This document shows positions 1 to 64,000 of a stretch of DNA of 64,000 nt, in pieces (positions within the stretch are counted from its first letter, which is position 1; each line of letters opens with the position of its first letter). Origin of the DNA: Methanosphaera sp. BMS (GTDB lineage: Archaea; Methanobacteriota; Methanobacteria; Methanobacteriales; Methanobacteriaceae); contig NZ_CP014213.1 in assembly GCF_003268005.1 (NCBI RefSeq), positions 2,377,501-2,441,500 on the forward strand, given 5' to 3'. The position numbers were made by a program, and so were the translations under genes. The notes below the pieces were generated by a model, which saw nothing but the letters and a program-made list of their open reading frames with translations, was not told the origin of the DNA and ran no database searches.

Positions 1-1570
1 ATTTCTGGTTGAATATGGCAGAACCCGTGTCTCCTATGTTTTTTGTAAAGTTACAGTTTGTAATGGTGTTTGATATTCCACTATCACATCTAAGATATAC
101 TGACCTGTTTGTATTGTATGTTATAACTGAATCCTTAAGCATCAGCTGGTTCTTGTTTGTAACATATACTGCAGCTCCATGAACTTTGGCAGTATTTGAT
201 ATGAACGTGGATGAATCTATGCTCGTTGTTTTCACTATGTTTGATGTACTGCTTATGGCAGCACCATTTGTGGCCCGGTTATTTTCAAATTTTGAATCGG
301 ACATTTTTAATTCATAGCTACTGTATACTCCTCCCCCTTCATTCGTTGCACTATTTGAATCAAAGGTTGATGAAGTAATTGTTGTCGTGTTTTTGACTGC
401 TATGGCTCCACCATCATCTGCACGATTGCCTTTGAATTTGGAATTGCTTATCGTCGTTGTTCCGCTTGAGTATATCGCCGCTCCATAGTTTGTAGCGGTA
501 TTCTTTTCAAAGTAAGTGTTTTTGACTTGTAATGGTGATTTAATGTCGTATATTCCGGCTCCATGAACTGCTCTATTGTCAGAAAATAGACATGAGTCTA
601 TGATTGAATTCTTTGCTGATTCTTCTATCAATATGCTTGAATTTATGTTGCTTGTAAAGTTACATGATAGTAGATTCATGTATGACGTTGAGTATATTGC
701 TGCAAATTCCGTTGCCTTATTTGATGCAAATACGCATTTATTTGCCTCAAGTGAGTTAAGGTTATAAATACATGAAGCGTATTTGGCGGTGTTGATCATA
801 AACAACGATTTGAACATGTATAATGTTCCCTTGTTGTATATTGCACCACCATTTCTTGCTTCATTGGAGTACATTCGTACGTGTTTCATGCTCAAATAAC
901 CCTTGTTGTATATTGCACCACCGTTTTCATCAAAAGCATTTTTAAGGGTTATCGTTTTTATGCTGACTCGTGCTCTTGTTGCTATCGTGAATAGGTGCCT
1001 GTTTTGGGCATTTATTATGGTAGTTTTAGGGTTTTCTCCCATTATTGTAATGTTCTTGTCTATTAGAATTCCGTGTTCGTAGTATGTTCCGCTTAATACA
1101 TATATTGTATCATAGTTTTTTGCTATTTTAAGTGCATTTTTAATGCTTTTCAATGGGCTGTTTTTTGTTCCACTGTTGTTGTCACTGCCTTTTAAGCTAA
1201 CGTATATTACTTTATTGGCGGTTGCCGTTTTAAGGTTGCTTTCAGAATTAACTATCTTGACGGCAGTGTTGGTGTTGTCTGTATTTTGTATTGTTGCATT
1301 GTCTGTGTAGTGTGTGCTGTCTTCTTTTTGATTGTTCTGGTTGATATTATTCTTGTTTTCTATGTTATCGTTCGTGTTGATATTGATGTCATTATCTACT
1401 TTCATATTGTTAACAGTATTATCTGTTGTAATTGAATCTTCATTTGATATTATTGTACTTTCTTGTGTTAACGTAGCATTATCTGTTGCAGAAATACAAG
1501 TTAAACATATTAATATTGAAAGGACAAATAGTATCGGAAATATTTTCTTAAATAATTTTCTTTCTAAAAT
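1..1570 (-). CDS. Adhesin-like beta-helix surface protein (C-terminus beyond window)
   Basis: This is the N-terminal part of a secreted adhesin-like protein that runs off the left edge of the window. A signal peptide is visible: a basic start (LERKLFKK) followed by a hydrophobic core ending near CISA. A low-complexity Asn/Asp/Thr-rich linker follows, then many short Asn/Ser-rich repeats of the type 'GGAIYNKG' and 'NSKFKGNRADDGGAI', typical of polymorphic-outer-membrane-protein-like right-handed parallel beta-helices. Such proteins are probably attached to or released from the pseudomurein wall. There is no ATG, GTG or TTG before the signal peptide. The frame is closed upstream by TAA, and the only codon well placed after the GGAAGGTG ribosome-binding site is ATT at 1568-1570. 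The product class is secure; the start is inferred. Confidence 0.85.
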   Translation of the reverse strand, partial: MLERKLFKKIFPILFVLSILICLTCISATDNATLTQESTIISNEDSITTDNTVNNMKVDNDININTNDNIENKNNINQNNQKEDSTHYTDNATIQNTDNTNTAVKIVNSESNLKTATANKVIYVSLKGSDNNSGTKNSPLKSIKNALKIAKNYDTIYVLSGTYYEHGILIDKNITIMGENPKTTIINAQNRHLFTIATRARVSIKTITLKNAFDENGGAIYNKGYLSMKHVRMYSNEARNGGAIYNKGTLYMFKSLFMINTAKYASCIYNLNSLEANKCVFASNKATEFAAIYSTSYMNLLSCNFTSNINSSILIEESAKNSIIDSCLFSDNRAVHGAGIYDIKSPLQVKNTYFEKNTATNYGAAIYSSGTTTISNSKFKGNRADDGGAIAVKNTTTITSSTFDSNSATNEGGGVYSSYELKMSDSKFENNRATNGAAISSTSNIVKTTSIDSSTFISNTAKVHGAAVYVTNKNQLMLKDSVITYNTNRSVYLRCDSGISNTITNCNFTKNIGDTGSAIFNQK

Positions 1571-1746
1571 AAATTACACCTTCCTTATTAAATATTAAGT
1601 AGTAGTACTTAAATATTTAACGGATAATATCTTCAAAAAAATAGCTTTTTAATCCAAAACATATGTTATAATATAAAAATAAGGCAATTAAACTGTCAAT
1701 GTGATAAATAAAATATGTTTTAACAAAAAAAATTAGGAAAAGGGAT

Positions 1747-2682
1747 TTAATTTCTTATTATGATAAACATCATGTATACTATGAAAATTGCAAGTAATAT
1801 GATACCATCTTTTTTATTAAAGTCCTGCTTATCATATGCCAATACATAGGATATTCCAAGAAGCACTATCATAACAACCGTGTCAACTAGCATTACCTGG
1901 GTTGTTTGGATAGGACTTATCACATTGGTTAAACCAAGTATAAACAAAATATTAAATATGCTGCTTCCGATAGCATTTCCTAATGCAATATCCTGTTTTT
2001 TATTAAGTGCCGCAGTAATGCTGGTAATCAGCTCCGGTAATGATGTACCGATAGATACAATGGTAAGACCGACGAGCGTTTCACTCATACCCAAACCAAG
2101 TGCTATGTCCTTAGCAGAATTTACCACTAAATCTCCACCTACAACAATGGCAATCAATCCACAAATGATATAAATTCCAATGATTGGTGAAGATAATTTG
2201 GACTGTTCAACAGCCATGTTTGACTTGTCTTTTCTGGCCTTAATGATAAGCCATGAAATGTATGATATGATGATAACTAGGAATATTATCCCTTCGATAC
2301 GACTAATCTGATTTCCCGTAATTATGAATATCAACAGGAGAACACAGCTAATCAGAAGTAATGGAAAATCAATCTTAAGACTTTCCTCTTCAATGCTTAT
2401 CTTATATAAGACCGCAGTTGCTCCCACAACAACAAGCATGTTGAATATATTACTACCGATAACGTTACTTACGGCAATGGCATTACTGCCGGTAAGGGCT
2501 GAAGCTACGCTTACTGCAGCCTCAGGTGCACTGGTACCGAATGCCACTATCGTAAGTCCGATAATCATTGAGGGAATTTTCAACTTATTGGCCAGGTCGC
2601 TTGATCCTTCAACAAAGAAGTCCGCACCCTTAATAAGAAGAACAAAACCTACAACCAATAATATTATGCTCAGTATGTTCAT
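1747..2682 (-). CDS. Calcium/sodium antiporter, CaCA family (YrbG-like)
   Basis: This 311-residue membrane protein has the internal two-fold repeat of the cation/Ca2+ exchanger superfamily. The first alpha repeat (about residues 49-81) contains GTSAPE and GSNIFN, and the second (about 210-245) contains GTSLPE and GSSIFN. These supply the acidic and polar residues that coordinate Ca2+ and Na+ in the family. About ten hydrophobic segments surround them. It most likely exports Ca2+ in exchange for Na+ across the cytoplasmic membrane. The ATG has an AAGAGGA ribosome-binding site. It lies 52 bp downstream of the ornithine cyclodeaminase family gene on the same strand, so the two could share a transcript. 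Ion specificity cannot be read from the sequence. Confidence 0.9.
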   Translation of the reverse strand: MNILSIILLVVGFVLLIKGADFFVEGSSDLANKLKIPSMIIGLTIVAFGTSAPEAAVSVASALTGSNAIAVSNVIGSNIFNMLVVVGATAVLYKISIEEESLKIDFPLLLISCVLLLIFIITGNQISRIEGIIFLVIIISYISWLIIKARKDKSNMAVEQSKLSSPIIGIYIICGLIAIVVGGDLVVNSAKDIALGLGMSETLVGLTIVSIGTSLPELITSITAALNKKQDIALGNAIGSSIFNILFILGLTNVISPIQTTQVMLVDTVVMIVLLGISYVLAYDKQDFNKKDGIILLAIFIVYMMFIIIRN

Positions 2683-2734
2683 TTTACAATCCTCTTATTC
2701 GTATTTGATTATAAAGTTACGTTTATACGTGAAT

Positions 2735-3958
2735 TCATTCCTCAAGCTTATGCAATTCCTCATATAATATTGGCAGGAATGATCCAATATCTGTTACAAT
2801 GCTGATAACCTGTGCACTGCCACGGTCTGACAGTTTTGTAACGCTGGCATTGCTGATATCTACACATACACTTTTAATGCGTGCAGGTATCAGGTTACCT
2901 GTTGCCACGCTATGAAGAAGCGTTGCAATCATAATGACCATGTCCACATCCTGGATTTCTTCACGCATACGCTGCTGGGCAACCTGTGAATCGGTAATTA
3001 CATCTGGAAGAGGGCCATCATCACGAATGCTGCCTGCAAGAACATATGGTGCATTGTTTTTAACACATTCATACATCACACCGCTTGTAAGAATACCCTG
3101 TTCAACCGCATTCTTTATGCTGCCCGCCTTATTTATGGTATTGATTGCACATATATGATGTTTGTGTCCATGTGCTACAAGTTCACCAGTTTTGGTCTTC
3201 ACACCCAGACTTGTACCATACAATGCATTTTCAATGTCATGGGTAGCAAGAGCGTTACCTGCAAATAACTTATCAACGTAATGTTCCTTAATCAAATCGG
3301 CAAGTATCTGTGCACAACCTGTATGTATAACTGCAGGTCCGCCTACAACGACAATCTTACCTCCTTTGTCTTTAATTTCCTTCATCTGACTTGCAACATT
3401 GTGAATAATGCTTCTTGTAGGTTTTTCAGCTGAAGCCTCACTGTTCATGAATTCAAATGTATTCTTTCCACGTGATTTTTCCGGTGGTGATACTTTAACT
3501 CCTTTATGCCCAACAACTATCATTTCGCCTTTTTTAACATTGTTCAATGGTTTACAACAGGCCGTCTTGTTTTCTGTATCAACAACCAGTACACAATCCA
3601 TTTCAATATTGTCTATATTGATCCATCTGTTGTCATAATAGATTTTGGTATTATAATTAGTTGTTGAATAAAAGTTATCGGGTACGGTGGAGTCTTTTTG
3701 TGATGCAACAAGTTCAACCTCTTCCTCTTCAATTAACTGTGCACCTAAATCCGTTACCATGTCTAAAATTTTATCTAATTTTTTCTCATTTTCACATTCT
3801 ATTCTGATTCTAGCGGTACTGATATCATTGTTATGTTTACCAACATTCAATTCCTCTATCTCATAATCACCATCTTGGTCGATTATTGTATCCATTACCT
3901 TTTGAAGGGTAAAGGAATCGATGATATGTCCACTTAATCGTATTTTTTGAACAAACAT
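2735..3958 (-). CDS. Ornithine cyclodeaminase family protein (TIGR00300, LOR/SDH-like)
   Basis: The 407-residue protein has the two-part layout of the archaeal TIGR00300 family. The N-terminal domain (about 1-100, starting FVQKIRLSGHIID) resembles the C-terminal LOR/SDH region of plant lysine-ketoglutarate reductase/saccharopine dehydrogenase. A Rossmann-like NAD-binding part follows, with the glycine-rich VVVGGPAVIHTG near residues 203-214. A methanococcal member has been described as an archaeal ornithine cyclodeaminase making proline directly from ornithine with release of ammonia. That assignment is transferred by family and is not proven here. It is the upstream gene of a probable pair with the antiporter. 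A proC-like gene at 43938 raises the question of which route makes proline. Confidence 0.82.
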   Translation of the reverse strand: MFVQKIRLSGHIIDSFTLQKVMDTIIDQDGDYEIEELNVGKHNNDISTARIRIECENEKKLDKILDMVTDLGAQLIEEEEVELVASQKDSTVPDNFYSTTNYNTKIYYDNRWINIDNIEMDCVLVVDTENKTACCKPLNNVKKGEMIVVGHKGVKVSPPEKSRGKNTFEFMNSEASAEKPTRSIIHNVASQMKEIKDKGGKIVVVGGPAVIHTGCAQILADLIKEHYVDKLFAGNALATHDIENALYGTSLGVKTKTGELVAHGHKHHICAINTINKAGSIKNAVEQGILTSGVMYECVKNNAPYVLAGSIRDDGPLPDVITDSQVAQQRMREEIQDVDMVIMIATLLHSVATGNLIPARIKSVCVDISNASVTKLSDRGSAQVISIVTDIGSFLPILYEELHKLEE

Positions 3959-4150
3959 TTATTCAACGTCCCATTTATTTTATTATAATATGATTATTTT
4001 CATTTCATTTTGTTTTTACTTAATAATTATTATTTATTTAACTCTTAGTTAAAAATATTTATGGTATATTTTTCATAAATTACAATTTTTAAAAGAGTAG
4101 CTTACTGTATGAAGATATCTAAAATAAGGAAGGTGTGGAAGGGAGTATAT

Positions 4151-5164
4151 CTATAATATACCCATTGCTTTATTGGTTTTTAGGATAGATTTTTCACCAT
4201 CTTCTTCTAGTTCAAGCATTGCTCTTATACAATCAACGTTTTCAGGAACTACGTCAGATTCTTGGTGAACAGCTTGCATATAGAATAATTCTCCATCCAC
4301 TACATTAACTGATTCTTTCCATACTGGTATTTCATACATGTCTCCACGACTTCTACCAAGGTCTTTTGCAAATTCCATAATTTCTGCAGTAGATCCTAAT
4401 TTAAGACTAGCATCTATTGGCATTACACGATGTGCTTTTTCAAATTCATCAAGAACATCATCAGTTGTCACATCGCTTTCAAGTTCAACCATTATGTTAT
4501 GTGTGTGCATTAATGTTGTTGGAACGGCCAATGCCATAGTCATAACGTCCATGTCTTTGATGATTGTCTGTACATCCGGACCATGGTGGGAAGGAACTGT
4601 CGTTACAGGTTTAATGGCATTGATAGGTCCTTTTTTAGAATCGTTAGGGTCAGCAGCACGTCTTACCATTACTGCTCTAACCTTTTTTACTCCTGCAAGA
4701 TCATTTACAGGTTTAAGGGTACGGCATAACCCGGTAGTGTTACATGAAACTACACGAACATAATCCTTTCCTAAACTTTCCTCATAGTTTGATTCGGCAT
4801 TGAATGATGTACCGACAGGATCATGGTCTTCTCCACCTTCAAATATCGCTTTCAATCCTATCTTCTTATAGGTTTCTTCCATGTTTTGAATACCTACTCC
4901 ACCGGGAGTACAATCAACTACCAAATCTAATTTTTCAAACAGTTCATCAGCGGTACCGGCTACTTCAATTCCTGCTTCCTCAAATTGTTTTTCTCTGTCA
5001 GGAACACTTATGTATAAATCATATCCTTTTTCAACAGCGGCTTTAGCTTCATAGTCAGGAGTTCTTTTTGTCACTCCAGCAATTTTCATGTCATCTTGAA
5101 GGGTCACAGCATCTGCAACTCTTTTACCTATGGTTCCATATCCATTGATTCCTATATTCTTCAT
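4151..5164 (-). CDS. gap: Glyceraldehyde-3-phosphate dehydrogenase, archaeal type II
   Basis: This is the phosphorylating archaeal GAPDH of glycolysis and gluconeogenesis, using NAD(P). It opens with the nucleotide-binding [16 protein letters not shown], and the catalytic cysteine lies in SCNTTGLCR (Cys141 counted from the chosen start). The frame is open a further 17 codons upstream, but the ATG at 5162-5164 has a GAGGAGT ribosome-binding site seven bases ahead and starts exactly at the family's usual N-terminus. It therefore gives a 337-residue protein of normal length. Directly upstream lies an array of four 29-bp spaced ACAATGTTGT elements that may control it. In Methanothermobacter, as I recall, gap neighbours the topoisomerase VI genes. 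Here an adhesin and two small membrane proteins separate them. Confidence 0.95.
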
Positions 5165-5216
5165 AGTACTACTCCTCATATCACATGTGTATGATTTATA
5201 AATCTTAAAATTCAAT

Positions 5217-5331
5217 TTACAATGTTGTGTATTAAAATATTTAAGTTACAATGTTGTGTATTAAAATATTTAAGTTACAATGTTGTACATTAATACATTC
5301 AATATACAATATTATGAATTCAAATCTTAAG
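5217..5331. promoter_or_regulatory. 29-bp periodic repeat array upstream of gap (candidate operators)
   Basis: Two exact 29-bp tandem copies (5217-5245, 5246-5274) are followed by two diverged ones. Each carries the inverted motif ACAATGTTGT (ACAA-TG-TTGT) at 5219-5228, 5248-5257 and 5277-5286, with a decayed ACAATATTAT at 5306-5315. The four elements are exactly 29 bp apart, close to three helical turns, so they would lie on a similar face of the DNA. They start 53 bp upstream of the gap start codon. Binding by a regulator is inference. Confidence 0.7.
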
Positions 5332-5696
5332 TTATTCTAATATTATTATATATATAGTTTATGTTGTAATATATTTATGCTTATTAATAGGGATTTGATT
5401 CAATATACTTTGGTGTAAAATCTTCATCGAAATCTCAATAATAATGGGGATATGATGTTAAATTTTCTATTTTTCAGGTAAAATAAAGTTACCTCTTTAA
5501 TTTATATTTTTAAAGCGAATAATTCCTTTTTTCATATTCTTTTTGCAATGGTAATTTATGTTAGAAATTTTAATAATATTTGACAAATAGGATAGGGCAA
5601 TTCCTTTTTTCTAAAAAATAATTATGGAAGGTATCTTAATCTAATGGAAACATTATTCTTTAAAAATTAAAAAAAAAGAGTTTTGAAGGGGGAATA
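5332..5696. other. Intergenic stretch without recognisable gene
   Basis: This AT-rich region lies between the gap repeat array and the end of the C39 adhesin gene. I see no ORF with a ribosome-binding site and no RNA structure. It probably holds the 3' untranslated end of the adhesin transcript. Confidence 0.5.
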
Positions 5697-8030
5697 TTAT
5701 CCCGTATTAGGAATTCTCTCGGAGGTATTTGATTTAATGTATTTTGCTACGAAGTTGTTGTACATATTGTTTGTCTGATTTTTAACAGTAGCCGTTAAGT
5801 TGTAATTCAATTTCAGGATTAGACCGGAGGTATCGTAGTTGTTGAAACAGCTTTTCACATAGGATACGGTCAGCCAATTTGTTGGCATACCATGACTTCC
5901 CTCATTGTAGGAACCTGATGGATTTGCCACCAATACCCTTGATTTATCTTTACTTATGTCCAATATTGCAACGTAATGATTCCATGTGTGGAATATCAAT
6001 GCACATCCACCTTTTGACAGTTCATTCAATGCATTGTCAAATGTTGTATTGTAGTAAAATGTAGCGGACATGTTGTGCATTCTGGCAGCACTTGCAAGAC
6101 CGCTGGTTGATGAACCATCAGAATAGGTTGAACCTGCGTCAATGGATCCTCGATACTCTGAAAAGTAAGTCTTAAGCGTCTGACTGCACATGCTAAGGGA
6201 TGTCGGACCGCAGGTATATGACGTGTTTTGAATGTCCCTTACTTCCGAATATGTATATTCAACACCCCTGAGGTTTGCTGTTATCTCCGCAGGGTATGCT
6301 CCTCCATTGGATAATACAAGATTACGGTTTATGGCTTTTTCAATGACATTCCATTTTTCACGTCTCAACACATGATACAAGTCAGGTTCTGATTTTGTCT
6401 TAAATGCAACATATCTTGACATGAAATTATTCAGGTACATGCTGTAGCTATCTTGTACGGTTATTTCCTGATATTGCTCACGTGTAAGGGTATATGTGGC
6501 ATTTTCATCAGCCCACAAGTAATTTGTCATCAAGGAAATATTTGGCATTCCGTCAACATTTTCTATTATATTGTCCAAAGGATTTTTATTACCTTTGATT
6601 GCAGTATTTTCACTATTTAACTTGCTTTTATCCACTGTTTGAATTATCTTCGTATCAGTACTATTTCCATAAACTCCTGATATGTAATATGCATCAATTA
6701 TATGGCTGGAAGTATCATTTGGCATGGTATAATTGTATAATGCCTTTGAATTTACGATGCCTACCTTTTTGATTTGGTTATTGTCTATTTTAAAGAGTAC
6801 ATAACCGCTATTGATGTTGGTCTTATAGTACTTGGTATTGTTGAACGTTACATAAGCACGTAACTCTAATTTATTGGCGTTTTGTGTAGCTTGTGGTATG
6901 TCAAGCAGCAAGTTCACTATAGGTGTTTCATTCTTAACAGTTATGCTGACGGGTACTGCAGTTTTTGTATAACCAGGGGATATGAATTCTAACTTAAAGT
7001 CATGGTTTCCGGCACTCATCTTACCCAGATACAACTCTCTTTTTCCATTGATTAAAGAGTTTTCTCCAATCAGCTTATTGTTTTGATATAATCTGATTTT
7101 TCCTGTTTCAACGATATTTCCATATTCATCAGTAACGTTAACATTCAAGTAAACTATGTCATTTGTCGTTTTTATCAGATTGTTTGAGTTTATTATGGCT
7201 TCCTTAATGATTTGCTTCGATAAGTTGCTTCTTGAACCTTCAAATATTTCATTACCACTGTAAACAGCTTGGATTGTAATGTTGTTGGTCGTCCATGAAA
7301 GGGGTGTCGTGTAATTGAGTACAGCCGAACCGTTTCTAACCCGCACTTCTATTGCCGTATTGTTTGATTTGAGTGTGGCTCCATTGATTTTATATATGGC
7401 TTTTCCACCTGAGACCGGATTTCCCCTTTCATCAATAACCTCAGCCGTTAATTTTATGTTTTCTTGATATGCCAAATTATATGATTTGATGCTAACGGTG
7501 GTGTCTAACTTCATGCCATCCAATATTAGGGGATTGCTTCTACAACTATTATATTGGCTGGTTCCACTATAAACTGCCTCCAGACTGATGGTTTTATTCC
7601 ATGACTTCGGTATGGTATAGTTAAGTATTGCAGTGGAGTTAACCACTGGTGCATAACTTATTTGGCCGTTGTCTTTTATGGTTTCCTTATTTACCTTAAA
7701 CAATACCTTTCCTGCGTTAATGATGCCATCATTTTCATCCTTAACGCTTGCTTTAAGCTGTACGTTGTCTCCGATTTTGCCCGTGAAGTTTTCTACCTCA
7801 ATGTTGGTATTTGTTTTTGAATCGCCTTTAGCTGTCTTGTTTTTTACTTCTGTCTGTTCTATTTTATTGTTTTCGATATTTTTTTCGCTTACCTTAACAT
7901 TGTCAACGTCTTTTAATGTATCACTTAGATTATTTTGTGAATCATCATTAATGGCATTTACACTGGATAATCCCAGTATTAACGTAAATACTACTAAGAA
8001 AAATATCACATCTTTAATCTTGATATTCAA
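5697..8030 (-). CDS. Secreted Ig-like repeat protein with C-terminal C39-like cysteine peptidase
   Basis: The 777-residue protein starts with a signal peptide (IKDVIFFLVVFTLILGLSSVNA) and a polar linker. At least three Ig-like repeats of the kind found in methanogen adhesins follow; each has a 'GKVLFKVN ... VLNYT.P.SW' core ending near 'AVYSG'. The C-terminal 250 residues form a papain-fold domain with Cys607 in SYTCGPTSLSMC, His685 in NHYVAI and Asn703 in ANPSGS, as in peptidase C39 families. It probably acts outside the cell, cleaving peptides or cell-wall cross-links, but the substrate is unknown. The start is TTG at 8028-8030 with an AAAGGAG site upstream; no ATG precedes the signal peptide. 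The canonical pseudomurein endopeptidase (C71) signature was not recognised. Confidence 0.85.
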   Translation of the reverse strand: MNIKIKDVIFFLVVFTLILGLSSVNAINDDSQNNLSDTLKDVDNVKVSEKNIENNKIEQTEVKNKTAKGDSKTNTNIEVENFTGKIGDNVQLKASVKDENDGIINAGKVLFKVNKETIKDNGQISYAPVVNSTAILNYTIPKSWNKTISLEAVYSGTSQYNSCRSNPLILDGMKLDTTVSIKSYNLAYQENIKLTAEVIDERGNPVSGGKAIYKINGATLKSNNTAIEVRVRNGSAVLNYTTPLSWTTNNITIQAVYSGNEIFEGSRSNLSKQIIKEAIINSNNLIKTTNDIVYLNVNVTDEYGNIVETGKIRLYQNNKLIGENSLINGKRELYLGKMSAGNHDFKLEFISPGYTKTAVPVSITVKNETPIVNLLLDIPQATQNANKLELRAYVTFNNTKYYKTNINSGYVLFKIDNNQIKKVGIVNSKALYNYTMPNDTSSHIIDAYYISGVYGNSTDTKIIQTVDKSKLNSENTAIKGNKNPLDNIIENVDGMPNISLMTNYLWADENATYTLTREQYQEITVQDSYSMYLNNFMSRYVAFKTKSEPDLYHVLRREKWNVIEKAINRNLVLSNGGAYPAEITANLRGVEYTYSEVRDIQNTSYTCGPTSLSMCSQTLKTYFSEYRGSIDAGSTYSDGSSTSGLASAARMHNMSATFYYNTTFDNALNELSKGGCALIFHTWNHYVAILDISKDKSRVLVANPSGSYNEGSHGMPTNWLTVSYVKSCFNNYDTSGLILKLNYNLTATVKNQTNNMYNNFVAKYIKSNTSERIPNTG

Positions 8031-8076
8031 GTTATCAATCTCCTTTAATTTGATTTTAAAAAAAAATAGGCGGGGT

Positions 8077-8439
8077 TTATATATTTAATTCTTTTGATAT
8101 ATAATAACCGAGTACTCCACCGATAACTCCCACTAATGTATATATCACCAGATATAGCAGGGTACTTGTCAACATATACTGCACATATAATGGCCCATAA
8201 ATCATATATGTGAATGCTAATGTGAGTATTGTTACAACAAATGAAGCGATAAGTGAGGCTAATCCTCCAGCTACTGCTGATTCGCTTAGTGATTGGTTTT
8301 TAACTAAACCTATAATTATTCCTGTAAATAATATGTATGGAGTAATGCTGGATGAGCTTCCACTTATAAGGTAGGTTATTATTATTATAATGATTCCCAG
8401 TGGAACAATTTTTCCTTTGGTAACATTGTTAATGTCCAT
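8077..8439 (-). CDS. Small four-helix membrane protein (DUF5518-like)
   Basis: This protein of 120 residues has about four hydrophobic segments: residues near GKIVPLGIIIIIITYL, ITPYILFTGIIIGL, GGLASLIASFVVTI and YLVIYTLVGVIGGVLGYYI. Small membrane proteins of this type are common in methanogens and have no known function. The ATG at 8437-8439 follows a GGTGAT ribosome-binding site and comes just after the stop of the upstream paralogue (8444), which suggests translational coupling. An in-frame ATG nine codons earlier lies inside the neighbour and is less likely. It aligns along its full length with the gene at 8444-8812, so the pair arose by tandem duplication. Confidence 0.75.
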   Translation of the reverse strand: MDINNVTKGKIVPLGIIIIIITYLISGSSSSITPYILFTGIIIGLVKNQSLSESAVAGGLASLIASFVVTILTLAFTYMIYGPLYVQYMLTSTLLYLVIYTLVGVIGGVLGYYISKELNI

Positions 8440-8443
8440 AATA

Positions 8444-8812
8444 TCACCCTTTGTTTTTAATTTCATCTCTTATGTAGTAACCTATTGCAGCACCAATTAC
8501 TGTTATTACGACATAGAATATTAACAGAAACTTGGCCGATTGAATTACGGCTATTGCATACAATGGACTTTCCGTATAATACACTATGACTGTAGATATT
8601 GCAAAGGATATGAGTGATCCTATTAGTGATGCAATAAATGAATTAATCAATGCAATCCTTTTATCGTTACCCAGTATGATTCCCATCAATATGCCTACAA
8701 ATAGGAAGAATGGTATGATTGTGGATGAATCCGTACTTAGTAATGAAAAAATTACAATAATTATGATTGCAATGAGTATACTTTTTACTTTTATTATTTC
8801 ATTTATATTAAT
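8444..8812 (-). CDS. Small four-helix membrane protein, paralogue with ATT start
   Basis: From the first ATG (8684-8686) this would be a truncated protein of about 80 residues. The open frame continues upstream to ATT at 8810-8812, five bases after a GAGGGG ribosome-binding site. The extension restores full alignment with the neighbouring paralogue: 'NINEIIKVKSILIAIIII' here against 'DINNVTKGKIVPLGIIII' there, then 'TIIPFFLFVGILMGIIL' against 'SITPYILFTGIIIGLV'. No ATG, GTG or TTG start exists in the extension. The product is a 122-residue protein with about four membrane helices and unknown function. The paralogue alignment makes the long form convincing; ATT as initiator is inferred. Confidence 0.72.
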   Translation of the reverse strand: MNINEIIKVKSILIAIIIIVIFSLLSTDSSTIIPFFLFVGILMGIILGNDKRIALINSFIASLIGSLISFAISTVIVYYTESPLYAIAVIQSAKFLLIFYVVITVIGAAIGYYIRDEIKNKG

Positions 8813-8865
8813 ATTATCCCCTCATAAAAAAAAATTTATAAAAAAAGATAATAATCAGTTTTTAT

Positions 8866-9939
<1,074 letters not shown>

Positions 9940-9954
9940 TTTATCTTTACCTCC

Positions 9955-11613
9955 CTAGTATTCTTCATCATCTGTCTGTATTCTCATTTTTGGCTCTTCG
10001 GTTTTTATGTGCATTGGCTCAATTTCCGGTTGTTGAAGACGATTTTTCATATCCATAATCTTAGCCTTGTGCGTTACCTCATCCATTATCTTATTATATT
10101 CCGGTACGTCTTTTTCAGCCAATAATGCTGATTGTTTAATAACTACAGGCACCAGGTCTTCAAATATTTTAGCTCTCATTTCTTCATTTTTAGCAGCCTT
10201 TTTGGTTCTTATGTATTTTTCCAGTTTTCTGGCTATTTTCATTGTTGCCTGTCTTATTTCACGTACGATTTCTTCCTCTGGAGCTACACTTTGTTTACCT
10301 GTGGATAGGTATGGAACGTTTGTTGATATGATGTTTACAAATACTGATATTGGTGCATCATCCAGGCTTCTTACACCATATCGTCTCCAGTCAATACTTT
10401 TTAATGCCTCTGTTATTGCACAGCTTCCCTGGTCAAATGTCAAAGGTACACGGTTGGCAAATCTCATGATTTCTGCCTTTCTTTGTTGGCCGACTAGACG
10501 TCCTGCTTTTCCACCATATGCAATACCCGCTTCTACGATGAATGATACTCCACCACGGTATGCTTGTGGTTTTCTGGTTATGGCAGTTGAAAATTCCGGC
10601 AGTAATATTTCATTAATACCTTTTTCTATCTGTTCGTTACCGATTGGTTTTAATCCACTTGTTGGTGGAGCCATGAATTTCATTTGATCAAATTGGTTCA
10701 CAACGGCTTCTGCTTCTTTCCATGTGATACTTTTTGGTCTTTTGTTCATGTCCAGGCCTGTTGCTTCCTCAATTTCCTTGATTTTTGCCGCGGACACACG
10801 ACTTAATGAATCCATGAGCAGGTTTTTGAATCGTTTTTTGTTTGTTGATTTGCAGAGGTATATTATATCATCGGCGGTTACCCCTTTTGGATGTGGAAGT
10901 ACTTCTTTTGGAAGTGGAGGTATCTTGTCTGTTGCCCTGTCAAAGGTGTATTTTCTTCCTGTAGGATCTTTGAATACTATTTTTGCATGAGGATTACCTA
11001 TTACGGTACGTCTTATGTATTCGTATGCTCCCTGTTCACTCATTGAGTATGATACATCTTTAAATTCAATTTCAATTCCTGAACCTGTTCTGTCTGTTTC
11101 AAATTCCTGTCTGTCCAGAATTATACCGGTATTCTTTTTAACATCTAACTTAACGGTCATTTCAATACCTTTAAGCTGGTTGCCGTCTTTGTATCTTGAT
11201 CTTATTTTTACCGGTTGACCTGTGGTCATCTGGGAGAGTAATACACATCCACTACAACCTAATCCCTGTTGTCCACGTGATTGGATGTTTCTGAATTTAC
11301 TTCCTGCAAACATTTGGCAGTATACCTTTGTTATAAATTCTTCCGGTATACCCGGACCATTATCCGCATGTGTTAGGAGGTAATGGTCTTTTCCTAATCT
11401 TTTAAGTTCTATTGTTATGTCTGGTAGTATTCCAACTTCTTCACATGCATCAAGACTGTTTGTTATAAGTTCGTGGAATACGATAGTAAGTGATCTTATC
11501 TTTCCAGAAAATCCTAACATCTGTTTGTTTCTTCTGAAAAATTCTGATGCTGTTAATTCCTTAAATTCTTCGAATAATTCGGATGTGTCACGTTCCAATT
11601 TATTTTCCTCCAA
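9955..11613 (-). CDS. top6B: DNA topoisomerase VI subunit B
   Basis: This is the ATP-binding subunit of topoisomerase VI, a GHKL ATPase that dimerises on ATP binding to clamp the second DNA segment. The Bergerat fold motifs are clear: [13 protein letters not shown] (catalytic Glu and Mg-binding Asn), [10 protein letters not shown], and the GQQGLGCSG lid. The H2TH and transducer regions follow, with the switch-lysine segment near [12 protein letters not shown]. The length is 552 residues. It sits directly upstream of top6A and downstream of the KH/Dim2 gene, an order conserved in many euryarchaea. Confidence 0.97.
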
Positions 11614-12074
11614 TTTTTTTATTTAAATCAACTATGTATTACTTGGTCTTTGTTTGTTATTAACCACTGTGCTTGTTTACTCTGTTGATTATATTTGATT
11701 TCAATGGTTGTTTTGTTAATTTTTTATTAAAAATTATATTTATTTACTAAGCATATATACATGGGTGATTATTAGAATATGAATTTTCTTGTATACTATA
11801 ATATATGTAAATGCTATAATATAAAACATTGCATATACCCTACCTACTAAAAATACTATAAGTTAGGGGGGTCTTGAGAAGTATTCCCACTTGCAAAAAA
11901 AAATTAAAAACACTCCTCTTGATACTCAATGCAATACCTGGAAGAATTATCGATGAGGTTATTTCACATTTTAATAAGATTATCTTTTAATAACATCAGC
12001 AAGTATTCAAAAATAGTCATGTTAATGGCGGTCAATCAAAAAAAAGTATTTAAGAAGTTTTTTAAGGATACTTC
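11614..12074. other. Intergenic region upstream of top6B
   Basis: These 461 bp separate top6B from the KH-protein gene. AT-rich TATA-like stretches at about 11725-11765 on the minus strand could be the top6B promoter. A run of A residues near 11896-11912, on the downstream side of the KH gene, gives a U-run in the minus-strand transcript that may end it. No gene was recognised. Confidence 0.45.
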
Positions 12075-12839
12075 TTATTGTTGTTCGAGTTCTTTTAATC
12101 TATTTTCCTCTTCAGTTTCTCGTATAATGGCTTTTATGGTTTCTTCGGTTGATAAAATTTCTTCAGGCTCATCATCGTACTCTTCATCAAGTGAATTTTG
12201 GTTATAATCTGATTCGGCATCGGTATAGTCCACATCACTATCGAGATCTTCCCTTAAATATTGTCTTTCATCGGCTTTTCCATGAATCATTTCATCAAAC
12301 TCTTCCCTTTTGAGCTTGTCATGCATCTTCTCTAGGTATGCATATACACTTTTCTGTCTTGAACCATCAAGAATCATATTGATGGCTTCCTTAGCCATTT
12401 GAACATTTTCGATTTTACCAATAAGCGAAACGGTTTTTCCGTAAATGCTTATTTCAACATCCAACATGTCATGCATAATCTGCCTGGTTCTTCCACCTTT
12501 ACCTATAATCCTTCCTTTTTGTCTGACTAAAGCCTTTTTACTTTTACCGACATAATCCTGTAAGTTTATAATCTCAAGAATTAGCTCTTCATTATCCAGT
12601 CTTAATGCAATTTCCGGATTGAATCCTCTGCCGATAGCCTTAATCATATATCTGGCTTTCCATATTGCCAATGGATCTTCAGTTTCTTCAGTTGAACTGA
12701 TGGCAATGTTACCTGTTTCACTGTCAATTTTAAGTTCGGTTTTTGTGATAATTTCAAGCTGATGTTTGATTTTACCATTTTTTCCGATAGTTACGCCTAC
12801 TCTGTCTTTTGGTATTTTTAAGTATTCTATGTTAACCAT
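12075..12839 (-). CDS. KH-domain RNA-binding protein, archaeal Dim2/Pno1 homologue
   Basis: This protein carries two KH domains. The first contains the GxxG loop in [16 protein letters not shown], with the substrate-facing helix starting about residue 14. The second contains [16 protein letters not shown] at about residues 109-124. A highly acidic tail (about residues 190-254) follows. Archaeal Dim2 helps 16S rRNA 3'-end maturation with the Nob1 nuclease and small-subunit assembly factors; that role is family knowledge. The ATG has an AAGGAG site. It lies downstream of rio1 and aIF1A on the same strand, consistent with a ribosome-biogenesis group. The acidic extension is longer than the bare two-KH core. 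Confidence 0.9.
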
Positions 12840-13199
12840 TATAAAAAACTCCTTAAATATCTATGTTTATGTTTATTTAAATAATAAATGGGTTTATGTT
12901 CTAAAAAATAATCTAAAATTTTAGTTATTTTATGGGTAGTTTATTTTTTTTTAATTAATTTCTAATCTTAAAATAATGAGTTCTTATTAAGATTATGTTT
13001 TTGATTTGTCAGGTTATATGTTCATTTTATGAATATCATATATTTTTCTATATCAATGTCATATTTTTTATTTTTCAATAAAGAAATAATTGGAGTATTT
13101 ACTCTTTATCTTACTCTACTCTAATTTATGTATACTATAGTATAAATAAGTTTATGCTTAATATCGATTGTTATTATAAGTAATTATTATTAAATTAAA
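12840..13199. other. AT-rich intergenic region between rio1 and the KH gene
   Basis: This 360-bp stretch is very AT-rich. It must hold the end of the rio1 transcript and possibly a separate promoter for the KH gene. I see no supported ORF, RNA gene or repeat. Confidence 0.45.
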
Positions 13200-13973
13200 T
13201 TATTTTTTAATTTTATCTTCAATGTATTCATATGATAAATCCACATTAAATTTTTTAGCATCATATATTATATTATTTATGTCCCTTTCAAGTAAAGTTC
13301 TGCTAAGAGGATGGCTTGTTAATGTAGCTTGGGATAAATCAATAATGTACGGATGATTGTAGCTCATTAATATGTTATATCTTGATAAGTCTCCATGGAC
13401 GAGATTGGCTTGGTTATAACACACATCCATAAAGTCGATAATTTCTTCAAAGACCTCCTCTGCATTATCCAGTTTTGCCTTATGTAATGGTACGGCAGCA
13501 CTGGCATCACTTTCATTATGCTCAAGAAATTCCATTACAAGTACATTTTCCTTGGCGGTATAGGGTTCGGGTACACGGGTGCCCAACTTGTATAATCTGC
13601 TCAAGTTTTTAAATTCCTTCTGGGTCCATGCTGTTATAAGTTGTCTTTTATTGCCTCCATGGCTTTTAAACCTTGGATCACCCGCAATGTATTCGTTGAG
13701 TTTCTTGAAGTCAAGGGTGACTATCCGGTAAATTTTAACCGCGACATTGTTTTCGTCATCATCCACTCCTAAAAATACGTTGGCTTCCTTACCCGTACTT
13801 ATAACTCCGTTTAAACTTTGAAGATATCCCTGATTAGCCAGTTTATACAATACTTTCAGTGTCTTATCATCAAACACCTCACTTGAAACCTGTTTATCTT
13901 CAACACTTTTCAAACGTTTTCTTTCTTCAAATTTCCGCATTTGACTATCTGCATCATCATAATGTTTATCCAT
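13200..13973 (-). CDS. rio1: RIO1-type serine protein kinase/ATPase
   Basis: This is a RIO-family atypical kinase acting in late small-subunit ribosome maturation. The flexible ATP-binding loop is STGKEANVFLGV, with the lysine in VAVKIYR. The catalytic loop is LVHGDLSRYNILM (Asp and Asn), and the metal-binding Asp is in PYIIDLSQA. This is the RIO1 pattern, and the N-terminal winged helix typical of Rio2 is absent. The frame can start at TTG 13989-13991, overlapping the upstream stop, but the ATG at 13971-13973 follows GGTGA and gives a normal N-terminus. The gene immediately upstream is an unrelated transporter, which separates rio1 from its usual partner aIF1A. Confidence 0.93.
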   Translation of the reverse strand: MDKHYDDADSQMRKFEERKRLKSVEDKQVSSEVFDDKTLKVLYKLANQGYLQSLNGVISTGKEANVFLGVDDDENNVAVKIYRIVTLDFKKLNEYIAGDPRFKSHGGNKRQLITAWTQKEFKNLSRLYKLGTRVPEPYTAKENVLVMEFLEHNESDASAAVPLHKAKLDNAEEVFEEIIDFMDVCYNQANLVHGDLSRYNILMSYNHPYIIDLSQATLTSHPLSRTLLERDINNIIYDAKKFNVDLSYEYIEDKIKK

Positions 13974-13987
13974 CTTCACCACATTCC

Positions 13988-14932
13988 TCAATACTTCTCT
14001 TTGATACTTAACAATATTCTTGAAACAATATATAATACAGGTAATTCTATCAATGGTCCAATTACCAGACTTATTGCAATTAATTCATTATTTGCAAATG
14101 AACTTATGGCTATGGCCAACGCTAATGGACTGTTACGTGCAAGAGTAGTAAATGTTAGACTTGCATATTCCTCATAACTGAAGTTCAACTTCTTCGATGT
14201 GATATAATCAAGTAAGCCGTTTGCCATAAAAAATAGTATAAGGGGTATAAAAAGTACGCCAATACTATTGATGTTTTCCAACAAAACCGAACTTTCAGTA
14301 TTAAACAATCCAAATATCGCTATGCATAAAAATAACAATTGGTTATCTGTAAATATGCTTGTAATCTTTTCGTTATATTCCTTGTCTTTTAATAGGTATT
14401 TAACAATCTGGGCTAATATAAATGGTAGGACTATGTATGTTATCAAACTGTTTATCAAGTCACTTAACTGTAACGTGTTGCTGCTTGAAAAAAACAGCAG
14501 CAGATAAACTGGAAGTAATATTAACTGTAACACTAGGTTAATTGGCAGTAATGAAATGCTGCTGGCCAAATCTCCCTTGGCCATCTTTGTAAATACCAGG
14601 TACCAATCGGTACAAGGCGTTAGAATAAGCATGAAAAATCCTATAATTAAATCAATATTTCCATTTAAAAATATATTAGCAAGAAAATATCCGAATAAGG
14701 GGGTCCAGATAAAATTAATTATTAGGCTTGTACTGGTGAACTTGTGATTGGAAAAGCTATGTTTTATATCTTCAATAGGTATGTCCAGGAATAATGTAAA
14801 TAACATTAAAGATAGAAAAATTGTAATTAGATAGGGGCTTATCTGGTTAATTATTGGGATATTATTAAATAATAAACCAAGTATGATGGAGATGAATATG
14901 AAAACAGGTTCTAATTTTTCAATTAATTCCAT
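13988..14932 (-). CDS. ACR3/BASS-type transporter (arsenite or organic anion)
   Basis: This membrane protein of 314 residues has about ten helices and belongs to the bile acid:Na+ symporter / ACR3 superfamily. The segment LTPCTDWYLVFTKMAKGD resembles the ACR3 motif around its conserved transport cysteine, and the later TTLARNSPLALAIA matches the ARN motif of helix 9. Arsenite export is therefore possible, but no arsenic genes are nearby and other anions cannot be excluded. The second ATG, eight bases after GGAG, is taken as the start. The gene sits between aIF1A and rio1 and looks like an accessory insertion within a conserved block. Confidence 0.72.
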   Translation of the reverse strand: MELIEKLEPVFIFISIILGLLFNNIPIINQISPYLITIFLSLMLFTLFLDIPIEDIKHSFSNHKFTSTSLIINFIWTPLFGYFLANIFLNGNIDLIIGFFMLILTPCTDWYLVFTKMAKGDLASSISLLPINLVLQLILLPVYLLLFFSSSNTLQLSDLINSLITYIVLPFILAQIVKYLLKDKEYNEKITSIFTDNQLLFLCIAIFGLFNTESSVLLENINSIGVLFIPLILFFMANGLLDYITSKKLNFSYEEYASLTFTTLARNSPLALAIAISSFANNELIAISLVIGPLIELPVLYIVSRILLSIKEKY

Positions 14933-14960
14933 ATTCATAACTCCATGCTATACATTCTTA

Positions 14961-15293
14961 TTATATTTTTAAGAATCCTCTTCTTTCAAGATAGTTGGCT
15001 TCTGTACGGGTGTATCTCCAAATTACGTCTGCCTTTTCATTACTTTGGAAATCCCATGGTTTGACAAGTACCACATCACCTTCACGAATCCAGATTCTCT
15101 TTTTCATTTTACCAGGTATACGGCATAATCTTATGTTTTTGTCATTGCATCTTACCTTAAGTTTTCCATGTCCCAATATTTGTTCTACAATACCTGGAAT
15201 TTCACCTTTACGAGGTGATCTAACTCTTATATTTTCGCCTTGTGGCTGTTGGTTATTGTTATTTCCTTTATTTTTATTATTTCCTTTTTTCAA
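14961..15293 (-). CDS. Translation initiation factor aIF1A
   Basis: This 110-residue homologue of eIF1A has an Asn/Gln-rich N-terminal tail followed by the S1-type OB fold: EIPGIVEQILGHGKLKVRC, then RIPGKMKKRIWIREGDVVLV. The C-terminus is YTRTEANYLERRGFL. It binds the ribosomal A site and promotes scanning-free start selection together with aIF1. The start is TTG at 15291-15293, after GGGAG; no ATG is available. It is the first gene of a minus-strand run that continues with the transporter and rio1. Confidence 0.94.
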   Translation of the reverse strand: MKKGNNKNKGNNNNQQPQGENIRVRSPRKGEIPGIVEQILGHGKLKVRCNDKNIRLCRIPGKMKKRIWIREGDVVLVKPWDFQSNEKADVIWRYTRTEANYLERRGFLKI

Positions 15294-15744
15294 ACTATAT
15301 TTCTCCCATTAAACATTTATGATGTAATTATATGATTAAAATAATCCTTTATCAGTAATTTGTATTACTTTTGTAGTTACCATATATATTATATTAATAT
15401 GTAGTTATGTAATCCAAAGTATATATCTTTTTTCAACTAATGCAACCAAGCATCAAAAAAGAAATAGTTTAAATTAGTTATTATTTAATCAGTTCAATGA
15501 TTGAAGAATTAAGCTTAGTTTTATATATGAATGTTTTTTCATATTATTTCATTTGAAAAAAAGATTTCTTGTCTGTTTTATATGATGTATAATCCTGCAG
15601 TGAAAATGTGTTTGCAACATTCATTCAGGTTGTCTGGGGGGATTGTTTAATTTCAAATAATAAGTGTGGGTATTTATGAGGAAGCAATCATATGAAAAAT
15701 TAAAGGAAAGATGATAAAATAAGATAGATCATAGGGGGGTATGA
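15294..15744. other. Intergenic region upstream of aIF1A
   Basis: This 451-bp region contains TATA-like runs near 15380-15400 that could drive aIF1A on the minus strand. Two short G runs (about 15636-15641 and 15733-15738) stand out against the AT background. I recognise no tRNA, small ORF or repeat. Confidence 0.4.
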
Positions 15745-16335
15745 TTATCCTACCTTATTGATTTTAATCAATGATTTAATTGGAATGTTATCCAAATCAT
15801 TAATGCCCTTCTTATCAACAAGTACCGTTACGGCTAATGGTTTTGCACCCTGTGATTTACATACATTAATTGCATCCGTAATTGTTCTACCACTGGTTAT
15901 GACATCATCCACAATAACAACACGTTTATTTTTAACGTTTGCAAAGTTATGACTTATGGCTCCCTGTGAAGATTCATTTTTCATGTGTTTTATTGGATGG
16001 AATACTGCTAATTCGGCTTCAAGATAATCTGCCATGAATGTGGCAAAAGGAACTCCACTGACTGTTATTCCAACAACGGTATCTATTTCTTCATCAACTA
16101 AATCAGCTAATGCTGCAGATATGAATTGCATCCTATTGGAACTTGAACCAATGGTTTTCCAATTGATTGCGAAGTCATCAGGTTTTTGTTTTTGTTTATT
16201 TTGGGTTACTTGACTCATCTGTAAAATTAGCCATTGGGCGGTATCTTTGGAGATGTTCAATTCATCTGCTATTTCACCAGTTGTCAATCCTTTATTTCTT
16301 AGTCCTGTTGCTTTTTCAATTAATTGTGAGTTCAT
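15745..16335 (-). CDS. HTH-phosphoribosyltransferase fusion, OPRT-like regulator (GfcR-like)
   Basis: This protein of 196 residues joins an N-terminal helix-turn-helix ([23 protein letters not shown], about residues 17-39) to a type I phosphoribosyltransferase domain with the PRPP loop [16 protein letters not shown]. Related archaeal proteins annotated as 'orotate phosphoribosyltransferase-like' include the haloarchaeal regulator GfcR, so a transcriptional role sensing a phosphoribosylated ligand is likelier than pyrE activity. The second ATG, six bases after GAGGA, is chosen over the one abutting that site. It follows the Gfo/Idh gene by 16 bp at the end of the hemC operon. Confidence 0.8.
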
Positions 16336-16351
16336 ATTCATTCCTCTTTTT

Positions 16352-17305
16352 CTATTCTAAATATATTAAATTCTTTTCTTTTGATGATTTCATTGCAGCT
16401 TCAACAATACGTAAAGCTTCATATCCGTCTTGACCGGTTACCTCGGCTTCTTTATTTGACTGAACCGCATTTACAAATGAACGTAATTCTTCTTTCAACG
16501 GTTCCTTGTTTTCAACCTTTACCTCTTCCACATGGTTATTTTCCTTGTATAATGTAACGGTCTGACTTCCATAATCCACACTGATTATACCATCCACACC
16601 TGTTATGTTAAGCTGTCGTTTTTTATATGGTGTTAGCCAGTTGGTTTCCAATATGCTCAATGCACCGTTTTCATATTTTGTCATGATTTCTGCGTGATCT
16701 TCAAATTCACAGTTTTTAAGGTTACTGCTCATGTTGGCAAATACCATTTCGGCCTTACTTTCAAACAAGTAATTGAAAATGTCAATATCATGTATTGCAA
16801 GGTCTGTTGCAACTCCAACGTCTCTAATTCGTGGAGGGTATGGACCCAATCGTTTTGCGTTTGCAGTTACAACTTCTCCAATTTCTCCCTCTTGAAGCAA
16901 TCTTTTGGCTACGCGAACGGCCGGATTGAATCTTTCGACATGACCGGTTGCAAGGATAACTCCCGCATCCTTGGCGGCATCAATCATCTCTTTGGCTTCT
17001 GTTATATGACTTGCCACGGGTTTTTCAACAAGTACATTCTTGCCCGCTTCAATAGCACTCATAACAACATCATGATGGAAAACGGTTGGAACACATATGT
17101 TTACGGCTTCAAGATCATCTAATTGTAAAATATTGTCATAATCCACATATCCGACAGTGTTGAATTCCTTGGATACATTATCCAGTGTTCCACGAACCAT
17201 ATCTGATATGGCAAGTAAGTTTGCATTTTCAAGTTCGGAGTATATCCTCACATGGTTATAACCCATAGCTCCTACTCCAATAACGCCTACGTTTGTTTGC
17301 TTCAT
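16352..17305 (-). CDS. Gfo/Idh/MocA family NAD(P)-dependent oxidoreductase
   Basis: This 317-residue sugar-type dehydrogenase has an N-terminal Rossmann fold ([15 protein letters not shown], residues 6-20), the signature EKP at 94-96 and the HVERFNPAV segment that begins the C-terminal substrate domain. Family members oxidise or isomerise sugars, and methanogen relatives include UDP-GlcNAc 3-dehydrogenases for glycan synthesis, but the substrate here is unknown. Its start overlaps the hemC stop by four bases (ATGA), indicating translational coupling. Confidence 0.88.
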
Positions 17306-18174
17306 AATGCATCATCTCTCAGTTTTTCTCCAATAGACTTAGCAGCAATAATGGCATTGTCCTTGTTTGTCTGTTTGTCAATTCTTGCCAATATTTCACC
17401 TTCAGGGCTTAATAATTCACAATAAATGGATATTTGATCCTTTTTTACCTTTGAATTAACGCCTACCGGCCATTGACATCCAACACCTAATGTTTCAAGT
17501 ATTGTCTTTTCACACATGGCCTCTAGGCGGGTATCGTCATGGTTTAACTTACTTATTATGTCGTTGTATTGTGAGTCCTTATGTGTCATAACAGCCAATG
17601 CTCCTTGGCCAGCCGGAGGAACGATGTATCTTTCATCAAAGATTTCTTTGATATGTTCCTGCAGTCCTAATCTATTGATACCTGCCAAAGCCATTATTGT
17701 AGCATCATATTCTCCCTCTTCAACTTTACGAATACGGGTATCAATGTTTCCTCTAATCGGTTTGGTTATGACCTTTTTGTCATGAAGTTTGCAGTATGCT
17801 TCACGTCTTACACTGCTTGTTCCTAATGTGGCATTTTCAGGCAGTTCATCCCAGGAATAGTTTGATATTAAAACTTCATTTGTAGCTTCTCTTTTAGGAA
17901 TTGCTGTTATTGTTAATTGGTCATTTAATTCGCTAGGCAAATCTTTGAAACTATGTACTGCAAAATCAATGTCTCCTTCAATCAATGCAGTATCCAACTC
18001 TTTTGTAAAAATACCCTTGGCATCAATATTATATAATTGTGAATCTTTAATTTTATCTCCTGTTGTCTTAATAATTTTTCTTTCTATTTTCTCTCCGGTT
18101 ATCCTTTCCAAATCATCTACAACAGTTTGTGTTTGAGTAGTTGCTAGTTTACTTCCTCTTGTACCAACTATCAA
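17302..18174 (-). CDS. hemC: Hydroxymethylbilane synthase (porphobilinogen deaminase)
   Basis: This enzyme condenses four porphobilinogens into the linear tetrapyrrole used for siroheme, F430 and corrinoids. Visible hallmarks are GTRGSKLATTQTQ at the N-terminus, VHSFKDLP with the catalytic Asp, GTSSVRREA, RGNIDTRIRK, and the dipyrromethane-cofactor cysteine Cys233 in LGVGCQWPVG. It has 290 residues. The start is TTG at 18172-18174 behind GGGGG; there is no upstream ATG in frame. It lies downstream of cfbE on the same strand, so two tetrapyrrole genes stand together. Confidence 0.96.
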   Translation of the reverse strand: MIVGTRGSKLATTQTQTVVDDLERITGEKIERKIIKTTGDKIKDSQLYNIDAKGIFTKELDTALIEGDIDFAVHSFKDLPSELNDQLTITAIPKREATNEVLISNYSWDELPENATLGTSSVRREAYCKLHDKKVITKPIRGNIDTRIRKVEEGEYDATIMALAGINRLGLQEHIKEIFDERYIVPPAGQGALAVMTHKDSQYNDIISKLNHDDTRLEAMCEKTILETLGVGCQWPVGVNSKVKKDQISIYCELLSPEGEILARIDKQTNKDNAIIAAKSIGEKLRDDAL

Positions 18175-18429
18175 TAAGCATACCCCCTATCATCTTATTT
18201 TATTAAAAAATATCAGGTAATATTATACAGATTATCCTTTGATTAAATAAAAAATTATGCTCTTTTATCAAATAATTACTATTTAATTATTTTTCTACTC
18301 TTTATAATTATATGTTCAATATATTTAATAAAGTTTTTTTATTATTTTTTCATCATCCAATTAATTTTTAAAACGAATCAAATATCTAAAATGTTGATTT
18401 TCAGTTATTCTCCGGCAGTATTTATGTTT

Positions 18430-19773
18430 TCATATATTTAATTCAACATTTTTTGCATATTCACTTCTATAGATAACTTCTATTATTTCATTATTTTCTA
18501 GTTTAATCATCTCATTTATGGCCTTGTTTAGAGTGGGGATATATGTTATGTTGGATTTATTTAATTTGCCATGGATATTCCTTCCCAGATTTCCGGTTAA
18601 CACTATTTTATTGGGCAATGTTTTAAGGTAGTTTACCAGTTTTGTCTCGTCAATCTCTTCACATGTAATTCCATAGTCGCCACCAAGAACTATGATAAAA
18701 TTTTCATCTAATCTTTTTATATTTTCAATGGATTTTTTTATGGATGTTGTATTTAGTCCCGGATTTATTTCCTCTATGATGATTTTTTTTCCAACTTTCT
18801 TATATGATGTTCTGCCATCGATGGTGTTGATATCATCAATCTTTAAAAGTATGTCTTCCATACACATATCACACATCAGCCCTACGCTAATTGCAAAGAG
18901 GATGTTCAATACATAAAAATCCGTCAATGCAAAACAGGTTACGTCATACTTCTTGTCATTATAATGAAGGGTAAATGATGAATTTTTAATATCTAGATTT
19001 AGGCTTGATGTGTACATGTCACTGTCGGCATCAGACAATGAAATTTTAAATGCATCTCTTTTCACATCATCATAATATTTATCAAAGCTTTCTTTCATGC
19101 ATATTACCCTATCACAGCTAAAGACATTTCTTTTTGCGGCGGATGCTTTCAGACTATCATCCGCAATGGGATAATCCTCAACAATATTGGTTAACACTCC
19201 AATACTTTCATTGGGAATAACGCCTAATGATACTTCGGCTATAAAATAATCAATTTTATCCAGCAAATCCTCTTCAAGTGCAATATTAAGTGCCGTAATA
19301 ATACTGGAGGGAGTAATGCTAAGATTTCTTTTAAGAACAACCTTCCTGTTATCTGAATGATATGACAGTTCGCTGCTGTTTAAAACAAGAACGTTATAAT
19401 CGGACAATATGTCTTTAATCATGGAGGTCACAGTAGTTTTTGCCTTGACACCGGTAACCTGAATAATTCTGAAATTCCAGTTATACTTATTTCTATGCTT
19501 GTTTACAAGATATGCTGTGAATTCATGGTGGGTGAAATCTTTATGGATTACAGGCCTCATATGAACGGGGGCAATTGTCGTATAACTCTCATCAATGGAT
19601 TCCTTTTCTATAAATGAAACGTTATATTTTTGAGAATATGTCTTTTTATCCTCATCCGTTAATTTATTATAAATGTCATAGAAAAAAAGAGGTTTGGATG
19701 TATACTTTGAATATTCATCCAACAATACTAGTCCGCCATGATTGGCATCACATATAACTACATTATTTTTCAT
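18430..19773 (-). CDS. cfbE: Coenzyme F430 synthetase, Mur-ligase family
   Basis: This 447-residue MurD/MurF-like ligase has the ATP loop QVTGVKAKTTVTSMI (about residues 105-119), a central domain with SLGVIPNES, and a C-terminal ligase domain containing ILVLGGDYG-like and LTGNLGRNIHG segments. CfbE catalyses the last step of coenzyme F430 synthesis, the ATP-dependent cyclisation of seco-F430. The assignment rests on family resemblance plus position beside hemC. The remnant nadK stop lies only 21 bp upstream, which suggests that nadK and cfbE were one operon before the insertion described separately. Confidence 0.85.
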   Translation of the reverse strand: MKNNVVICDANHGGLVLLDEYSKYTSKPLFFYDIYNKLTDEDKKTYSQKYNVSFIEKESIDESYTTIAPVHMRPVIHKDFTHHEFTAYLVNKHRNKYNWNFRIIQVTGVKAKTTVTSMIKDILSDYNVLVLNSSELSYHSDNRKVVLKRNLSITPSSIITALNIALEEDLLDKIDYFIAEVSLGVIPNESIGVLTNIVEDYPIADDSLKASAAKRNVFSCDRVICMKESFDKYYDDVKRDAFKISLSDADSDMYTSSLNLDIKNSSFTLHYNDKKYDVTCFALTDFYVLNILFAISVGLMCDMCMEDILLKIDDINTIDGRTSYKKVGKKIIIEEINPGLNTTSIKKSIENIKRLDENFIIVLGGDYGITCEEIDETKLVNYLKTLPNKIVLTGNLGRNIHGKLNKSNITYIPTLNKAINEMIKLENNEIIEVIYRSEYAKNVELNI

Positions 19774-19794
19774 AGTAAAACCCGTTTGAACTTT

Positions 19795-19863
19795 TTATAC
19801 TACTTTCGTTAACTTCTTATTGATGCTGTCATAGAATTTCTTGGTAAATCTTACAAAGTGTGC
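19795..19863 (-). pseudogene. Duplicated nadK 3' end (direct repeat, left copy)
   Basis: These 69 bp match 21180-21248 with a single mismatch. On the minus strand they encode the last 22 residues of NAD kinase plus stop, reading FVRFTKKFYDSINKKL where the intact gene has Val for Ile. The upstream sequence (19864 on) is unrelated to nadK, so the match stops abruptly. The two copies are 1385 bp apart and bracket the toxin-antitoxin genes. Confidence 0.9.
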
Positions 19864-20014
19864 CTTGTAATTCGGCATCTTCTGAGATAAGACAGTCATA
19901 AAAACTGAAATAATACAAGAGAATACTAATAAAAAAGATGTCTGGCAGTATGATAATCTTTGATGGGACAACATTCAATATTAATTTTATGCAGATGATA
20001 CTTATTTATTTAAA

Positions 20015-20293
20015 TTAATATTCATTATAATCTGATTTTCTGGCAATAACATTTTGTATTTCTATAATATTTGATTTTGTATGTATGTAATAAACAATCC
20101 TATAATTTCCAACTTTATGTCGTTTACATTTAGGGCATCTAATACTTTCTAATTGTTTATTTGATGATTTATACGGATTTTTTTCTATTTTATATATTCC
20201 CTCTTTTAACTGTTTGTAAACCGTTTTGTTTTTCTTTTTATATTTGTTTAAATTTTTTAAAGCTTTTTTTGTATATATTATGTTAAAGCTCAT
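20015..20293 (-). CDS. RelE/ParE-superfamily toxin
   Basis: This basic 92-residue protein has the RelE-like alpha-alpha-beta plan: FNIIYTKKALKNLNKYKKK, a lysine-rich helical pair, then HKVGNYRIVYYI and the C-terminal beta strand. RelE toxins are ribosome-dependent mRNA endonucleases. An unusual CPKCKRHKVG segment places a CxxC in front of the core strand. It overlaps the upstream antitoxin by four bases (ATGA), a typical arrangement. The module lies inside the segment bracketed by nadK repeats. Confidence 0.85.
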   Translation of the reverse strand: MSFNIIYTKKALKNLNKYKKKNKTVYKQLKEGIYKIEKNPYKSSNKQLESIRCPKCKRHKVGNYRIVYYIHTKSNIIEIQNVIARKSDYNEY

Positions 20294-20547
20294 ATTATCC
20301 CTTTGGATTCTAATTCTTCTAATTTTTCATCTAAATCTTTCAATTCAACATTATAAGTATCTGAATAATCGTCATTTTCTAATTTTTCTATGCATTCATT
20401 ATAATACTGGGCTTCTTCTTCATTAAATTCTTCCATACACCTATTTTTTTCAATTAATGAATAGATAATATCATTATAGGATTGTTTTTTACTGCCCATG
20501 TTTGTTAAAATTTGATGAACTTCATCTGAAACCTGAATTGTTTTCAT
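20290..20547 (-). CDS. Antitoxin of the RelE-like module (ribbon-helix-helix type)
   Basis: This acidic 85-residue protein begins with KTIQVSDEVHQILTNMG, a short beta strand plus helix suited to a ribbon-helix-helix DNA-binding domain, followed by SYNDIIYSLIEKN. A glutamate-rich C-terminal half would wrap and neutralise the basic toxin. The ATG has an AAGGAG site. An AT-rich upstream stretch with repeated 'ataatt' (20565-20605) is the likely promoter/operator. Identification rests mainly on size, charge and four-base overlap with the toxin. Confidence 0.78.
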   Translation of the reverse strand: MKTIQVSDEVHQILTNMGSKKQSYNDIIYSLIEKNRCMEEFNEEEAQYYNECIEKLENDDYSDTYNVELKDLDEKLEELESKGII

Positions 20548-21179
20548 AGTAATTATTCTCCTTATAACTTTTATAATAATTATAATAATTATAGTACTTA
20601 TAGTTGGTGTTGATGGATGCTCATTTATAGAATGTTAATTTTGTTTATATCTATGCATTAAATCTGGTTTTTTTACTTTTTAATGAATCTTTTTTTATTT
20701 TTTTTAAATTTTGCCGCTTTAAATTTAACGTCCACAATTTCATAAATCATTCATTATTTGTCAATGTAAAATAGTTACTTAAATATACTTTCATCCTGGA
20801 ATTTTTATGGTCTAACAATTAATGCATCATTTTTTCTGTTTTAAATCTACAACTTTTTTGCTGCCTCTAAATCAACATCTGCCGTTTATTGTTCTATATA
20901 TTAATATTCTCTTGGCATATGAATATTATGATTAATAATTAATTTATATTTAATAATGCCTTGAAAACAAGAATATAATCGAAAAGGACGTAAATATGTT
21001 CATTTTAAACTAAATCATGAAATATTTTCAAAAAAAAAGGAAAAAATAAGTTATGTCAAGTTTTCACATAATCTGCCATATACAAGAATTTTTTGGAGGA
21101 ATATCTTAAATTTTCGTTCAGTGATAAATTTTTTTCTCTTATTTGCATTTTTTAATGCATGCTCTTTATAATACAAGTA
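20548..21179. other. Non-coding part of the inserted segment
   Basis: These 632 bp lie between the antitoxin and nadK, within the repeat-bracketed segment. No ORF with a credible start was found. Two short stretches (about 20711-20750 and 20850-20895) resemble each other on the minus strand and may be decayed coding sequence, but neither is long enough to classify. Confidence 0.4.
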
Positions 21180-21248
21180 TTATACTACTTTCGTTAACTT
21201 CTTATTGACGCTGTCATAGAATTTCTTGGTAAATCTTACAAAGTGTGC
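21180..21248 (-). repeat. nadK 3'-end direct repeat (right copy)
   Basis: This is the right-hand copy of the 69-bp near-identical direct repeat and forms the intact C-terminal codons of nadK. With the copy at 19795-19863 it brackets 1.3 kb containing the RelE-type module. Confidence 0.9.
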
Positions 21249-22010
21249 ATTATGTTCTGATTTTCTGATTTTAATCTCATCGTTGTGACTGTATACTTTT
21301 TCTGTTACTCCATCAAGCACAGCTACTGCTTTTTTATCCACTTTGTTGAATTTGATTGTTATGGTGCTGCTGCTTGGAACAATTATTGGCCTGGAATTTA
21401 GTTTAAATGGACATATCGGTATGATTAATGCCGCATCAACACGCGGATCTACTATAGGGCCTCCGGCACTCATGGCATATGCAGTTGAACCGCTTGGAGT
21501 GGATATGATGAGGCCATCGGCATGTATTTCATCGACGACTTCATCATCTAGGCACACGGTTAAATCAAGCATTTTTGCCGGTTGATTTGTCATGAGCACC
21601 AATTCATTCAGGACAGTTTGCCATTCGTTGTCACACTTTATGTCAAGTTGCATGCGTTCTTCCACAAAGAAGTCATAGCTTAACAGTTGATCCATGCATT
21701 CAAAGATGTCTTCAGGATCAACTTCCGTTAAAAAGCCCACGGTACCCATGTTGATACTTAATACTGGAATTTTCTTTTTGCTTAAGGTGTGCTGGGCATA
21801 AAGTACTGTTCCATCACCGCCGATGCATAATACAATGTCTGAGTCCATATCTTTGATGTTTGTGGAGTATTTTGAGTATTCTGTTAATACATCGGTGACT
21901 CTTTTTTCTATTTCAATGCATACCTTGTTTTCCTCCAGGTAGTTTACAAGGCTTTCAATCAATTCAAGTGCATCCTCCCTATCGGTACGGGATACGATTC
22001 CAATTTTCAT
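21180..22010 (-). CDS. nadK: NAD kinase
   Basis: This enzyme phosphorylates NAD to NADP. The signature GGDG is at residues 64-67 (CIGGDGTVLYAQ), followed by NMGTVGFLTEV and the conserved STPSGSTAYAMSAGGPIVDP. It has 276 residues, a normal length. The ATG has a strong AAGGAG site, 12 bp after the end of the IMPase gene. Its last 69 bp are duplicated at 19795-19863, so an element appears to have entered at the 3' end without breaking the gene. Confidence 0.96.
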   Translation of the reverse strand: MKIGIVSRTDREDALELIESLVNYLEENKVCIEIEKRVTDVLTEYSKYSTNIKDMDSDIVLCIGGDGTVLYAQHTLSKKKIPVLSINMGTVGFLTEVDPEDIFECMDQLLSYDFFVEERMQLDIKCDNEWQTVLNELVLMTNQPAKMLDLTVCLDDEVVDEIHADGLIISTPSGSTAYAMSAGGPIVDPRVDAALIIPICPFKLNSRPIIVPSSSTITIKFNKVDKKAVAVLDGVTEKVYSHNDEIKIRKSEHNAHFVRFTKKFYDSVNKKLTKVV

Positions 22011-22022
22011 GCTGCTGTCTCC

Positions 22023-22859
22023 TTAGTGTAAATAGTTCATCATATTCTCATGTAGCTTACTTGTGCATGTGGCCATTATTGAAGTTTTTTCTGTTAATTT
22101 TAACTTGCTGGATAATGGATTGCCCTTATAATCAGTAATGATACCGCCGTTTTCCTTTATAATAAGTTGGCTGGCGGCAATGTCTAATATTCTGACAATC
22201 TCATTAATGTCAATATATGCATCATATGCACCATCGGCAACATAGCACATCTCGATGGCAATAGAACCCATGATACGCATACGGCGAACACTAGAACAAA
22301 GATTGCTTAGCCGTTCTGATTTTGCACGGTAAACATAGCTGCATAAAGTGGCATCACTAACCTTTGTAACGCATGATATAGGGGTTATTTTCTCATTATT
22401 TTTCAATGCACCCTTACCCTTCACAGCACTATATGCATCACCTGTAGGGAAATTCTTCACATATGCAATCTCAATATCATCCAATGTAACCTCATCCAAT
22501 GTTTTACTGGTCAAATCGGCCAATGCTATTGAAATACCATAGCAGGGCATATTGCGCATGGCATTGCTTGTACCATCCAGCGGATCTAAAATCATTAAAA
22601 CCTCTGCATCATCATCCCCAATTTTAATTTCACCGATTTCCTCACTTATAAGAACCAGGGACTTACCACTTTCAGTTAATGTTTTAATAACACAATCCTC
22701 CGCAATTTCATCGATTTTATGTGTAGGAGTGCCATCAGCACCCATCTTTGTAATGATGGATAAATCCGGGTCACATCTAGCATCACTTATGGTACGTTCA
22801 ACATTTTCTGATATCTTATCGGATATTTCTAGCCAAAAGGTAGTTCTGTCTTCATCCAT
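22023..22859 (-). CDS. Inositol monophosphatase family phosphatase (IMPase / FBPase IV / NADP phosphatase)
   Basis: This 278-residue Mg2+- or Li+-sensitive phosphatase has the metal-binding glutamates in LISEEIGEI (73-74), DPLDGTSN at 92-99 and the C-terminal INEIVRILDIAASQLIIKENGG. Archaeal members hydrolyse inositol phosphates, fructose-1,6-bisphosphate or NADP. In some methanogens (M. jannaschii MJ0917) this domain is fused to NAD kinase as a bifunctional NADP phosphatase/NAD kinase. Here the two are separate but adjacent in the same order, so balancing NAD and NADP is a reasonable role. Confidence 0.9.
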   Translation of the reverse strand: MDEDRTTFWLEISDKISENVERTISDARCDPDLSIITKMGADGTPTHKIDEIAEDCVIKTLTESGKSLVLISEEIGEIKIGDDDAEVLMILDPLDGTSNAMRNMPCYGISIALADLTSKTLDEVTLDDIEIAYVKNFPTGDAYSAVKGKGALKNNEKITPISCVTKVSDATLCSYVYRAKSERLSNLCSSVRRMRIMGSIAIEMCYVADGAYDAYIDINEIVRILDIAASQLIIKENGGIITDYKGNPLSSKLKLTEKTSIMATCTSKLHENMMNYLH

Positions 22860-23231
22860 TATAAAAACTCCACATTGAATTAAATTTTTTTTTTTAAGTA
22901 ATTTTTTTTGTATATTAATATTATTTTTAAAATTTATAAATATTATAAATATTTGTCTTTAATGCCTTTTTAAATAATAATGAAATTCCGGATATCACTT
23001 TGAAATATTTACGATAGCATATATGGTATATATGGTGCTTGTTTTGGTTATAAGCGATTATCGATTGGCTTGTGATTTTATTAAGGATTGTATTGGCCGG
23101 AATATTTAATTAGAAATGGGCAAATTGAATAAAGATGATAAAATTCAGGGTAATTTTCATTTAAGGGTTAGTTTAAAATATATTGCCTGTAATCTTTTTA
23201 AAAAAAGGTATGGGGGTTAAATAAAACATTT
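22860..23231. other. Intergenic region between lon and the IMPase gene
   Basis: This 372-bp AT-rich stretch holds the end of the lon transcript and the promoter of the IMPase-nadK operon. 'Atataaatatttataa'-like sequence near 22925-22955 is a candidate TATA region. No gene was recognised. Confidence 0.4.
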
Positions 23232-25715
23232 TTAAGTTTCTGAGGTTATTTCTTCAATTTTTAAATTCAATTTCTTGGATTCGGGTAACTTGATGTGCAA
23301 TGCTTCTTCCAGAACTTCCTCTATTCTTGTCACTGCCTTGAATTCCAGTGCTTGTTTTACTTCATCCGGCACTTCATCAAGGTCTTTTACGTTCTTTTCA
23401 GGTATTATTACTCTTTTTATTCCTGATCTGTATGCGGCTATTGATTTTTCTTTCAGTCCGCCTATTGGAAGTACTTCTCCTCTTAATGATATTTCACCAG
23501 TCATTGCTAGTTTGGAGTCTACTGGAATGCCGGTTATGAGGGAAGCCAGTGTTGTAAGAAGTGTAACTCCCGCGGACGGTCCGTCTTTTGGTATTGCTCC
23601 CGCCGGTACGTGGATATGTATGTCGTAGTTGTTTAAGCTGTCTTCTAGTAATGGGCTAAAGTGTGACTTTATCAGGCTCTGTGCAATCTGTGCCGATTCC
23701 TTCATAACATCCCCCAATTGTCCCGTAATTTTTAGATTGCCCTCACCGGGCATCATTATTGCCTCTACAAACAATATGTCTCCACCAACCGATGTCCATG
23801 CAAGTCCCGTCACAACACCTGCCGGGTTCTTATCGGCAACCACATCATAATGGGCTTTTTCAGCTCCAAGCATGTCATATACCATGTCGTTGCTAACGAC
23901 GTATGGTCTTTCTACATTGTCCACCACTATCTTTTCGGTTGTTTTACGTGCTATCGCAGCTATTTGACGTTTTAATTCACGCACTCCTGCTTCCCTTGTA
24001 TATCTTTCGATTACCGTTTCTATAACTTCATCCTCTATTATCAAGTCATCCTTTGTCAGGCCGTGGTCTTCAAGTACATCTGGTATTAGATGTTCCTTTG
24101 CAATGTGTAACTTTTCGTTATTTGTGTACGTTTTGAGTTCTATTATTTCAAGCCTATCACGAAGTGGTCCAGGTATGTCCTCCAAGTAGTTTGCCGTTGC
24201 TATAAAGAATACGTCGGACAGGTCATAGGCAACTTCCAGGTAATGGTCTGAAAAGGTGTCATTCTGTTCGGGATCCAGTACTTCAAGTAAGGCACTTGTA
24301 GGGTTGCCATTTATTGAAGCAGTTAACTTATCAATCTCGTCCAATACAAATACGGGGTTGCTTTGGCCGGCCTTCTTCATACCGGTGATTATTCTACCAG
24401 GTAACGCTCCAAGATAGGTTCTTCTGTGTCCGCGTATTTCTGATTCATCCTTTACTCCTCCAAGGCTTGCCCTAACGTAGGGTCTATCCAGTGCTGTTGC
24501 AATGCTACGTCCAAGACTGGTTTTACCTGTACCTGGTGGTCCTACAAATAGGAGTATTGATCCTTGTTTTTCATCCTTCATTTTAAGGACTGTCAAATGT
24601 TGTATTATTCTTTCCTTAACCTTTTCTAATCCGTAGTGATCTTTATCTAATTGTTCTTGAGCTTTTTTAATGTCTATCTTCTGTTTTTCTGCTTTATGCC
24701 ATGGAAGGCTTAGTATTGTATCCAAATAATTTCTTATGATATTTTCTTCAGCATTGTTCTGTCCTTGTCGTTCAAGTTTATTCAGCTCTTCATATGCTAC
24801 TTCTTCCACTTCTTTTGGTAGATTTGCCTCTTCTATTCGTTCTCGGTATGTTTTTCTGGATTTGGATGAATCAGTCATGTTGAGCTCTTCCTGTATCATC
24901 TTCATCTGTTCACGCAGAAGATTTTCCTTGTGGATTTTACTCATGTTCTCGTTGATTCTTCTGGCAATATCCATTTGTATGCTCATGGCGTCTTTTTGTT
25001 CTATAAGCAATTGGATTATGCGTAAAACTCTTATCTTAACGGAATCTATCTCAAGAAGTTCCTGTTTTTTATCGATTGTTATTTTCATGTATGGGAATAT
25101 GCGGGATATTTTCTCTTCAACATCCTCCTCGTTAATAAGTCCCCTGATGAATACCTCCGAATTCGGTATGAATTTGGATATTTCAAGTATTGTTTCATTA
25201 ATATCCCTGTTCATCTGTTCTGACTCTTCGGGTGTGATGGTATTTTCTTCTGTTACTATTCTATATTTTGCATGATAATATTCTCCATTGTCGGTCAGTT
25301 GCATTATTTCAACCTTGTCCTTCACACTTAATTCCAAGGTATACTCTGCCTCGTTTTCCTCCAGGTTTTCTATCTTCAATATGCTTCCTATATTGTAGAA
25401 CTCCATTTTCGTATTGTCATCGGTAATCTTCTTGGGAGTTAATACGATTCCTTCCTGATTTTCATTTATACTTTTTAACAGATTGTCGGTATTGAACTTG
25501 TCAAGAGGAATTGTCAAGTGGGTATGTGGTAGAAATACCGTATTTGGAATTACGAGTATTGGTAATTCTCCATCATATTCAATTATTTTTTCTTCTTGAG
25601 CGGATAGGGGGTATGTTAATTTATTTTCGTTATATTTAACCTCTGTTATTATTTCATTATTTTCTCTTAATTTTTGGGTAAATGATAAATCTTTTTTCTC
25701 ATCATTATTATTCAT
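23232..25715 (-). CDS. lon: ATP-dependent protease Lon, bacterial LonA type
   Basis: This soluble 827-residue Lon begins with a substrate-binding LON domain (LPILVIPNTVFLPHTH from residue 51). A coiled-coil region (about 250-330) and an AAA+ module follow, with Walker A GPPGTGKT at 392-399 and Walker B VFVLDEID around 455-462. The protease domain has catalytic Ser714 in KDGPSAG and Lys757 in GGLKEK. The membrane insertion of archaeal LonB is absent and the N-terminal domain is present, so this is the bacterial LonA architecture. It starts with ATG behind GGAGAG, 23 bp after an ArsR gene that probably controls it. Confidence 0.96.
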   Translation of the reverse strand: MNNNDEKKDLSFTQKLRENNEIITEVKYNENKLTYPLSAQEEKIIEYDGELPILVIPNTVFLPHTHLTIPLDKFNTDNLLKSINENQEGIVLTPKKITDDNTKMEFYNIGSILKIENLEENEAEYTLELSVKDKVEIMQLTDNGEYYHAKYRIVTEENTITPEESEQMNRDINETILEISKFIPNSEVFIRGLINEEDVEEKISRIFPYMKITIDKKQELLEIDSVKIRVLRIIQLLIEQKDAMSIQMDIARRINENMSKIHKENLLREQMKMIQEELNMTDSSKSRKTYRERIEEANLPKEVEEVAYEELNKLERQGQNNAEENIIRNYLDTILSLPWHKAEKQKIDIKKAQEQLDKDHYGLEKVKERIIQHLTVLKMKDEKQGSILLFVGPPGTGKTSLGRSIATALDRPYVRASLGGVKDESEIRGHRRTYLGALPGRIITGMKKAGQSNPVFVLDEIDKLTASINGNPTSALLEVLDPEQNDTFSDHYLEVAYDLSDVFFIATANYLEDIPGPLRDRLEIIELKTYTNNEKLHIAKEHLIPDVLEDHGLTKDDLIIEDEVIETVIERYTREAGVRELKRQIAAIARKTTEKIVVDNVERPYVVSNDMVYDMLGAEKAHYDVVADKNPAGVVTGLAWTSVGGDILFVEAIMMPGEGNLKITGQLGDVMKESAQIAQSLIKSHFSPLLEDSLNNYDIHIHVPAGAIPKDGPSAGVTLLTTLASLITGIPVDSKLAMTGEISLRGEVLPIGGLKEKSIAAYRSGIKRVIIPEKNVKDLDEVPDEVKQALEFKAVTRIEEVLEEALHIKLPESKKLNLKIEEITSET

Positions 25716-25738
25716 AAGTAATATTCTCTCCTATCTAT

Positions 25739-26047
25739 TTATTTCAATATCATTTGGAATAAAGCATCTATGCACTCTTTATGTTGTGACATTATTTTTG
25801 TATTGATTCTATAATAAATATTGTTTCCTTTTTTTTCTGATTTCACGATTCTTGACGTTTTTAATAGTTTCAAATGCTGGGAAGCGGCGGGTTGTGTTAT
25901 GTTTAACTCTTTTGCGATTTGATTTACTGTCACTTCCTTGTCGTCACTTTTTGAAAGGATGCAGATTATCTTTAAACGATTGGGATTGCTTAGAATTTTA
26001 AATGTTTCTTCCAATTCCTCTTCATTTGCATTATTGAATTTTTCCAT
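25739..26047 (-). CDS. ArsR-family winged-helix repressor
   Basis: This 102-residue protein has the ArsR fold: ETFKILSNPNRLKIICIL, the recognition region IAKELNITQPAASQHLKLLKTSRIV, and the wing SEKKGNNIYYRIN. No clear metal-binding cysteine motif (CxC) is present, so the signal is unknown. It is the first gene of a two-gene operon with lon. A 22-bp perfect inverted repeat lies nine bases upstream of the start codon and no ribosome-binding site is visible, suggesting a leaderless transcript and autorepression. Confidence 0.88.
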   Translation of the reverse strand: MEKFNNANEEELEETFKILSNPNRLKIICILSKSDDKEVTVNQIAKELNITQPAASQHLKLLKTSRIVKSEKKGNNIYYRINTKIMSQHKECIDALFQMILK

Positions 26048-26055
26048 GCTATTAC

Positions 26056-26077
26056 TATATAAGCATATACTTATATA
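26056..26077. promoter_or_regulatory. Perfect inverted repeat, candidate ArsR operator
   Basis: Half-sites TATATAAG and CTTATATA flank the spacer CATATA. The repeat occupies the TATA/start region of the arsR-lon operon, 9-30 bases upstream of the ATG. Binding there would block transcription, as expected for an ArsR repressor. It lies about 80 bp upstream of the divergent arginine decarboxylase start. Confidence 0.65.
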
Positions 26078-26158
26078 CTTATCATTTATCTAAATTTTTA
26101 AAAAGTTAAATGTATAATATAATTATAAGTGAAGAAATATTTTTTGGAGAAGGAGATA

Positions 26159-26614
26159 ATGGAAATATCATTAACAAAAGGAAAATCAGAAGGACCAACA
26201 AAATTAAATGCATTTGACAATGCATTGCTTGATGCAAAAATCGGAAATGTAAATTTAATACCCGTATCCAGTATGTTGCCGCCAAATGCACGTCTTGTAG
26301 ACATGCCTAAATTGGAGATAGGTGCAATGACAAACTGTGTACTTGCACATCAATACTCACAGACTCCCGGCGATAAGATATCTGCAGTAATAGCCTATGC
26401 CCAGGCAGAAGAGATGGGATGTGTGGTAGAGGCTACCGGAATTAACAAAACAAAAATGGAATTGATGGATGAAGCAAGATTCATGGCAGAATACATGATA
26501 GAAAAAAGAAATCTTACGATAACCGACTATAAATCAATCATGGAAACACATAAAGTGGAACAAAAAGCAAGTGTAGTGGCAGCATTAATATATCATGATC
26601 CCATACGACATTAA
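26159..26614 (+). CDS. pdaD: Pyruvoyl-dependent arginine decarboxylase
   Basis: This proenzyme of 151 residues makes agmatine from arginine for polyamine synthesis. Self-cleavage is expected between Ser37 and Ser38 in LIPVSSMLPPNA, turning the second serine into the pyruvoyl cofactor. Further family segments are GDKISAVIAYAQAEEMG and the C-terminal VAALIYHDP. The ATG at 26159 has an AGGAGATA site; an in-frame GTG at 26129 is less likely. It is transcribed divergently from arsR-lon and converges with hisC. Confidence 0.94.
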   Translation: MEISLTKGKSEGPTKLNAFDNALLDAKIGNVNLIPVSSMLPPNARLVDMPKLEIGAMTNCVLAHQYSQTPGDKISAVIAYAQAEEMGCVVEATGINKTKMELMDEARFMAEYMIEKRNLTITDYKSIMETHKVEQKASVVAALIYHDPIRH

Positions 26615-26677
26615 CATGTTAAAAATGGGAATGCTTCTAAAATCCGTAAAAAAAGTAGATTGATAGTGGAATAATAA

Positions 26678-27778
26678 CTATTCAACTATACTTTTTAATA
26701 TTTCTATAAAACGCTCATTTTTAGGGTGAGTTTCAACACTGATTCGAATATAATACTCATCCATATCTTGGAAACTTGTACAGTCCCGTACAATAACGCC
26801 CCTTTTCATAAGCTCTTTAGCTAACTCTGCGGCAGTAAAACCTGTCCTGCGTATATCCATTAATAAGTAATTGGATTTTGACTTATAGATGGTTATGTTT
26901 TCAATCTTATCAATACTTTCATAGAGGTACTCCCTTTCGGCAATTGACTTTCTGGTGGATTTTTCGATATACTCCTTATCACTTAACGTTGCAATCACAG
27001 CTTTTTGTGAAAGAACGGTTACACTAAAGACAGGTTTTATCCTGGACATCTTCTCAAGCAATTCCGGGTTTGACAATCCATAACCAATTCTTAAACCGGC
27101 AAGACCCAACACCTTGGAGAATGTCCTGATGATAAATACGTTGTCGTACTTATCCAATAGATCAATATTGTTGACTTCAGCAAACTCCCAGTATGCCTCA
27201 TCCACTACAACCAATGCATCGGTAGATTCTATAACACGGATAATATCTTCACGTGGGATAAGTCCTCCCGTAGGATTGTTTGGAGTACATAGGAATATTG
27301 CCTTGGTCCTGTCTGTTATGTTGTCAAGGACACTGTCCACATCCAACCGATTCTTGTTTACATCCCACTTGGCATAAACGGCCTTTGCATTGTGCTGTTT
27401 AAATACATATTCATAGTAAGTGTAGGTAGGAGGATGTACGATAAATTCATCTCCGGGGTCAATCAATGCCTTGGCAAGAACGTCAAATATTTCATCGGCT
27501 CCATCTCCACCGACAATCACTTGATTTTGATTAACGCCGGCATATTCAGCTATCTTTTCCTTCAAGTATTCATGATTGCTTTCAGGATATCTGTTAATCT
27601 CATCAACCGAATCGATGATTGCTTGTCTGGCCTTTGGAGAAGCTCCCCATGGATTTTCATTAGAACCCAACTTGATGATGTCCTCCTCTTTAACGCCATA
27701 CTCTTCCATTATTTCCTTCTTGGATCTACCCGGTACATAAGTAGTGTATTCATTTAAAATCTCTCTAGTATTAACCAT
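26678..27778 (-). CDS. hisC: Histidinol-phosphate aminotransferase
   Basis: This fold-type I PLP aminotransferase of histidine synthesis has 366 residues. It shows SNENPWGASPKA for substrate binding, CTPNNPTG, VVDEAYWEF with the PLP-ring Asp, and the Schiff-base lysine Lys222 in RTFSKVLGLAGLRIGYG. The C-terminal RDCTSFQDMDEYYIRISV is also typical. The gene stands apart from other his genes, as is common in methanogens. Related aromatic aminotransferases share these motifs but HisC is the best fit. Confidence 0.9.
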   Translation of the reverse strand: MVNTREILNEYTTYVPGRSKKEIMEEYGVKEEDIIKLGSNENPWGASPKARQAIIDSVDEINRYPESNHEYLKEKIAEYAGVNQNQVIVGGDGADEIFDVLAKALIDPGDEFIVHPPTYTYYEYVFKQHNAKAVYAKWDVNKNRLDVDSVLDNITDRTKAIFLCTPNNPTGGLIPREDIIRVIESTDALVVVDEAYWEFAEVNNIDLLDKYDNVFIIRTFSKVLGLAGLRIGYGLSNPELLEKMSRIKPVFSVTVLSQKAVIATLSDKEYIEKSTRKSIAEREYLYESIDKIENITIYKSKSNYLLMDIRRTGFTAAELAKELMKRGVIVRDCTSFQDMDEYYIRISVETHPKNERFIEILKSIVE

Positions 27779-27832
27779 ATTTTCACTCGGATTTATTTGT
27801 TTTTCATACTTGATTATAATATATGTTTTTAC

Positions 27833-28297
27833 TTATTGATTAAATGCTAGGTTAACATATTCATCAGCATTTTCCTGAATACTTTCAATCTGTTCTTCGG
27901 ATAATTGACGTACTGCCTTTGCAGGACTTCCAATGATTAGTGATCCTTCAGGGAATTCTTTGTTCTCAGTTACAAGAGCACCCGCTCCAACCAAACAGTT
28001 TTTGGATATTTTGGCACCATTCAATATGATGGCACCCATGCCTATCAGTACGTTGTCTTCTATGGTACAACCATGTATTATTGCACCATGCCCTATCGAC
28101 ACATTCTTACCAATTTTAACTGGATAGTTCTTACTTACATGAACCACACAGTTATCCTGAATGTTGGAGTTTTCATCAACACTTATCGGGGCCTGATCAC
28201 CTCTGACTACTGCATTGTACCATACTGAAACGTTATCTTTAAGTTCTACATCTCCCACTACTTTTGCTCCGTCATATATTTTAGCTTTATTTTTCAT
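27833..28297 (-). CDS. Gamma-carbonic anhydrase-like hexapeptide protein
   Basis: This 154-residue left-handed beta-helix protein is made of hexapeptide repeats. Three zinc-ligand histidines are in place: His53 (CVVHV), His70 and His75 (IGHGAIIHG). The spacing is that of the compact CamH/YrdA subgroup rather than long Cam. The Arg-Gly-Asp-Gln sequence (VVRGDQAPISV) also matches. It may hydrate CO2, but many relatives lack measured activity. The start has an AAGGTG site. It lies 54 bp upstream of hisC on the same strand without an evident functional link. Confidence 0.85.
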   Translation of the reverse strand: MKNKAKIYDGAKVVGDVELKDNVSVWYNAVVRGDQAPISVDENSNIQDNCVVHVSKNYPVKIGKNVSIGHGAIIHGCTIEDNVLIGMGAIILNGAKISKNCLVGAGALVTENKEFPEGSLIIGSPAKAVRQLSEEQIESIQENADEYVNLAFNQ

Positions 28298-28562
28298 CTT
28301 TTTTTCACCTTGTATTATTCGGTTTATACTATTTTATCGTTACATGTATATATAATATATTTTTTCTTTTTTATCCCTTTCTTGAATAATTGGCCTATTT
28401 TTTCAACTATTTTTTCATTAGGATATATTAAAACGATTAACTATAACAGCTAACATGTAATTCAGATGGACATGTAATCATATATCATCTCAAAAAAATA
28501 CTTTTATTAATATTTTTTAACATATATTATCTTAATTACCCAAGTAAAATTTTCGTGATATA

Positions 28563-29279
28563 ATGAACATTCAACCGACATACTCCTCACTTGATTATCC
28601 AGGTAAAATGGCACTGGTCCTGTTTATACCTGGCTGTGACTTAAGATGCAAATACTGTCACAACCCCCAGTTGTTGAAGAATGAAAAGTTTGCTCCATGG
28701 GAATTGGAGGAGGTTTTTGACGCGGTTGATGAAAATATCGATTTTATCGATGCAATAGTCATAAGCGGTGGAGAACCATTGTTGCATGTTGACGTCGTTA
28801 AAAAGTTCATTAAAAAAGCAAAAAAAGAGAACCTGCTTATAAAATTAGATACCAATGGTTTACACCCCGATGGTGTGGAGAAAGTTATTAAATCATTGGA
28901 CTATGTTGCCATGGATATTAAAGCCCCACTGGATGAATATTATAAGATAAGTGATGTATATCCTAAAAATGCTAGGCAATTAATCACTCGGTCCATTGAC
29001 ATCATAAGACAAAACAAGGTATTTCTTGAGTGCCGTACAACATATGTGCCCACGTTATTGACAAAGGATGATGTTGTAAATCTTGTATCTGATATCGATT
29101 GTGACATGTATACATTACAGCAATTCAGAAATAGATTGACATTTGATTCAAGCTTGGCAAATGTAACGGAACCTAATCCCGAAGATTTACTGGAGATTGT
29201 CCAGTCACTAGACACTCAAATTCCGGAAATTCATCTTAAATCAAATCAATTTGGAAACCAGACTATAAAAAAACAGTAA
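28563..29279 (+). CDS. Radical SAM protein, anaerobic NTP reductase activase (NrdG)-like
   Basis: This 238-residue radical SAM enzyme has its 4Fe-4S cysteines in GCDLRCKYC (Cys25, Cys29, Cys32) and the SAM-binding SGGEPLL near residue 61. The N-terminal LDYPGKMALVLFIPGC matches the NrdG / pyruvate-formate-lyase-activase-like group (TIGR02495), which installs a glycyl radical on a partner enzyme. No partner reductase is in the window. It is followed 13 bp later by the ASCH-TPR gene, so the two may be an operon. Confidence 0.88.
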   Translation: MNIQPTYSSLDYPGKMALVLFIPGCDLRCKYCHNPQLLKNEKFAPWELEEVFDAVDENIDFIDAIVISGGEPLLHVDVVKKFIKKAKKENLLIKLDTNGLHPDGVEKVIKSLDYVAMDIKAPLDEYYKISDVYPKNARQLITRSIDIIRQNKVFLECRTTYVPTLLTKDDVVNLVSDIDCDMYTLQQFRNRLTFDSSLANVTEPNPEDLLEIVQSLDTQIPEIHLKSNQFGNQTIKKQ

Positions 29280-29292
29280 CAAGTGTGTAAAA

Positions 29293-30429
29293 ATGCCTAT
29301 ATTATTATTTAAAAACAAGGATATTGATTTAATAACAGGTAAACGTAACATAACAATAAGAAGATTATGGAAGACACCACTATATCGTGGCGATCGTTTA
29401 TACTGTTATTGGAATATTCTCTCAAAGGAACGTGAAAAGTTATTTGAAGCAGAAGTAACCCGCGTCAATATCTTAACGTATGATGAGATAATTCATGACT
29501 CCAAGCTGGCCTCTGATTTGGGATATAAAAGTCTCAGGGAACTGGAGGATGACTTGAAAAAAACATATCCAAACAATCATAACAAGGATGACGAGTTTCA
29601 GATATTCTCATTTAAAAAGCTTCCAACAGATCAATGGGAAGGGCCGGTTATAAATCAAAAAACGATGATAATTAAGAAGGCGGACGTGCTCTTTGAGCTG
29701 GGTAAATATGAACAGTCTTCAATATGTTACAAGGCTGCACTGGAATATGATAAGGATGACACATACCTTTTAAATCGTATAGGAGATAACCTAACACGTC
29801 TGGGTCAATTCGGGGATGCCGTAAAGCATTACAAGAAAGCCATCAAAATAGAGCCGGATAACGAATATCTATATAACAACATAGCAATAGCATATCTTAA
29901 CAGGGGAGACTTCGAAAAGGCATTGGAAGCCAATACCGAAGCGTTAAAAATCAATTCACAGAATACGACAGTTCTCTACTGGAGGGGATTGATATATGAA
30001 ATGCTGAATGACTTTGACAGGGCACTCAAATTCTTTGACTATGTACTTCGTATAGATGATACCAACCCTGAAGTATGGAATGAAAAGGCAACAATATTAA
30101 ACATGTTGGGTAAAAGTGAGGAGGCATTGCTTGCCTATGACAAGTCAATAGAGTTATGTCTTGATAATCGTATGGATGATGCAAACATGTGGGCAAGTAA
30201 GGGAAATACTCTTCTGGGTCTTCAAAGATATGCCGAAGCGATAATGTGCTATGATAATGCATTAAAGACCGATAAGTACAATCCAATCATATTGAACAAT
30301 AAGGGAGTGGCACACATGGAATTGGACAACTTCCATGATGCCATTGAATGTTTTACGAAGGTACTTGTGATGTATCCTGATAATCCGGATGCACAGGTAC
30401 TTAAAGAAGTATGTCTTGATAACCTATAA
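29293..30429 (+). CDS. ASCH/PUA-like domain fused to TPR repeats
   Basis: Residues 1-115 look like an ASCH fold: ILLFKNKDIDLITGKRNITIRR, then YRGDRLYCYW and LFEAEVTRVNILTYDE, which in other proteins binds RNA or nucleosides. From about residue 130 to the end there are six or seven TPR units with the usual alternating small/aromatic positions (for example YNNIAIAYLNRGDFEKALEA). The TPR part would bind a protein partner. No enzyme motif is seen. The ASCH call is by eye; the TPRs are secure. It starts 13 bp after the NrdG-like gene. Confidence 0.78.
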   Translation: MPILLFKNKDIDLITGKRNITIRRLWKTPLYRGDRLYCYWNILSKEREKLFEAEVTRVNILTYDEIIHDSKLASDLGYKSLRELEDDLKKTYPNNHNKDDEFQIFSFKKLPTDQWEGPVINQKTMIIKKADVLFELGKYEQSSICYKAALEYDKDDTYLLNRIGDNLTRLGQFGDAVKHYKKAIKIEPDNEYLYNNIAIAYLNRGDFEKALEANTEALKINSQNTTVLYWRGLIYEMLNDFDRALKFFDYVLRIDDTNPEVWNEKATILNMLGKSEEALLAYDKSIELCLDNRMDDANMWASKGNTLLGLQRYAEAIMCYDNALKTDKYNPIILNNKGVAHMELDNFHDAIECFTKVLVMYPDNPDAQVLKEVCLDNL

Positions 30430-30492
30430 CTCCCTTTCCAATGTTTTTTTTATTATGTTGTCAAGGATTTCAACTCTTTTCAATATGTTTTT

Positions 30493-31902
30493 TTAATTAT
30501 AATTTACAGTGCCCCGTTTATTGCTGCTTTCTGCCATTGGCTGGTTGGAGTTATAGATGTTCTTATCGTTATCAAGGTCTTCTATAATATTTCCGGTTAT
30601 CTTTGAATTGAACGTGTTGTTTTTGGCATTGATTATGCCGGCTACATCGGTATATGCCACCACGCCCTGAATATCCTTACCTTCAATATTATTTTCAAAT
30701 TTGTTATTTTCCATAGTAACATTTGCCATATTGTTATAGAGCACTCCTCCCCTGCTTAAGTTTCCGACCATTTTGTTAGTGAATGTGTTGTCTGAAATAA
30801 CGGCGGTGGAATTTCTATTGAATATCACTCCACCCTTACTGCAGTAAGCGGTACTTGTTACATCCTTTTGTATGTGGTTATCGTTTATGGTATTGTTTAT
30901 AAACTCCAAATCTCCTATTTCATGGTACAGGACGCCTCCACGTAATTCTCCATCCGTATTGTCATTATCAAAGACGTTGTTTCTAATGGTTATGTTGGCT
31001 TCATAATTGTCAATGATTCCGCCCCTGATAACTTCAACATCCTTAAGTGTATTTTGATGGAAGCTGTTATTTGTTATATTGGTGTTCGTATGGTTATAAC
31101 AGTGGATACATCTTCCCTTGTTGTTTGTGAAATTATTTTGGTCTATTATATTCAATCCGCCGGACACGCTGTATACTATGGCAGTCCTTTCATTATTATC
31201 ATCTTTGTTTGCAATGTTTTGCTTAAACGTACTGTTTGTAATGTTTAATAAACCCCCATATTCACCAGTACTCCAAATTGCACCGCCCACATGGTTTACC
31301 GTATTGTTTATGAATGTCGAATCGGTGATTGTGGCATTTCCCCTATTTGTCAGGACGCTTCCCTTTTTGTCTCCAACGTTGTTTATGAATGTGCAGTTGA
31401 TTACGTTTAGATTTGCCGGACTAATCATTTCAAATACGCCGGCATGATCTTTATCATCATGCACTGTATTTTTAACTATTAAATTTTTAAGTGTAATGTT
31501 GCAGTTATCAAAGTGCATGAACCTGTTCTTGTTTTGTCCGTCTATTGTATGTCCGTTTCCGTCTATCGTTAACTCCTGTTTGCTGTTGTCATTGCTTCTA
31601 TATAAAATGGCCTCGGTGATGTTGTAATTTCCATCCTCTAGTGTTATGAGATATGATTCGTTATTATTGTTGCTGTTGTATTTTTCAATAGTGTCCTTCA
31701 ACTCTTTGTAGCTGTGAACCTTAACTTCCGTAACGTTTGGGGAATCCTTGTTACCCATGAGAGTATCTTTTATTGAATCTATCTCATTGTTTATACGTTG
31801 TGTTATGTCCTCATTTGATTTATCGGTCAGTGCACTTATTGCAGTGGCCTGTGAGATAAAAACGATTAATATCATGGCTAAAATTAAATATTTATATTTC
31901 AT
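30493..31902 (-). CDS. Secreted right-handed beta-helix adhesin-like protein
   Basis: This 469-residue protein has a signal peptide (KYKYLILAMILIVFISQATA) and then about eleven degenerate beta-helix coils with Asn ladders, such as 'INCTFINNVGDKKGSVL' and 'NATITDSTFINN'. No C-terminal anchor or Ig-like domain is visible; the end is a polar tail. It probably folds as a solenoid at the cell surface. ATG 31900-31902 is chosen because AGGTGG stands five bases ahead; an in-frame GTG lies three codons upstream. It converges with the TPR gene. Confidence 0.82.
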   Translation of the reverse strand: MKYKYLILAMILIVFISQATAISALTDKSNEDITQRINNEIDSIKDTLMGNKDSPNVTEVKVHSYKELKDTIEKYNSNNNNESYLITLEDGNYNITEAILYRSNDNSKQELTIDGNGHTIDGQNKNRFMHFDNCNITLKNLIVKNTVHDDKDHAGVFEMISPANLNVINCTFINNVGDKKGSVLTNRGNATITDSTFINNTVNHVGGAIWSTGEYGGLLNITNSTFKQNIANKDDNNERTAIVYSVSGGLNIIDQNNFTNNKGRCIHCYNHTNTNITNNSFHQNTLKDVEVIRGGIIDNYEANITIRNNVFDNDNTDGELRGGVLYHEIGDLEFINNTINDNHIQKDVTSTAYCSKGGVIFNRNSTAVISDNTFTNKMVGNLSRGGVLYNNMANVTMENNKFENNIEGKDIQGVVAYTDVAGIINAKNNTFNSKITGNIIEDLDNDKNIYNSNQPMAESSNKRGTVNYN

Positions 31903-31947
31903 ATCCTCCACCTTTATCTATTCTTTTTGTCATAGTTCTAATTATAA

Positions 31948-32691
31948 TTATCCCATGTCATGTCCGTCACTACCATTATTGTTTATGCTTAACAGTTTGG
32001 GGATATGGCCGTTTTTTGCAATCAAATCATCCTTTATCACTATCATTGCATCATAGTACTGTTTATAGTCATCCGATGCATCAAGGACATTGTTTATGAT
32101 TTCTTCATTATCCTTTCCATTGGCCATATTTGCAAATCTGGTTGCAAGTCCATCGGCGATGCTGGCTTCTGTGGAAAATACAATCGTGGCATCACTCACT
32201 CCAAAGCTTTTTGAATGACCGAATGTTCCACTGGAAGTACATATTCCATATCCATCTCTTTTTTTATCAATCTCAAATGCCAGGTTGTTGTAGTAACTAT
32301 TTTCTCCTGCATACACACTTATTATTGATTTTTTATCTGTCTTTAAGCAAATGTCTCCACCATTTTCAATAATTGAATATTTCGTATTAAGTTTGCCGAG
32401 GTACTCTATGCATATTTGACTAATGCTACCGGCAACTGATGCCATTGGCCCGGTATCTGATATTCTGCTCGAGTTTATCATCAAGTTCAGTATACGTTCA
32501 TCGTTTAATTTTTCATCATACAATTCAATTTTTTCATATCCATTGAATTGAGGATACCTGTTTATGGCATCCCTTACTATTTGTCTTTGTCTGGTTATAA
32601 CATCCTCAAGATTATCATTTTCTATGTCCGTTTTTAAATGAATATGGGTGGATTCTATATTTATGTCTTTAACATTGTATTTCTCATGCAT
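31948..32691 (-). CDS. UPF0280 family protein (ApbE-related)
   Basis: This 247-residue protein belongs to a family found in nearly all methanogens. Diagnostic stretches are TGPMASVAGSISQI, the IIENGGDI motif and the STSGT-like CTSSGTFGHS followed by DATIVFSTEASIADGLATR. These resemble the FAD/Mg-binding elements of ApbE flavin transferases, but the function has not been established. It sits 45 bp upstream of the adhesin gene, and the short upstream spacer is shared with the divergent PH-domain gene. Confidence 0.88.
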   Translation of the reverse strand: MHEKYNVKDINIESTHIHLKTDIENDNLEDVITRQRQIVRDAINRYPQFNGYEKIELYDEKLNDERILNLMINSSRISDTGPMASVAGSISQICIEYLGKLNTKYSIIENGGDICLKTDKKSIISVYAGENSYYNNLAFEIDKKRDGYGICTSSGTFGHSKSFGVSDATIVFSTEASIADGLATRFANMANGKDNEEIINNVLDASDDYKQYYDAMIVIKDDLIAKNGHIPKLLSINNNGSDGHDMG

Positions 32692-32845
32692 ATTACTATC
32701 TTTGTCAATTGGATAATTTCTTTTTTATTGTAAATTTTTTCTATTCACTTTCAGGCTATTTCTCCCCAAAAATAAATATCTATATTATTCTTGTTTTACA
32801 TATATATTTAACATATTTAGAAAAAATATTGGAGATTATTAATTC

Positions 32846-33907
32846 ATGATGCCAAAACCTAAACAATCCAAGAGCAATCATAACTTCAAGAATGAAGTTA
32901 ACAGAATGTCATCTGAACGTGTATTATATGAATCTCAGCCAAATGTAATATTATATTCCGATAATTTTATATTCAAAATTATAGTACTGTTCATTTTAGT
33001 TTTCATGTTTAGTCCTATACTGGCCTTAGTCTATAGGATTCAAGGAACGTTGCAATCTAATTATCAGTTACAATTTATCAACATGACCTATATTGCAGAG
33101 ATAATACTCTTCCTATGCATTATAGTAATTATTGTAAAATTGGTGCTTGATTACCTGGATTGGAAGAATACCCTATATACATTGACGGATAAACGTATTA
33201 TAATTAAAAGAGGCCTTTTTGAAAAGGAAAAAATCAGTATGCCCTATGCAAAGGTTCAGGATATTGACGTTTCACAATCCGTTCTTGAAAGAATGCTTGG
33301 AGCCGGAGATATAGTAATCTATGGAGGACGTGATAACGTTGAAACAATCCTCGATGAAGTTCCTAATCCCAGGGAGGTTGAAGAAATCATTCTCAACCAG
33401 GTAAATCAGTCAAATTATGCATATACGCAAAGTCAAATTCCCGCCGGATATAATAATTTTGAAAATTATGCTTATAATCCAAATATGGAAAATGGGTATC
33501 ATGTCTCTAGAAATAACAGACGATATGATGAGAGGAATAATTCAAGAAACAGGCAGTCTTATGGGGGACATGTTCCTAAGGATAATGCTCATGACAGGTA
33601 TGTGCGTACTGTTAATGAGGACTATGAAAGGGGAACTAATGAATATGAGGATTATACTAGGGGAACTGATGAAGATTTCAATACCTATGATGATAGGGAA
33701 TACTTTGAGGAGCATGAAGATAATTCCAGAAATGATGTTTATGATTCTAAAGATAATTCAAATGTACATTATTTCAATACAGAGGATAATCAAGGGTCTT
33801 CATTTATAAATAAACAGGATAATGATAAAAAAATAGATAAATCAAATAAAAAATTAAATAAGGATGATTTATTGTCAATAAACAAGAGAAAATTTAAAAA
33901 ATCTTAA
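32846..33907 (+). CDS. Membrane protein with bacterial PH domain and long polar tail
   Basis: Residues about 45-67 and 78-105 are two membrane helices. They are followed by a bPH2 (YdbS-like) domain with YTLTDKRIIIKRGLFEKEKISMPYAKVQDIDVSQSVLERMLGAGDIVIYGG. The remaining 160 residues are highly charged and Asn/Asp/Tyr-rich, probably disordered. The function of the family is unknown; a role in membrane or surface organisation is possible. The ATG follows GGAG. It is transcribed divergently from the UPF0280 gene. Confidence 0.82.
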   Translation: MMPKPKQSKSNHNFKNEVNRMSSERVLYESQPNVILYSDNFIFKIIVLFILVFMFSPILALVYRIQGTLQSNYQLQFINMTYIAEIILFLCIIVIIVKLVLDYLDWKNTLYTLTDKRIIIKRGLFEKEKISMPYAKVQDIDVSQSVLERMLGAGDIVIYGGRDNVETILDEVPNPREVEEIILNQVNQSNYAYTQSQIPAGYNNFENYAYNPNMENGYHVSRNNRRYDERNNSRNRQSYGGHVPKDNAHDRYVRTVNEDYERGTNEYEDYTRGTDEDFNTYDDREYFEEHEDNSRNDVYDSKDNSNVHYFNTEDNQGSSFINKQDNDKKIDKSNKKLNKDDLLSINKRKFKKS

Positions 33908-33955
33908 ATATTTTATTATTTGAATAGTTTCTATAACGAATAAGGTGTGTGTCAA

Positions 33956-35116
33956 ATGACGGATTATGATGTAATAGTGGTAGGTGCTGGTCCGATAGGT
34001 TCTACTTATGCATATCACATGGCAAACAAGGGGTATAGTGTTGCAATATTTGATATGAAAAATAGGATTGGAGAACCGTTACAATGTGCCGGTATCGTTT
34101 CGACAAATATCACGCTCACTGAAAGACTACCCGAAGAAATAATATACAATAAAGTAAAAGGAGCAAAGATATACTCACCTAACAAAACACTATTATATGT
34201 AAAAAAAGAAGAAACGGTTGCATATGTTCTTGATAGGGTTTATTATGATAAATATCTCTTTCAAAGAGCATTAGATGCCGGAACAACGCCATATTTATCT
34301 TCAAGAGTACTTGATGTTGATATGGAAAATACCAGCATAAAAACCATCGACAACACTTACACCTCCAAAATCATAGCGGTAGCAGCCGGTCCGGTATCAT
34401 CAACATCAAGGAAGATGAATCCCGACCTAAATGACGAATCATTCACGGCAATACAATACACGCTGGATACAAAAAAACAGGATACACAAAACGTGATATT
34501 GGAAGTACATAATGAATTGCTGCCCGGCTTTTTATGGAAAATACCAGTGACGGATACAAAACAACGTTTAGGTTTATTTACCGATGCTTCATATAAAACT
34601 GCAGACAACCTCCTAAGAAATGCAATGAATGATGATGATATCATTATAGAAAAACACACTGGATTAATTCCAAAATACAATAAGGATAAAAAAATAGTTT
34701 ACAATAACACCATACTTATAGGTGACTCTGCAAGTCAGATAAAACCCACAACCGGTGGGGGATTAATAGTCGGATCAAACATGGCGCGTTTGGCATCAGA
34801 CAAATCCGATTTAATGCTAAAGGATAATGACAATAACCACCTATTGGAATATGAAAGGGAATATCATAAACGATATGACCATGAATTTAAGGCACAGCAA
34901 AATGTCCAGAGTATAATCAGGGAATTATCCGATGATGACTTTGATTACATGTTTGAACAACTACAGGAACATGATGTGGACAAAATAATATCAGAATACG
35001 GTGACATGGATACGCAAACACCATTATTGAAACAACTGGTCAAAAGTGGAATAATATTTAAATTGTTACCAAAAATAGGAGTCAGGAGGCTGAAAAACAT
35101 ATGGAAATCACTATAA
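33956..35116 (+). CDS. Geranylgeranyl reductase family flavoprotein (first copy)
   Basis: This FAD-dependent oxidoreductase of 386 residues begins with the dinucleotide-binding DVIVVGAGPIGSTYAYHMA and the family's CAGIVST segment. GDSASQIKPTTGGGLIVG near residue 263 closes the FAD site. Relatives saturate the double bonds of archaeal geranylgeranyl lipids or other isoprenoids. The start at ATG 33956 is six bases after AAGGTG; an in-frame GTG three codons earlier is less likely. It overlaps trmG10 by 16 bases. A second family member lies at 59069; they may have different substrates. Confidence 0.86.
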   Translation: MTDYDVIVVGAGPIGSTYAYHMANKGYSVAIFDMKNRIGEPLQCAGIVSTNITLTERLPEEIIYNKVKGAKIYSPNKTLLYVKKEETVAYVLDRVYYDKYLFQRALDAGTTPYLSSRVLDVDMENTSIKTIDNTYTSKIIAVAAGPVSSTSRKMNPDLNDESFTAIQYTLDTKKQDTQNVILEVHNELLPGFLWKIPVTDTKQRLGLFTDASYKTADNLLRNAMNDDDIIIEKHTGLIPKYNKDKKIVYNNTILIGDSASQIKPTTGGGLIVGSNMARLASDKSDLMLKDNDNNHLLEYEREYHKRYDHEFKAQQNVQSIIRELSDDDFDYMFEQLQEHDVDKIISEYGDMDTQTPLLKQLVKSGIIFKLLPKIGVRRLKNIWKSL

Positions 35117-36195
35117 TTTTATCACAGGAAAATGAAACATTACCTAAGGCGGAACTTATTGCAAGGATGGAAACATTAAACATTGGATATGACATACTCG
35201 AGGAATATCCGGGTGTAATAATACTTGACGTTGACGCCGACAGGACAATGGTAGACAAGTTGGGAAGCCATCTGGCATACTCCCATGAAGTACTTGAAAA
35301 CATTAAGCATACAACGGTGGAGGAAATCATAAAGGACTCTAATGAAATTCCATGGGATGAAATAATCGATGACTCATTCAAGGTAAGGGTCCGACGAATA
35401 GGCAATGGGCCAATCGCAAGAAATGAATTGGAACGACACATCGGGGGAATAATAAAACAATCATCCAATATGCCAGTATCACTGGATAACGCGGCATATA
35501 CCATAAAGTTAATATTTACCGATCCAACAGAACACGTAAATGAACATAAAGAAGTATCAATATCAAAATACAACAAGATAATCATAGCCAAAAGCATAGT
35601 CCAGCAGGACAAGAAACATTTCTTCGACAACAAACCACACAAAAGACCATACTTCCACCCGGGTTCAATGAGTCCAAAACTGGCCTTATGTATGGTTAAC
35701 CTGGCACATGTCCATGAAAATGACGTTGTACTTGACCCGTTCTGTGGAACCGGTGGAATACTTATAGAGGCAGGATGCTTAAACACAAAGCTAATAGCAA
35801 GTGACCTTGAAAGACACATGGTAGAAGGAACAAAACTAAACCTGGAAGCAGAAGGATTCAAGGATTTTAAGGTTTACTGGGAAGACGTTAGAAAACTGGA
35901 ATTAAACGAAAGAGTAGATGCCGTTGCAATGGATCCTCCATATGGAATATCAACCACACTCGGCGGAATCGATACAAAAAAACTTTATCATGAGGCACTC
36001 ATAGCAATAAGCAAATATCTTAAGGATGACGGGTATATATGCATGGCAAGTCCCCACTACATAGACTTATATGAAGTAATAGAGGACACACCACTTGAAA
36101 TATTGGAACAACACTCAATAAGAATGCATAAAAGCTTAACAAGAATAATAACAGTATTATCCAAAAAGAGGGGATATAAATGTTTGAAAATCTAA
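35101..36195 (+). CDS. trmG10: tRNA (guanine10-N2)-dimethyltransferase
   Basis: The N-terminal THUMP-like region (about 1-170) is joined to a Rossmann-fold methyltransferase. The SAM motif is [17 protein letters not shown] (212-220), and the catalytic AMDPPYG (278-282) is of the N-methylase D/NPPY type. This is the archaeal TrmG10/Trm11 pattern, forming m2,2G10 in tRNA. The gene overlaps its upstream and downstream neighbours by 16 bases each, so translation of the run is tightly coupled. Confidence 0.92.
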
Positions 36196-37667
36196 GAATA
36201 CTGGATACAACTCTAAGGGATGGTGAACAAACACCAGGAGTACTGATAACATCCAACGAAAAACTAAAGATAGCACTCAAACTTGATGAATTGGGAGTGG
36301 ACGTGATAGAGGCAGGCTCAGCAATAACCTCCAATGATGAACAAAAAAGCATCAAATCAATAACAGAAAACAACTTAAACGCTGAGATATGTAGCTTTGC
36401 AAGACCACTTAAGATAGACATTGACACGGCAATAGACTGTGGTGTAGATAGCATTCACCTGGTAATACCATCATCAGATTTGCATATACAGCAGAAGCTA
36501 AGAAAATCACGTGAAGAAGTAGAAAAGATGGCCGTAGATGCAACGGAGTATGCTAAAAGTCATGGACTGATAGTGGAGCTATCAACAGAGGATGCGACAA
36601 GAACAAGTGTGGATGACTTAAAGCAGTTATATACAAAGTGCATTGATGCAGGCTGTGACAGGATATGTGCATGTGACACGATAGGATTATTAACACCCGA
36701 AAGATCATATGAATTCTACAGCCAACTTTCAACCCTTGATGTACCTCTTAGCGTTCATTGTCACAACGACTTCGGACTAGCAGTGGCAAACACGCTTGCA
36801 GCACTAAGGGCAGGTGCAACACAGGCACATGTAACCATAAATGGATTAGGTGAAAGAGCAGGAAACGCTTCATGTGAAGAATTGATAATGGCAATAGAAT
36901 CATTATACACTGAAAAAACACACATTAATACGGAACTTTTCTATGAAACCTCACAGCTAGTTGAAAGAATATCCGGCGTAACCCTACAGACAAACAAGGC
37001 AATAGTAGGAGCCAATGCATTTGCACATGAATCAGGAATACACGCCGATGGAGTGCTTAAAAACTCCGATACTTATGAGCCTATGAAACCAGAAAAGGTA
37101 GGTCATAGAAGAAGATTCATCCTCGGAAAACATGTTGGAAAACACGTGATAAGAGAAAAAATCAAGGAAACAAAAACGGAAGTTAGCGAAGATGAATTAA
37201 ACCGCATATTTGAAAGGGTAAAATCATTATCCGACATGGGAAAAACAGTAACCGACGTTGACCTGCAGGCAATAACCGATGAAATACTAAGCATAAATCC
37301 TGAGGATTCACTTATCCTGGAAGAATACACGACAGTATCCGGAAACCGTATGACGCCAACGGCATCAGTAAAGGTAAACATCAACAACAGGGAAAAAATA
37401 GAGGCAGGTGTTGGAGTAGGACCGGTTGATGCGGCAATAGAGGCAATAAGAAAAACAGTAGCCGATACGGCCGATATCACACTCGAAGAATACCACGTGG
37501 ATGCAATAACCGGTGGAACAGACGCCCTTATTGACGTACTTGTAAAACTCAAGCATGACGATAAGATAATAACCTCACGCAGTACAGAACCCGATATCAT
37601 CATGGCAAGTGTAGAAGCATACCTTAAGGGCGTAAATAAGATACTTACCGATAAAAAACGGGGATAG
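36180..37667 (+). CDS. 2-isopropylmalate synthase / citramalate synthase family
   Basis: This 495-residue enzyme condenses acetyl-CoA with a 2-oxoacid. The catalytic TIM barrel starts with [15 protein letters not shown] and includes [15 protein letters not shown] (metal-binding His) and [10 protein letters not shown]. The C-terminal LeuA-type regulatory domain (about 385-495) contains the feedback-binding [12 protein letters not shown]. Methanogens carry several paralogues (LeuA, CimA, AksA). The presence of the regulatory domain excludes AksA-like short forms, but LeuA versus CimA cannot be decided by eye. Confidence 0.88.
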
Positions 37668-37671
37668 AAAC

Positions 37672-38190
37672 ATGCAGGACTTACAGGATGAATTGCTATT
37701 TCAGTATGATATAAATGTACATGCCTATGAAGACTGTATCATTGATGACATCCCCTCCTTTTTAAAGGAGATTGATAAGATAACTATACTCAAGGAGGAT
37801 TCTATAATACAGCTATTGGACTGTGACTATATCTGTGGAATGAGTCATCTAAGACAAGCAATAAGCCAGGTGATAAAGGCATTTGATGAAAAACAGAACT
37901 TTGCAAATGATAAGGGCTTGGAGATATGTGTCAGATTATCCGGTCAAAAGCAGATAAGTCAGGCACTTAAGCTATTGGGAATCAAAAAAAAGGGAAATAT
38001 ATTGGTTGTATACGTTAATTGTAGTGATAAACAGGTGGAATTAACCGAAAAATTATTATCCGGTAGAAATGATACTTTAATAGAGGAATATGATGTGGAT
38101 TCAATCATAGAAGCATATAATCTATCCGGTAGTGAGAATTTAGTTGGTGCCATATGTGAAAAAATAGCATTGCTTGCACTTAAAAACTAA
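37672..38190 (+). CDS. cgi121: KEOPS complex subunit Cgi121
   Basis: This 172-residue protein matches Cgi121, the KEOPS subunit that captures the tRNA 3' CCA end during synthesis of t6A37. Recognisable parts are CDYICGMSHLRQAISQVIKAF, LEICVRLSGQKQISQALKLLGI and a short C-terminal segment with EKIALLAL. It begins four bases after the upstream stop, last in the four-gene run with trmG10, so two tRNA-modification genes are co-expressed. Other KEOPS subunits are not in the window. Confidence 0.87.
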   Translation: MQDLQDELLFQYDINVHAYEDCIIDDIPSFLKEIDKITILKEDSIIQLLDCDYICGMSHLRQAISQVIKAFDEKQNFANDKGLEICVRLSGQKQISQALKLLGIKKKGNILVVYVNCSDKQVELTEKLLSGRNDTLIEEYDVDSIIEAYNLSGSENLVGAICEKIALLALKN

Positions 38191-38457
38191 AATAATTAAT
38201 GTGGGAAATTATCTGAAAAAACTAATATGGATGACCCTTCAATTAACTCTTTTTAGAATAGATTCTCAAATAATTTTCTATTTTTAAGCGGTGTTTAATC
38301 AAAGAGTTACTTCTATAGCAATCGATTTTTTGACCTTTGTTTTGCTGTAACTGTTAGTTATTGTTTTTCTTTTTTTAATCAATAAACACTTCATTTATTC
38401 TTTTTTAGATTATTATCAGCCTATTACTTATTTTATTTCCGTCAACAGATTGAGGCT

Positions 38458-39054
38458 TCATTCTTCGATTTTAATTCCTAAAAACTTTGGATAGGGTTTA
38501 TCATAATACTTGCACATGGTACATAGATAAGTATCATAGATGACATATGCCGAGTACATCATGATAAAGATGCCGAGGTAATAAATATTTTTTTTATTCA
38601 TGAAATTAAGGAATGGTAGACTCCAATTGGAATAAATCCAATAAAAGTATATAACATCCAATATTAAACTTATAGTTACTTGAACAGCACATCGTTTAAA
38701 TAATCCATTGAAATAATTACCCAAACCATTAATAAAGAAAAAGGAAGAAAAAAAGGAAATGATTGTAGGGAGCAACTCATCTTTCAATGAAAAAGCTAAT
38801 CTTCCGAAGTTTTCTTTTTTAATATAAATATACATATATTGAACAAAAAATATTCCTAAAATGTAATAAACATTATTCCAATAGAAGAGTGTAATTCCAA
38901 AAATTTTTAAGAACGAAATTGGAAAAACTGACAAATAATCCTTAAATAAAATATCGATACGTCTATAACCTAATTGACTTAATAAGTACAATGAATGAAT
39001 TATTATAATTATTAACAGTAAATCCGTCCAAATTTTATAATTTTTAAATGTCAT
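38458..39054 (-). CDS. Hypothetical membrane protein, five or so helices
   Basis: I do not recognise this 198-residue protein. It has about five hydrophobic segments (near 10-27, 45-75, 95-115, 125-150, 155-175) and a C-terminal cytoplasmic-looking tail with a CxxC (YLCTMCKYYDKP). Base composition is more AT-rich than neighbouring housekeeping genes. Its ATG overlaps the stop of the upstream hypothetical by one base (TAATG), so the two form a unit of unknown role. Confidence 0.6.
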   Translation of the reverse strand: MTFKNYKIWTDLLLIIIIIHSLYLLSQLGYRRIDILFKDYLSVFPISFLKIFGITLFYWNNVYYILGIFFVQYMYIYIKKENFGRLAFSLKDELLPTIISFFSSFFFINGLGNYFNGLFKRCAVQVTISLILDVIYFYWIYSNWSLPFLNFMNKKNIYYLGIFIMMYSAYVIYDTYLCTMCKYYDKPYPKFLGIKIEE

Positions 39055-39323
39055 TATAAAATTCCCCCTAAATAGTAATCATATATTGAATCATATCTTC
39101 CATTATAATAATTGAATTCCTCTTCTGTTAAATTTCTTTTTCCGTTAGTATCATACACAACCATATCCGTGTAGTCTAAACTTCCCCAACGACTTATCTT
39201 TATTCTGACAACCTTATTATTATCCTCTAATTCTTGCGGACTGTTATATGTTATGTTATTATATGCATCATAATCATGCATACTTAACGATAAATAACCA
39301 TCAGTAATAGCGTAATATTCCAT
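39054..39323 (-). CDS. Small hypothetical acidic protein paired with the membrane protein
   Basis: This 89-residue soluble, tyrosine-rich acidic protein has no family I recognise. The segment VRIKISRWGSLDYTDMVVYDTNG suggests beta strands. It is coupled to the downstream membrane protein through a TAATG overlap. The pair lies in an accessory-looking region beside the repeat-bracketed Fic gene. Confidence 0.5.
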   Translation of the reverse strand: MEYYAITDGYLSLSMHDYDAYNNITYNSPQELEDNNKVVRIKISRWGSLDYTDMVVYDTNGKRNLTEEEFNYYNGRYDSIYDYYLGGIL

Positions 39324-39793
39324 ATTGTTGCTTGTATCTATATATGCTATTACTTAACAATTAATGGTTTAATTGCTCTTATATATAAAGTTTATCATGT
39401 TTAAACAATTTATAATTATAAAATGGAAATATAAACACTGTATAGACTAATATATCATTTTTAAAAAACAATAATTATGAATATTTTCCAAATAATCTTC
39501 AATTTCGTTTATTAAAAAAGATATTTCCATTAGCAATGTATTAATAAATATTTATATTATTTAATTGATTGTCGATTATAATGTATTTCTGATTTGTATA
39601 TATTTGATAATATATCTAAAAAAATTGATTAATTAATTGTCATAAAACAAATAACAATATTTTTCTCTAAATTAATTTTATAGGGTAATTATTATTTTAG
39701 GAATCTTTGTGTGGTTATATATAGAAATAAGAATTTTTAATTTAGTTTTTCTATATTGGATCATAGTGAATTATTAATTACTCAGAATATAAT
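39324..39793. other. AT-rich intergenic stretch before the left Fic repeat
   Basis: These 470 bp of extremely AT-rich sequence contain no supported gene. It presumably includes the promoter of the 39054-39323 gene on the minus strand. Confidence 0.45.
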
Positions 39794-39930
39794 GGGTTGA
39801 TGATTAATGTATGTTTTGGTTGATGATTAATTTTTGAAAAAGATGTAAAGATGATATTTTACCAATCAAAGCCTTTTTATTAAAGATAGAAAAAGTAGTT
39901 TGGTTGATGATTAAAGTTGATGATTATAAT
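39794..39930. repeat. 137-bp direct repeat, left copy, flanking fic
   Basis: By eye this copy is identical to 40990-41126. It ends on the last base of the fic stop codon. Inside are four copies of a GTTGATGATTA motif (39795-39807, 39818-39830, 39902-39914, and a variant at 39915-39929). Confidence 0.93.
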
Positions 39931-40949
39931 CATTGTAATATGTATATAGTACTTCTACCTTTTCCAACTCTTTTTATCAATTTTTTATCTTTTAATTTTT
40001 TAATAATTTTATAACTGGCTTGAGAAGAAATGTTTAACATATTCTGAATATCTTTATTTTTTACCTGTTTTTTTTCTTCAAGTAATGTTAATACAGAAAT
40101 TTCATTTGGGGTTAATTCTATGGTATTATCATATTTTGATGTAATTTGAGTTAAAGTCAATACTTCGTTTTTTACTTTTTCGATTGAATACAATACGCCC
40201 TGACAAAAGTATTCTAACCAAATAGTTAAGTCATGATTTTTATCTGCATTATTTAGTGCATCAACATATGCTTGTCTGTCCTTATTATAATATTCATCCA
40301 ATGTAAAGTAGTTATCAATATTGAATTCATTCATTGATAATATTAATGTAGCCATAATTCTGCTGGTACGTCCATTGCCATCAATAAAAGGATGTATACG
40401 TACTAATTCGTAATGAAGAATTCCTGCAGTAATAACAGGATACATTTCACTTGTACAATTGTTTAACCAGCTTATCAATTCTTCTACTAAATAAGGTACT
40501 TTATAAGCATCAGGTGGTACGTAATTAATTTGTTTGGTATGTATATTGCCGATAATCACACTGGTATCCCTAAATTTACCTTCATATGCTGGATTTCTTA
40601 ACAAATCTTTGGTCAACTCTTTATGTAATGACAGAAGGGTATTTTTTGTAATCTTTTTATCTGAATATTTTTCTAAATGATTCAATACATTAAAGTAATT
40701 TAAAACTTCTTGTTCTGCTTTTGTAACCGGTTTTTGATTGTTTATAATTAATGTTTTTACTTCCTCTAATTTTAAAGGATTTCCCTCAATTGATGTTGAA
40801 TAATGGGAAGACTTGATAAGAGCTTCCTGCTTTAATTGTGTATCATATAATGGAATTATCTTTGCATTACTAATTATCTCCTTGGCTGAAGCAATTTTTG
40901 CAATATAATTTACAATTTTATTTGTATATGTAAATTTCGGTTCAAACAT
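39930..40949 (-). CDS. Fic-domain protein, class II, with C-terminal winged helix
   Basis: This 339-residue Fic/DOC protein would transfer AMP or another phosphate-linked group to target proteins. The active-site motif IHPFIDGNGRTSR (His186 to Arg197) is intact. The inhibitory motif STSIEGN (residues 51-57, Glu55) lies N-terminal, defining the self-inhibited class II. The last 70 residues look like a winged helix (ISVLTLLEEKKQVKNKDIQNMLNISSQASYKIIKKL), which could bind DNA. The gene stands exactly between two identical 137-bp repeats. No separate antitoxin is seen, as expected for class II. Confidence 0.9.
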   Translation of the reverse strand: MFEPKFTYTNKIVNYIAKIASAKEIISNAKIIPLYDTQLKQEALIKSSHYSTSIEGNPLKLEEVKTLIINNQKPVTKAEQEVLNYFNVLNHLEKYSDKKITKNTLLSLHKELTKDLLRNPAYEGKFRDTSVIIGNIHTKQINYVPPDAYKVPYLVEELISWLNNCTSEMYPVITAGILHYELVRIHPFIDGNGRTSRIMATLILSMNEFNIDNYFTLDEYYNKDRQAYVDALNNADKNHDLTIWLEYFCQGVLYSIEKVKNEVLTLTQITSKYDNTIELTPNEISVLTLLEEKKQVKNKDIQNMLNISSQASYKIIKKLKDKKLIKRVGKGRSTIYILQ

Positions 40950-40989
40950 AATATCAACTTATAACCATTATTAATTATTATAATATAAG

Positions 40990-41126
40990 GGGTTGATGAT
41001 TAATGTATGTTTTGGTTGATGATTAATTTTTGAAAAAGATGTAAAGATGATATTTTACCAATCAAAGCCTTTTTATTAAAGATAGAAAAAGTAGTTTGGT
41101 TGATGATTAAAGTTGATGATTATAAT
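40990..41126. repeat. 137-bp direct repeat, right copy, upstream of fic
   Basis: This copy of the repeat at 39794-39930 has the same orientation and starts 40 bp upstream of the fic start codon. It therefore covers the likely promoter, with the four GTTGATGATTA motifs placed as candidate operators. Confidence 0.93.
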
Positions 41127-41674
41127 TTTTAGAATTAAATTAATTTAGAGACTTGCTAAAAATTAGTATAAGAGGGTTTGCTAAAAGTCAAATTTTCAAA
41201 AAGAAAGGGATTTATGTTGTTTCTTGAGAAGTTTAAAGCTGTTTTTAGAAAATATTATTATAGTTTTGGTGAAGTCCCATAAAACAAAAAAAAGCATTAT
41301 TTCTTTTATTCGAGAATTGTCCAAAATTTTTTCATAGATTGTTTTTTCTAATTGAAATTTATTTGAACTTTATGTCTAATGATGCTAAGTGAGATGATGG
41401 TAATTTGGGTGTCTGTAGGAGTTCATTTAATGTGGGGTGGTGTTGATTTTTCTTTTATCCTCCATTTTATGGCTGTTAAGGATAAAATCAGAATCTGTTT
41501 TAATTCAAGCTATCACTTTTCTAATAAAGTATTCTCGAGGGATAATAATCCATACAACAAGTTAAAGGTATATGGGGGGACAATAGTGGCATGCATCTTA
41601 AAAAGGGGGTTCACACTAAACAGAATTAAAGAAGATTCTGGGCATGTAAAAAAGGTTTTTAAGAAAATGATTAT
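41127..41674. other. Intergenic region with repeat traces and possible decayed recombinase end
   Basis: Two TTGCTAAAA copies (41153-41161, 41178-41186) sit within GACTT/AAGTC inverted ends. A plus-strand frame to 41678 contains ACILKRGFTLNRIKEDSGH, which aligns gap-free with the 'LLxxGxxLxxIqexxGH' box of tyrosine recombinases but lacks the catalytic Arg and Tyr. I treat this only as a possible remnant; the rest of the frame is not protein-like. Confidence 0.3.
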
Positions 41675-42661
41675 TTAATCATCATATATTTTTTCAACAA
41701 TGATTTCGGTCAGATAATCCATGTTTTCTTCTGTCAAATAATCAACATCTATGTTTTTTACTTCAATGTTTACTGATGGTATTTTTAATCTGTTATAGTT
41801 AGGACCGGTTGTTATTATTGATTTGTTATCAGCTATTTTCAATTCCTGTTTTATCCTGTATGCTAAGTCTTTTGCTTTCTTTTTGCTTTCTGTTGTTATG
41901 ATTGTGTTGATGCCGGCGGAGTTTTCATAAACTATCTTATGCGTATCATCCATGAGTTTTTTGGATAAATTCTTTTTTAGATAAGTGTTTGCTTCTATTG
42001 TTTTTTTAAGTATTTCGGGGGATTTTCTTATCTCATGTGCTATGGCAGCACAGGTAATCTTGTCTGCCTTGAATGACTTGAGCAAGTGATTGTTAAATGT
42101 TATCTTTTTGGTTATGTTGTTTATGAATCCACCGTTTTCACAGTTTACTATCTTGGGACTTCCGGTGGATGCTATCTGCACGTCGCAGTGGGTGTTGATT
42201 TTTTCACAGCCTACTGTTCCTGAAATATCCAATATTAACACTACGTCATGTAGATTACATAAGTCATATATTTTATCACCAGGGTGCGTTGCAGTATATG
42301 CAATTAGTGATGTGATATACATGGACTTTATGTCATAACTTTCAATATAATCATTCAATACTTCAAGATTTATCATACCCTTGTCGGTTGGAATTTCAAG
42401 GTATTTCTTACCCAATATGTCACATGACTTCTTGAATCCATTCCATCCACCCATATCCACAGTAAGGATAGGCTCCGGCAGTGCTTCTGCAACAGTAAAA
42501 ATACAGCTATTGGCACTATTCATGATGTGGGTCTGACCTGATGGATGAATCTCTTGAATGGATTCTACAGCATCAACATAAAAGTCCTGACTGGAATCCA
42601 CAGCCTCTTTCATGATTTTTTTTGTATCATCACTTATCTTCTTATATTCCAATTTCAACAT
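41675..42661 (-). CDS. PLP-dependent fold-type I enzyme of unknown substrate
   Basis: This 328-residue protein has the arrangement of a small PLP aminotransferase-like enzyme. It has a strand-loop SANSCIFTVAEAL near the cofactor phosphate site and LILDISGTVG with the ring-nitrogen Asp. The probable Schiff-base lysine is in STGSPKIVNCENGGF. It resembles the SelA/DegT-like proteins annotated in methanogens as 'pyridoxal-dependent', but I cannot assign a reaction. It begins nine bases after nreA, so the two are co-transcribed. Confidence 0.6.
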   Translation of the reverse strand: MLKLEYKKISDDTKKIMKEAVDSSQDFYVDAVESIQEIHPSGQTHIMNSANSCIFTVAEALPEPILTVDMGGWNGFKKSCDILGKKYLEIPTDKGMINLEVLNDYIESYDIKSMYITSLIAYTATHPGDKIYDLCNLHDVVLILDISGTVGCEKINTHCDVQIASTGSPKIVNCENGGFINNITKKITFNNHLLKSFKADKITCAAIAHEIRKSPEILKKTIEANTYLKKNLSKKLMDDTHKIVYENSAGINTIITTESKKKAKDLAYRIKQELKIADNKSIITTGPNYNRLKIPSVNIEVKNIDVDYLTEENMDYLTEIIVEKIYDD

Positions 42662-42670
42662 AAAATTCCC

Positions 42671-43837
42671 CTAGAAGAACTGATCAAGAGTTGTCTGGCG
42701 GTGCTTTATAATATCATCAAGCAAGTCCCCCGCCAACCTAAAGTCCTTGACGGTTAATTTAAGTTTCGTTTCAATATAGTCAAGTGCATTGTTCAATGTC
42801 TCAAACTCATTATATGGACTGTTCATTGCATGTCTGATATTTTCACGTACGTTGAACACGCCCAGTGGTATGTAGTTTTCATTGGCTTCCCTGAATACGA
42901 TACAGCAGGCCTGCAATTTGTCCCTTTCTAATTGTTCAAGAATGGCCATCTTGGCGGTATAGTAGCATCCCCCTACACGTGAATACTCCTTTTTGCCCTT
43001 GTTGTTTTCATAATCGGTAAATATCATCGTTCCCTTGCCATGGATATCAAGGAATGCCTCCATCCACTCATACTGCCATGGACTTGGAATCTCAAGAATT
43101 GCATAGTAATTGTTGAGGCTGGAATACTCGTATACGCGGTATGTGTCCAGCTGTGAATAGTATTTTACCTTGTCAAGCAGTCTATCGGCTATTGTAGTGT
43201 CAACGGCGGTTATTGACCAGCGGGTAGGTACAAGTTTTCTGTTGTCCTTAACTCCCATTGTACCTACACTGAATGCCTTCTGTATCTGTGAGAAAGGAAT
43301 ATCCTTGTCATGCAATATTTCAACGGCATCTGCCGCCTTAAGATCAGTATCATAGTAAGTCTTTTCCAACTGGTGATCCCATTTGACGTTATCTATGTCG
43401 AACTTCTTCAGGACGGCACTGGGTCCATGGGGGGCATTCTCTGCACTGAATGTCATGCCACGAGGTTTTTTATTAAACTCCGCTTCACTTTGAATGGACT
43501 TTGATGCCATGGATATTTCCTGAAGCTTTTCAACATAGTTGTTTTCAAGGTCTGTAATTCCTATTGTTTGCTTTCCGCGTACAAGATTCAACCTGTATGC
43601 TATGATGTCCTGCTGGGAGGTATTGTTGTTGACCCACGCTTCGGGGTTGTCCATTATTGCCGAGTCCTCATAGCTGGGTGCAAGAAGTGGTCCGGCAAAT
43701 ACCTTAGGATAATTGTATGTACCGATAAATACGGAAGGAGGGGTTGTTCCATCTAACTGCTTGTCTACCTTCGTTGACTTCATGTTATACAATTGCCGTG
43801 TTATCTGTTTCAGGTATGCATACTTACTTTCAATCAT
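42671..43837 (-). CDS. nreA: Nre-family DNA repair protein with C-terminal PIP box
   Basis: This 388-residue archaeal Nre protein has the family blocks [19 protein letters not shown] near the N-terminus, ENAPHGPSA in the middle and [16 protein letters not shown] in the C-terminal half. Its last eight residues are QTTLDQFF, a textbook PCNA-interacting peptide, as known for Nre proteins in repair of DNA damage. No cysteine cluster is visible at the N-terminus, where many family members have a zinc finger, so this is a zinc-less form or a diverged one. It is followed closely by the PLP-enzyme gene. Confidence 0.88.
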
Positions 43838-43937
43838 CTTAAATTACCTCCTTCACCATACTATAATATATTATTCTCTTTAAGACATATGTTATTTTGG
43901 TTAATTATTTTATCTAAAAATAAGAAATAATTATAAT

Positions 43938-44729
43938 ATGAATAATAAAATTACTGAAAATAAAATCGGAATAATAGGTGCGGGAAATATCGGACAATCA
44001 TTAATAATAAAATTGCTTAAAGAAGGTTATCCCGAAGAAAATATCAAATTAACATATAGAGGTTCAATATTTACCTTTGAAAAGATATATGACAACAACC
44101 TTGTGGATATGATAAGTGACAATTCAAGGATTGTAGAAGAATCGGACATACTCATTCTCAGTGTTCCGCCACAGGCATTCAAACAGATAGGGGACTTCGG
44201 ACTCAAAGAGGATAATCTTGTAATATCATTCATGGCAGGAATATCCATAGATGAGATTAAAAAGCAAACGGGATCTGATAATGTAGTCAGGGTAATGCCG
44301 ACCGGACCAGATACAATATTAGACTCAAATGCCATAGCTGGTGTGTATCCTGAAAATGATGATGCATGTGAACTACTTGATTTATTGGACATTGATTATT
44401 ATATTCTTGACATGGAGGATGATATGAAATACATGACGCTTATCGGATGTTTGCCGGCGGTGTACTGTGTGTATGATTATGAATCTGTTGAGAATAAGGA
44501 GGTGGTTGATAAGTTCTCCAAGGAATTTCCACTATTTAAAGAATTATCATATAAGGCTTCCCTATTAGTTCCAAACGAGGACAAGGAGGAATTTGTAAAA
44601 AAGGTCGCAACTCCTGGTGGAGTTACGCAAAAGATATTATTTTCGCTTGATAACGGTGAATCGTTTTATGATTCATTGGTCATAGCTTTGGATTATATAG
44701 ATAAGTTGAATGATATGATATTTGTCTGA
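43938..44729 (+). CDS. proC: Pyrroline-5-carboxylate reductase family protein
   Basis: This 263-residue NAD(P)-binding protein has ProC architecture: IGIIGAGNIGQSLI at the start, SVPPQAF, VVRVMPTGPDTI where classical enzymes have MPNTP, and a helical dimerisation domain with VATPGGVTQK in place of TPGGTT. It could reduce pyrroline-5-carboxylate to proline. The altered substrate-loop residues, together with the ornithine cyclodeaminase homologue at 2735, leave room for a related imine substrate. It is divergent from nreA with a short spacer. Confidence 0.78.
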   Translation: MNNKITENKIGIIGAGNIGQSLIIKLLKEGYPEENIKLTYRGSIFTFEKIYDNNLVDMISDNSRIVEESDILILSVPPQAFKQIGDFGLKEDNLVISFMAGISIDEIKKQTGSDNVVRVMPTGPDTILDSNAIAGVYPENDDACELLDLLDIDYYILDMEDDMKYMTLIGCLPAVYCVYDYESVENKEVVDKFSKEFPLFKELSYKASLLVPNEDKEEFVKKVATPGGVTQKILFSLDNGESFYDSLVIALDYIDKLNDMIFV

Positions 44730-44796
44730 AATTTTTTAAAAAAAGAAAAAAAGTAATGTTGTAAAACAAGGTTATTGTTTTACATTCACTTATATT

Positions 44797-47700
44797 TTAG
44801 TTGACAGTCAACGTTTTTGTGTCTTCTATTCTATCATAGTTTGGTGATAGGAAAACCGCTGTTATGTTATATGTGCCTTCTGTATAGTTTGAAGGTAATG
44901 TGTAGTCAAAGCTTACCTGATTGTTTGAGACTTTGGCATAGATGACTTTGCCGTTTTCATCTTTTATTGATTTACCGTTTATCTTGAATACTACTTTTCC
45001 GGTGTTTATCGTGGCATCTGTGTTTATTGTTGCCGTGAGTGTGACTGTACCGCCGACTGTCGTGGTAATGTCTTCTGTTGTTATTGTCGGTTCGGCCGTT
45101 ATTGTTATTTCTGTTTTTTCACTTGACATTTTAGCTACATCACTTGAACCGGAGTATACTGCCTGTATAGTTGAGCCTTTGTTTGCCCAGCTTTCCGGTA
45201 CTGTGAAGTCTTCTACGCTAGCTGTACCGTTTACTACTTTGGCATAGATTACCTTGCCGTTAGCGTCTTTTAATGTCTTACCATTTACCTTGAATGATAC
45301 TTTACCCTTGGATATATTTCCTGCTACTTCTTTTGAACTTTCAGTTCCATAGTATATGCTTGCTGTTATGTTTGCAGTTTGTCCCGGAGTAAATTCCGTG
45401 GTATCTACCACAAGTGAGTATTCTTTAACTATTTTAGGCAAGTTATTTTCTATGATGTTATTTGTACCATTGTAGTCAAATACTGATTCATCACCTTTTA
45501 GTTCTGGTGAAACCAGATAGTTTTCAGTTACAATATTTCCTGTACCTTCATTTATTTCTACAGTATTTGTATAATTTTCTACATTTACAGTATTATCTTG
45601 ACTTACTGTATTGTTGGAGTGGTCTATGAATATTGCTCTACCAGTTGTAGTGTTTATTGTGTTGTTGGTGATGTTTATTCCCACACTCGTAAATCTGGTG
45701 TATACACCAACTGTTCTTGAAGTTAGATAATCCACAGTACTTTCAGTAGCATTGTTTGTACCGTTTGCTACGATTGTATTACCGGATATTGTTACGTTTT
45801 CTCCTATTGCACCTATACCCATCGGTACACGGCTTGTAAGGGTTATATTGTTATTTGATATGTTAAGGTTATTTCCCCCATAAATTTCTACACCATATGA
45901 TTGACCTGCATCACAGATGATTGTATTGTTGATGTATGATACATTTTCAATCGAGTATTCATTTGGTACATATTGGTATCCTTTGTATGAGTAGTCAAGT
46001 ATTAATGCTCCATATGCTACATGTGGATTTTGGTTAGCGTTTTCACCATAACCTGCTGTTACGTTGATGTAGTTGTTCTCTAATGTGTTGTTTGCTATGT
46101 TACTGCTTTCGACGTTGATTCCACAAGCGTAATAACCAGTACATTCTGAGTTTATGGTGTTATTACTAATAATGTTGTTGCTTCCTCTTGCTACCACTCC
46201 ATAAACGCATTGGCTTCCTTTTACATTGACTGTATTGTTTACAAATGTAGTATTACTTTTTAGGTATACACCATACATTGAACTATATTCATTGTTATCA
46301 TAATAAGTTTCAGTTTCATTGAAATTTATAACACTATTTGTTATAGTTAAATTACTATAAGTTGACATATCATTAATTGCTATGGTATACGGTAGTGATG
46401 CAGCACTTTCCCAGTTTATAGGACAGGTATCAGATATCATATTAACAGTCACATTATTTAAACAAACATTAGGAATACCATCTCTGATATTTGTAGTGTA
46501 AATTTCCACAGGATTTATATTTTTGTCCAGAACACTATTATCATCTAATTTTAATGTTGCTTTAGAATTTATTGTAATATTTTCAAGTAATGTTCCAGCT
46601 AATGTGTATTTAGAGGGAGTAGATATTTTAATCATGGACTCAGAATAAGATTCGCCATAATTAAAAGTCATATTAGAATATTCAACTCTATTCATCATAA
46701 GATAAGAGTTTAACATTACATTATTTAATGTCAGATTATTTATTCCAGATACTTTAATAGTGGATTTTCTTGCAGCTTTATTTGAGAAAGTAAAAGATAA
46801 TACTCTCGTTTTAGATGGAAGATATCCTATATTGAATATGTATGTTGCATTTGCCGTTGTAATTAAATTAGGTGCATCAGGCCATACAGAAGCAGATTCT
46901 TCATCAAATTGGAAGTATTGATTAAATGATTCTTCATCGATAATATTATAAGTAAACGTATTTTCATTATCACCCTTTAGATTTTTGTTACTATTTGTAA
47001 TCATATCAGAATCATCAATACAATATTCACAGTCATCACAATATACTATTACAATATTATTTGATGAACCAGTAATAGAAGTAATATTGTTACACTCACA
47101 TTTACTTGTATTAGTTGCTGATGATCCTACCTTTAATGTTCCAATAGTATTATTACATAAGTAATTGTTTTTTCCTGTTACACTTACATTTGTAGCGGTA
47201 TTACATATGAATGTACAGTTTTCTACTAGTGTAACTGCATTTAATGTATTGTATGTGATTGTACTGTTATTTGTTGCCTTAAATGTAGCTCCATTATATA
47301 TTGTGTTATTAACATAATTATTTCCTTTGTATCTTTCACTATTGTTACCAATTTGTGGTGTTGCAGGATCAGTATATGCCCATTGTGTTGTTATACCTTG
47401 ACCATAAATATCTACAATGTTGTTTTTTATATTGTTATCATGACCAGTAAGCGTAATACCATAAGTGATATTAGATTCACCTTGAGGTCTGGATATTTTA
47501 TTGTTAGTGATATTGTTATATGAATTGAGTTCAATATCATCAATGTTCATTCCTACAATATTGTATGTTGTAAGATATAATAAATTTCCCACATTTCCAC
47601 TACCTGTGATGTTATTATTATGAATAGTACAGTGGTGAGCTGCTGCAAGTACTAATGTACTACTTCCAGAATTGTTTGTTGTAGAGAATCTTGAATTTTC

Positions 47701-48348
47701 TACTGTTACATAACTTGAATTATCTCTTATTGAAAATACTCCTACTCCTTGACCAATTCTTTGATTATTAACCACTACTTCAATATTATCAAAAGTAACA
47801 TTAGTAGTGTTTCTCACAAATATTTGGGTGTTGTTGAAGGTTATGTTTGTTATTGTTGAACCTGCCGCTCCGTTATCGAAGATGAATGAAGAACCGGTTT
47901 CGTTTCCAAAGTAACTTCCACTTGTCGTGTTTAACGTTATTGTATGGTTTTTACCGAATAAATTTACTTGTTTGGTTATAATGTAAGTAGTATTTGTTTT
48001 ACTGATGTTAACTTCAAATGTTATGTTGGATCCATTGTCTATGTCGTCTTTCAATGTACGAATATTTGAAGAATTGGTAAATAACTCATCGAAATCATGT
48101 TCATTATTAATTGTGTAATTGCCTCGTGTGTTTTGTTTTATATTTTTAGTTTGAACTGGATTATCTGTATTGTCACTTGTGGGTATGCTGTCGACAGTAT
48201 TTGTTTCTGCATGTTCTGATGCTACTGTTGTTGTTTCTATTACATCAGAGTTTGTATCATCAACAACATCGGATGCTGATGCTATGGATATGCATGCAAG
48301 TACTACAAGTGTTAATAAGAAAAATCCTTTTAGGTATTTTCCTGTCAT
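44797..48348 (-). CDS. Giant adhesin-like protein: beta-helix plus two Ig-like domains
   Basis: This 1183-residue secreted protein begins with the signal peptide KGFFLLTLVVLACISIASA and a Thr/Asp linker. Two long parallel beta-helix stretches rich in 'NNTI', 'NNIT' and 'NISNNNIT' coils follow (about residues 80-440 and 520-960). A Cys-rich insert CEYCIDDSD lies between them. The C-terminal 200 residues are two homologous Ig-like domains, each with 'GKVxFKxNGKxxKDxNGKVIYAKV' cores. No membrane anchor or sortase-type motif is present. The ATG follows GGAG. It is typical of methanogen surface adhesins thought to contact gut bacteria or polysaccharide. Confidence 0.88.
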   Translation of the reverse strand: MTGKYLKGFFLLTLVVLACISIASASDVVDDTNSDVIETTTVASEHAETNTVDSIPTSDNTDNPVQTKNIKQNTRGNYTINNEHDFDELFTNSSNIRTLKDDIDNGSNITFEVNISKTNTTYIITKQVNLFGKNHTITLNTTSGSYFGNETGSSFIFDNGAAGSTITNITFNNTQIFVRNTTNVTFDNIEVVVNNQRIGQGVGVFSIRDNSSYVTVENSRFSTTNNSGSSTLVLAAAHHCTIHNNNITGSGNVGNLLYLTTYNIVGMNIDDIELNSYNNITNNKISRPQGESNITYGITLTGHDNNIKNNIVDIYGQGITTQWAYTDPATPQIGNNSERYKGNNYVNNTIYNGATFKATNNSTITYNTLNAVTLVENCTFICNTATNVSVTGKNNYLCNNTIGTLKVGSSATNTSKCECNNITSITGSSNNIVIVYCDDCEYCIDDSDMITNSNKNLKGDNENTFTYNIIDEESFNQYFQFDEESASVWPDAPNLITTANATYIFNIGYLPSKTRVLSFTFSNKAARKSTIKVSGINNLTLNNVMLNSYLMMNRVEYSNMTFNYGESYSESMIKISTPSKYTLAGTLLENITINSKATLKLDDNSVLDKNINPVEIYTTNIRDGIPNVCLNNVTVNMISDTCPINWESAASLPYTIAINDMSTYSNLTITNSVINFNETETYYDNNEYSSMYGVYLKSNTTFVNNTVNVKGSQCVYGVVARGSNNIISNNTINSECTGYYACGINVESSNIANNTLENNYINVTAGYGENANQNPHVAYGALILDYSYKGYQYVPNEYSIENVSYINNTIICDAGQSYGVEIYGGNNLNISNNNITLTSRVPMGIGAIGENVTISGNTIVANGTNNATESTVDYLTSRTVGVYTRFTSVGINITNNTINTTTGRAIFIDHSNNTVSQDNTVNVENYTNTVEINEGTGNIVTENYLVSPELKGDESVFDYNGTNNIIENNLPKIVKEYSLVVDTTEFTPGQTANITASIYYGTESSKEVAGNISKGKVSFKVNGKTLKDANGKVIYAKVVNGTASVEDFTVPESWANKGSTIQAVYSGSSDVAKMSSEKTEITITAEPTITTEDITTTVGGTVTLTATINTDATINTGKVVFKINGKSIKDENGKVIYAKVSNNQVSFDYTLPSNYTEGTYNITAVFLSPNYDRIEDTKTLTVN

Positions 48349-48799
48349 ATTTTTAAAAACTCCGTTAAATTAATTAGGTTAACTTTCATATTATTTGAAT
48401 AAATTATCGTTAAAACTATATTACCTAATTAATGATATTGTCTTGTAATGCTTTTTTGTTCATTTTTTGATGTTTCTTTGTAAATTAAATCAATACTGTG
48501 TGTTTTTTACTGTTTATTGTTTTGAAATTGTTTGATAATATATGTAATTGTTAGATTAAAGTTATGATTTATTTAATTAGTTTATAGTTTATAATTAATT
48601 TTTAAATAATAGAATTTTAACCTATTTTTTAAATATATTCTAATTTATTAATATAAGTTATTAATTTAGATAATTATATATAAAATTCGGAATATATTAT
48701 ATTATAAGTATTAATTAATAAAATTTTAATTTTAATTTAAAAAAATTTTATTTTATAATTATTTTTAATAATAAAAAAATAATCAGAAGGATGTATCTT
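48349..48799. other. AT-rich divergent intergenic region
   Basis: This 451-bp region lies between the divergent adhesin and FkbM genes and must carry both promoters. It consists largely of A/T runs. No motif stands out beyond the AGAAGG ribosome-binding site of the FkbM gene at its end. Confidence 0.45.
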
Positions 48800-49726
48800 A
48801 TGCATATAATTCAATATTATAAATTAATCAAAGAAATATTCAGAACCACCAATAATCCAGTAACTGTACTACTTTATAGAGCAGGAATAATCAATGAAAC
48901 AAAAATCAGTACAAAAAATTATGGGTTATTTAAAATTACAGGTGATTGGGAAAATACATTTATTTTCAATTTAATCTATTCATATCTTGTAAACATACCT
49001 CCAGAGATTAAACCCTCAAAGGAGGATATCACAGTCTTCAGAAACTTCATAAATGATATATTAATTAAAAAAGATACAATAACCGTTGATAATCTAACCT
49101 TCGTAAACAACAATACAATATGCACAGTAAGTGAACGTTTAACCGATAAATATAATGTAACATTAAATGTTAAAGACAAAGTAGTTTTGGATTTAGGGGC
49201 TAACATTTGTGATACTGCATTATACTATGCAAAAGATGGTGCTAAGAAAGTTTACTCATATGAAGCATCACCCACGGTTTATACCGTTGCACTCAAAAAC
49301 CTAGACTTAAATCCACAATACAAAGACATAATTGAAATACATAATATCGCAATATCAGACAAAAAGGTGTTGCATCTACCCATTGAAGATGATACTTTTA
49401 GTGCAATAACCTCCGAGTACAATGATACGACTAATAAAGAAATCGTGGAAGTAAAAACAATCACCATTAATGAGATTGTGGAGAATCTTAATGGAAACGT
49501 TGATGTTCTAAAGTTAGACATTGAAGGTAGTGAATTCGATCTTGTTGATAATACTGATTTTAGTGTTTTCGATGAAATGTTAATCGAATATCATAGTAGT
49601 TTAACCGGAATTTCAAGAAACGTTATAACCGACAAACTGGAAAATCAAGGATTCAATGTTGAAGTTCTCCAAACAGCATACTATGATATAGATGACTTCG
49701 GACTTATACATGCGACTAAAAATTAG
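48800..49726 (+). CDS. FkbM-family methyltransferase
   Basis: This protein of 308 residues has a SAM-binding core VVLDLGANICDTALYYAKDGAKKVYSYEA and the family-typical VLKLDIEGSEFDLV. FkbM enzymes O-methylate sugars and other hydroxyls, and in archaea they often decorate surface glycans, so methylation of glycan on surface proteins is plausible next to an adhesin gene. Two in-frame ATGs occur. The second (48800) is taken because the AGAAGG site abuts the first. A hairpin terminator follows. Confidence 0.85.
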   Translation: MHIIQYYKLIKEIFRTTNNPVTVLLYRAGIINETKISTKNYGLFKITGDWENTFIFNLIYSYLVNIPPEIKPSKEDITVFRNFINDILIKKDTITVDNLTFVNNNTICTVSERLTDKYNVTLNVKDKVVLDLGANICDTALYYAKDGAKKVYSYEASPTVYTVALKNLDLNPQYKDIIEIHNIAISDKKVLHLPIEDDTFSAITSEYNDTTNKEIVEVKTITINEIVENLNGNVDVLKLDIEGSEFDLVDNTDFSVFDEMLIEYHSSLTGISRNVITDKLENQGFNVEVLQTAYYDIDDFGLIHATKN

Positions 49727-49788
49727 GTAAGGGGTGATATCGGATTTAAAAAAGTTAAAAATTTAATGAAAAAAGAAAATCTTTTTTG

Positions 49789-49812
49789 TACTCTACACGT
49801 GTTTTTAGAGTA
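49789..49812 (+). terminator. Hairpin with T-run after the FkbM gene
   Basis: A seven-base stem TACTCTA/TAGAGTA encloses a ten-base loop and is followed by a T-rich run. It lies about 60 bp after the FkbM stop. Archaeal termination depends mainly on the T-run, so the hairpin's role is inferred. Confidence 0.5.
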
Positions 49813-50035
49813 TTTTTTTAGGGAGTTTTTATTTTCTTTTTTGTTTTTACAAGTTATATTATGTTTTTAATAAGGAGTGGTGAGTTTTTTTAGACTTAAG
49901 AATGTTTTTTGTTTTAATAGGTGATTTAATAACTATCGTTTATTCACATTTTTTTAGAGTAATAGTTTTTGTGGTATTCTTTTGTCATTCAACTCGTGAC
50001 TAAGATTTTTGGATTATTTATAGGATATTTATAAA

Positions 50036-50051
50036 TTTAGGATAACCTAAA
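50036..50051. promoter_or_regulatory. Inverted repeat TTTAGG-N4-CCTAAA (metal-regulator-like box 1)
   Basis: This is a perfect 6-4-6 palindrome resembling the TTAGG...CCTAA boxes of DtxR/MDR1-type metal repressors. It overlaps the TATA-like 'atttataaat' at 50027-50036. No gene lies directly downstream on either strand. Confidence 0.5.
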
Positions 50052-50093
50052 TATCTTAGTCAATTAAATGTTGTACTCCATACTATATAAAGG

Positions 50094-50109
50094 TTTGGGC
50101 ATACCTAAA
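50094..50109. promoter_or_regulatory. Inverted repeat TTTGGG-N4-CCTAAA (metal-regulator-like box 2)
   Basis: This second box has the same 6-4-6 geometry with one mismatch. It lies 58 bp from box 1, immediately after a good TATA element (tactatataaagg, 50081-50093) on the plus strand. The TATA-operator overlap looks like a repressible promoter, but the 165 bp downstream has no ORF. Confidence 0.5.
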
Positions 50110-50275
50110 AATTTTTTATTGTAGATTAAATCCAAAATAAGCTATAACCGTTTATGATATAATTATGCTCTTAAAAAAATTTTTTTAAAATTGATTTAAT
50201 AAAATAAGCTATTTGTATTAGTATATGGTATAAATAAAATTGTTAAAATAAAAAATATTAAAAAATGGAAAAAAT

Positions 50276-51580
50276 CTATTTGATGTCACCCAAAAGATGA
50301 TAGATTAACTGTTCGGCGGTACGTCCGGACTGTGCTCCGTGTGTTCTTACCCAGACATTGGCCTCATGTTCCAACTCATCATCAGTCAAGGTAATTTCCG
50401 GATATTTCCTAGCTAAAGATTTAACAATTTCAAAGTACTCCTTCATGCTAGGCTTATAATAACCGATTGTGACACCAAACCTATCAACCAGGGATAATTT
50501 CTCACGCACGGTATCCGAGTGATACATCTCTTCACCGCCGGAGGTGTTGACCCGTTCGTTCCACGTTTCCTTGATAAGATGTCTCCTATTGGATGTTGCA
50601 TATATCAGGACATTGTCGGGCTTTGTCTCAAGGCCACCTTCAATCAATGCCTTAAGATACTTGTACTCGCTTTCATACTCTTCAAATGACAAATCATCCA
50701 TGTAAAGGATAAACTTATAGTTACGATTTTTAATCTCCGATATTATCTTGGATACATATTTCATCTCATGCTTATAGACTTCTATCATACGAAGTCCCAT
50801 GGGATAGTACATGTTGAGTATTGCCTTTATGCTGGTACTTTTTCCAGTACCCGCATCACCGTACAGCAATACATTGTTTGCCTTTTTACCGTTAACAAAG
50901 CTTTCCGTGTTATGGATGAGCTTTTCTTTCTGCAAATCATATCCCAACAGATCATCCAAAACAACATCATCCAAAGAGGTAATGGCTATTAAAAAGTCTT
51001 TATTTTCATCATGGGACAGTTGAAATGCCCTGTTTAATCCATATTTTCCAACACCATACTCCTTATAGAAATCGGTTATGATGTCAAACAAGTCATTTTC
51101 ATCATTGGCCGATTCCATCCTGGAGCTTAACAATTGAACCTTTGAACTGACATCCTGGTTAAACAGCTGTTGTTTCTTTATTATTGAATCATAATTGGAG
51201 ATTATGCTAAAGCAATCAATGTCTAACTTTTCTTCTATAATGCCAAAGTCATAGTTGAATAATTTATGAAATATTTTCATGTCATGCTTTACAAATTCAT
51301 TAACGCTGCCCTCTTTTTTTCCGGTCTTCTCACTTGTTAATGTAAATGGGTTTTCGATCGTGGCAATCAGGTATGCTATGTAGTTATGCCATAGATTTTT
51401 ATTGAATCCATAAACGGTTGCAAGACTAAGTAACTTGTTTATCTGGGTGTAAATATCGCTGATTAAGTCATCCGCGTCATAGTCACCTTTTTCAAATCTT
51501 TTAAAAATTCCCGATAACTCCAGTAGTATGGGTTCATCTATATTCTTATATACAATCAGTTTTGAAATTAGATTATGCAT
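50276..51580 (-). CDS. AAA-type ATPase, DUF815-like
   Basis: This protein of about 434 residues has an N-terminal all-helical region of 200 residues and a P-loop domain. Walker A is [12 protein letters not shown] at about 244-252, and Walker B is [12 protein letters not shown]. The sensor region [14 protein letters not shown] and the [16 protein letters not shown] segment are characteristic of DUF815 ATPases. The cellular role of the family is unknown. The ATG at 51578-51580 is chosen; an in-frame GTG three codons upstream is an alternative. It lies downstream of guaAB. Confidence 0.85.
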
Positions 51581-51647
51581 AGATATCACATTAATTTAAA
51601 ATTTAATAAAAATGCTTTTAAAATAAAAAAAGTAAAAAAAAATGAAT

Positions 51648-52577
51648 TTATTCAAATTCAATGGTACTAGGTGGCTTATTACTTAAAGAGAGGGATACGT
51701 GTGTTATCTGAGGTACTTTTGCAGTTATTTCCTGTGATACGTTATGCAGGAATTCCCATGGAAGGTCAGGTACATTGGCTGTCATTGCATCAAATGACTG
51801 TACCATCCTTATAACCACGAGGTATCCGAAGTCTCTTTGATCACCTTTAACTCCGGTTACTTTACTGTTGGTAAGTACTACGAAGTATTGCCATAAGTCT
51901 TTGTCAAGTTCTTCCTTCTCAACAAATTCATTTAAAATTGCATTGGCTTCTCTACAGATATCCAACTTTTCCTTGGTAACTTCACCGAGTACACGTACCG
52001 CCAGTCCAGGTCCAGGGAATGGTTGTCTGTGTACAATCTTATCCGGTAAACCTAACTGTGTACCTACTTCCCTTACTTCATCTTTATACAATTCACGTAG
52101 TGGCTCAATTATTTCAAGTACTAATCCATCAGGTAGTGTTAGGTTATGGTGTGATTTTATGTTTCCTTCACTTTCAATCCAATCGGGAGCTATTGTTCCC
52201 TGCAGCAGATATTTTGCACCTGACTTTTTAGCTTCCCTTTCAAACACTTCTATGAATTTATGTCCAATGATTTCACGTTTTTTCTCAGGATCAGTTATTC
52301 CAGCAAGTGCTTCTACAAATTCATCAGCAGCATCCACGAGTTTAAAGTTTAATTTGTCTTTAAATGTCTCCTCAACTTCCTTTGCCTCATCTTTTCTTAA
52401 AAGACCGTGATCCACGAATATTGCTTCTAACTGTTTTCCAATGGCCTCACTTGCAAGGGCACTGGCAACTGAACTGTCCACTCCACCAGATAATGCTATT
52501 ATAACTTTTTCATCTTTAACTTCATCTTTAATGTTTTGAATTGATTCTTCTATAAATTTTTCTGTATCCATCATCAT
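51648..52577 (-). CDS. guaAB: GMP synthase subunit B (ATP pyrophosphatase)
   Basis: This is the synthetase half of archaeal GMP synthase, which adenylates XMP and aminates it with ammonia from the partner subunit. The PP-loop SGGVDSS is at residues 30-36. Further family blocks are [29 protein letters not shown] and the C-terminal [12 protein letters not shown]. It has 309 residues, the normal split-enzyme length. It lies 96 bp downstream of guaAA on the same strand. Confidence 0.96.
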
Positions 52578-52673
52578 TTAATCACACAACCTATTTATTA
52601 TCCGAATAAATTTAATTATCATTTTCGATAATTGCCATATGCATTATATATGATATTTGTAGTTTGGTTAAAA

Positions 52674-53243
52674 TTAATTTTTCGGATATTCTTTACATAT
52701 CCTATAAAAGTTTTCAAATATCTCTCCACCACGTGGGGTGTGTTGAACTTCAGGATGGAATTGAATTCCATAAATTTCCTTATCCTTATGTTTCATAGCT
52801 TCAATGGAACATTTATCAGAATCTGCGATTACCTCAAATGATTCAGGTAATGTTACAACTTCATCCTTATGTGAAGCCCATACCTTCAAGGTATCGTCAA
52901 TGCCCTCAAATAGCCCTGTATTTTTCAGGATATTGATTTCAATCTGTGCATAACTTTCAACATCTGCACTTTTGGTTTCTCCGCCAAAGTAATCGGCGAT
53001 AAGTTGATGTCCCAAGCAAATACCTAGAATAGGAACGTTAATATTTCCAAGAATTTCTTTACAATTACCTATCCTTTCAATGGAAGGCCCACCACCTAAT
53101 ATGATACCTTCCGGATTTAATTTCTTTATGTCCTCTAGACTAGTACTGTTTGATATTAATTTATTTTCGATACCCAGGTAACTTAGGGTCCTGGATATTC
53201 TGTGATTGTACTGTCCAAAATTATTAATAATAACAATGCTCAT
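52674..53243 (-). CDS. guaAA: GMP synthase subunit A (glutamine amidotransferase)
   Basis: This class I glutamine amidotransferase of 189 residues supplies ammonia to GuaAB. The catalytic triad is Cys76 in LGICLGHQ, His163 and Glu165 in IQFHPEV. Archaea and some bacteria carry GMP synthase as two genes, and here they are neighbours in the order A then B on the minus strand. No other amidotransferase-dependent partner is nearby. Confidence 0.96.
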   Translation of the reverse strand: MSIVIINNFGQYNHRISRTLSYLGIENKLISNSTSLEDIKKLNPEGIILGGGPSIERIGNCKEILGNINVPILGICLGHQLIADYFGGETKSADVESYAQIEINILKNTGLFEGIDDTLKVWASHKDEVVTLPESFEVIADSDKCSIEAMKHKDKEIYGIQFHPEVQHTPRGGEIFENFYRICKEYPKN

Positions 53244-53528
53244 AGTAAGTCCCTTAATTATTTAAAATAAGTAATAAAATAATGTACAAAAAATTAAAAC
53301 TGGAAAAATATTTAATAATTTGTTATATATTACTTTTGTCTATATATTATATTATGATAACAAATGATATATTAATTCTTTTAATTGGAGTTAGTAACAT
53401 CAATAATTAGCATGGTTATTTTTTTTTATTTAAATATGTGTTATAGGTGGAAAAGTATATTATGTTATGACGAGTATATGGTGAAGATATTAATCTCAAA
53501 TCCATTTCTAAACTGATGGTGATAAAAA

Positions 53529-54137
53529 ATGTTTAACAACTTGAATATTGAGGAAAACACACGTTATGAAGTATTGGTGACTACACCTAATAATGATGGT
53601 TCATATAATACCAAACCATTTGGGGTATTGTTCAAAAATAATGAGGTCATACTGAATTTATATCCCAACACTACCCTGGAAAACATAAAAGACAATCCCT
53701 CATTTATCATACAGTTGTCTTCAAATCCCCTGGTATTTACAAAAGCATTATTGAATAAACTAGATTCCTCGGATTATAATAATGAAGGAATAATTAAAAA
53801 AACTTCCTGTGCATTATATGCAAATGCCATGGATTATGTGACAATTATACATGAGGACAAATATGGTGATACTCCCCTATGTAGAATAACCGCTGAAATT
53901 ACCGATATGATATTGATTAATAATTCACCTTCAGTCATTAACCGTACAACCAATAAGATAATAGAGTTGCTTGTTAAGTTATCCAGAATAAATTATATGA
54001 ACAGTAAACAATTGGACTTATTTGAAAAAGAGCTGGATGAATCTCTGAAGTTCATCATCAAGGAAGGAAATCAGGATCATATTGATTCATTAACATTAAT
54101 AAAAGAAGAATTAAACAATAATAAGGAAAAATATTAA
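53529..54137 (+). CDS. DUF447 family protein (FMN-binding split-barrel-like)
   Basis: This 202-residue archaeal protein of the DUF447 group has an N-terminal half (TRYEVLVTTPNNDGSYNTKPFGVLFKNNEVILNLY) that resembles a flavin-binding split barrel. An alpha-helical C-terminal part follows. No reaction is known; related structures bind FMN. It is a single-gene plus-strand unit between two minus-strand operons. The start ATG has a weak GGTGAT site. Confidence 0.78.
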   Translation: MFNNLNIEENTRYEVLVTTPNNDGSYNTKPFGVLFKNNEVILNLYPNTTLENIKDNPSFIIQLSSNPLVFTKALLNKLDSSDYNNEGIIKKTSCALYANAMDYVTIIHEDKYGDTPLCRITAEITDMILINNSPSVINRTTNKIIELLVKLSRINYMNSKQLDLFEKELDESLKFIIKEGNQDHIDSLTLIKEELNNNKEKY

Positions 54138-54236
54138 TAAATACATTATTTACGGTAGCTGGTATGACTGGTTATTCGTAATTGGTGGATTTAATTAAAA
54201 ATATTATAAAAAAAGAAGGGTTATAAAGAAGTAATA

Positions 54237-55865
54237 TTAATCTTCTTTTATTATTACATCAATAAATGTACTATTTTCAACATCAAACAATCCCTTATCA
54301 GTTATTTTTAGGGATGGCAGTACGGGCAGTGCCATGAATGACAGTGTACTGATAGGATTATTCAGGTTACATCCCATTTCATGGATAAAGGAATTAATGT
54401 CCTGTGACTGTTTGGCTACAACATGTGCCGGCTTATCACTCATAAGTCCGGCTATAGGTAGGGATAGGTCAATCTTATCCTTGTTTGATATTGCGGATAT
54501 TCCTCCGTTGTTGGAAATAACCGTATTTGTGGCTTCAGCCATGTATTTGCTATCGGTACCCACAACCATTATGTTATGGGAATCATGTGCAATGCTTGAT
54601 GCTACGGCACCATTTTTTATTCCAAATCCTCGGATAAATGCATTAAATACAGTATCTCCACCATATCTTTCAACAACACTGATTTTAAGAACATCATTAA
54701 ACACTGAGGGGATGATGTTTCCTTTTTCAATATTCAGTTTGGCTGTTGTCTTGCCCGTTACAATCTTATTGTCCCACATGTCAATAACGTTTACAGTGGC
54801 ACTCTTTGATTCGGGATTGTTTGCTTTAAGGTTGAAGTTATCAACACTTTTGAATGATACGTTCATGCCGCTAGGAAGTTTGTAGGGATTGGCCCGGTAT
54901 AATAGTTTTTGTTTCTTGAAGATGGTATTTCCATTGATGATGACTCTTTTAACATTGAATTCTGATAGATTGTCAATAAATACCAAATCAGCATTTCTGC
55001 CCGGCCCTATAAAACCGGCATTAATGTTATAATAATCTGCAGGATTAATGGTAACCATTCTCAATGCTTCAAATGGATCCATACCCAAATCCACGGCTTT
55101 ACGTAGAATAACATTAATGTGTCCGTTTATCAAATCTTCAGCTTTCAAATCATCCGTTACCAAAAAGTCTCCCTTGCTTCTTATGAATTCTTCAAGAGTC
55201 TTTGACTCTGAACCTTCACGAATCATTATTTTCATACCGAGGCGTCTTTTTTCTTCAACCTCCTGTTTTGTCACTGATTCATGGTCGGTGGTAATTCCAG
55301 CCAGTATATATTTTTGTAATTTTTTACCGGTAAGAAGTGGTGCATGACCGTCAATTGGCTTTTTATATTTCTTGGCAACGTTTATTTTCGCCATCATTTC
55401 CCTGTCATTGTTTATCACTGATTCATAGTCCATAACTTCTGACAAAGCTGCAAAATTATATTTTCTAAATAGGGTTTCTATATCGTAGCTGGTTATGGTG
55501 GCACCGTTTGTTTCATATTTTGTTGATGGTACACACGGCGGTGCGGTAAAATAATAATGAAGAGGGGATGATCTGGCATCCTTAATCATATATTCTATTC
55601 CATCCATTCCCATTACATTTGCTATTTCATGTGGATCAGAAACAACTGATGTTGTTCCATGACGTAATGCTATTTCGGCAAATCGTGATGGAGTTAGCAT
55701 GGAACTTTCAATGTGAACATGTGCGTCAATAAATCCTGGAACGATAATATCATTAAAGTCTTTGTTAACTTCTTTTATTGATATTATTCTGCCTTTTTCT
55801 ATTTGTATTTCTCCAGGATATATTTCATCTGTTATAACATTTAAAATATTTCCTTTAATATACAT
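54237..55865 (-). CDS. ade: Adenine deaminase
   Basis: This amidohydrolase converts adenine to hypoxanthine in purine salvage. The metal-binding GFIDAHVHIESSMLTPSRFA stands near residue 50, followed by GTTSVVSDPHEIANVMG, GHAPLLTGK and DHESVTKQE. The C-terminal half has HDSHNIMVVGTD and the family end FDVENSTFID. The frame extends 14 codons upstream, but ATG 55863-55865 lies nine bases after GGAG and matches the family N-terminus, giving 542 residues. Confidence 0.94.
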   Translation of the reverse strand: MYIKGNILNVITDEIYPGEIQIEKGRIISIKEVNKDFNDIIVPGFIDAHVHIESSMLTPSRFAEIALRHGTTSVVSDPHEIANVMGMDGIEYMIKDARSSPLHYYFTAPPCVPSTKYETNGATITSYDIETLFRKYNFAALSEVMDYESVINNDREMMAKINVAKKYKKPIDGHAPLLTGKKLQKYILAGITTDHESVTKQEVEEKRRLGMKIMIREGSESKTLEEFIRSKGDFLVTDDLKAEDLINGHINVILRKAVDLGMDPFEALRMVTINPADYYNINAGFIGPGRNADLVFIDNLSEFNVKRVIINGNTIFKKQKLLYRANPYKLPSGMNVSFKSVDNFNLKANNPESKSATVNVIDMWDNKIVTGKTTAKLNIEKGNIIPSVFNDVLKISVVERYGGDTVFNAFIRGFGIKNGAVASSIAHDSHNIMVVGTDSKYMAEATNTVISNNGGISAISNKDKIDLSLPIAGLMSDKPAHVVAKQSQDINSFIHEMGCNLNNPISTLSFMALPVLPSLKITDKGLFDVENSTFIDVIIKED

Positions 55866-56213
55866 CTTAATTAACTCCGAAAGTTTGATTTTATCGGATT
55901 TAATCATATGTCATTGTCTGTCCTTTTGCATAATTTAAAATTCTTCGTTGCTGTTAAAAATAAATACAATTTCAGTGTCCTTAAACTTAATTTATGCATT
56001 ATCTCATTGTTTTTATCATGGGTGTTATTTAATTAAATCCAATAATTACCATAAATTTATCAGTTTTGATAGTATTTAAGATATTACTATATATGGACTG
56101 CTTTATATTAAAGTATATTCTTAATATTATTTTCCCAAATTCTTTTTTTAATATGTTTCATTCTTTTTTTAATAATTTTTTTATTCATAGAAGTGTTTTA
56201 AAATTATTTTCAT
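55866..56213. other. Intergenic region upstream of ade
   Basis: This 348-bp AT-rich stretch carries the ade promoter on the minus strand and the end of the AP2-like gene transcript. No gene was recognised. Confidence 0.45.
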
Positions 56214-57203
56214 CTAATTTACTTTGAAGATGTCTGTTGTATCGTAATAATATTGACTTTTATGATGATATTCATATTCCTTTTTATATTTCAGCACATC
56301 ATCTCTATTCCAGTTATTTTCATTCAGCTTGTCTCTTACATATCGTGCGATATGGATATTTTTATATGATCCGTAATATTGTCTTTTCTTGTTGATGACA
56401 TGTTGTATGTAGTAATCGTTTCCTTTCTTAATTATGTTCTTGTCCCTGTCTTGAATTTTTCGGGTGATGTCTATGATGTAGTTGACAATACTCAATTCCC
56501 AGTTATTGTTTGTCAGGTATTCCTTTACCAGTAATGCCAAGTCATATGTTTGATATGAACCTATTTTCAGTCTGTTGCTCCTTATCTGTTTTTTCAGGGT
56601 ATACTTGTTCTGTAGTTTGTCTTCATATGTTATGTTTTCATGATGATAAAAGGGTGGAAGCTTATCATCATCATATCTGTATATCTCGGTAGTTTCACAC
56701 ATCAGTTCCTCATCCATCCCGTATTTCAGGTAGAGATCCCTTTCTTCAAGCACTTCTGTCAGCAGTCTGCTTGTAACAATTGTCATATTGTTGTATGTGA
56801 ACTTATAATAACCTTGTATGGTATTATAGCTGATGTACTTGTAGAATTCTTTTGCAGCCTTCTTTTCTATTATTTCTATGTTGATGTCATTTCCATAAAA
56901 TGGCAGTATCATTTTTATAATGCCTGCATATTTTTTACTTTTGTATGAACCGAATGTTTTTCCTGTTTGTCTATTTTTAACAATGTACTTTCCATGATTG
57001 TCTTCTCTAATGCAATATCGAGGAAAATGTTCATTTTTATCGTAGCCTGTTGATTTGTTTTTTATCCACCCGTATTTTCTCAGTAATCTTTTCTGTTTTA
57101 ATGCATCCTCTTTTGTATCATAGCTACCATAGTTGATTATCTGTCCGTATATTGTCTTTTCGATAACATATTTATTGTTTACCTTTTTGATGTTTGTAAA
57201 CAT
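56214..57203 (-). CDS. Protein of four AP2-like / integrase-arm-like repeats
   Basis: The 329-residue protein contains at least four copies of a 35-residue unit at about 11-46, 72-105, 200-235 and 263-298. Each reads roughly 'Y.I.K....K..YGSY.....A......L...GW'. Three short beta strands followed by a helix are the fold of AP2 and of integrase arm-binding domains, so the protein probably binds DNA at repeated sites. A degenerate fifth unit may lie at 131-163. No catalytic domain is present. Its GGAGG ribosome-binding site overlaps the last codons of the upstream hypothetical gene, so both are co-translated. Confidence 0.65.
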   Translation of the reverse strand: MFTNIKKVNNKYVIEKTIYGQIINYGSYDTKEDALKQKRLLRKYGWIKNKSTGYDKNEHFPRYCIREDNHGKYIVKNRQTGKTFGSYKSKKYAGIIKMILPFYGNDINIEIIEKKAAKEFYKYISYNTIQGYYKFTYNNMTIVTSRLLTEVLEERDLYLKYGMDEELMCETTEIYRYDDDKLPPFYHHENITYEDKLQNKYTLKKQIRSNRLKIGSYQTYDLALLVKEYLTNNNWELSIVNYIIDITRKIQDRDKNIIKKGNDYYIQHVINKKRQYYGSYKNIHIARYVRDKLNENNWNRDDVLKYKKEYEYHHKSQYYYDTTDIFKVN

Positions 57204-57204
57204 T

Positions 57205-57591
57205 TTAACCTCCTTCTATTATCGTTTCCAATATGTCATAACGATTGTTTTCATCAACAATTCGGGTGTTGACATTATCAAGACGGTTTATCCTGTTTAT
57301 TTTTTTGTCTATCATGTGGTTTTTTTCTTTGTCGCGGATGTTGTCTATAATTACTATGCTTATCTTTCCCTTGTCCTTTAGTTTTTTTGTAAGATTGTTG
57401 ATGTCCGTTTCCAGAATTGTTGACTTGTATGTCTGTGCTATTTTCATATTCTTTACTTCATATTGAATTCCCTTATCAAGTTCGCATATCTTGATGTTAT
57501 ACTTTTTTTCGTATTGTTGGAAGTTTTCAATTATTGATTCTATGTCGTTTTCCCTGTTTATTTTCAATGTTTTTTTATTTTTAAATTTCAT
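57205..57591 (-). CDS. Hypothetical charged protein preceding the AP2-like gene
   Basis: This 128-residue, strongly charged protein has no recognised family. It contains a plausible alpha/beta core (ISIVIIDNIRDKEKNHMIDKKINRINRLDNVNTRIV), suggesting a small nuclease or nucleotide-binding fold, but no catalytic motif is convincing. It is co-transcribed with the AP2-like gene and divergent from the short Orc1/Cdc6 gene across the C-rich tract. Confidence 0.5.
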   Translation of the reverse strand: MKFKNKKTLKINRENDIESIIENFQQYEKKYNIKICELDKGIQYEVKNMKIAQTYKSTILETDINNLTKKLKDKGKISIVIIDNIRDKEKNHMIDKKINRINRLDNVNTRIVDENNRYDILETIIEGG

Positions 57592-57704
57592 AAATATTCC
57601 TCTAATTACTTCATAAAAACCTAAGTTTACGTATTTTTTTGTAGCATTCCTGTTTTTTATTTTTTTACAATTATACTATGTTATACATTCTTTATAAAGC
57701 AATT

Positions 57705-57850
57705 GAGGCCCCATACACTCCCATATACTCTCCCACACTCACACGCTCCCCCACCCCCTCCCCCCTTCACTTGCAACATATGTATAACGAAATAAAATTC
57801 ACTTTTGAATACTTATCACTACCCCCTCCCCCAGTATTACTTATCATTAC
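57705..57850. other. C-rich tract with origin-like elements beside orc1/cdc6
   Basis: The plus strand is strongly pyrimidine-rich with runs of 5-6 C (57710-57765 and 57821-57833), unlike the surrounding AT-rich DNA. TTCACTTGCAAC (57766-57777) directly follows one C-run, and TTCACTTTTGAA (57798-57809) stands before the other. The combination of a short dyad and an adjacent C/G string resembles archaeal origin recognition boxes. An origin function is inferred. Confidence 0.5.
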
Positions 57851-57939
57851 CCGGTTTTCTTTATATATTATCCAAGAACAAATCATAACATGGAAAAATC
57901 AAAATCTAAAAAAAAAAATAAAAGGAGTGAAAAAAGTCT

Positions 57940-58761
57940 ATGAGCATATTTGATGAAGTAATGAGTTCCGATTTCACGGTATTCAAAAACAAGGAAATCT
58001 TTAATCTTGATTACATACCCGAAATCATCCAATGTAGGGACGCACAACTAAAAAGTGTTCTGATAAACATAAAACCATTACTGGATAACAACAAAGCAAT
58101 AAATTCCATATTAATCGGAAATACAAGTACAGGAAAAACAACAGTCGTAAAACATGCAATAAGGGAAATTGAAGAACACACCAACTTAAAGACATGTTAT
58201 ATAAACTGCAACATACAGGATACTCTGCGCAAATGCTACTTTCAGATATACCGAGTATTGTTTGATAGGGAAGCAAGACGTGGACTCAGCACTGAACTTA
58301 TACAGGAAGAAGTAATGAAAAAGCTCGAGGAACAATCATGCATACTTGCAATAGATGACATAAACTATCTAAGCAAAAACGATGCAAATAATCTTATCAA
58401 TGAACTATTCCGGTCCAATGAATTCTACCACTTAAACATAGCATTAATAATAACAATAAATGATGAAACATTCAAATATTCACTGGAAAAAAATGCACAA
58501 AGTATACTCTTGGGTCATGAAATACGATTCAACGATTATACGAAGGATGAAATCTACTCAATATTAAAGTACCGATGCAATGCTGGCCTAAAGGACCGTG
58601 TTATAAATGATGAACAGTTGGAACGAATCAGCAACTATTCCCATAAGATAGCTAGTCTGAGAAGAGGACTAATATTAATACAAGTTCTAGGACAGACTAT
58701 AGAATCAGAAAGCAGGTGTAAAATAGAGGATGAGGATATTGACAAATATGTTCCATATTAA
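57940..58761 (+). CDS. Short Orc1/Cdc6-like AAA+ ATPase
   Basis: This 273-residue AAA+ protein resembles archaeal Orc1/Cdc6. It opens with the typical PEIIQCRDAQLKSVLINIKPLL, then Walker A GNTSTGKT (60-67), Walker B CILAIDDINYL (134-144) and the lid region around YTKDEIYSILKYRC and LRRGLILIQ. The C-terminal winged-helix DNA-binding domain (about 100 residues) is missing, since the protein ends right after the lid. It may therefore be an accessory initiator, a loader, or a derivative from a mobile element. It has an AAGGAG site. Confidence 0.82.
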   Translation: MSIFDEVMSSDFTVFKNKEIFNLDYIPEIIQCRDAQLKSVLINIKPLLDNNKAINSILIGNTSTGKTTVVKHAIREIEEHTNLKTCYINCNIQDTLRKCYFQIYRVLFDREARRGLSTELIQEEVMKKLEEQSCILAIDDINYLSKNDANNLINELFRSNEFYHLNIALIITINDETFKYSLEKNAQSILLGHEIRFNDYTKDEIYSILKYRCNAGLKDRVINDEQLERISNYSHKIASLRRGLILIQVLGQTIESESRCKIEDEDIDKYVPY

Positions 58762-58811
58762 CAGGATTAAAAATTTAAAAAATCATATAAATGGATGTGG
58801 GTGGTGATAAT

Positions 58812-58988
58812 ATTAATTTTGTTGAAGCAATGATTTATGTGGATATATGTATCAGCGTACTGCTTGCAATAACATTTTTATCATTCCTGTTGGGATCTTT
58901 TATAGCAGATGGATTTAATCTGACCGGCATGGTATGGTGGACATTTGTAATAATATTTGTACTGGTTATTTATAAAATACTGAATTAA
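58812..58988 (+). CDS. Small two-helix membrane protein (probable ATT start)
   Basis: The hydrophobic protein has two membrane segments (ICISVLLAITFLSFLLGSF and MVWWTFVIIFVLVIYKIL). An in-frame ATG at 58791 has no ribosome-binding site. Instead, the strong GGTGGTGAT site lies inside that extension, three bases before ATT at 58812-58814, which I take as the start (58 residues). With the ATG start it would be 65 residues. The function is unknown. It follows the Orc1/Cdc6 gene by about 50 bp. Confidence 0.5.
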   Translation: MNFVEAMIYVDICISVLLAITFLSFLLGSFIADGFNLTGMVWWTFVIIFVLVIYKILN

Positions 58989-59068
58989 ATTATGGATTAA
59001 ATCAGTAAAAAAAAACATTTTAACAATCTTTTTTCTTTTAAAAAAATATTTAGGGGGTAATGATTTGA

Positions 59069-60259
59069 TTAGAGTAGTTTTCTTAACTTTAATAATTTTC
59101 TAGGGGAAACCTTAAGCAGAGCCTTAATCAATGACTTGGTGGATAATGTACTTATATCCGCATTGGCAAGTGCCGTAATGTACTCGTTTAAATCATCATC
59201 TTCCAAGTTATATAGGAAGTCCCTTATGCTAATGTACTTTCTAAACTTCTTGGCTATATGCTCTTCGATATAATCAGAGTATTCGCTCAGATTGGATTGG
59301 CTGCAATCATTCTCCTTAACGCATCTGGCAGCAACACGTCCTGCAATCATACCACTTTCAAGTGCCGTGTCAATACCTCCTCCGGTAATTGGACTTACAC
59401 ATCCGGCTGCATCTCCGACAAGCAACAGGTTATCTGAGATTATCTTGTCAAATACGCCACAGTATGGATTTCCTCCTACATTCAATTCCACGGCCTGGGC
59501 ATTTTTGGTTTCATCACAGCTTGCTACAAATTCATCCAAGCATTCAAGTGCGGTCTTGTCGGTCTTAACGTTGGATATGTCAATTCCCACATTTGCTATG
59601 TCATGGCCCTTTGGGAAAATCCATGCATAACCTCCGGGGGCTATGTTGCCAAAGTAAAACTGAATAACCCTACTGTTTTCCATTTTTAAGTTTGTCATCT
59701 CATACTGGGCACCTGATTCCATCTCAGCCAAGGATACTTTGGTGTCAAGTCCGCCCCAACTGGCTACACGGCCCTCCGGTCCGTCGGCCGCAATGACAAT
59801 TTTTGCTTTGATTCTGTCAACCTCATCCAGTTGACTTTTAACATCTACAATAAATCCATCATCAACCTTTTTCATGGATGTCGCTTCACATCTAAGCATG
59901 ACCTTCGCACCTTCCCTTATTGCATCCATGGTAAGATGTTTGTCAAATACCTTACGTTCAAGCACGATACCGGTGGCGGGTGTTTCCAAGGTTTCCGAGG
60001 TAAACCATGCACTGGTGTTGTCTGGAGAGACGATACGTGCTCCATCAATATCCCTTGCAATGCATCTTTTATCGACGTGAATGTCCATCCTTTCAAGAAC
60101 ACCACTCATAATGCCCTCAGCACAACGCTTAGGTGTACCTATCTCTGCTTTCTTATCAATAATTAATGTTTCAGCACCATTTTTGCTGGATTCTCTTGCA
60201 GCCATAGAACCGGCAGGACCTGCTCCTATAACCAATACATCAACTTCTATTTGTGTCAT
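59069..60259 (-). CDS. Geranylgeranyl reductase family flavoprotein (second copy)
   Basis: This FAD-dependent enzyme of 396 residues has VDVLVIGAGPAGSMAARE at the N-terminus, the family motif KRCAEGIM, GGYAWIFPKG (the YxWxFP substrate motif) and GDAAGCVSPITGGGIDTAL. This is the canonical digeranylgeranylglycerophospholipid reductase pattern, saturating the isoprenoid chains of membrane lipids. ATG 60257-60259 is preceded by AAAGGGAA; the frame is open a few codons further. It is the more typical of the two family members here. Confidence 0.92.
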   Translation of the reverse strand: MTQIEVDVLVIGAGPAGSMAARESSKNGAETLIIDKKAEIGTPKRCAEGIMSGVLERMDIHVDKRCIARDIDGARIVSPDNTSAWFTSETLETPATGIVLERKVFDKHLTMDAIREGAKVMLRCEATSMKKVDDGFIVDVKSQLDEVDRIKAKIVIAADGPEGRVASWGGLDTKVSLAEMESGAQYEMTNLKMENSRVIQFYFGNIAPGGYAWIFPKGHDIANVGIDISNVKTDKTALECLDEFVASCDETKNAQAVELNVGGNPYCGVFDKIISDNLLLVGDAAGCVSPITGGGIDTALESGMIAGRVAARCVKENDCSQSNLSEYSDYIEEHIAKKFRKYISIRDFLYNLEDDDLNEYITALANADISTLSTKSLIKALLKVSPRKLLKLRKLL

Positions 60260-60455
60260 ATTAATTCCCTTTAAAAAAATCATTACTAAAAATTCTTTTA
60301 TATTATTTATAATATATCTCTTTTTAGATTATTATTTTTTTAGTTGTTTTAGTGGGCATCTTTGGAAGACATATTCTTCAGGCAAAAATTTGTAAGTATT
60401 AATTTTGAGCAAAAAATAAAAAAGTAGTATATTGATGAATGATAAAAAGGAATTT

Positions 60456-60764
60456 ATGTCAGAAAATAAAAATGTTGGTATATTAGCATCAAAAAAAACA
60501 AAGAGATATCTGTTAAGTTATATGATTGTTTTAGCGGTGATATTTGTATTGCCACTATTTATGCTGTTATTTAGCAGAGATTTAACGCTACTCGGGGCAA
60601 ATCTATTGTTTTTTGAATTGAACATGTTTCTTTTTTTAGTGCTAATGGTATATACATATATTACAAGAAGTGAAAATAAGAATTGGAAAATCTACACATA
60701 CTCTTTCATTCTTTCATTAAGTTACCTGATAATAACATTCATTGTATTTTCATTATTCATGTAA
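60456..60764 (+). CDS. Small hypothetical membrane protein
   Basis: This protein of about 102 residues has three hydrophobic helices (YLLSYMIVLAVIFVLPLFMLLF, a middle segment ending VLMVYTYI, and YSFILSLSYLIITFIVF). No family was recognised. ATG 60456 follows AAAAAGGA; an earlier in-frame ATG at 60432 has no such site. It stands alone between the reductase and the metallopeptidase gene. Confidence 0.6.
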   Translation: MSENKNVGILASKKTKRYLLSYMIVLAVIFVLPLFMLLFSRDLTLLGANLLFFELNMFLFLVLMVYTYITRSENKNWKIYTYSFILSLSYLIITFIVFSLFM

Positions 60765-60799
60765 TTTGAACTATAAACTTTCTTAAAAAAAGGGTATGC

Positions 60800-61630
60800 A
60801 TGTATACTCATGATTTGAAATATAAATTAAAGAAAATTATGTCAGAAATAAATATTAAAGATAAACTGGTTGAATACACCTACGTGTATAGGGATGTAAA
60901 ATACTTGAGATATGAATTAAATGCAAACAAGTTACACCTAATCATACCTACATCATGTACTGGAAGCATAAGGGGATATATTCTTGAAAAAGAGGATTGG
61001 ATTTACAGGAATCTGGTTGAATATGAGTATCCTTTAAGTAAATTGTATGATGATGATTATGATGGGGGAATATATAAAATAAGGGATAAAACACTAAAGT
61101 TTGCAGTTGAATATAAAAAAGTCAAGTATATTCATTATGAATTATATGAGGATAGATTACGGCTTGTCTTACCAAAAAGTTATAAGGATACTGTTAACAA
61201 TGCACTTAAAATGAAAGAAAAATGGTTATATAAACAGTTGGTAAAAAATGAGGAATATATGGCTAAACTGGATGATGAATGCAGGGATATTTCTTTATTA
61301 AACAGGACTGAAAACCAGTTAAGAACATTATGTGCCGGATATATAGAAAAGTATTCAAGGCAGTTGGATGTACGGGTAAATCGTCTACAGTATAGGGACA
61401 TGACCACTAAGTGGGGAAGTTGCAGTATCAGATCCAACATAACCCTGTCGAAGTTACTTGCATATCTTCCTGATTATTTGGTGGCATATGTCGTTTATCA
61501 TGAATTGGCTCATCTGATTGTACTGGATCATAACGATGCCTTCTTTGAGATAATCAAAAAGGAATTTTCAAATTATAAAGAGCTTGACGAACAGTTGGAA
61601 CGCTATAATTATCTCATAGGCAAACTATGA
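60800..61630 (+). CDS. YgjP-like zinc metallopeptidase with duplicated N-terminal module
   Basis: The C-terminal half carries the YgjP/DUF45 signature: TTKWGSCS, LPDYLVAYVVYHELAHL (HExxH at 234-238) and a downstream third ligand in the HNDAFFEII segment. Residues about 23-80 and 99-157 are two copies of the family's N-terminal module (for example KYLRYELNANKLHLIIP and KYIHYELYEDRLRLVLP), where relatives have one. The substrate is unknown. Confidence 0.82.
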   Translation: MYTHDLKYKLKKIMSEINIKDKLVEYTYVYRDVKYLRYELNANKLHLIIPTSCTGSIRGYILEKEDWIYRNLVEYEYPLSKLYDDDYDGGIYKIRDKTLKFAVEYKKVKYIHYELYEDRLRLVLPKSYKDTVNNALKMKEKWLYKQLVKNEEYMAKLDDECRDISLLNRTENQLRTLCAGYIEKYSRQLDVRVNRLQYRDMTTKWGSCSIRSNITLSKLLAYLPDYLVAYVVYHELAHLIVLDHNDAFFEIIKKEFSNYKELDEQLERYNYLIGKL

Positions 61631-61929
61631 TTGGATTGGTATTGTCCTGCTTATCCGGGACTGGGCTTTATCGTTATTCATAGCGAGTGTTGGCAAAAAA
61701 GATTTTTCCTATTTTTTGAGTAATACTTTTTTTTAAAATTCAATTTTTTCTTTGATAAAATCACTTATTTTTTTAAAATATTTTATATTTAATTTTATTT
61801 TATGATTATAATAATTATTATAGCATAACATTTAAATACTAGTAATTATATATATTTATATAGGAAATTAAAAATAATCTGGTATTTATATATGGAAGTA
61901 AAAGTTGTGGATTTGAAACAGAGCAAATG
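61631..61929. other. Intergenic region before the transposase remnant
   Basis: This AT-rich 299-bp stretch holds no supported gene. A short ATG frame starting at 61892 is explained as the antisense of the transposase fragment. Confidence 0.4.
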
Positions 61930-62160
61930 GTATTATGGTTGTTTAGATGATGAGATTCCAAGTGATGATATCGTGTTTTGGTCCTTTAACTGATTGTCCG
62001 TATAATATTAATTGATATTTTGTTTCTATGGAAATATGGTTTTTTTGTGTAGCTGATTCTCTTTTTGTTTGCTCTTTTTCTGTAATATATTGTCTCCTTG
62101 TTCGTTGGTAAATCCTGTTCCATCAAGGGCTATGATTTCAGGTTCTAAATTATAAAAACT
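61930..62160 (-). pseudogene. Degenerate transposase fragment
   Basis: On the minus strand three frames carry consecutive pieces of a transposase. The first is EPEIIALDGTGFTN (DDE-type first Asp), the next IYYRKRANKKRISYTK, and the last NHISIETKYQLILYGQSVKGPKHD, ended by stops. At least two frameshifts break it, and both ends of the gene are missing. It resembles the DDE transposases common in Methanosphaera and Methanobrevibacter. It is evidence of past IS activity between the metallopeptidase and HxlR genes. Confidence 0.75.
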
Positions 62161-62220
62161 TAATATCTTAGAATTAAGTTTTACTAATTATTATGATGAA
62201 TATTATTATATAACTATAAT

Positions 62221-62236
62221 GTGACATTAATGCCAC
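62221..62236. promoter_or_regulatory. 16-bp palindrome upstream of the HxlR gene
   Basis: GTGaCATTAATGcCAC is symmetric except at one base pair. It is followed directly by a TATA-like tttatttaaag (62237-62247), about 30 bases before the HxlR start codon. The position suits a regulator binding next to the promoter; autoregulation is inferred. Confidence 0.6.
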
Positions 62237-62277
62237 TTTATTTAAAGTTTTTAACAAAAAGAAACATATTAATAACT

Positions 62278-62688
62278 ATGACTTTAGAACCAGAACGACT
62301 TGAATATTTTGAAAGAAAATATGAAAGAAACCCTGTAGAAGAAGTAAGTAAATATTTATCAAATAAGTGGACATTACACATATTAAGGGATCTTTTCTTA
62401 GGAAAGAAACATTTCAATGAGTTCAAAGAGAATAGGAAAACATTAGATAATAAATCATTAGCAAGGTGTCTTAAAAACATGGAAAACAATGGTCTAATAA
62501 CTAAAGAAAAAGATGAAGAAGATTCAAATAATACTGAGTACTACTTAACACAAAAAGGAAGATCAATGAATAAAATATTCTATGAATTAATACTCTTTGC
62601 AATAAAAAATGATGAAGAAAACGAATATTACTCCGAAAAACATAAAAAAGAACTTAAAGAAATGTATAAAGAAATATTGAATATATAA
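62278..62688 (+). CDS. HxlR-family winged-helix regulator
   Basis: This regulator of 136 residues has the HxlR signature SNKWTLHILRDLFLGKKHFNEFKENRKTLDNKSLARCLKNMENNGLI and the wing YYLTQKGRSM. The family senses aldehydes, thiol stress or redox change, but no conserved signal cysteine is present here apart from Cys in ARCLKN. The ATG at 62278 matches the family N-terminus; an in-frame GTG 57 bases upstream lies in the palindrome. No ribosome-binding site is visible, so the mRNA may be leaderless. Confidence 0.86.
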   Translation: MTLEPERLEYFERKYERNPVEEVSKYLSNKWTLHILRDLFLGKKHFNEFKENRKTLDNKSLARCLKNMENNGLITKEKDEEDSNNTEYYLTQKGRSMNKIFYELILFAIKNDEENEYYSEKHKKELKEMYKEILNI

Positions 62689-62772
62689 TATGTATTATTT
62701 TTTTTCTCTTTTTTTTTAGATTTTTAATGTGTAAATATCCTCTAGTGTATATTGTCAATATGATTTTATAGG

Positions 62773-62852
62773 AATCACTTACATATTTTTTTTATTATAT
62801 GATTTCTACATAAATCATTTACATATTTTTTTTATACTTTGATTTCTTTAGA
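62773..62852. repeat. Two imperfect 40-bp tandem repeats
   Basis: Copies at 62773-62812 and 62813-62852 share 'aatca.ttacatattttttttat' and 'tgatttct' with a few changes. They lie upstream of the ATPase gene, about 65 bp from its start. Confidence 0.65.
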
Positions 62853-62916
62853 AAGCATTAAATATTTGTATTAATATATTATATTTTAGGATTAGTATTT
62901 TTCATGGTTGATATAA

Positions 62917-64000
62917 ATGATTAAAAGAGAGTTATACTTAAAACAAATTAGGTCTTTATTTGATACGGATTTTGTAAAGGTTATAATTGGTATGCACAGA
63001 TGTGGTAAAACATCATTTTTAAAAAGTATAATAGAAGAATTAGAAGAAAATAATGTAAACAAAGAAAATATAATATATATTTCATTTGAATCAATTAAAT
63101 ATAAAAATATATTTACTTCAGAACAATTAGATGAAATTATTCTTGACTTAACAAAAAATCTTGATGGAAAAATTTATCTTCTTTTTGATGAAATACAACA
63201 AGTTCAGGGTTGGGAGAAATCTATTAACGCATATAGAGTAGATTTTGATTCAGATATTTACATTACCGGTTCTAATTCAAAGTTATTATCCTCTGAATTA
63301 GCAACATTACTCTCTGGTAGGTACATTAAAATTAATTTATATCCGTTTTCGTTTAAAGAAATATTACAGTACAAAAAAGAATACTTTAATATGGAATTAA
63401 CTCATGAAATTAAAAAAAATCTATTTAAAGAATATATTCAATATGGTGGAATGCCCGGTTTACAAAGTATAACTGATGAAAACAATAAAATAAATGCATT
63501 AAGAGATATTTATGATTCAATAATTATTCATGATGTATTATCAAGGTATACTATTAAAGATGTAGATTTATTTAAACGTTTTACACATTACTTAATGAAT
63601 TCAACAGGCCAAACATTTTCTAAAACAAGTATAACCAATTATCTAAAAAATGAGAATAGAAAAACAACCAGAAATACGATATTAAATTTTACAAATTATT
63701 TAGAAGATGCATTATTTTGTAAGAGGGTTAGACGACAGGATATTCTTGGAAAAAAAATATTAAAAGTCGAAGAAAAATATTATCTTACAGATATTGGATT
63801 TCATCATGCATTAATTGATAACAATAATAAATGGATTCCTAGAATCTTAGAAAATATAGTTTTTAATGAGTTAATTCGACGAGATTATGATGTTAAAATA
63901 GGTAAGTTAAATAAAAAAGAAATAGATTTTTTATGCCAAAAACATGATAAAAAAGTTTACATACAAGTTAGTTATCTGTTAGACTCTGAAGAAACAATTG
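62917..64000 (+). CDS. ATP-binding protein with DUF4143 (partial at window end)
   Basis: The 5' part of an AAA-like ATPase continues beyond the window. It has Walker A IGMHRCGKTSFL near residue 25, Walker B KIYLLFDEIQQVQGWE, the sensor ITGSNSKLL and the LSGRYIKINLYPFSFKE motif characteristic of the AAA_14/DUF4143 family. The C-terminal DUF4143 region begins near DILGKKILKVEEKYYLTDIG. These ATPases are common accessory genes in methanogens and their role is unknown. The ATG at 62917 has a weak GGTTGAT site. Confidence 0.85.
   Translation, partial: MIKRELYLKQIRSLFDTDFVKVIIGMHRCGKTSFLKSIIEELEENNVNKENIIYISFESIKYKNIFTSEQLDEIILDLTKNLDGKIYLLFDEIQQVQGWEKSINAYRVDFDSDIYITGSNSKLLSSELATLLSGRYIKINLYPFSFKEILQYKKEYFNMELTHEIKKNLFKEYIQYGGMPGLQSITDENNKINALRDIYDSIIIHDVLSRYTIKDVDLFKRFTHYLMNSTGQTFSKTSITNYLKNENRKTTRNTILNFTNYLEDALFCKRVRRQDILGKKILKVEEKYYLTDIGFHHALIDNNNKWIPRILENIVFNELIRRDYDVKIGKLNKKEIDFLCQKHDKKVYIQVSYLLDSEETI

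What the first reader, a model, noticed from the sequence alone, without database searches (positions are those of the whole stretch)
39794..41126. Class II Fic gene precisely bracketed by identical 137-bp repeats with four-fold motif arrays
The left repeat ends on the last base of the fic stop codon. The right one begins 40 bp upstream of the start and covers the promoter. The copies are identical by eye, which implies recent origin or strong constraint. Each holds four GTTGATGATTA motifs (starts 23, 84 and about 13 bp apart). The Fic protein has a C-terminal winged helix that could bind them. The unit could be a self-regulating mobile cassette, or the product of a tandem duplication that lost one gene copy.
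Basis: partly seen in the sequence, partly recalled or inferred. Interest (0 to 1): 0.8.

Follow-up and report, generated by a model that had tools for sequence, protein, structure and literature searches.

The report
Archaeal Fic toxin cassette bracketed by operators
In a gut-type methane-producing archaeon, a single-gene toxin (Fic) sits between two identical 137-bp DNA blocks, each with four copies of a short sequence that the toxin's own DNA-binding tail probably recognises; the same arrangement recurs in at least 21 related genomes, and where the gene is missing one block is left behind, as expected of a small self-controlled gene unit that can be gained and lost.

Summary
In detail: two exact 137-bp direct repeats (39794-39930, 40990-41126) bracket a class II Fic gene with a C-terminal winged helix. 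It is not a one-off. Among whole genomes of the family, 21 Fic genes of the same kind (Methanosphaera, Methanobrevibacter) have the repeat on both sides, same orientation; one more is cut by a contig end and one (68% identical Fic) has only the promoter copy. Single repeats without fic occur elsewhere. At three loci one genome has repeat-fic-repeat where another has one repeat with the same outer flanks. The four 11-bp motifs are almost invariant (96-99.6%) in promoter, downstream and solo copies while the rest is about 76-80% alike. More distant Fics (42-53%) carry arrays of a different motif, with the 84-bp and 23-bp spacings kept in several, and in two further lineages again on both sides. 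The motif shares TAATCAT with the footprinted operator of CccR, a related Fic-HTH protein. Best reading: an autoregulated Fic toxin whose operator array is duplicated at both ends, making a cassette lost, and probably gained, by recombination between arrays. DNA binding, function of the downstream array, toxicity and direction of gain or loss are inferred. No mobility machinery of its own was found.

The parts
39794..39930 (+). Downstream array (D copy), 137 bp, identical to the promoter copy; ends on the last base of the fic stop codon
39796..39926 (+). Core of the D array in the family alignment (131 positions); motifs GTTGATGATTA at 39796-39806, 39819-39829, 39903-39913, 39916-39926
39930..40949 (-). 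fic gene, 339 aa, class II Fic (PF02661) with C-terminal winged helix
40779..40799 (-). Inhibitory-helix motif S51-T-S-I-E-G-N ((S/T)xxxE(G/N)), invariant except G56 in 17 aligned members
40359..40394 (-). Fic active-site motif HPFIDGNGRTSR (aa 186-197)
39933..40115 (-). Winged-helix domain, aa 279-339: helices 281-293, 298-305, 309-321 and two-strand wing
40972..40988 (-). TATA-like stretch between the promoter array and the start codon
   Evidence: read from the sequence; inferred
40990..41126 (+). Promoter array (P copy), 137 bp, starts 40 bp upstream of the fic start codon
40992..41122 (+). Core of the P array; motifs GTTGATGATTA at 40992-41002, 41015-41025, 41099-41109, 41112-41122
38191..41674 (.). 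Lineage-specific insert of about 3.5 kb holding the cassette, two orphan ORFs and a 99-aa ORF of unknown origin; relatives have the flanking genes (Cgi121, and the gene at 41675-42661) about 80-120 bp apart

Best explanation
A one-gene toxin cassette. The Fic protein (predicted AMP transferase held off by its own inhibitory helix) binds through its C-terminal winged helix to the GTTGATGATTA sites (TAATCATCAAC in the fic sense). The four sites just upstream of the TATA-like box act as its operator, so the protein limits its own expression. A second copy of the same array lies directly behind the stop codon, under its own constraint, and probably lets the protein hold both ends of its gene, for instance in a repressing loop. 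Because the two arrays are long near-identical direct repeats, homologous recombination between them removes fic with one array and leaves a solo array; the reverse reaction at a solo array, or import of the whole bracket with flanking DNA, puts it back. Shown: the bracket in 21 genomes, motif constraint, changed motifs with conserved spacing in distant Fics, same-locus presence/absence, a predicted winged-helix fold. Inferred: DNA binding, repression, looping, AMPylation, toxicity, circle intermediates, direction of gain or loss.
For: (1) Array on both sides, same orientation, for 21 same-kind fic genes with readable flanks. (2) Same-locus pairs with one array instead of array-fic-array: L026/L027, L042-L043/L088-L089, L075-L086/L090. 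(3) Motif columns 99.6% (P), 97.6% (D), 95.9% (solo) mean pairwise identity against 76.3, 75.5, 79.5% elsewhere. (4) Fics at 42-53% identity have their own arrays: AATCATCAAG with spacing 13-84-23; TCATTACC with 11-24-84-23-11; TTTTCATCAAG with 23-85-23 plus an 89% identical 106-bp bracket; AGTNGTCAAA upstream and downstream. (5) The CccR Fic-HTH protein (7XUX, phmmer E 9.7e-16, Foldseek rank 2) represses its own gene through AGATAATCAT sites (PMC9755527); TAATCAT is shared, chance about 1%. (6) Model pLDDT 90, winged helix at 281-338. (7) Within Methanosphaera fic is 86-88% identical to species whose neighbouring core genes are 54-81% identical, and the locus is empty in relatives.
Against: No binding data. 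The motif is a direct, non-palindromic repeat, while CccR binds an inverted pair 26 bp apart. The downstream array is missing in some relatives (L023, L154, L155, L156), so it is not essential to the family. Solo arrays keep most motifs in genomes without fic, which fits recent loss but also another binding protein. Whether solo arrays arise by loss or serve as targets was not polarised. Gene regulation and mobility may be two separate stories.
Confidence: 0.6

Rival explanations
1. The arrays are ends of a mobile element moved by a recombinase or transposase supplied in trans, with fic as cargo (integron- or MITE-like).
For: Dispersed solo arrays, different neighbours in each species, long conserved array with spaced sites, a zeta toxin pair also between arrays in L039, tyrosine recombinases beside the cassette in L025 and L040.
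Against: Both ends are in direct, not inverted, orientation; no recombinase shared by the loci; crossovers fall in different parts of the array (12-55, 5-45, beyond 87); no hairpin; motifs change with the Fic protein.
Confidence: 0.15
2. The motifs are sites of a host regulator or an architectural protein, not of Fic; Fic merely sits in a commonly regulated position.
For: Solo arrays keep motifs in genomes where no fic was found; plasmid-borne relatives mostly lack such arrays.
Against: The motif differs between Fic subfamilies while the spacing stays much the same; the related CccR protein binds its own promoter at a site sharing TAATCAT.
Confidence: 0.2
3. Tandem duplication of an array-fic unit followed by loss of one fic; no function of the second array.
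For: Would give array-fic-array with identical copies, as in this window.
Against: Would have to be repeated in or shared by 21 genomes; the downstream motifs are constrained; in the g17 genus the upstream and downstream arrays have diverged nearly everywhere but at the motifs.
Confidence: 0.12

Closest known systems
CccR (Yersinia pseudotuberculosis), Fic-HTH toxin and autorepressor, PDB 7XUX
   Same: Class II Fic with C-terminal HTH; binds its own promoter; footprint AGATAATCAT shares TAATCAT with the motif here (PMC9755527).
   Different: There an inverted pair 26 bp apart at the promoter only; here four direct sites spaced 13-84-23, duplicated behind the gene; about 22% identity over the structural alignment; nothing here suggests secretion.
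SoFic / Sofic anti-phage Fic proteins
   Same: Best PADLOC match (E 7.8e-58, aa 16-337); same Fic-plus-C-terminal-domain build.
   Different: Far below the NCBIfam SoFic equivalog cut-off (64 of 550 bits); no AS1-like antitoxin gene inside the cassette (AS1: PMC12249575); no defence data.
Integron gene cassettes (also reported from archaea, PMC9668308)
   Same: One gene plus a repeat of about 130 bp; solo sites; stop codon at the edge of the repeat in several members; two gene units between three repeats in L039.
   Different: No integrase platform, no foldable attC-like structure, crossovers not at one point, repeat tied to one gene family.
LTR and solo-LTR pattern of retrotransposons (analogy only)
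   Same: Long direct repeats around a gene, single repeats left after loss.
   Different: No reverse transcriptase or integrase in the unit.

Membership tests
Class II Fic proteins | Fic domain with HxFx(D/E)GNGRxxR | tested here: met
   Pfam Fic E 1.5e-21; HPFIDGNGRTSR
Class II Fic proteins | Inhibitory motif (S/T)xxxE(G/N) N-terminal to the Fic motif | tested here: met
   S51TSIEG, near-invariant
Fic-HTH autoregulators (CccR-like) | C-terminal winged helix | tested here: met
   Pfam MarR E 1.4e-6; model confidence about 90 in that region
Fic-HTH autoregulators (CccR-like) | Operator repeats at own promoter bound by the HTH | tested here: inconclusive
   Repeats present and constrained; binding not testable
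SoFic anti-phage system | NCBIfam SoFic equivalog score | tested here: not met
   64 bits, cut-off 550
SoFic anti-phage system | Protection against phage or archaeal virus | not testable with these tools
   No experiment; PADLOC SoFic model match only
Integron cassette | attC-like foldable recombination site | tested here: not met
   No fold better than shuffles, z -0.4 to 1.1
Integron cassette | Integron integrase with the array | tested here: not met
   No integrase common to the loci; tyrosine recombinases seen beside only L025 and L040
DNA transposon or MITE | Terminal inverted repeats and target-site duplication | tested here: inconclusive
   Arrays are direct repeats; target duplication not resolvable, the insert is composite

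The most novel reading that the evidence does not exclude
A minimal selfish unit without a transposase: a toxin gene framed by its own operator arrays, where the toxin's DNA-binding tail holds both ends of its gene, and the arrays serve at once as switch, recombination ends and, as solo arrays, landing pads. Each Fic lineage has evolved its own address sequence while largely keeping the site spacing; one genus kept the bracket although its Fic active site is broken (HPF to QPF, GNGR to GNGS).
Probability: 0.25. Interest if true: 0.82.

Novelty: new variant of a known kind. Interest (0 to 1): 0.62.

Why it matters
Fic-HTH toxins are common, but how they are controlled and how they spread is little known, especially in archaea. 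Here sequence alone gives a testable operator code (the motif changes with the protein while the spacing is largely kept), an unexplained second operator behind the gene, and a simple route for gain and loss of a toxin gene without its own recombinase. Gut and rumen methanogens carry it, so it bears on how their defence and toxin genes turn over.

Tried and rejected
Non-coding RNA: no Rfam match; no structure beyond shuffles. Viral or plasmid origin: the motif pair is absent from IMG/VR contigs and no related Fic was found there; in phage and plasmid records only distant Fics, at most 33% identical among the listed hits. Site-specific crossover point: hybrid analysis places crossovers at different positions. 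Inverted repeat at 39664-39681/41134-41151 as transposon ends: built mostly on a palindromic AT stretch; not pursued. General rule for all Fic-HTH proteins: of eight plasmid-borne relatives read, none has a bracket; one (Geminocystis) has three copies of a 10-mer in the promoter and some others show palindromes there by eye. A first structure model from close relatives only was poor (pLDDT 57); a more diverse alignment gave 90. A family scan with the sequence profile failed on the server; a consensus DNA query was used instead. Literature searches found no description of the repeat.

Full report
What is there. The window lies in a 2.87-Mb single-contig genome; the relatives that carry the same gene are named Methanosphaera and Methanobrevibacter (one contig is labelled Clostridia, which may be a binning error). 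Two exact 137-bp direct repeats at 39794-39930 and 40990-41126 bracket a 339-aa Fic gene on the minus strand. The protein has a Fic domain and a MarR/TrmB-type winged helix, the class II inhibitory motif STSIEGN and the active-site motif HPFIDGNGRTSR. The model built from a diverse alignment is confident (pLDDT 90) and shows the winged helix at 281-338; the closest solved structures are Fic proteins, several with an HTH domain, among them 7XUX.

Own genome. Only these two exact copies and one solo copy exist. The cassette is part of a lineage-specific insert of about 3.5 kb: in the nearest relative (G005) and in seven other Methanosphaera the flanking genes are about 80-120 bp apart. Fic is 86-88% identical to Fic of four other Methanosphaera species, while neighbouring core genes are 54-81% identical to those species where compared, and Fic is absent from the nearest relatives. 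This fits horizontal spread.

Relatives. In whole genomes of the genus and family, 21 fic genes of this kind with readable flanks have the array on both sides in the same orientation: five in Methanosphaera with the window and sixteen elsewhere in the family, including one broken fic (L144). One more has its promoter copy cut by a contig end (L128), two lie at contig ends, and one with 68% identical Fic (L023) has only the promoter copy. Fourteen nearly full-length arrays occur without fic directly beside them, also in genomes where no such Fic was found (for example G010).

Presence and absence at the same place. L026 has array-fic-array between ilvC and a phosphoesterase; L027, 98-99% identical in the neighbouring proteins, has one array with the same outer flanks. 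The same holds for L042/L043 against L088/L089 and for L075/L086 against L090. Sites where the two arrays differ show that the solo array joins the left part of one to the right part of the other, with the switch at 12-55, at 5-45 and, in the third case, not before 87; so no single exchange point, as expected of homologous recombination. In the first case 11 other genomes have no array near the phosphoesterase gene, so the array is probably not ancestral there. In many genomes the two arrays of a pair are each other's closest relative, as expected from gene conversion or recent insertion.

The motifs. Positions 0, 23, 107 and 120 are kept. Mean pairwise identity in motif columns is 99.6% in promoter copies, 97.6% in downstream copies and 95.9% in solo copies, against 75-80% in the other columns. 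So the downstream copy too is constrained, and the order promoter, downstream, solo fits a function centred on the promoter. The 84-bp spacer drifts.

Motif and protein change together. Fics at about 50% identity have arrays of another motif: AATCATCAAG at spacing 13-84-23 (L155), TCATTACC at 11-24-84-23-11 (L156), TTTTCATCAAG at 23-85-23 with a bracket of 106 bp, 89% identical (L153). At 42% identity three species carry AGTNGTCAAA arrays upstream and downstream, alike mainly at the motifs (L146, L147, L152); their active site reads QPFTEGNGS, so it is probably dead. Shuffled flanks reach 2-3 copies at most. One genome (G024) has two Fics with different flanking repeats, although the second has only two copies, which is not significant by itself.

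Known relative. CccR, a Fic-HTH protein related by sequence (phmmer E 9.7e-16, aa 10-329) and fold, represses its own gene through AGATAATCAT-N26-ATGATAATCT (PMC9755527). Our motif read along fic is TTAATCATCAACC; seven bases, TAATCAT, are shared, with about 1% chance. This makes Fic itself the likeliest binder.

What remains open. Binding, repression, the role of the downstream array, toxicity and a defence role (best PADLOC model SoFic, but far below the NCBIfam equivalog cut-off) are untested. The direction of change at the three loci is not polarised. The downstream array could serve looping, or be the trace of integration at a solo array that is then kept.

Noticed in passing
L039:3600-4959, L075:18664-19423, L043:6396-7155, L085:6683-7445, L084:2139-2897: A small gene pair (65 aa plus a 197-aa zeta-toxin-like ATPase, Pfam E 1.3e-10) recurs next to the Fic arrays; in L039 it lies between two full arrays, giving array-zeta-array-fic-array.
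   Followed up: partly
L146, L147, L152 (genus g17): Fic homologues with a broken active site (QPFTEGNGS) keep motif arrays on both sides, which suggests a DNA-binding role without AMPylation.
   Followed up: partly
L075:5114-5199 and 6688-6784; L100:4769-4875; L101:4605-4711: Shortened arrays that begin at the second motif; in L075 two of them flank an ATPase_2 gene with a winged helix instead of fic.
   Followed up: partly
L040:346-503/2882-3041 and L041:2175-2320/4255-4406: A second, unrelated pair of direct repeats (76-79%) lies outside the Fic cassette.
   Followed up: no
right outer flanks in L040-L044, L084, L085, L088, L089: Downstream of many arrays lies a conserved stretch of about 60 bp with ends GTAACTAT and ATAGTTAC, possibly a tiny inverted-repeat element.
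   Followed up: no
L150 downstream of fic; L151 downstream of fic: Tandem 12-bp repeats (GGTTGCTGATTA, GGTTGTGGATTA) directly behind more distant Fic genes; part of L150 is masked as N.
   Followed up: partly
window:41379-41678: A 99-aa ORF without Pfam match between the cassette and the next conserved gene, within the lineage-specific insert; origin unknown.
   Followed up: no

Follow-up and report, generated by a model that had tools for sequence, protein, structure and literature searches.

A short promoter element recurs across the Methanobacteriaceae, and we estimate about three chances in four that it marks an SOS-like regulon including a short Orc1 protein, which would serve as a damage-regulated partner or competitor of full-length Cdc6 and not as a replication initiator. 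The element, its geometry, its target genes, its spread and conservation, and the intact state of the short Orc1 gene are all directly observed. We found no earlier description of the box in the literature searched, most subscription papers lying outside that search, and the findings point to a previously undescribed archaeal counterpart of the bacterial SOS response. The chief methane producers of the human gut and of the rumen are members of this family. Among archaeal damage regulons, the one in the Sulfolobales has been studied best and, to our knowledge, how euryarchaea switch on DNA repair is still an open question.

The short Orc1 gene and its neighbors

The locus lies in a 64-kb stretch of the Methanosphaera sp. 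BMS genome, the window of this study (positions 2,377,501-2,441,500 of a single 2.87-Mb contig, which carries two further, full-length cdc6 genes); coordinates below are window positions unless given in Mb or kb or with a locus name. An ORF on the + strand (57940..58761) encodes a 273-aa Orc1/Cdc6-like AAA+ protein with the Walker A motif GNTSTGKTT, the Walker B motif ILAIDD and a Cdc6 lid, the combination that places it in the Orc1/Cdc6 family, and without a winged-helix (WH) domain. It matches NF001624 (E 1.6e-63) over positions 5-274 of the 374 in the profile, which cover the AAA+ domain and the lid, and PDB 2qby_A with E 4.9e-18. Gene calls here and below are ORF based with unverified start codons, many of the genomes are metagenome assembled, and related genomes are not independent.

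The preliminary description had seen a truncated Orc1/Cdc6 lacking the winged helix. The missing domain is confirmed by alignment, the ORF stopping where the winged helix would start, and the C-terminal winged helix is absent from every short orthologue compared, all of which end after the lid. Truncation or a pseudogene, however, is ruled out by intact orthologues of equal length. They occupy one fixed site in 15 of 20 Methanosphaera genomes at 45-92% identity and are about 270 aa long throughout, bar one with internal stops and one broken by a string of Ns. Retained in the alignment are the ATPase, the lid and, as in Cdc6-2 (the product of the second full-length cdc6), a DD Walker B; the stop falls just before the winged helix. 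Because intact orthologues of the same length recur in a syntenic module, we regard the protein as a stable, selected short form.

The divergent genes are, as previously noted, a hypothetical and a repeat protein, namely a conserved 128-aa protein (57205..57591, - strand) and a 329-aa protein with four or five GxY...A repeats (56214..57203, - strand). The former has clear homologues in 17 of 20 Methanosphaera genomes and none clear outside Methanosphaera. Single-sequence structure prediction gave an unusable model for the 128-aa protein (pLDDT 36) and a mostly unusable one for the 329-aa protein (pLDDT 41; 64-77 for the first 40 residues), on whose weak model the first repeat may form three strands and a helix resembling an AP2/integrase DNA-binding domain. 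Both genes accompany the short Orc1 gene across Methanosphaera, so the suggested synteny check returned a fixed site with the same two partner genes in 15 of the 20 genomes. In species with enough context, genes for adenine deaminase and an FAD-dependent reductase flank the three-gene block; where the module is missing, in G004 and G016, ~0.5 kb joins these two neighbors. In G013 (L072:406-2093) the orientation of the Orc1-like gene is flipped with respect to its partner genes, which is either a real inversion or a contig-end artefact.

A module that is intact and syntenic across the genus is not the degraded plasmid or viral replicon considered earlier. A broader version of that idea, in which the locus is left over from an integrated plasmid or virus replicon, or is its control region, and the short Orc1 is a selfish replication gene, draws on the odd, C-rich composition of the intergenic region and on the variable places of short Orc1 genes in other genera, some of them near integrases. 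We consider it the most improbable of the readings weighed here: the Methanosphaera module sits at one site wherever context allows a check and is mostly intact, the short Orc1 diverges as the species do (45-92% identity), and no rep or virion genes surround the module in Methanosphaera. Similar short forms are present in many genera of Methanobacteriaceae in varied contexts. In a quick tree the Methanosphaera short forms make up one well-supported clade and the Cdc6-2 proteins another single clade, a topology compatible with either one origin or several origins of all short forms.

A conserved promoter element in Methanosphaera

Positions 57592-57939, between the two divergent units, are a promoter region for both. 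The conserved core of this region, overlooked in the preliminary description, consists of two copies of TACTTATCANNACCC (57810 and 57838) on the + strand, both conserved in the genus: a distal box, TACTTATCACTACCC (57810..57824), followed by C-runs to 57832, and a proximal box, TACTTATCATTACCC (57838..57852). The proximal box starts 22 bp before the start of the TATA box of the Orc1-like gene (TTTATATAT; 57860..57868, + strand; assigned from position and conservation), a spacing of 22-26 bp in the genus promoters compared. Two further elements emerge from the intergenic comparison, the genus-conserved GTATAACGAAATAAA (57782..57796) and the conserved CTTTATAAAG (57690..57699, - strand), presumably the TATA box of the divergent two-gene unit. 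The order in the genus, from left to right, is CTTTATAAAG, a C-rich or CACTC-rich tract, GTATAACGAARTAAA, one to three copies of TACTTATCANNACCC, and the TATA box.

The 15-mer TACTTATCANNACCC has 12 exact copies in the window's genome and, with one mismatch, 30 sites versus 3 for the reversed pattern. The sites include promoters of TnpB-type insertion sequences (several copies), a six-box array at 823 kb and the promoter of the Orc1-like gene; several Methanosphaera matches fall within coding or low-complexity sequence and have no suitable gene downstream. The window has a second gene linked to the box, which homologue match identifies as DNA topoisomerase VI subunit B (9955..11613, - strand), with the subunit A gene (8866-9939) as its downstream partner in a top6BA operon. 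The same box (TACTTCTCAAGACCC; 11869..11883, - strand) stands ~256 bp upstream of top6B and is kept there in six other Methanosphaera genomes.

The boxes form an array in most of the other Methanosphaera examined, with up to 8 copies immediately 3' of cdc6-2. The array is directed toward the gene of a small membrane protein (57-66 aa), which runs convergent to cdc6-2 (for example L028:2926-3108, - strand). Of 25 loci from other genera, most likewise have the box facing a gene for a small membrane protein next to cdc6-2 (box-linked loci of this kind include L086 ~5950-6200, L268 and L285). Upstream of cdc6-2 itself no box is present; the box faces the convergent neighbor. That the box is read only by the module's own proteins is unlikely, as G004 and G016, without the module, keep their arrays. 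Three genomes of another genus have no short Orc1 at E 1e-40 yet carry 12-23 box sites, and since genomes without it keep the box, the short Orc1 would not be the sole reader.

Position of the replication origin

The region had initially been proposed as a possible replication origin, a reading that the ORB matrix, the skew and the recurrence of the box at promoters all contradict; by none of the tests made here is the locus an origin. Several observations behind the proposal do hold. The C-runs are out of character for the genome: the low-complexity tract at 57709..57774 has 39 C and 2 G in 66 positions, and elsewhere in the 516 kb of genome sampled no 66-base stretch has as many as 34 C (or G). 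ORB-like TTCACTT words (57766 and 57798) and TACTTATCA (57810 and 57838) do stand beside C-runs (57748-57765 and 57822-57832) and near an Orc1-like gene. The position of the tract is conserved in the genus and its sequence is not; in the corresponding intergenic regions of two relatives (L008, L010) a G-run partly replaces it, as if strand were irrelevant. The weak ORB-like word TTCACTTGCAAC (57766..57777, + strand) occurs only in the sister species in the intergenic comparison, and the TTCACTT dyads, confined to the two closest species, are ruled out as a functional element.

The true origin is a textbook one beside cdc6-1, 0.41 Mb from the window locus. Full-length cdc6-1, at 2.027 Mb, encodes a close relative of Sulfolobus Cdc6-1 (PDB 2qby_A, E 4e-76) and seven TTACACTTG(A/C)AAT boxes flank the gene, six of them at intervals of ~52 bp. 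With a matrix built from these seven boxes of the genome's own origin, the best match in the 64-kb window falls inside the noted region, at 57763, with a score of 10.9 versus 29-40 for true ORBs. No ORB array like that at cdc6-1 exists at the window locus, which has one weak word, unconserved in the genus, and no adjacent initiator with both AAA+ and winged-helix domains, its protein stopping after the lid. Intergenic skew, computed from sampled stretches of the genome, stays mostly below zero between 1.14 and 2.02 Mb; from 2.15 Mb onward, round to ~0.86 Mb, it is mostly above zero. The suggested GC-skew check therefore placed the sign change at cdc6-1, between 2.02 and 2.15 Mb, and found none near the window locus at 2.435 Mb, that is, between 2.29 and 2.57 Mb in the sampled stretches. 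Skew in the complete genome G016 likewise suggests a single origin at cdc6-1. The suggested search for the same boxes near the main cdc6 came out negative at the cdc6-1 origin and positive elsewhere, with arrays beside the second cdc6 and boxes at DNA-repair promoters across the family.

Could the locus instead be a second or dormant chromosomal origin, its boxes serving as recognition boxes for Cdc6-2 or the short Orc1? The box resembles an ORB (TTACTTTTCAAAT versus TTACACTTGAAAT, 10/13), C/G-strings adjoin it, the window's best ORB-matrix match falls here, and up to 8 boxes are arrayed beside cdc6-2. In two other genomes (L228, L229), moreover, a canonical ORB (TTTTACACTTGAAAT/G) and the box stand 28 bp apart, ~100-150 bp before the short Orc1 gene. 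We nevertheless think this very improbable, because the sampled skew has the same sign on both sides, true ORBs cluster at cdc6-1, the ORB-like word is unconserved in the genus, and the element stands at many promoters with a fixed spacing to TATA, unlike the elements of origins.

Distribution across the Methanobacteriaceae

In other Methanobacteriaceae the box reads TTA[C/G]TTTTCA[A/T]ATGCTCT (18 bp), at a distance from TATA similar to that in Methanosphaera. The consensus, TTASTTTTCAWATGCTCT, is not palindromic and so differs from a LexA-type operator. Twelve genomes were searched, and each of the ten from outside Methanosphaera (four genera) has 8 to 35 sites versus 0-2 for the reversed pattern. 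At 18 loci of other genera the short Orc1 promoters match at 14-18 of 18 positions, against a shuffle mean of 11.4.

A second site set comprised 116 exact Methanobacteriaceae sites among the matches listed (at least 120 stretches, five of them from unrelated bacteria). Among the matches listed, 112 of the 116 exact sites fall between genes, with TATA-like sequence most frequent at +27 to +31 from the box and a median of 82 bp between box and ORF. The box thus stands directly upstream of BRE/TATA in many promoters, the arrangement known from the Sulfolobales.

The Methanosphaera and family boxes match at ~11/18 positions. They are best read as versions of one element, since the Methanosphaera boxes nearest TATA are sometimes of the family form (TACTTATCACATGCTCT in G004, TACTTCTCAAATGCTCT in G005). 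The top6B gene carries both, the Methanosphaera form in that genus and the family form in another.

Genes downstream of the box

The first genes downstream of 40 sites in four genomes encode Top6B-Top6A, Hjc, Hef, RPA, UvrA, a UvrD-like helicase, two XPD/DinG-like helicases, a MutS-V protein, NurA-HerA, the PolD large subunit, NrdD, YdjM, an integrase, and a small protein beside cdc6-2. Similarly, the 86 downstream genes among the matches listed include RPA (9), Hjc (8), Mre11 and TnpB (4 each), Hef and Top6B (3 each), and UvrA, NurA, MCM, NrdD and YdjM (2 each). As a control, none of these families is among the 25 most frequent of 105 upstream neighbors among the matches listed; that control does contain HerA (3) and PolD (2). 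DUF763, a KH/PNO1 protein and HemD likewise occur downstream of boxes, and an unannotated family (NWxEEIT...GGWLKT) lies under the box in two genera (L277, L288).

The hjc promoter was compared in 30 genomes, of which 21 score at least 14/18 and 11 are perfect; 24 of 1200 control windows reach 14 and 0 reach 16. In 20 further genomes few have a box at hjc, and at Methanosphaera hjc and hef none was found. Regulon membership therefore appears to vary between genera, with a smaller or rewired regulon in Methanosphaera. Two genomes with no detected cdc6-2 (G026, G031) have hjc without the box, as do some genomes with cdc6-2.

These targets also bear on whether the box instead tunes replication genes during the cell cycle, in an S-phase-like manner, and not after damage. 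RPA, MCM, the PolD large subunit, NrdD, Top6 and Orc1-like genes would suit such a role. The list is dominated, however, by Hjc, Hef, Mre11, UvrA, NurA, UvrD-like, YdjM, TnpB and virus integrases, a composition closer to an SOS-type set, and we judge replication-cycle control rather unlikely.

Mobile elements share the box. In TnpB-type insertion sequences it lies in the tnpB promoter, often in 2-3 copies (L082-L085, L089, L097, L099, L100; L111), and TnpB-type elements of Methanobrevibacter genomes also bear it. Of 27 virus contigs with the box (L463-L489), at least 10 show the start of a recombinase-like ORF 40-76 bp beyond the box, and 8 of the 10 such ORFs tested match phage integrase Pfam families, weakly to moderately. 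Boxes before these tyrosine-recombinase-like genes suggest damage-linked provirus excision in methanogens. Phage lambda is tied to the bacterial SOS response, and TnpB elements and virus integrases under the box look like parasites tied to a host stress switch in an analogous way.

A proposed damage-response regulon

We propose that the genes behind the box, which serve DNA repair, recombination and replication or belong to mobile elements, form a regulon. It would answer to DNA damage or replication stress much as the SOS system does; it is the gene content that suggests this control. The reader of the box is probably Cdc6-2, acting as Orc1-2 does in the Sulfolobales, though this step is the weaker one. 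Its diverged sequence (best PDB match E 2e-29 versus 4e-76 for Cdc6-1) and the box-bearing gene beside cdc6-2 in most genera make it the natural candidate. The closest precedent is Orc1-2 of the Sulfolobales, a non-initiator that recognizes A(N)TTTC immediately before BRE/TATA and in Sulfolobus acts through this motif at -44 to -39; it needs its winged helix, and a WH-less version binds no DNA (PMC5817253, PMC9738581). The family box contains A(C/G)TTTTC, one T more, and the Methanosphaera box ACTTATC.

The short Orc1 appears to be a target of this regulon and perhaps its modulator. With ATPase and lid kept and the DNA-binding domain missing, it is most likely a damage-regulated partner or competitor of a full-length Cdc6 and not an initiator. 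Its likeliest role would be to pair with a full-length Cdc6 and alter its activity after damage, tuning either initiation or the regulon. The 57-66-aa membrane protein is a candidate damage-induced division inhibitor. More tentatively, and with the odds somewhat against the scheme in full, Cdc6-2 may have turned into a box-reading transcription factor on which, or on the initiator, the WH-less Orc1 produced under its control feeds back, while the arrays drive a membrane protein that may halt division and TnpB elements and proviruses have plugged into the circuit.

An 18-bp box with a short target list would make DNA-repair control testable in culturable methanogens. The proposed regulon would give a role to the puzzling WH-less Orc1 proteins, suggests repeated use of Orc1/Cdc6 outside replication, and predicts that methanogen proviruses are induced by DNA damage.

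Comparison with known systems

The locus shares with an archaeal oriC beside cdc6-1 an Orc1-family gene, an ORB-like word and nearby C/G-strings, but lacks the ORB array, the winged-helix initiator and the skew change, and its element occurs at many promoters. Cdc6-2 of the Methanobacteriaceae (NF001624 type) is a close relative of the short Orc1, with the same AAA+ domain, lid and DD Walker B, whereas the short form stops before the winged helix and, in Methanosphaera, forms a separate well-supported clade.

The bacterial LexA SOS set comprises UvrA, UvrD, SSB, Holliday-junction processing, a DinG-type helicase, YdjM, ribonucleotide reductase, phage functions and a small membrane protein. The methanogen set is comparable, with RPA for SSB, a DinG/XPD-type helicase, YdjM and NrdD. 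It is served, however, by archaeal transcription machinery, and no LexA is implied; a box that is not palindromic and precedes TATA fits an activator better than repression of the LexA type.

With the Orc1-2/DDRE damage regulon of the Sulfolobales the methanogen system shares a non-palindromic box just upstream of BRE/TATA in many promoters, a T-rich TTTTC core, and a non-initiator-like Orc1 paralogue in the same genome. The methanogen box is longer (18 bp), and its targets are mainly repair and recombination genes, in contrast to the pili and DNA-transfer genes of the Sulfolobales. Furthermore, the cdc6-2 promoter has no box whereas that of Sulfolobus orc1-2 does. In the methanogens a WH-less Orc1 is itself a target, and the regulator and its induction are here proposed from genome comparison.
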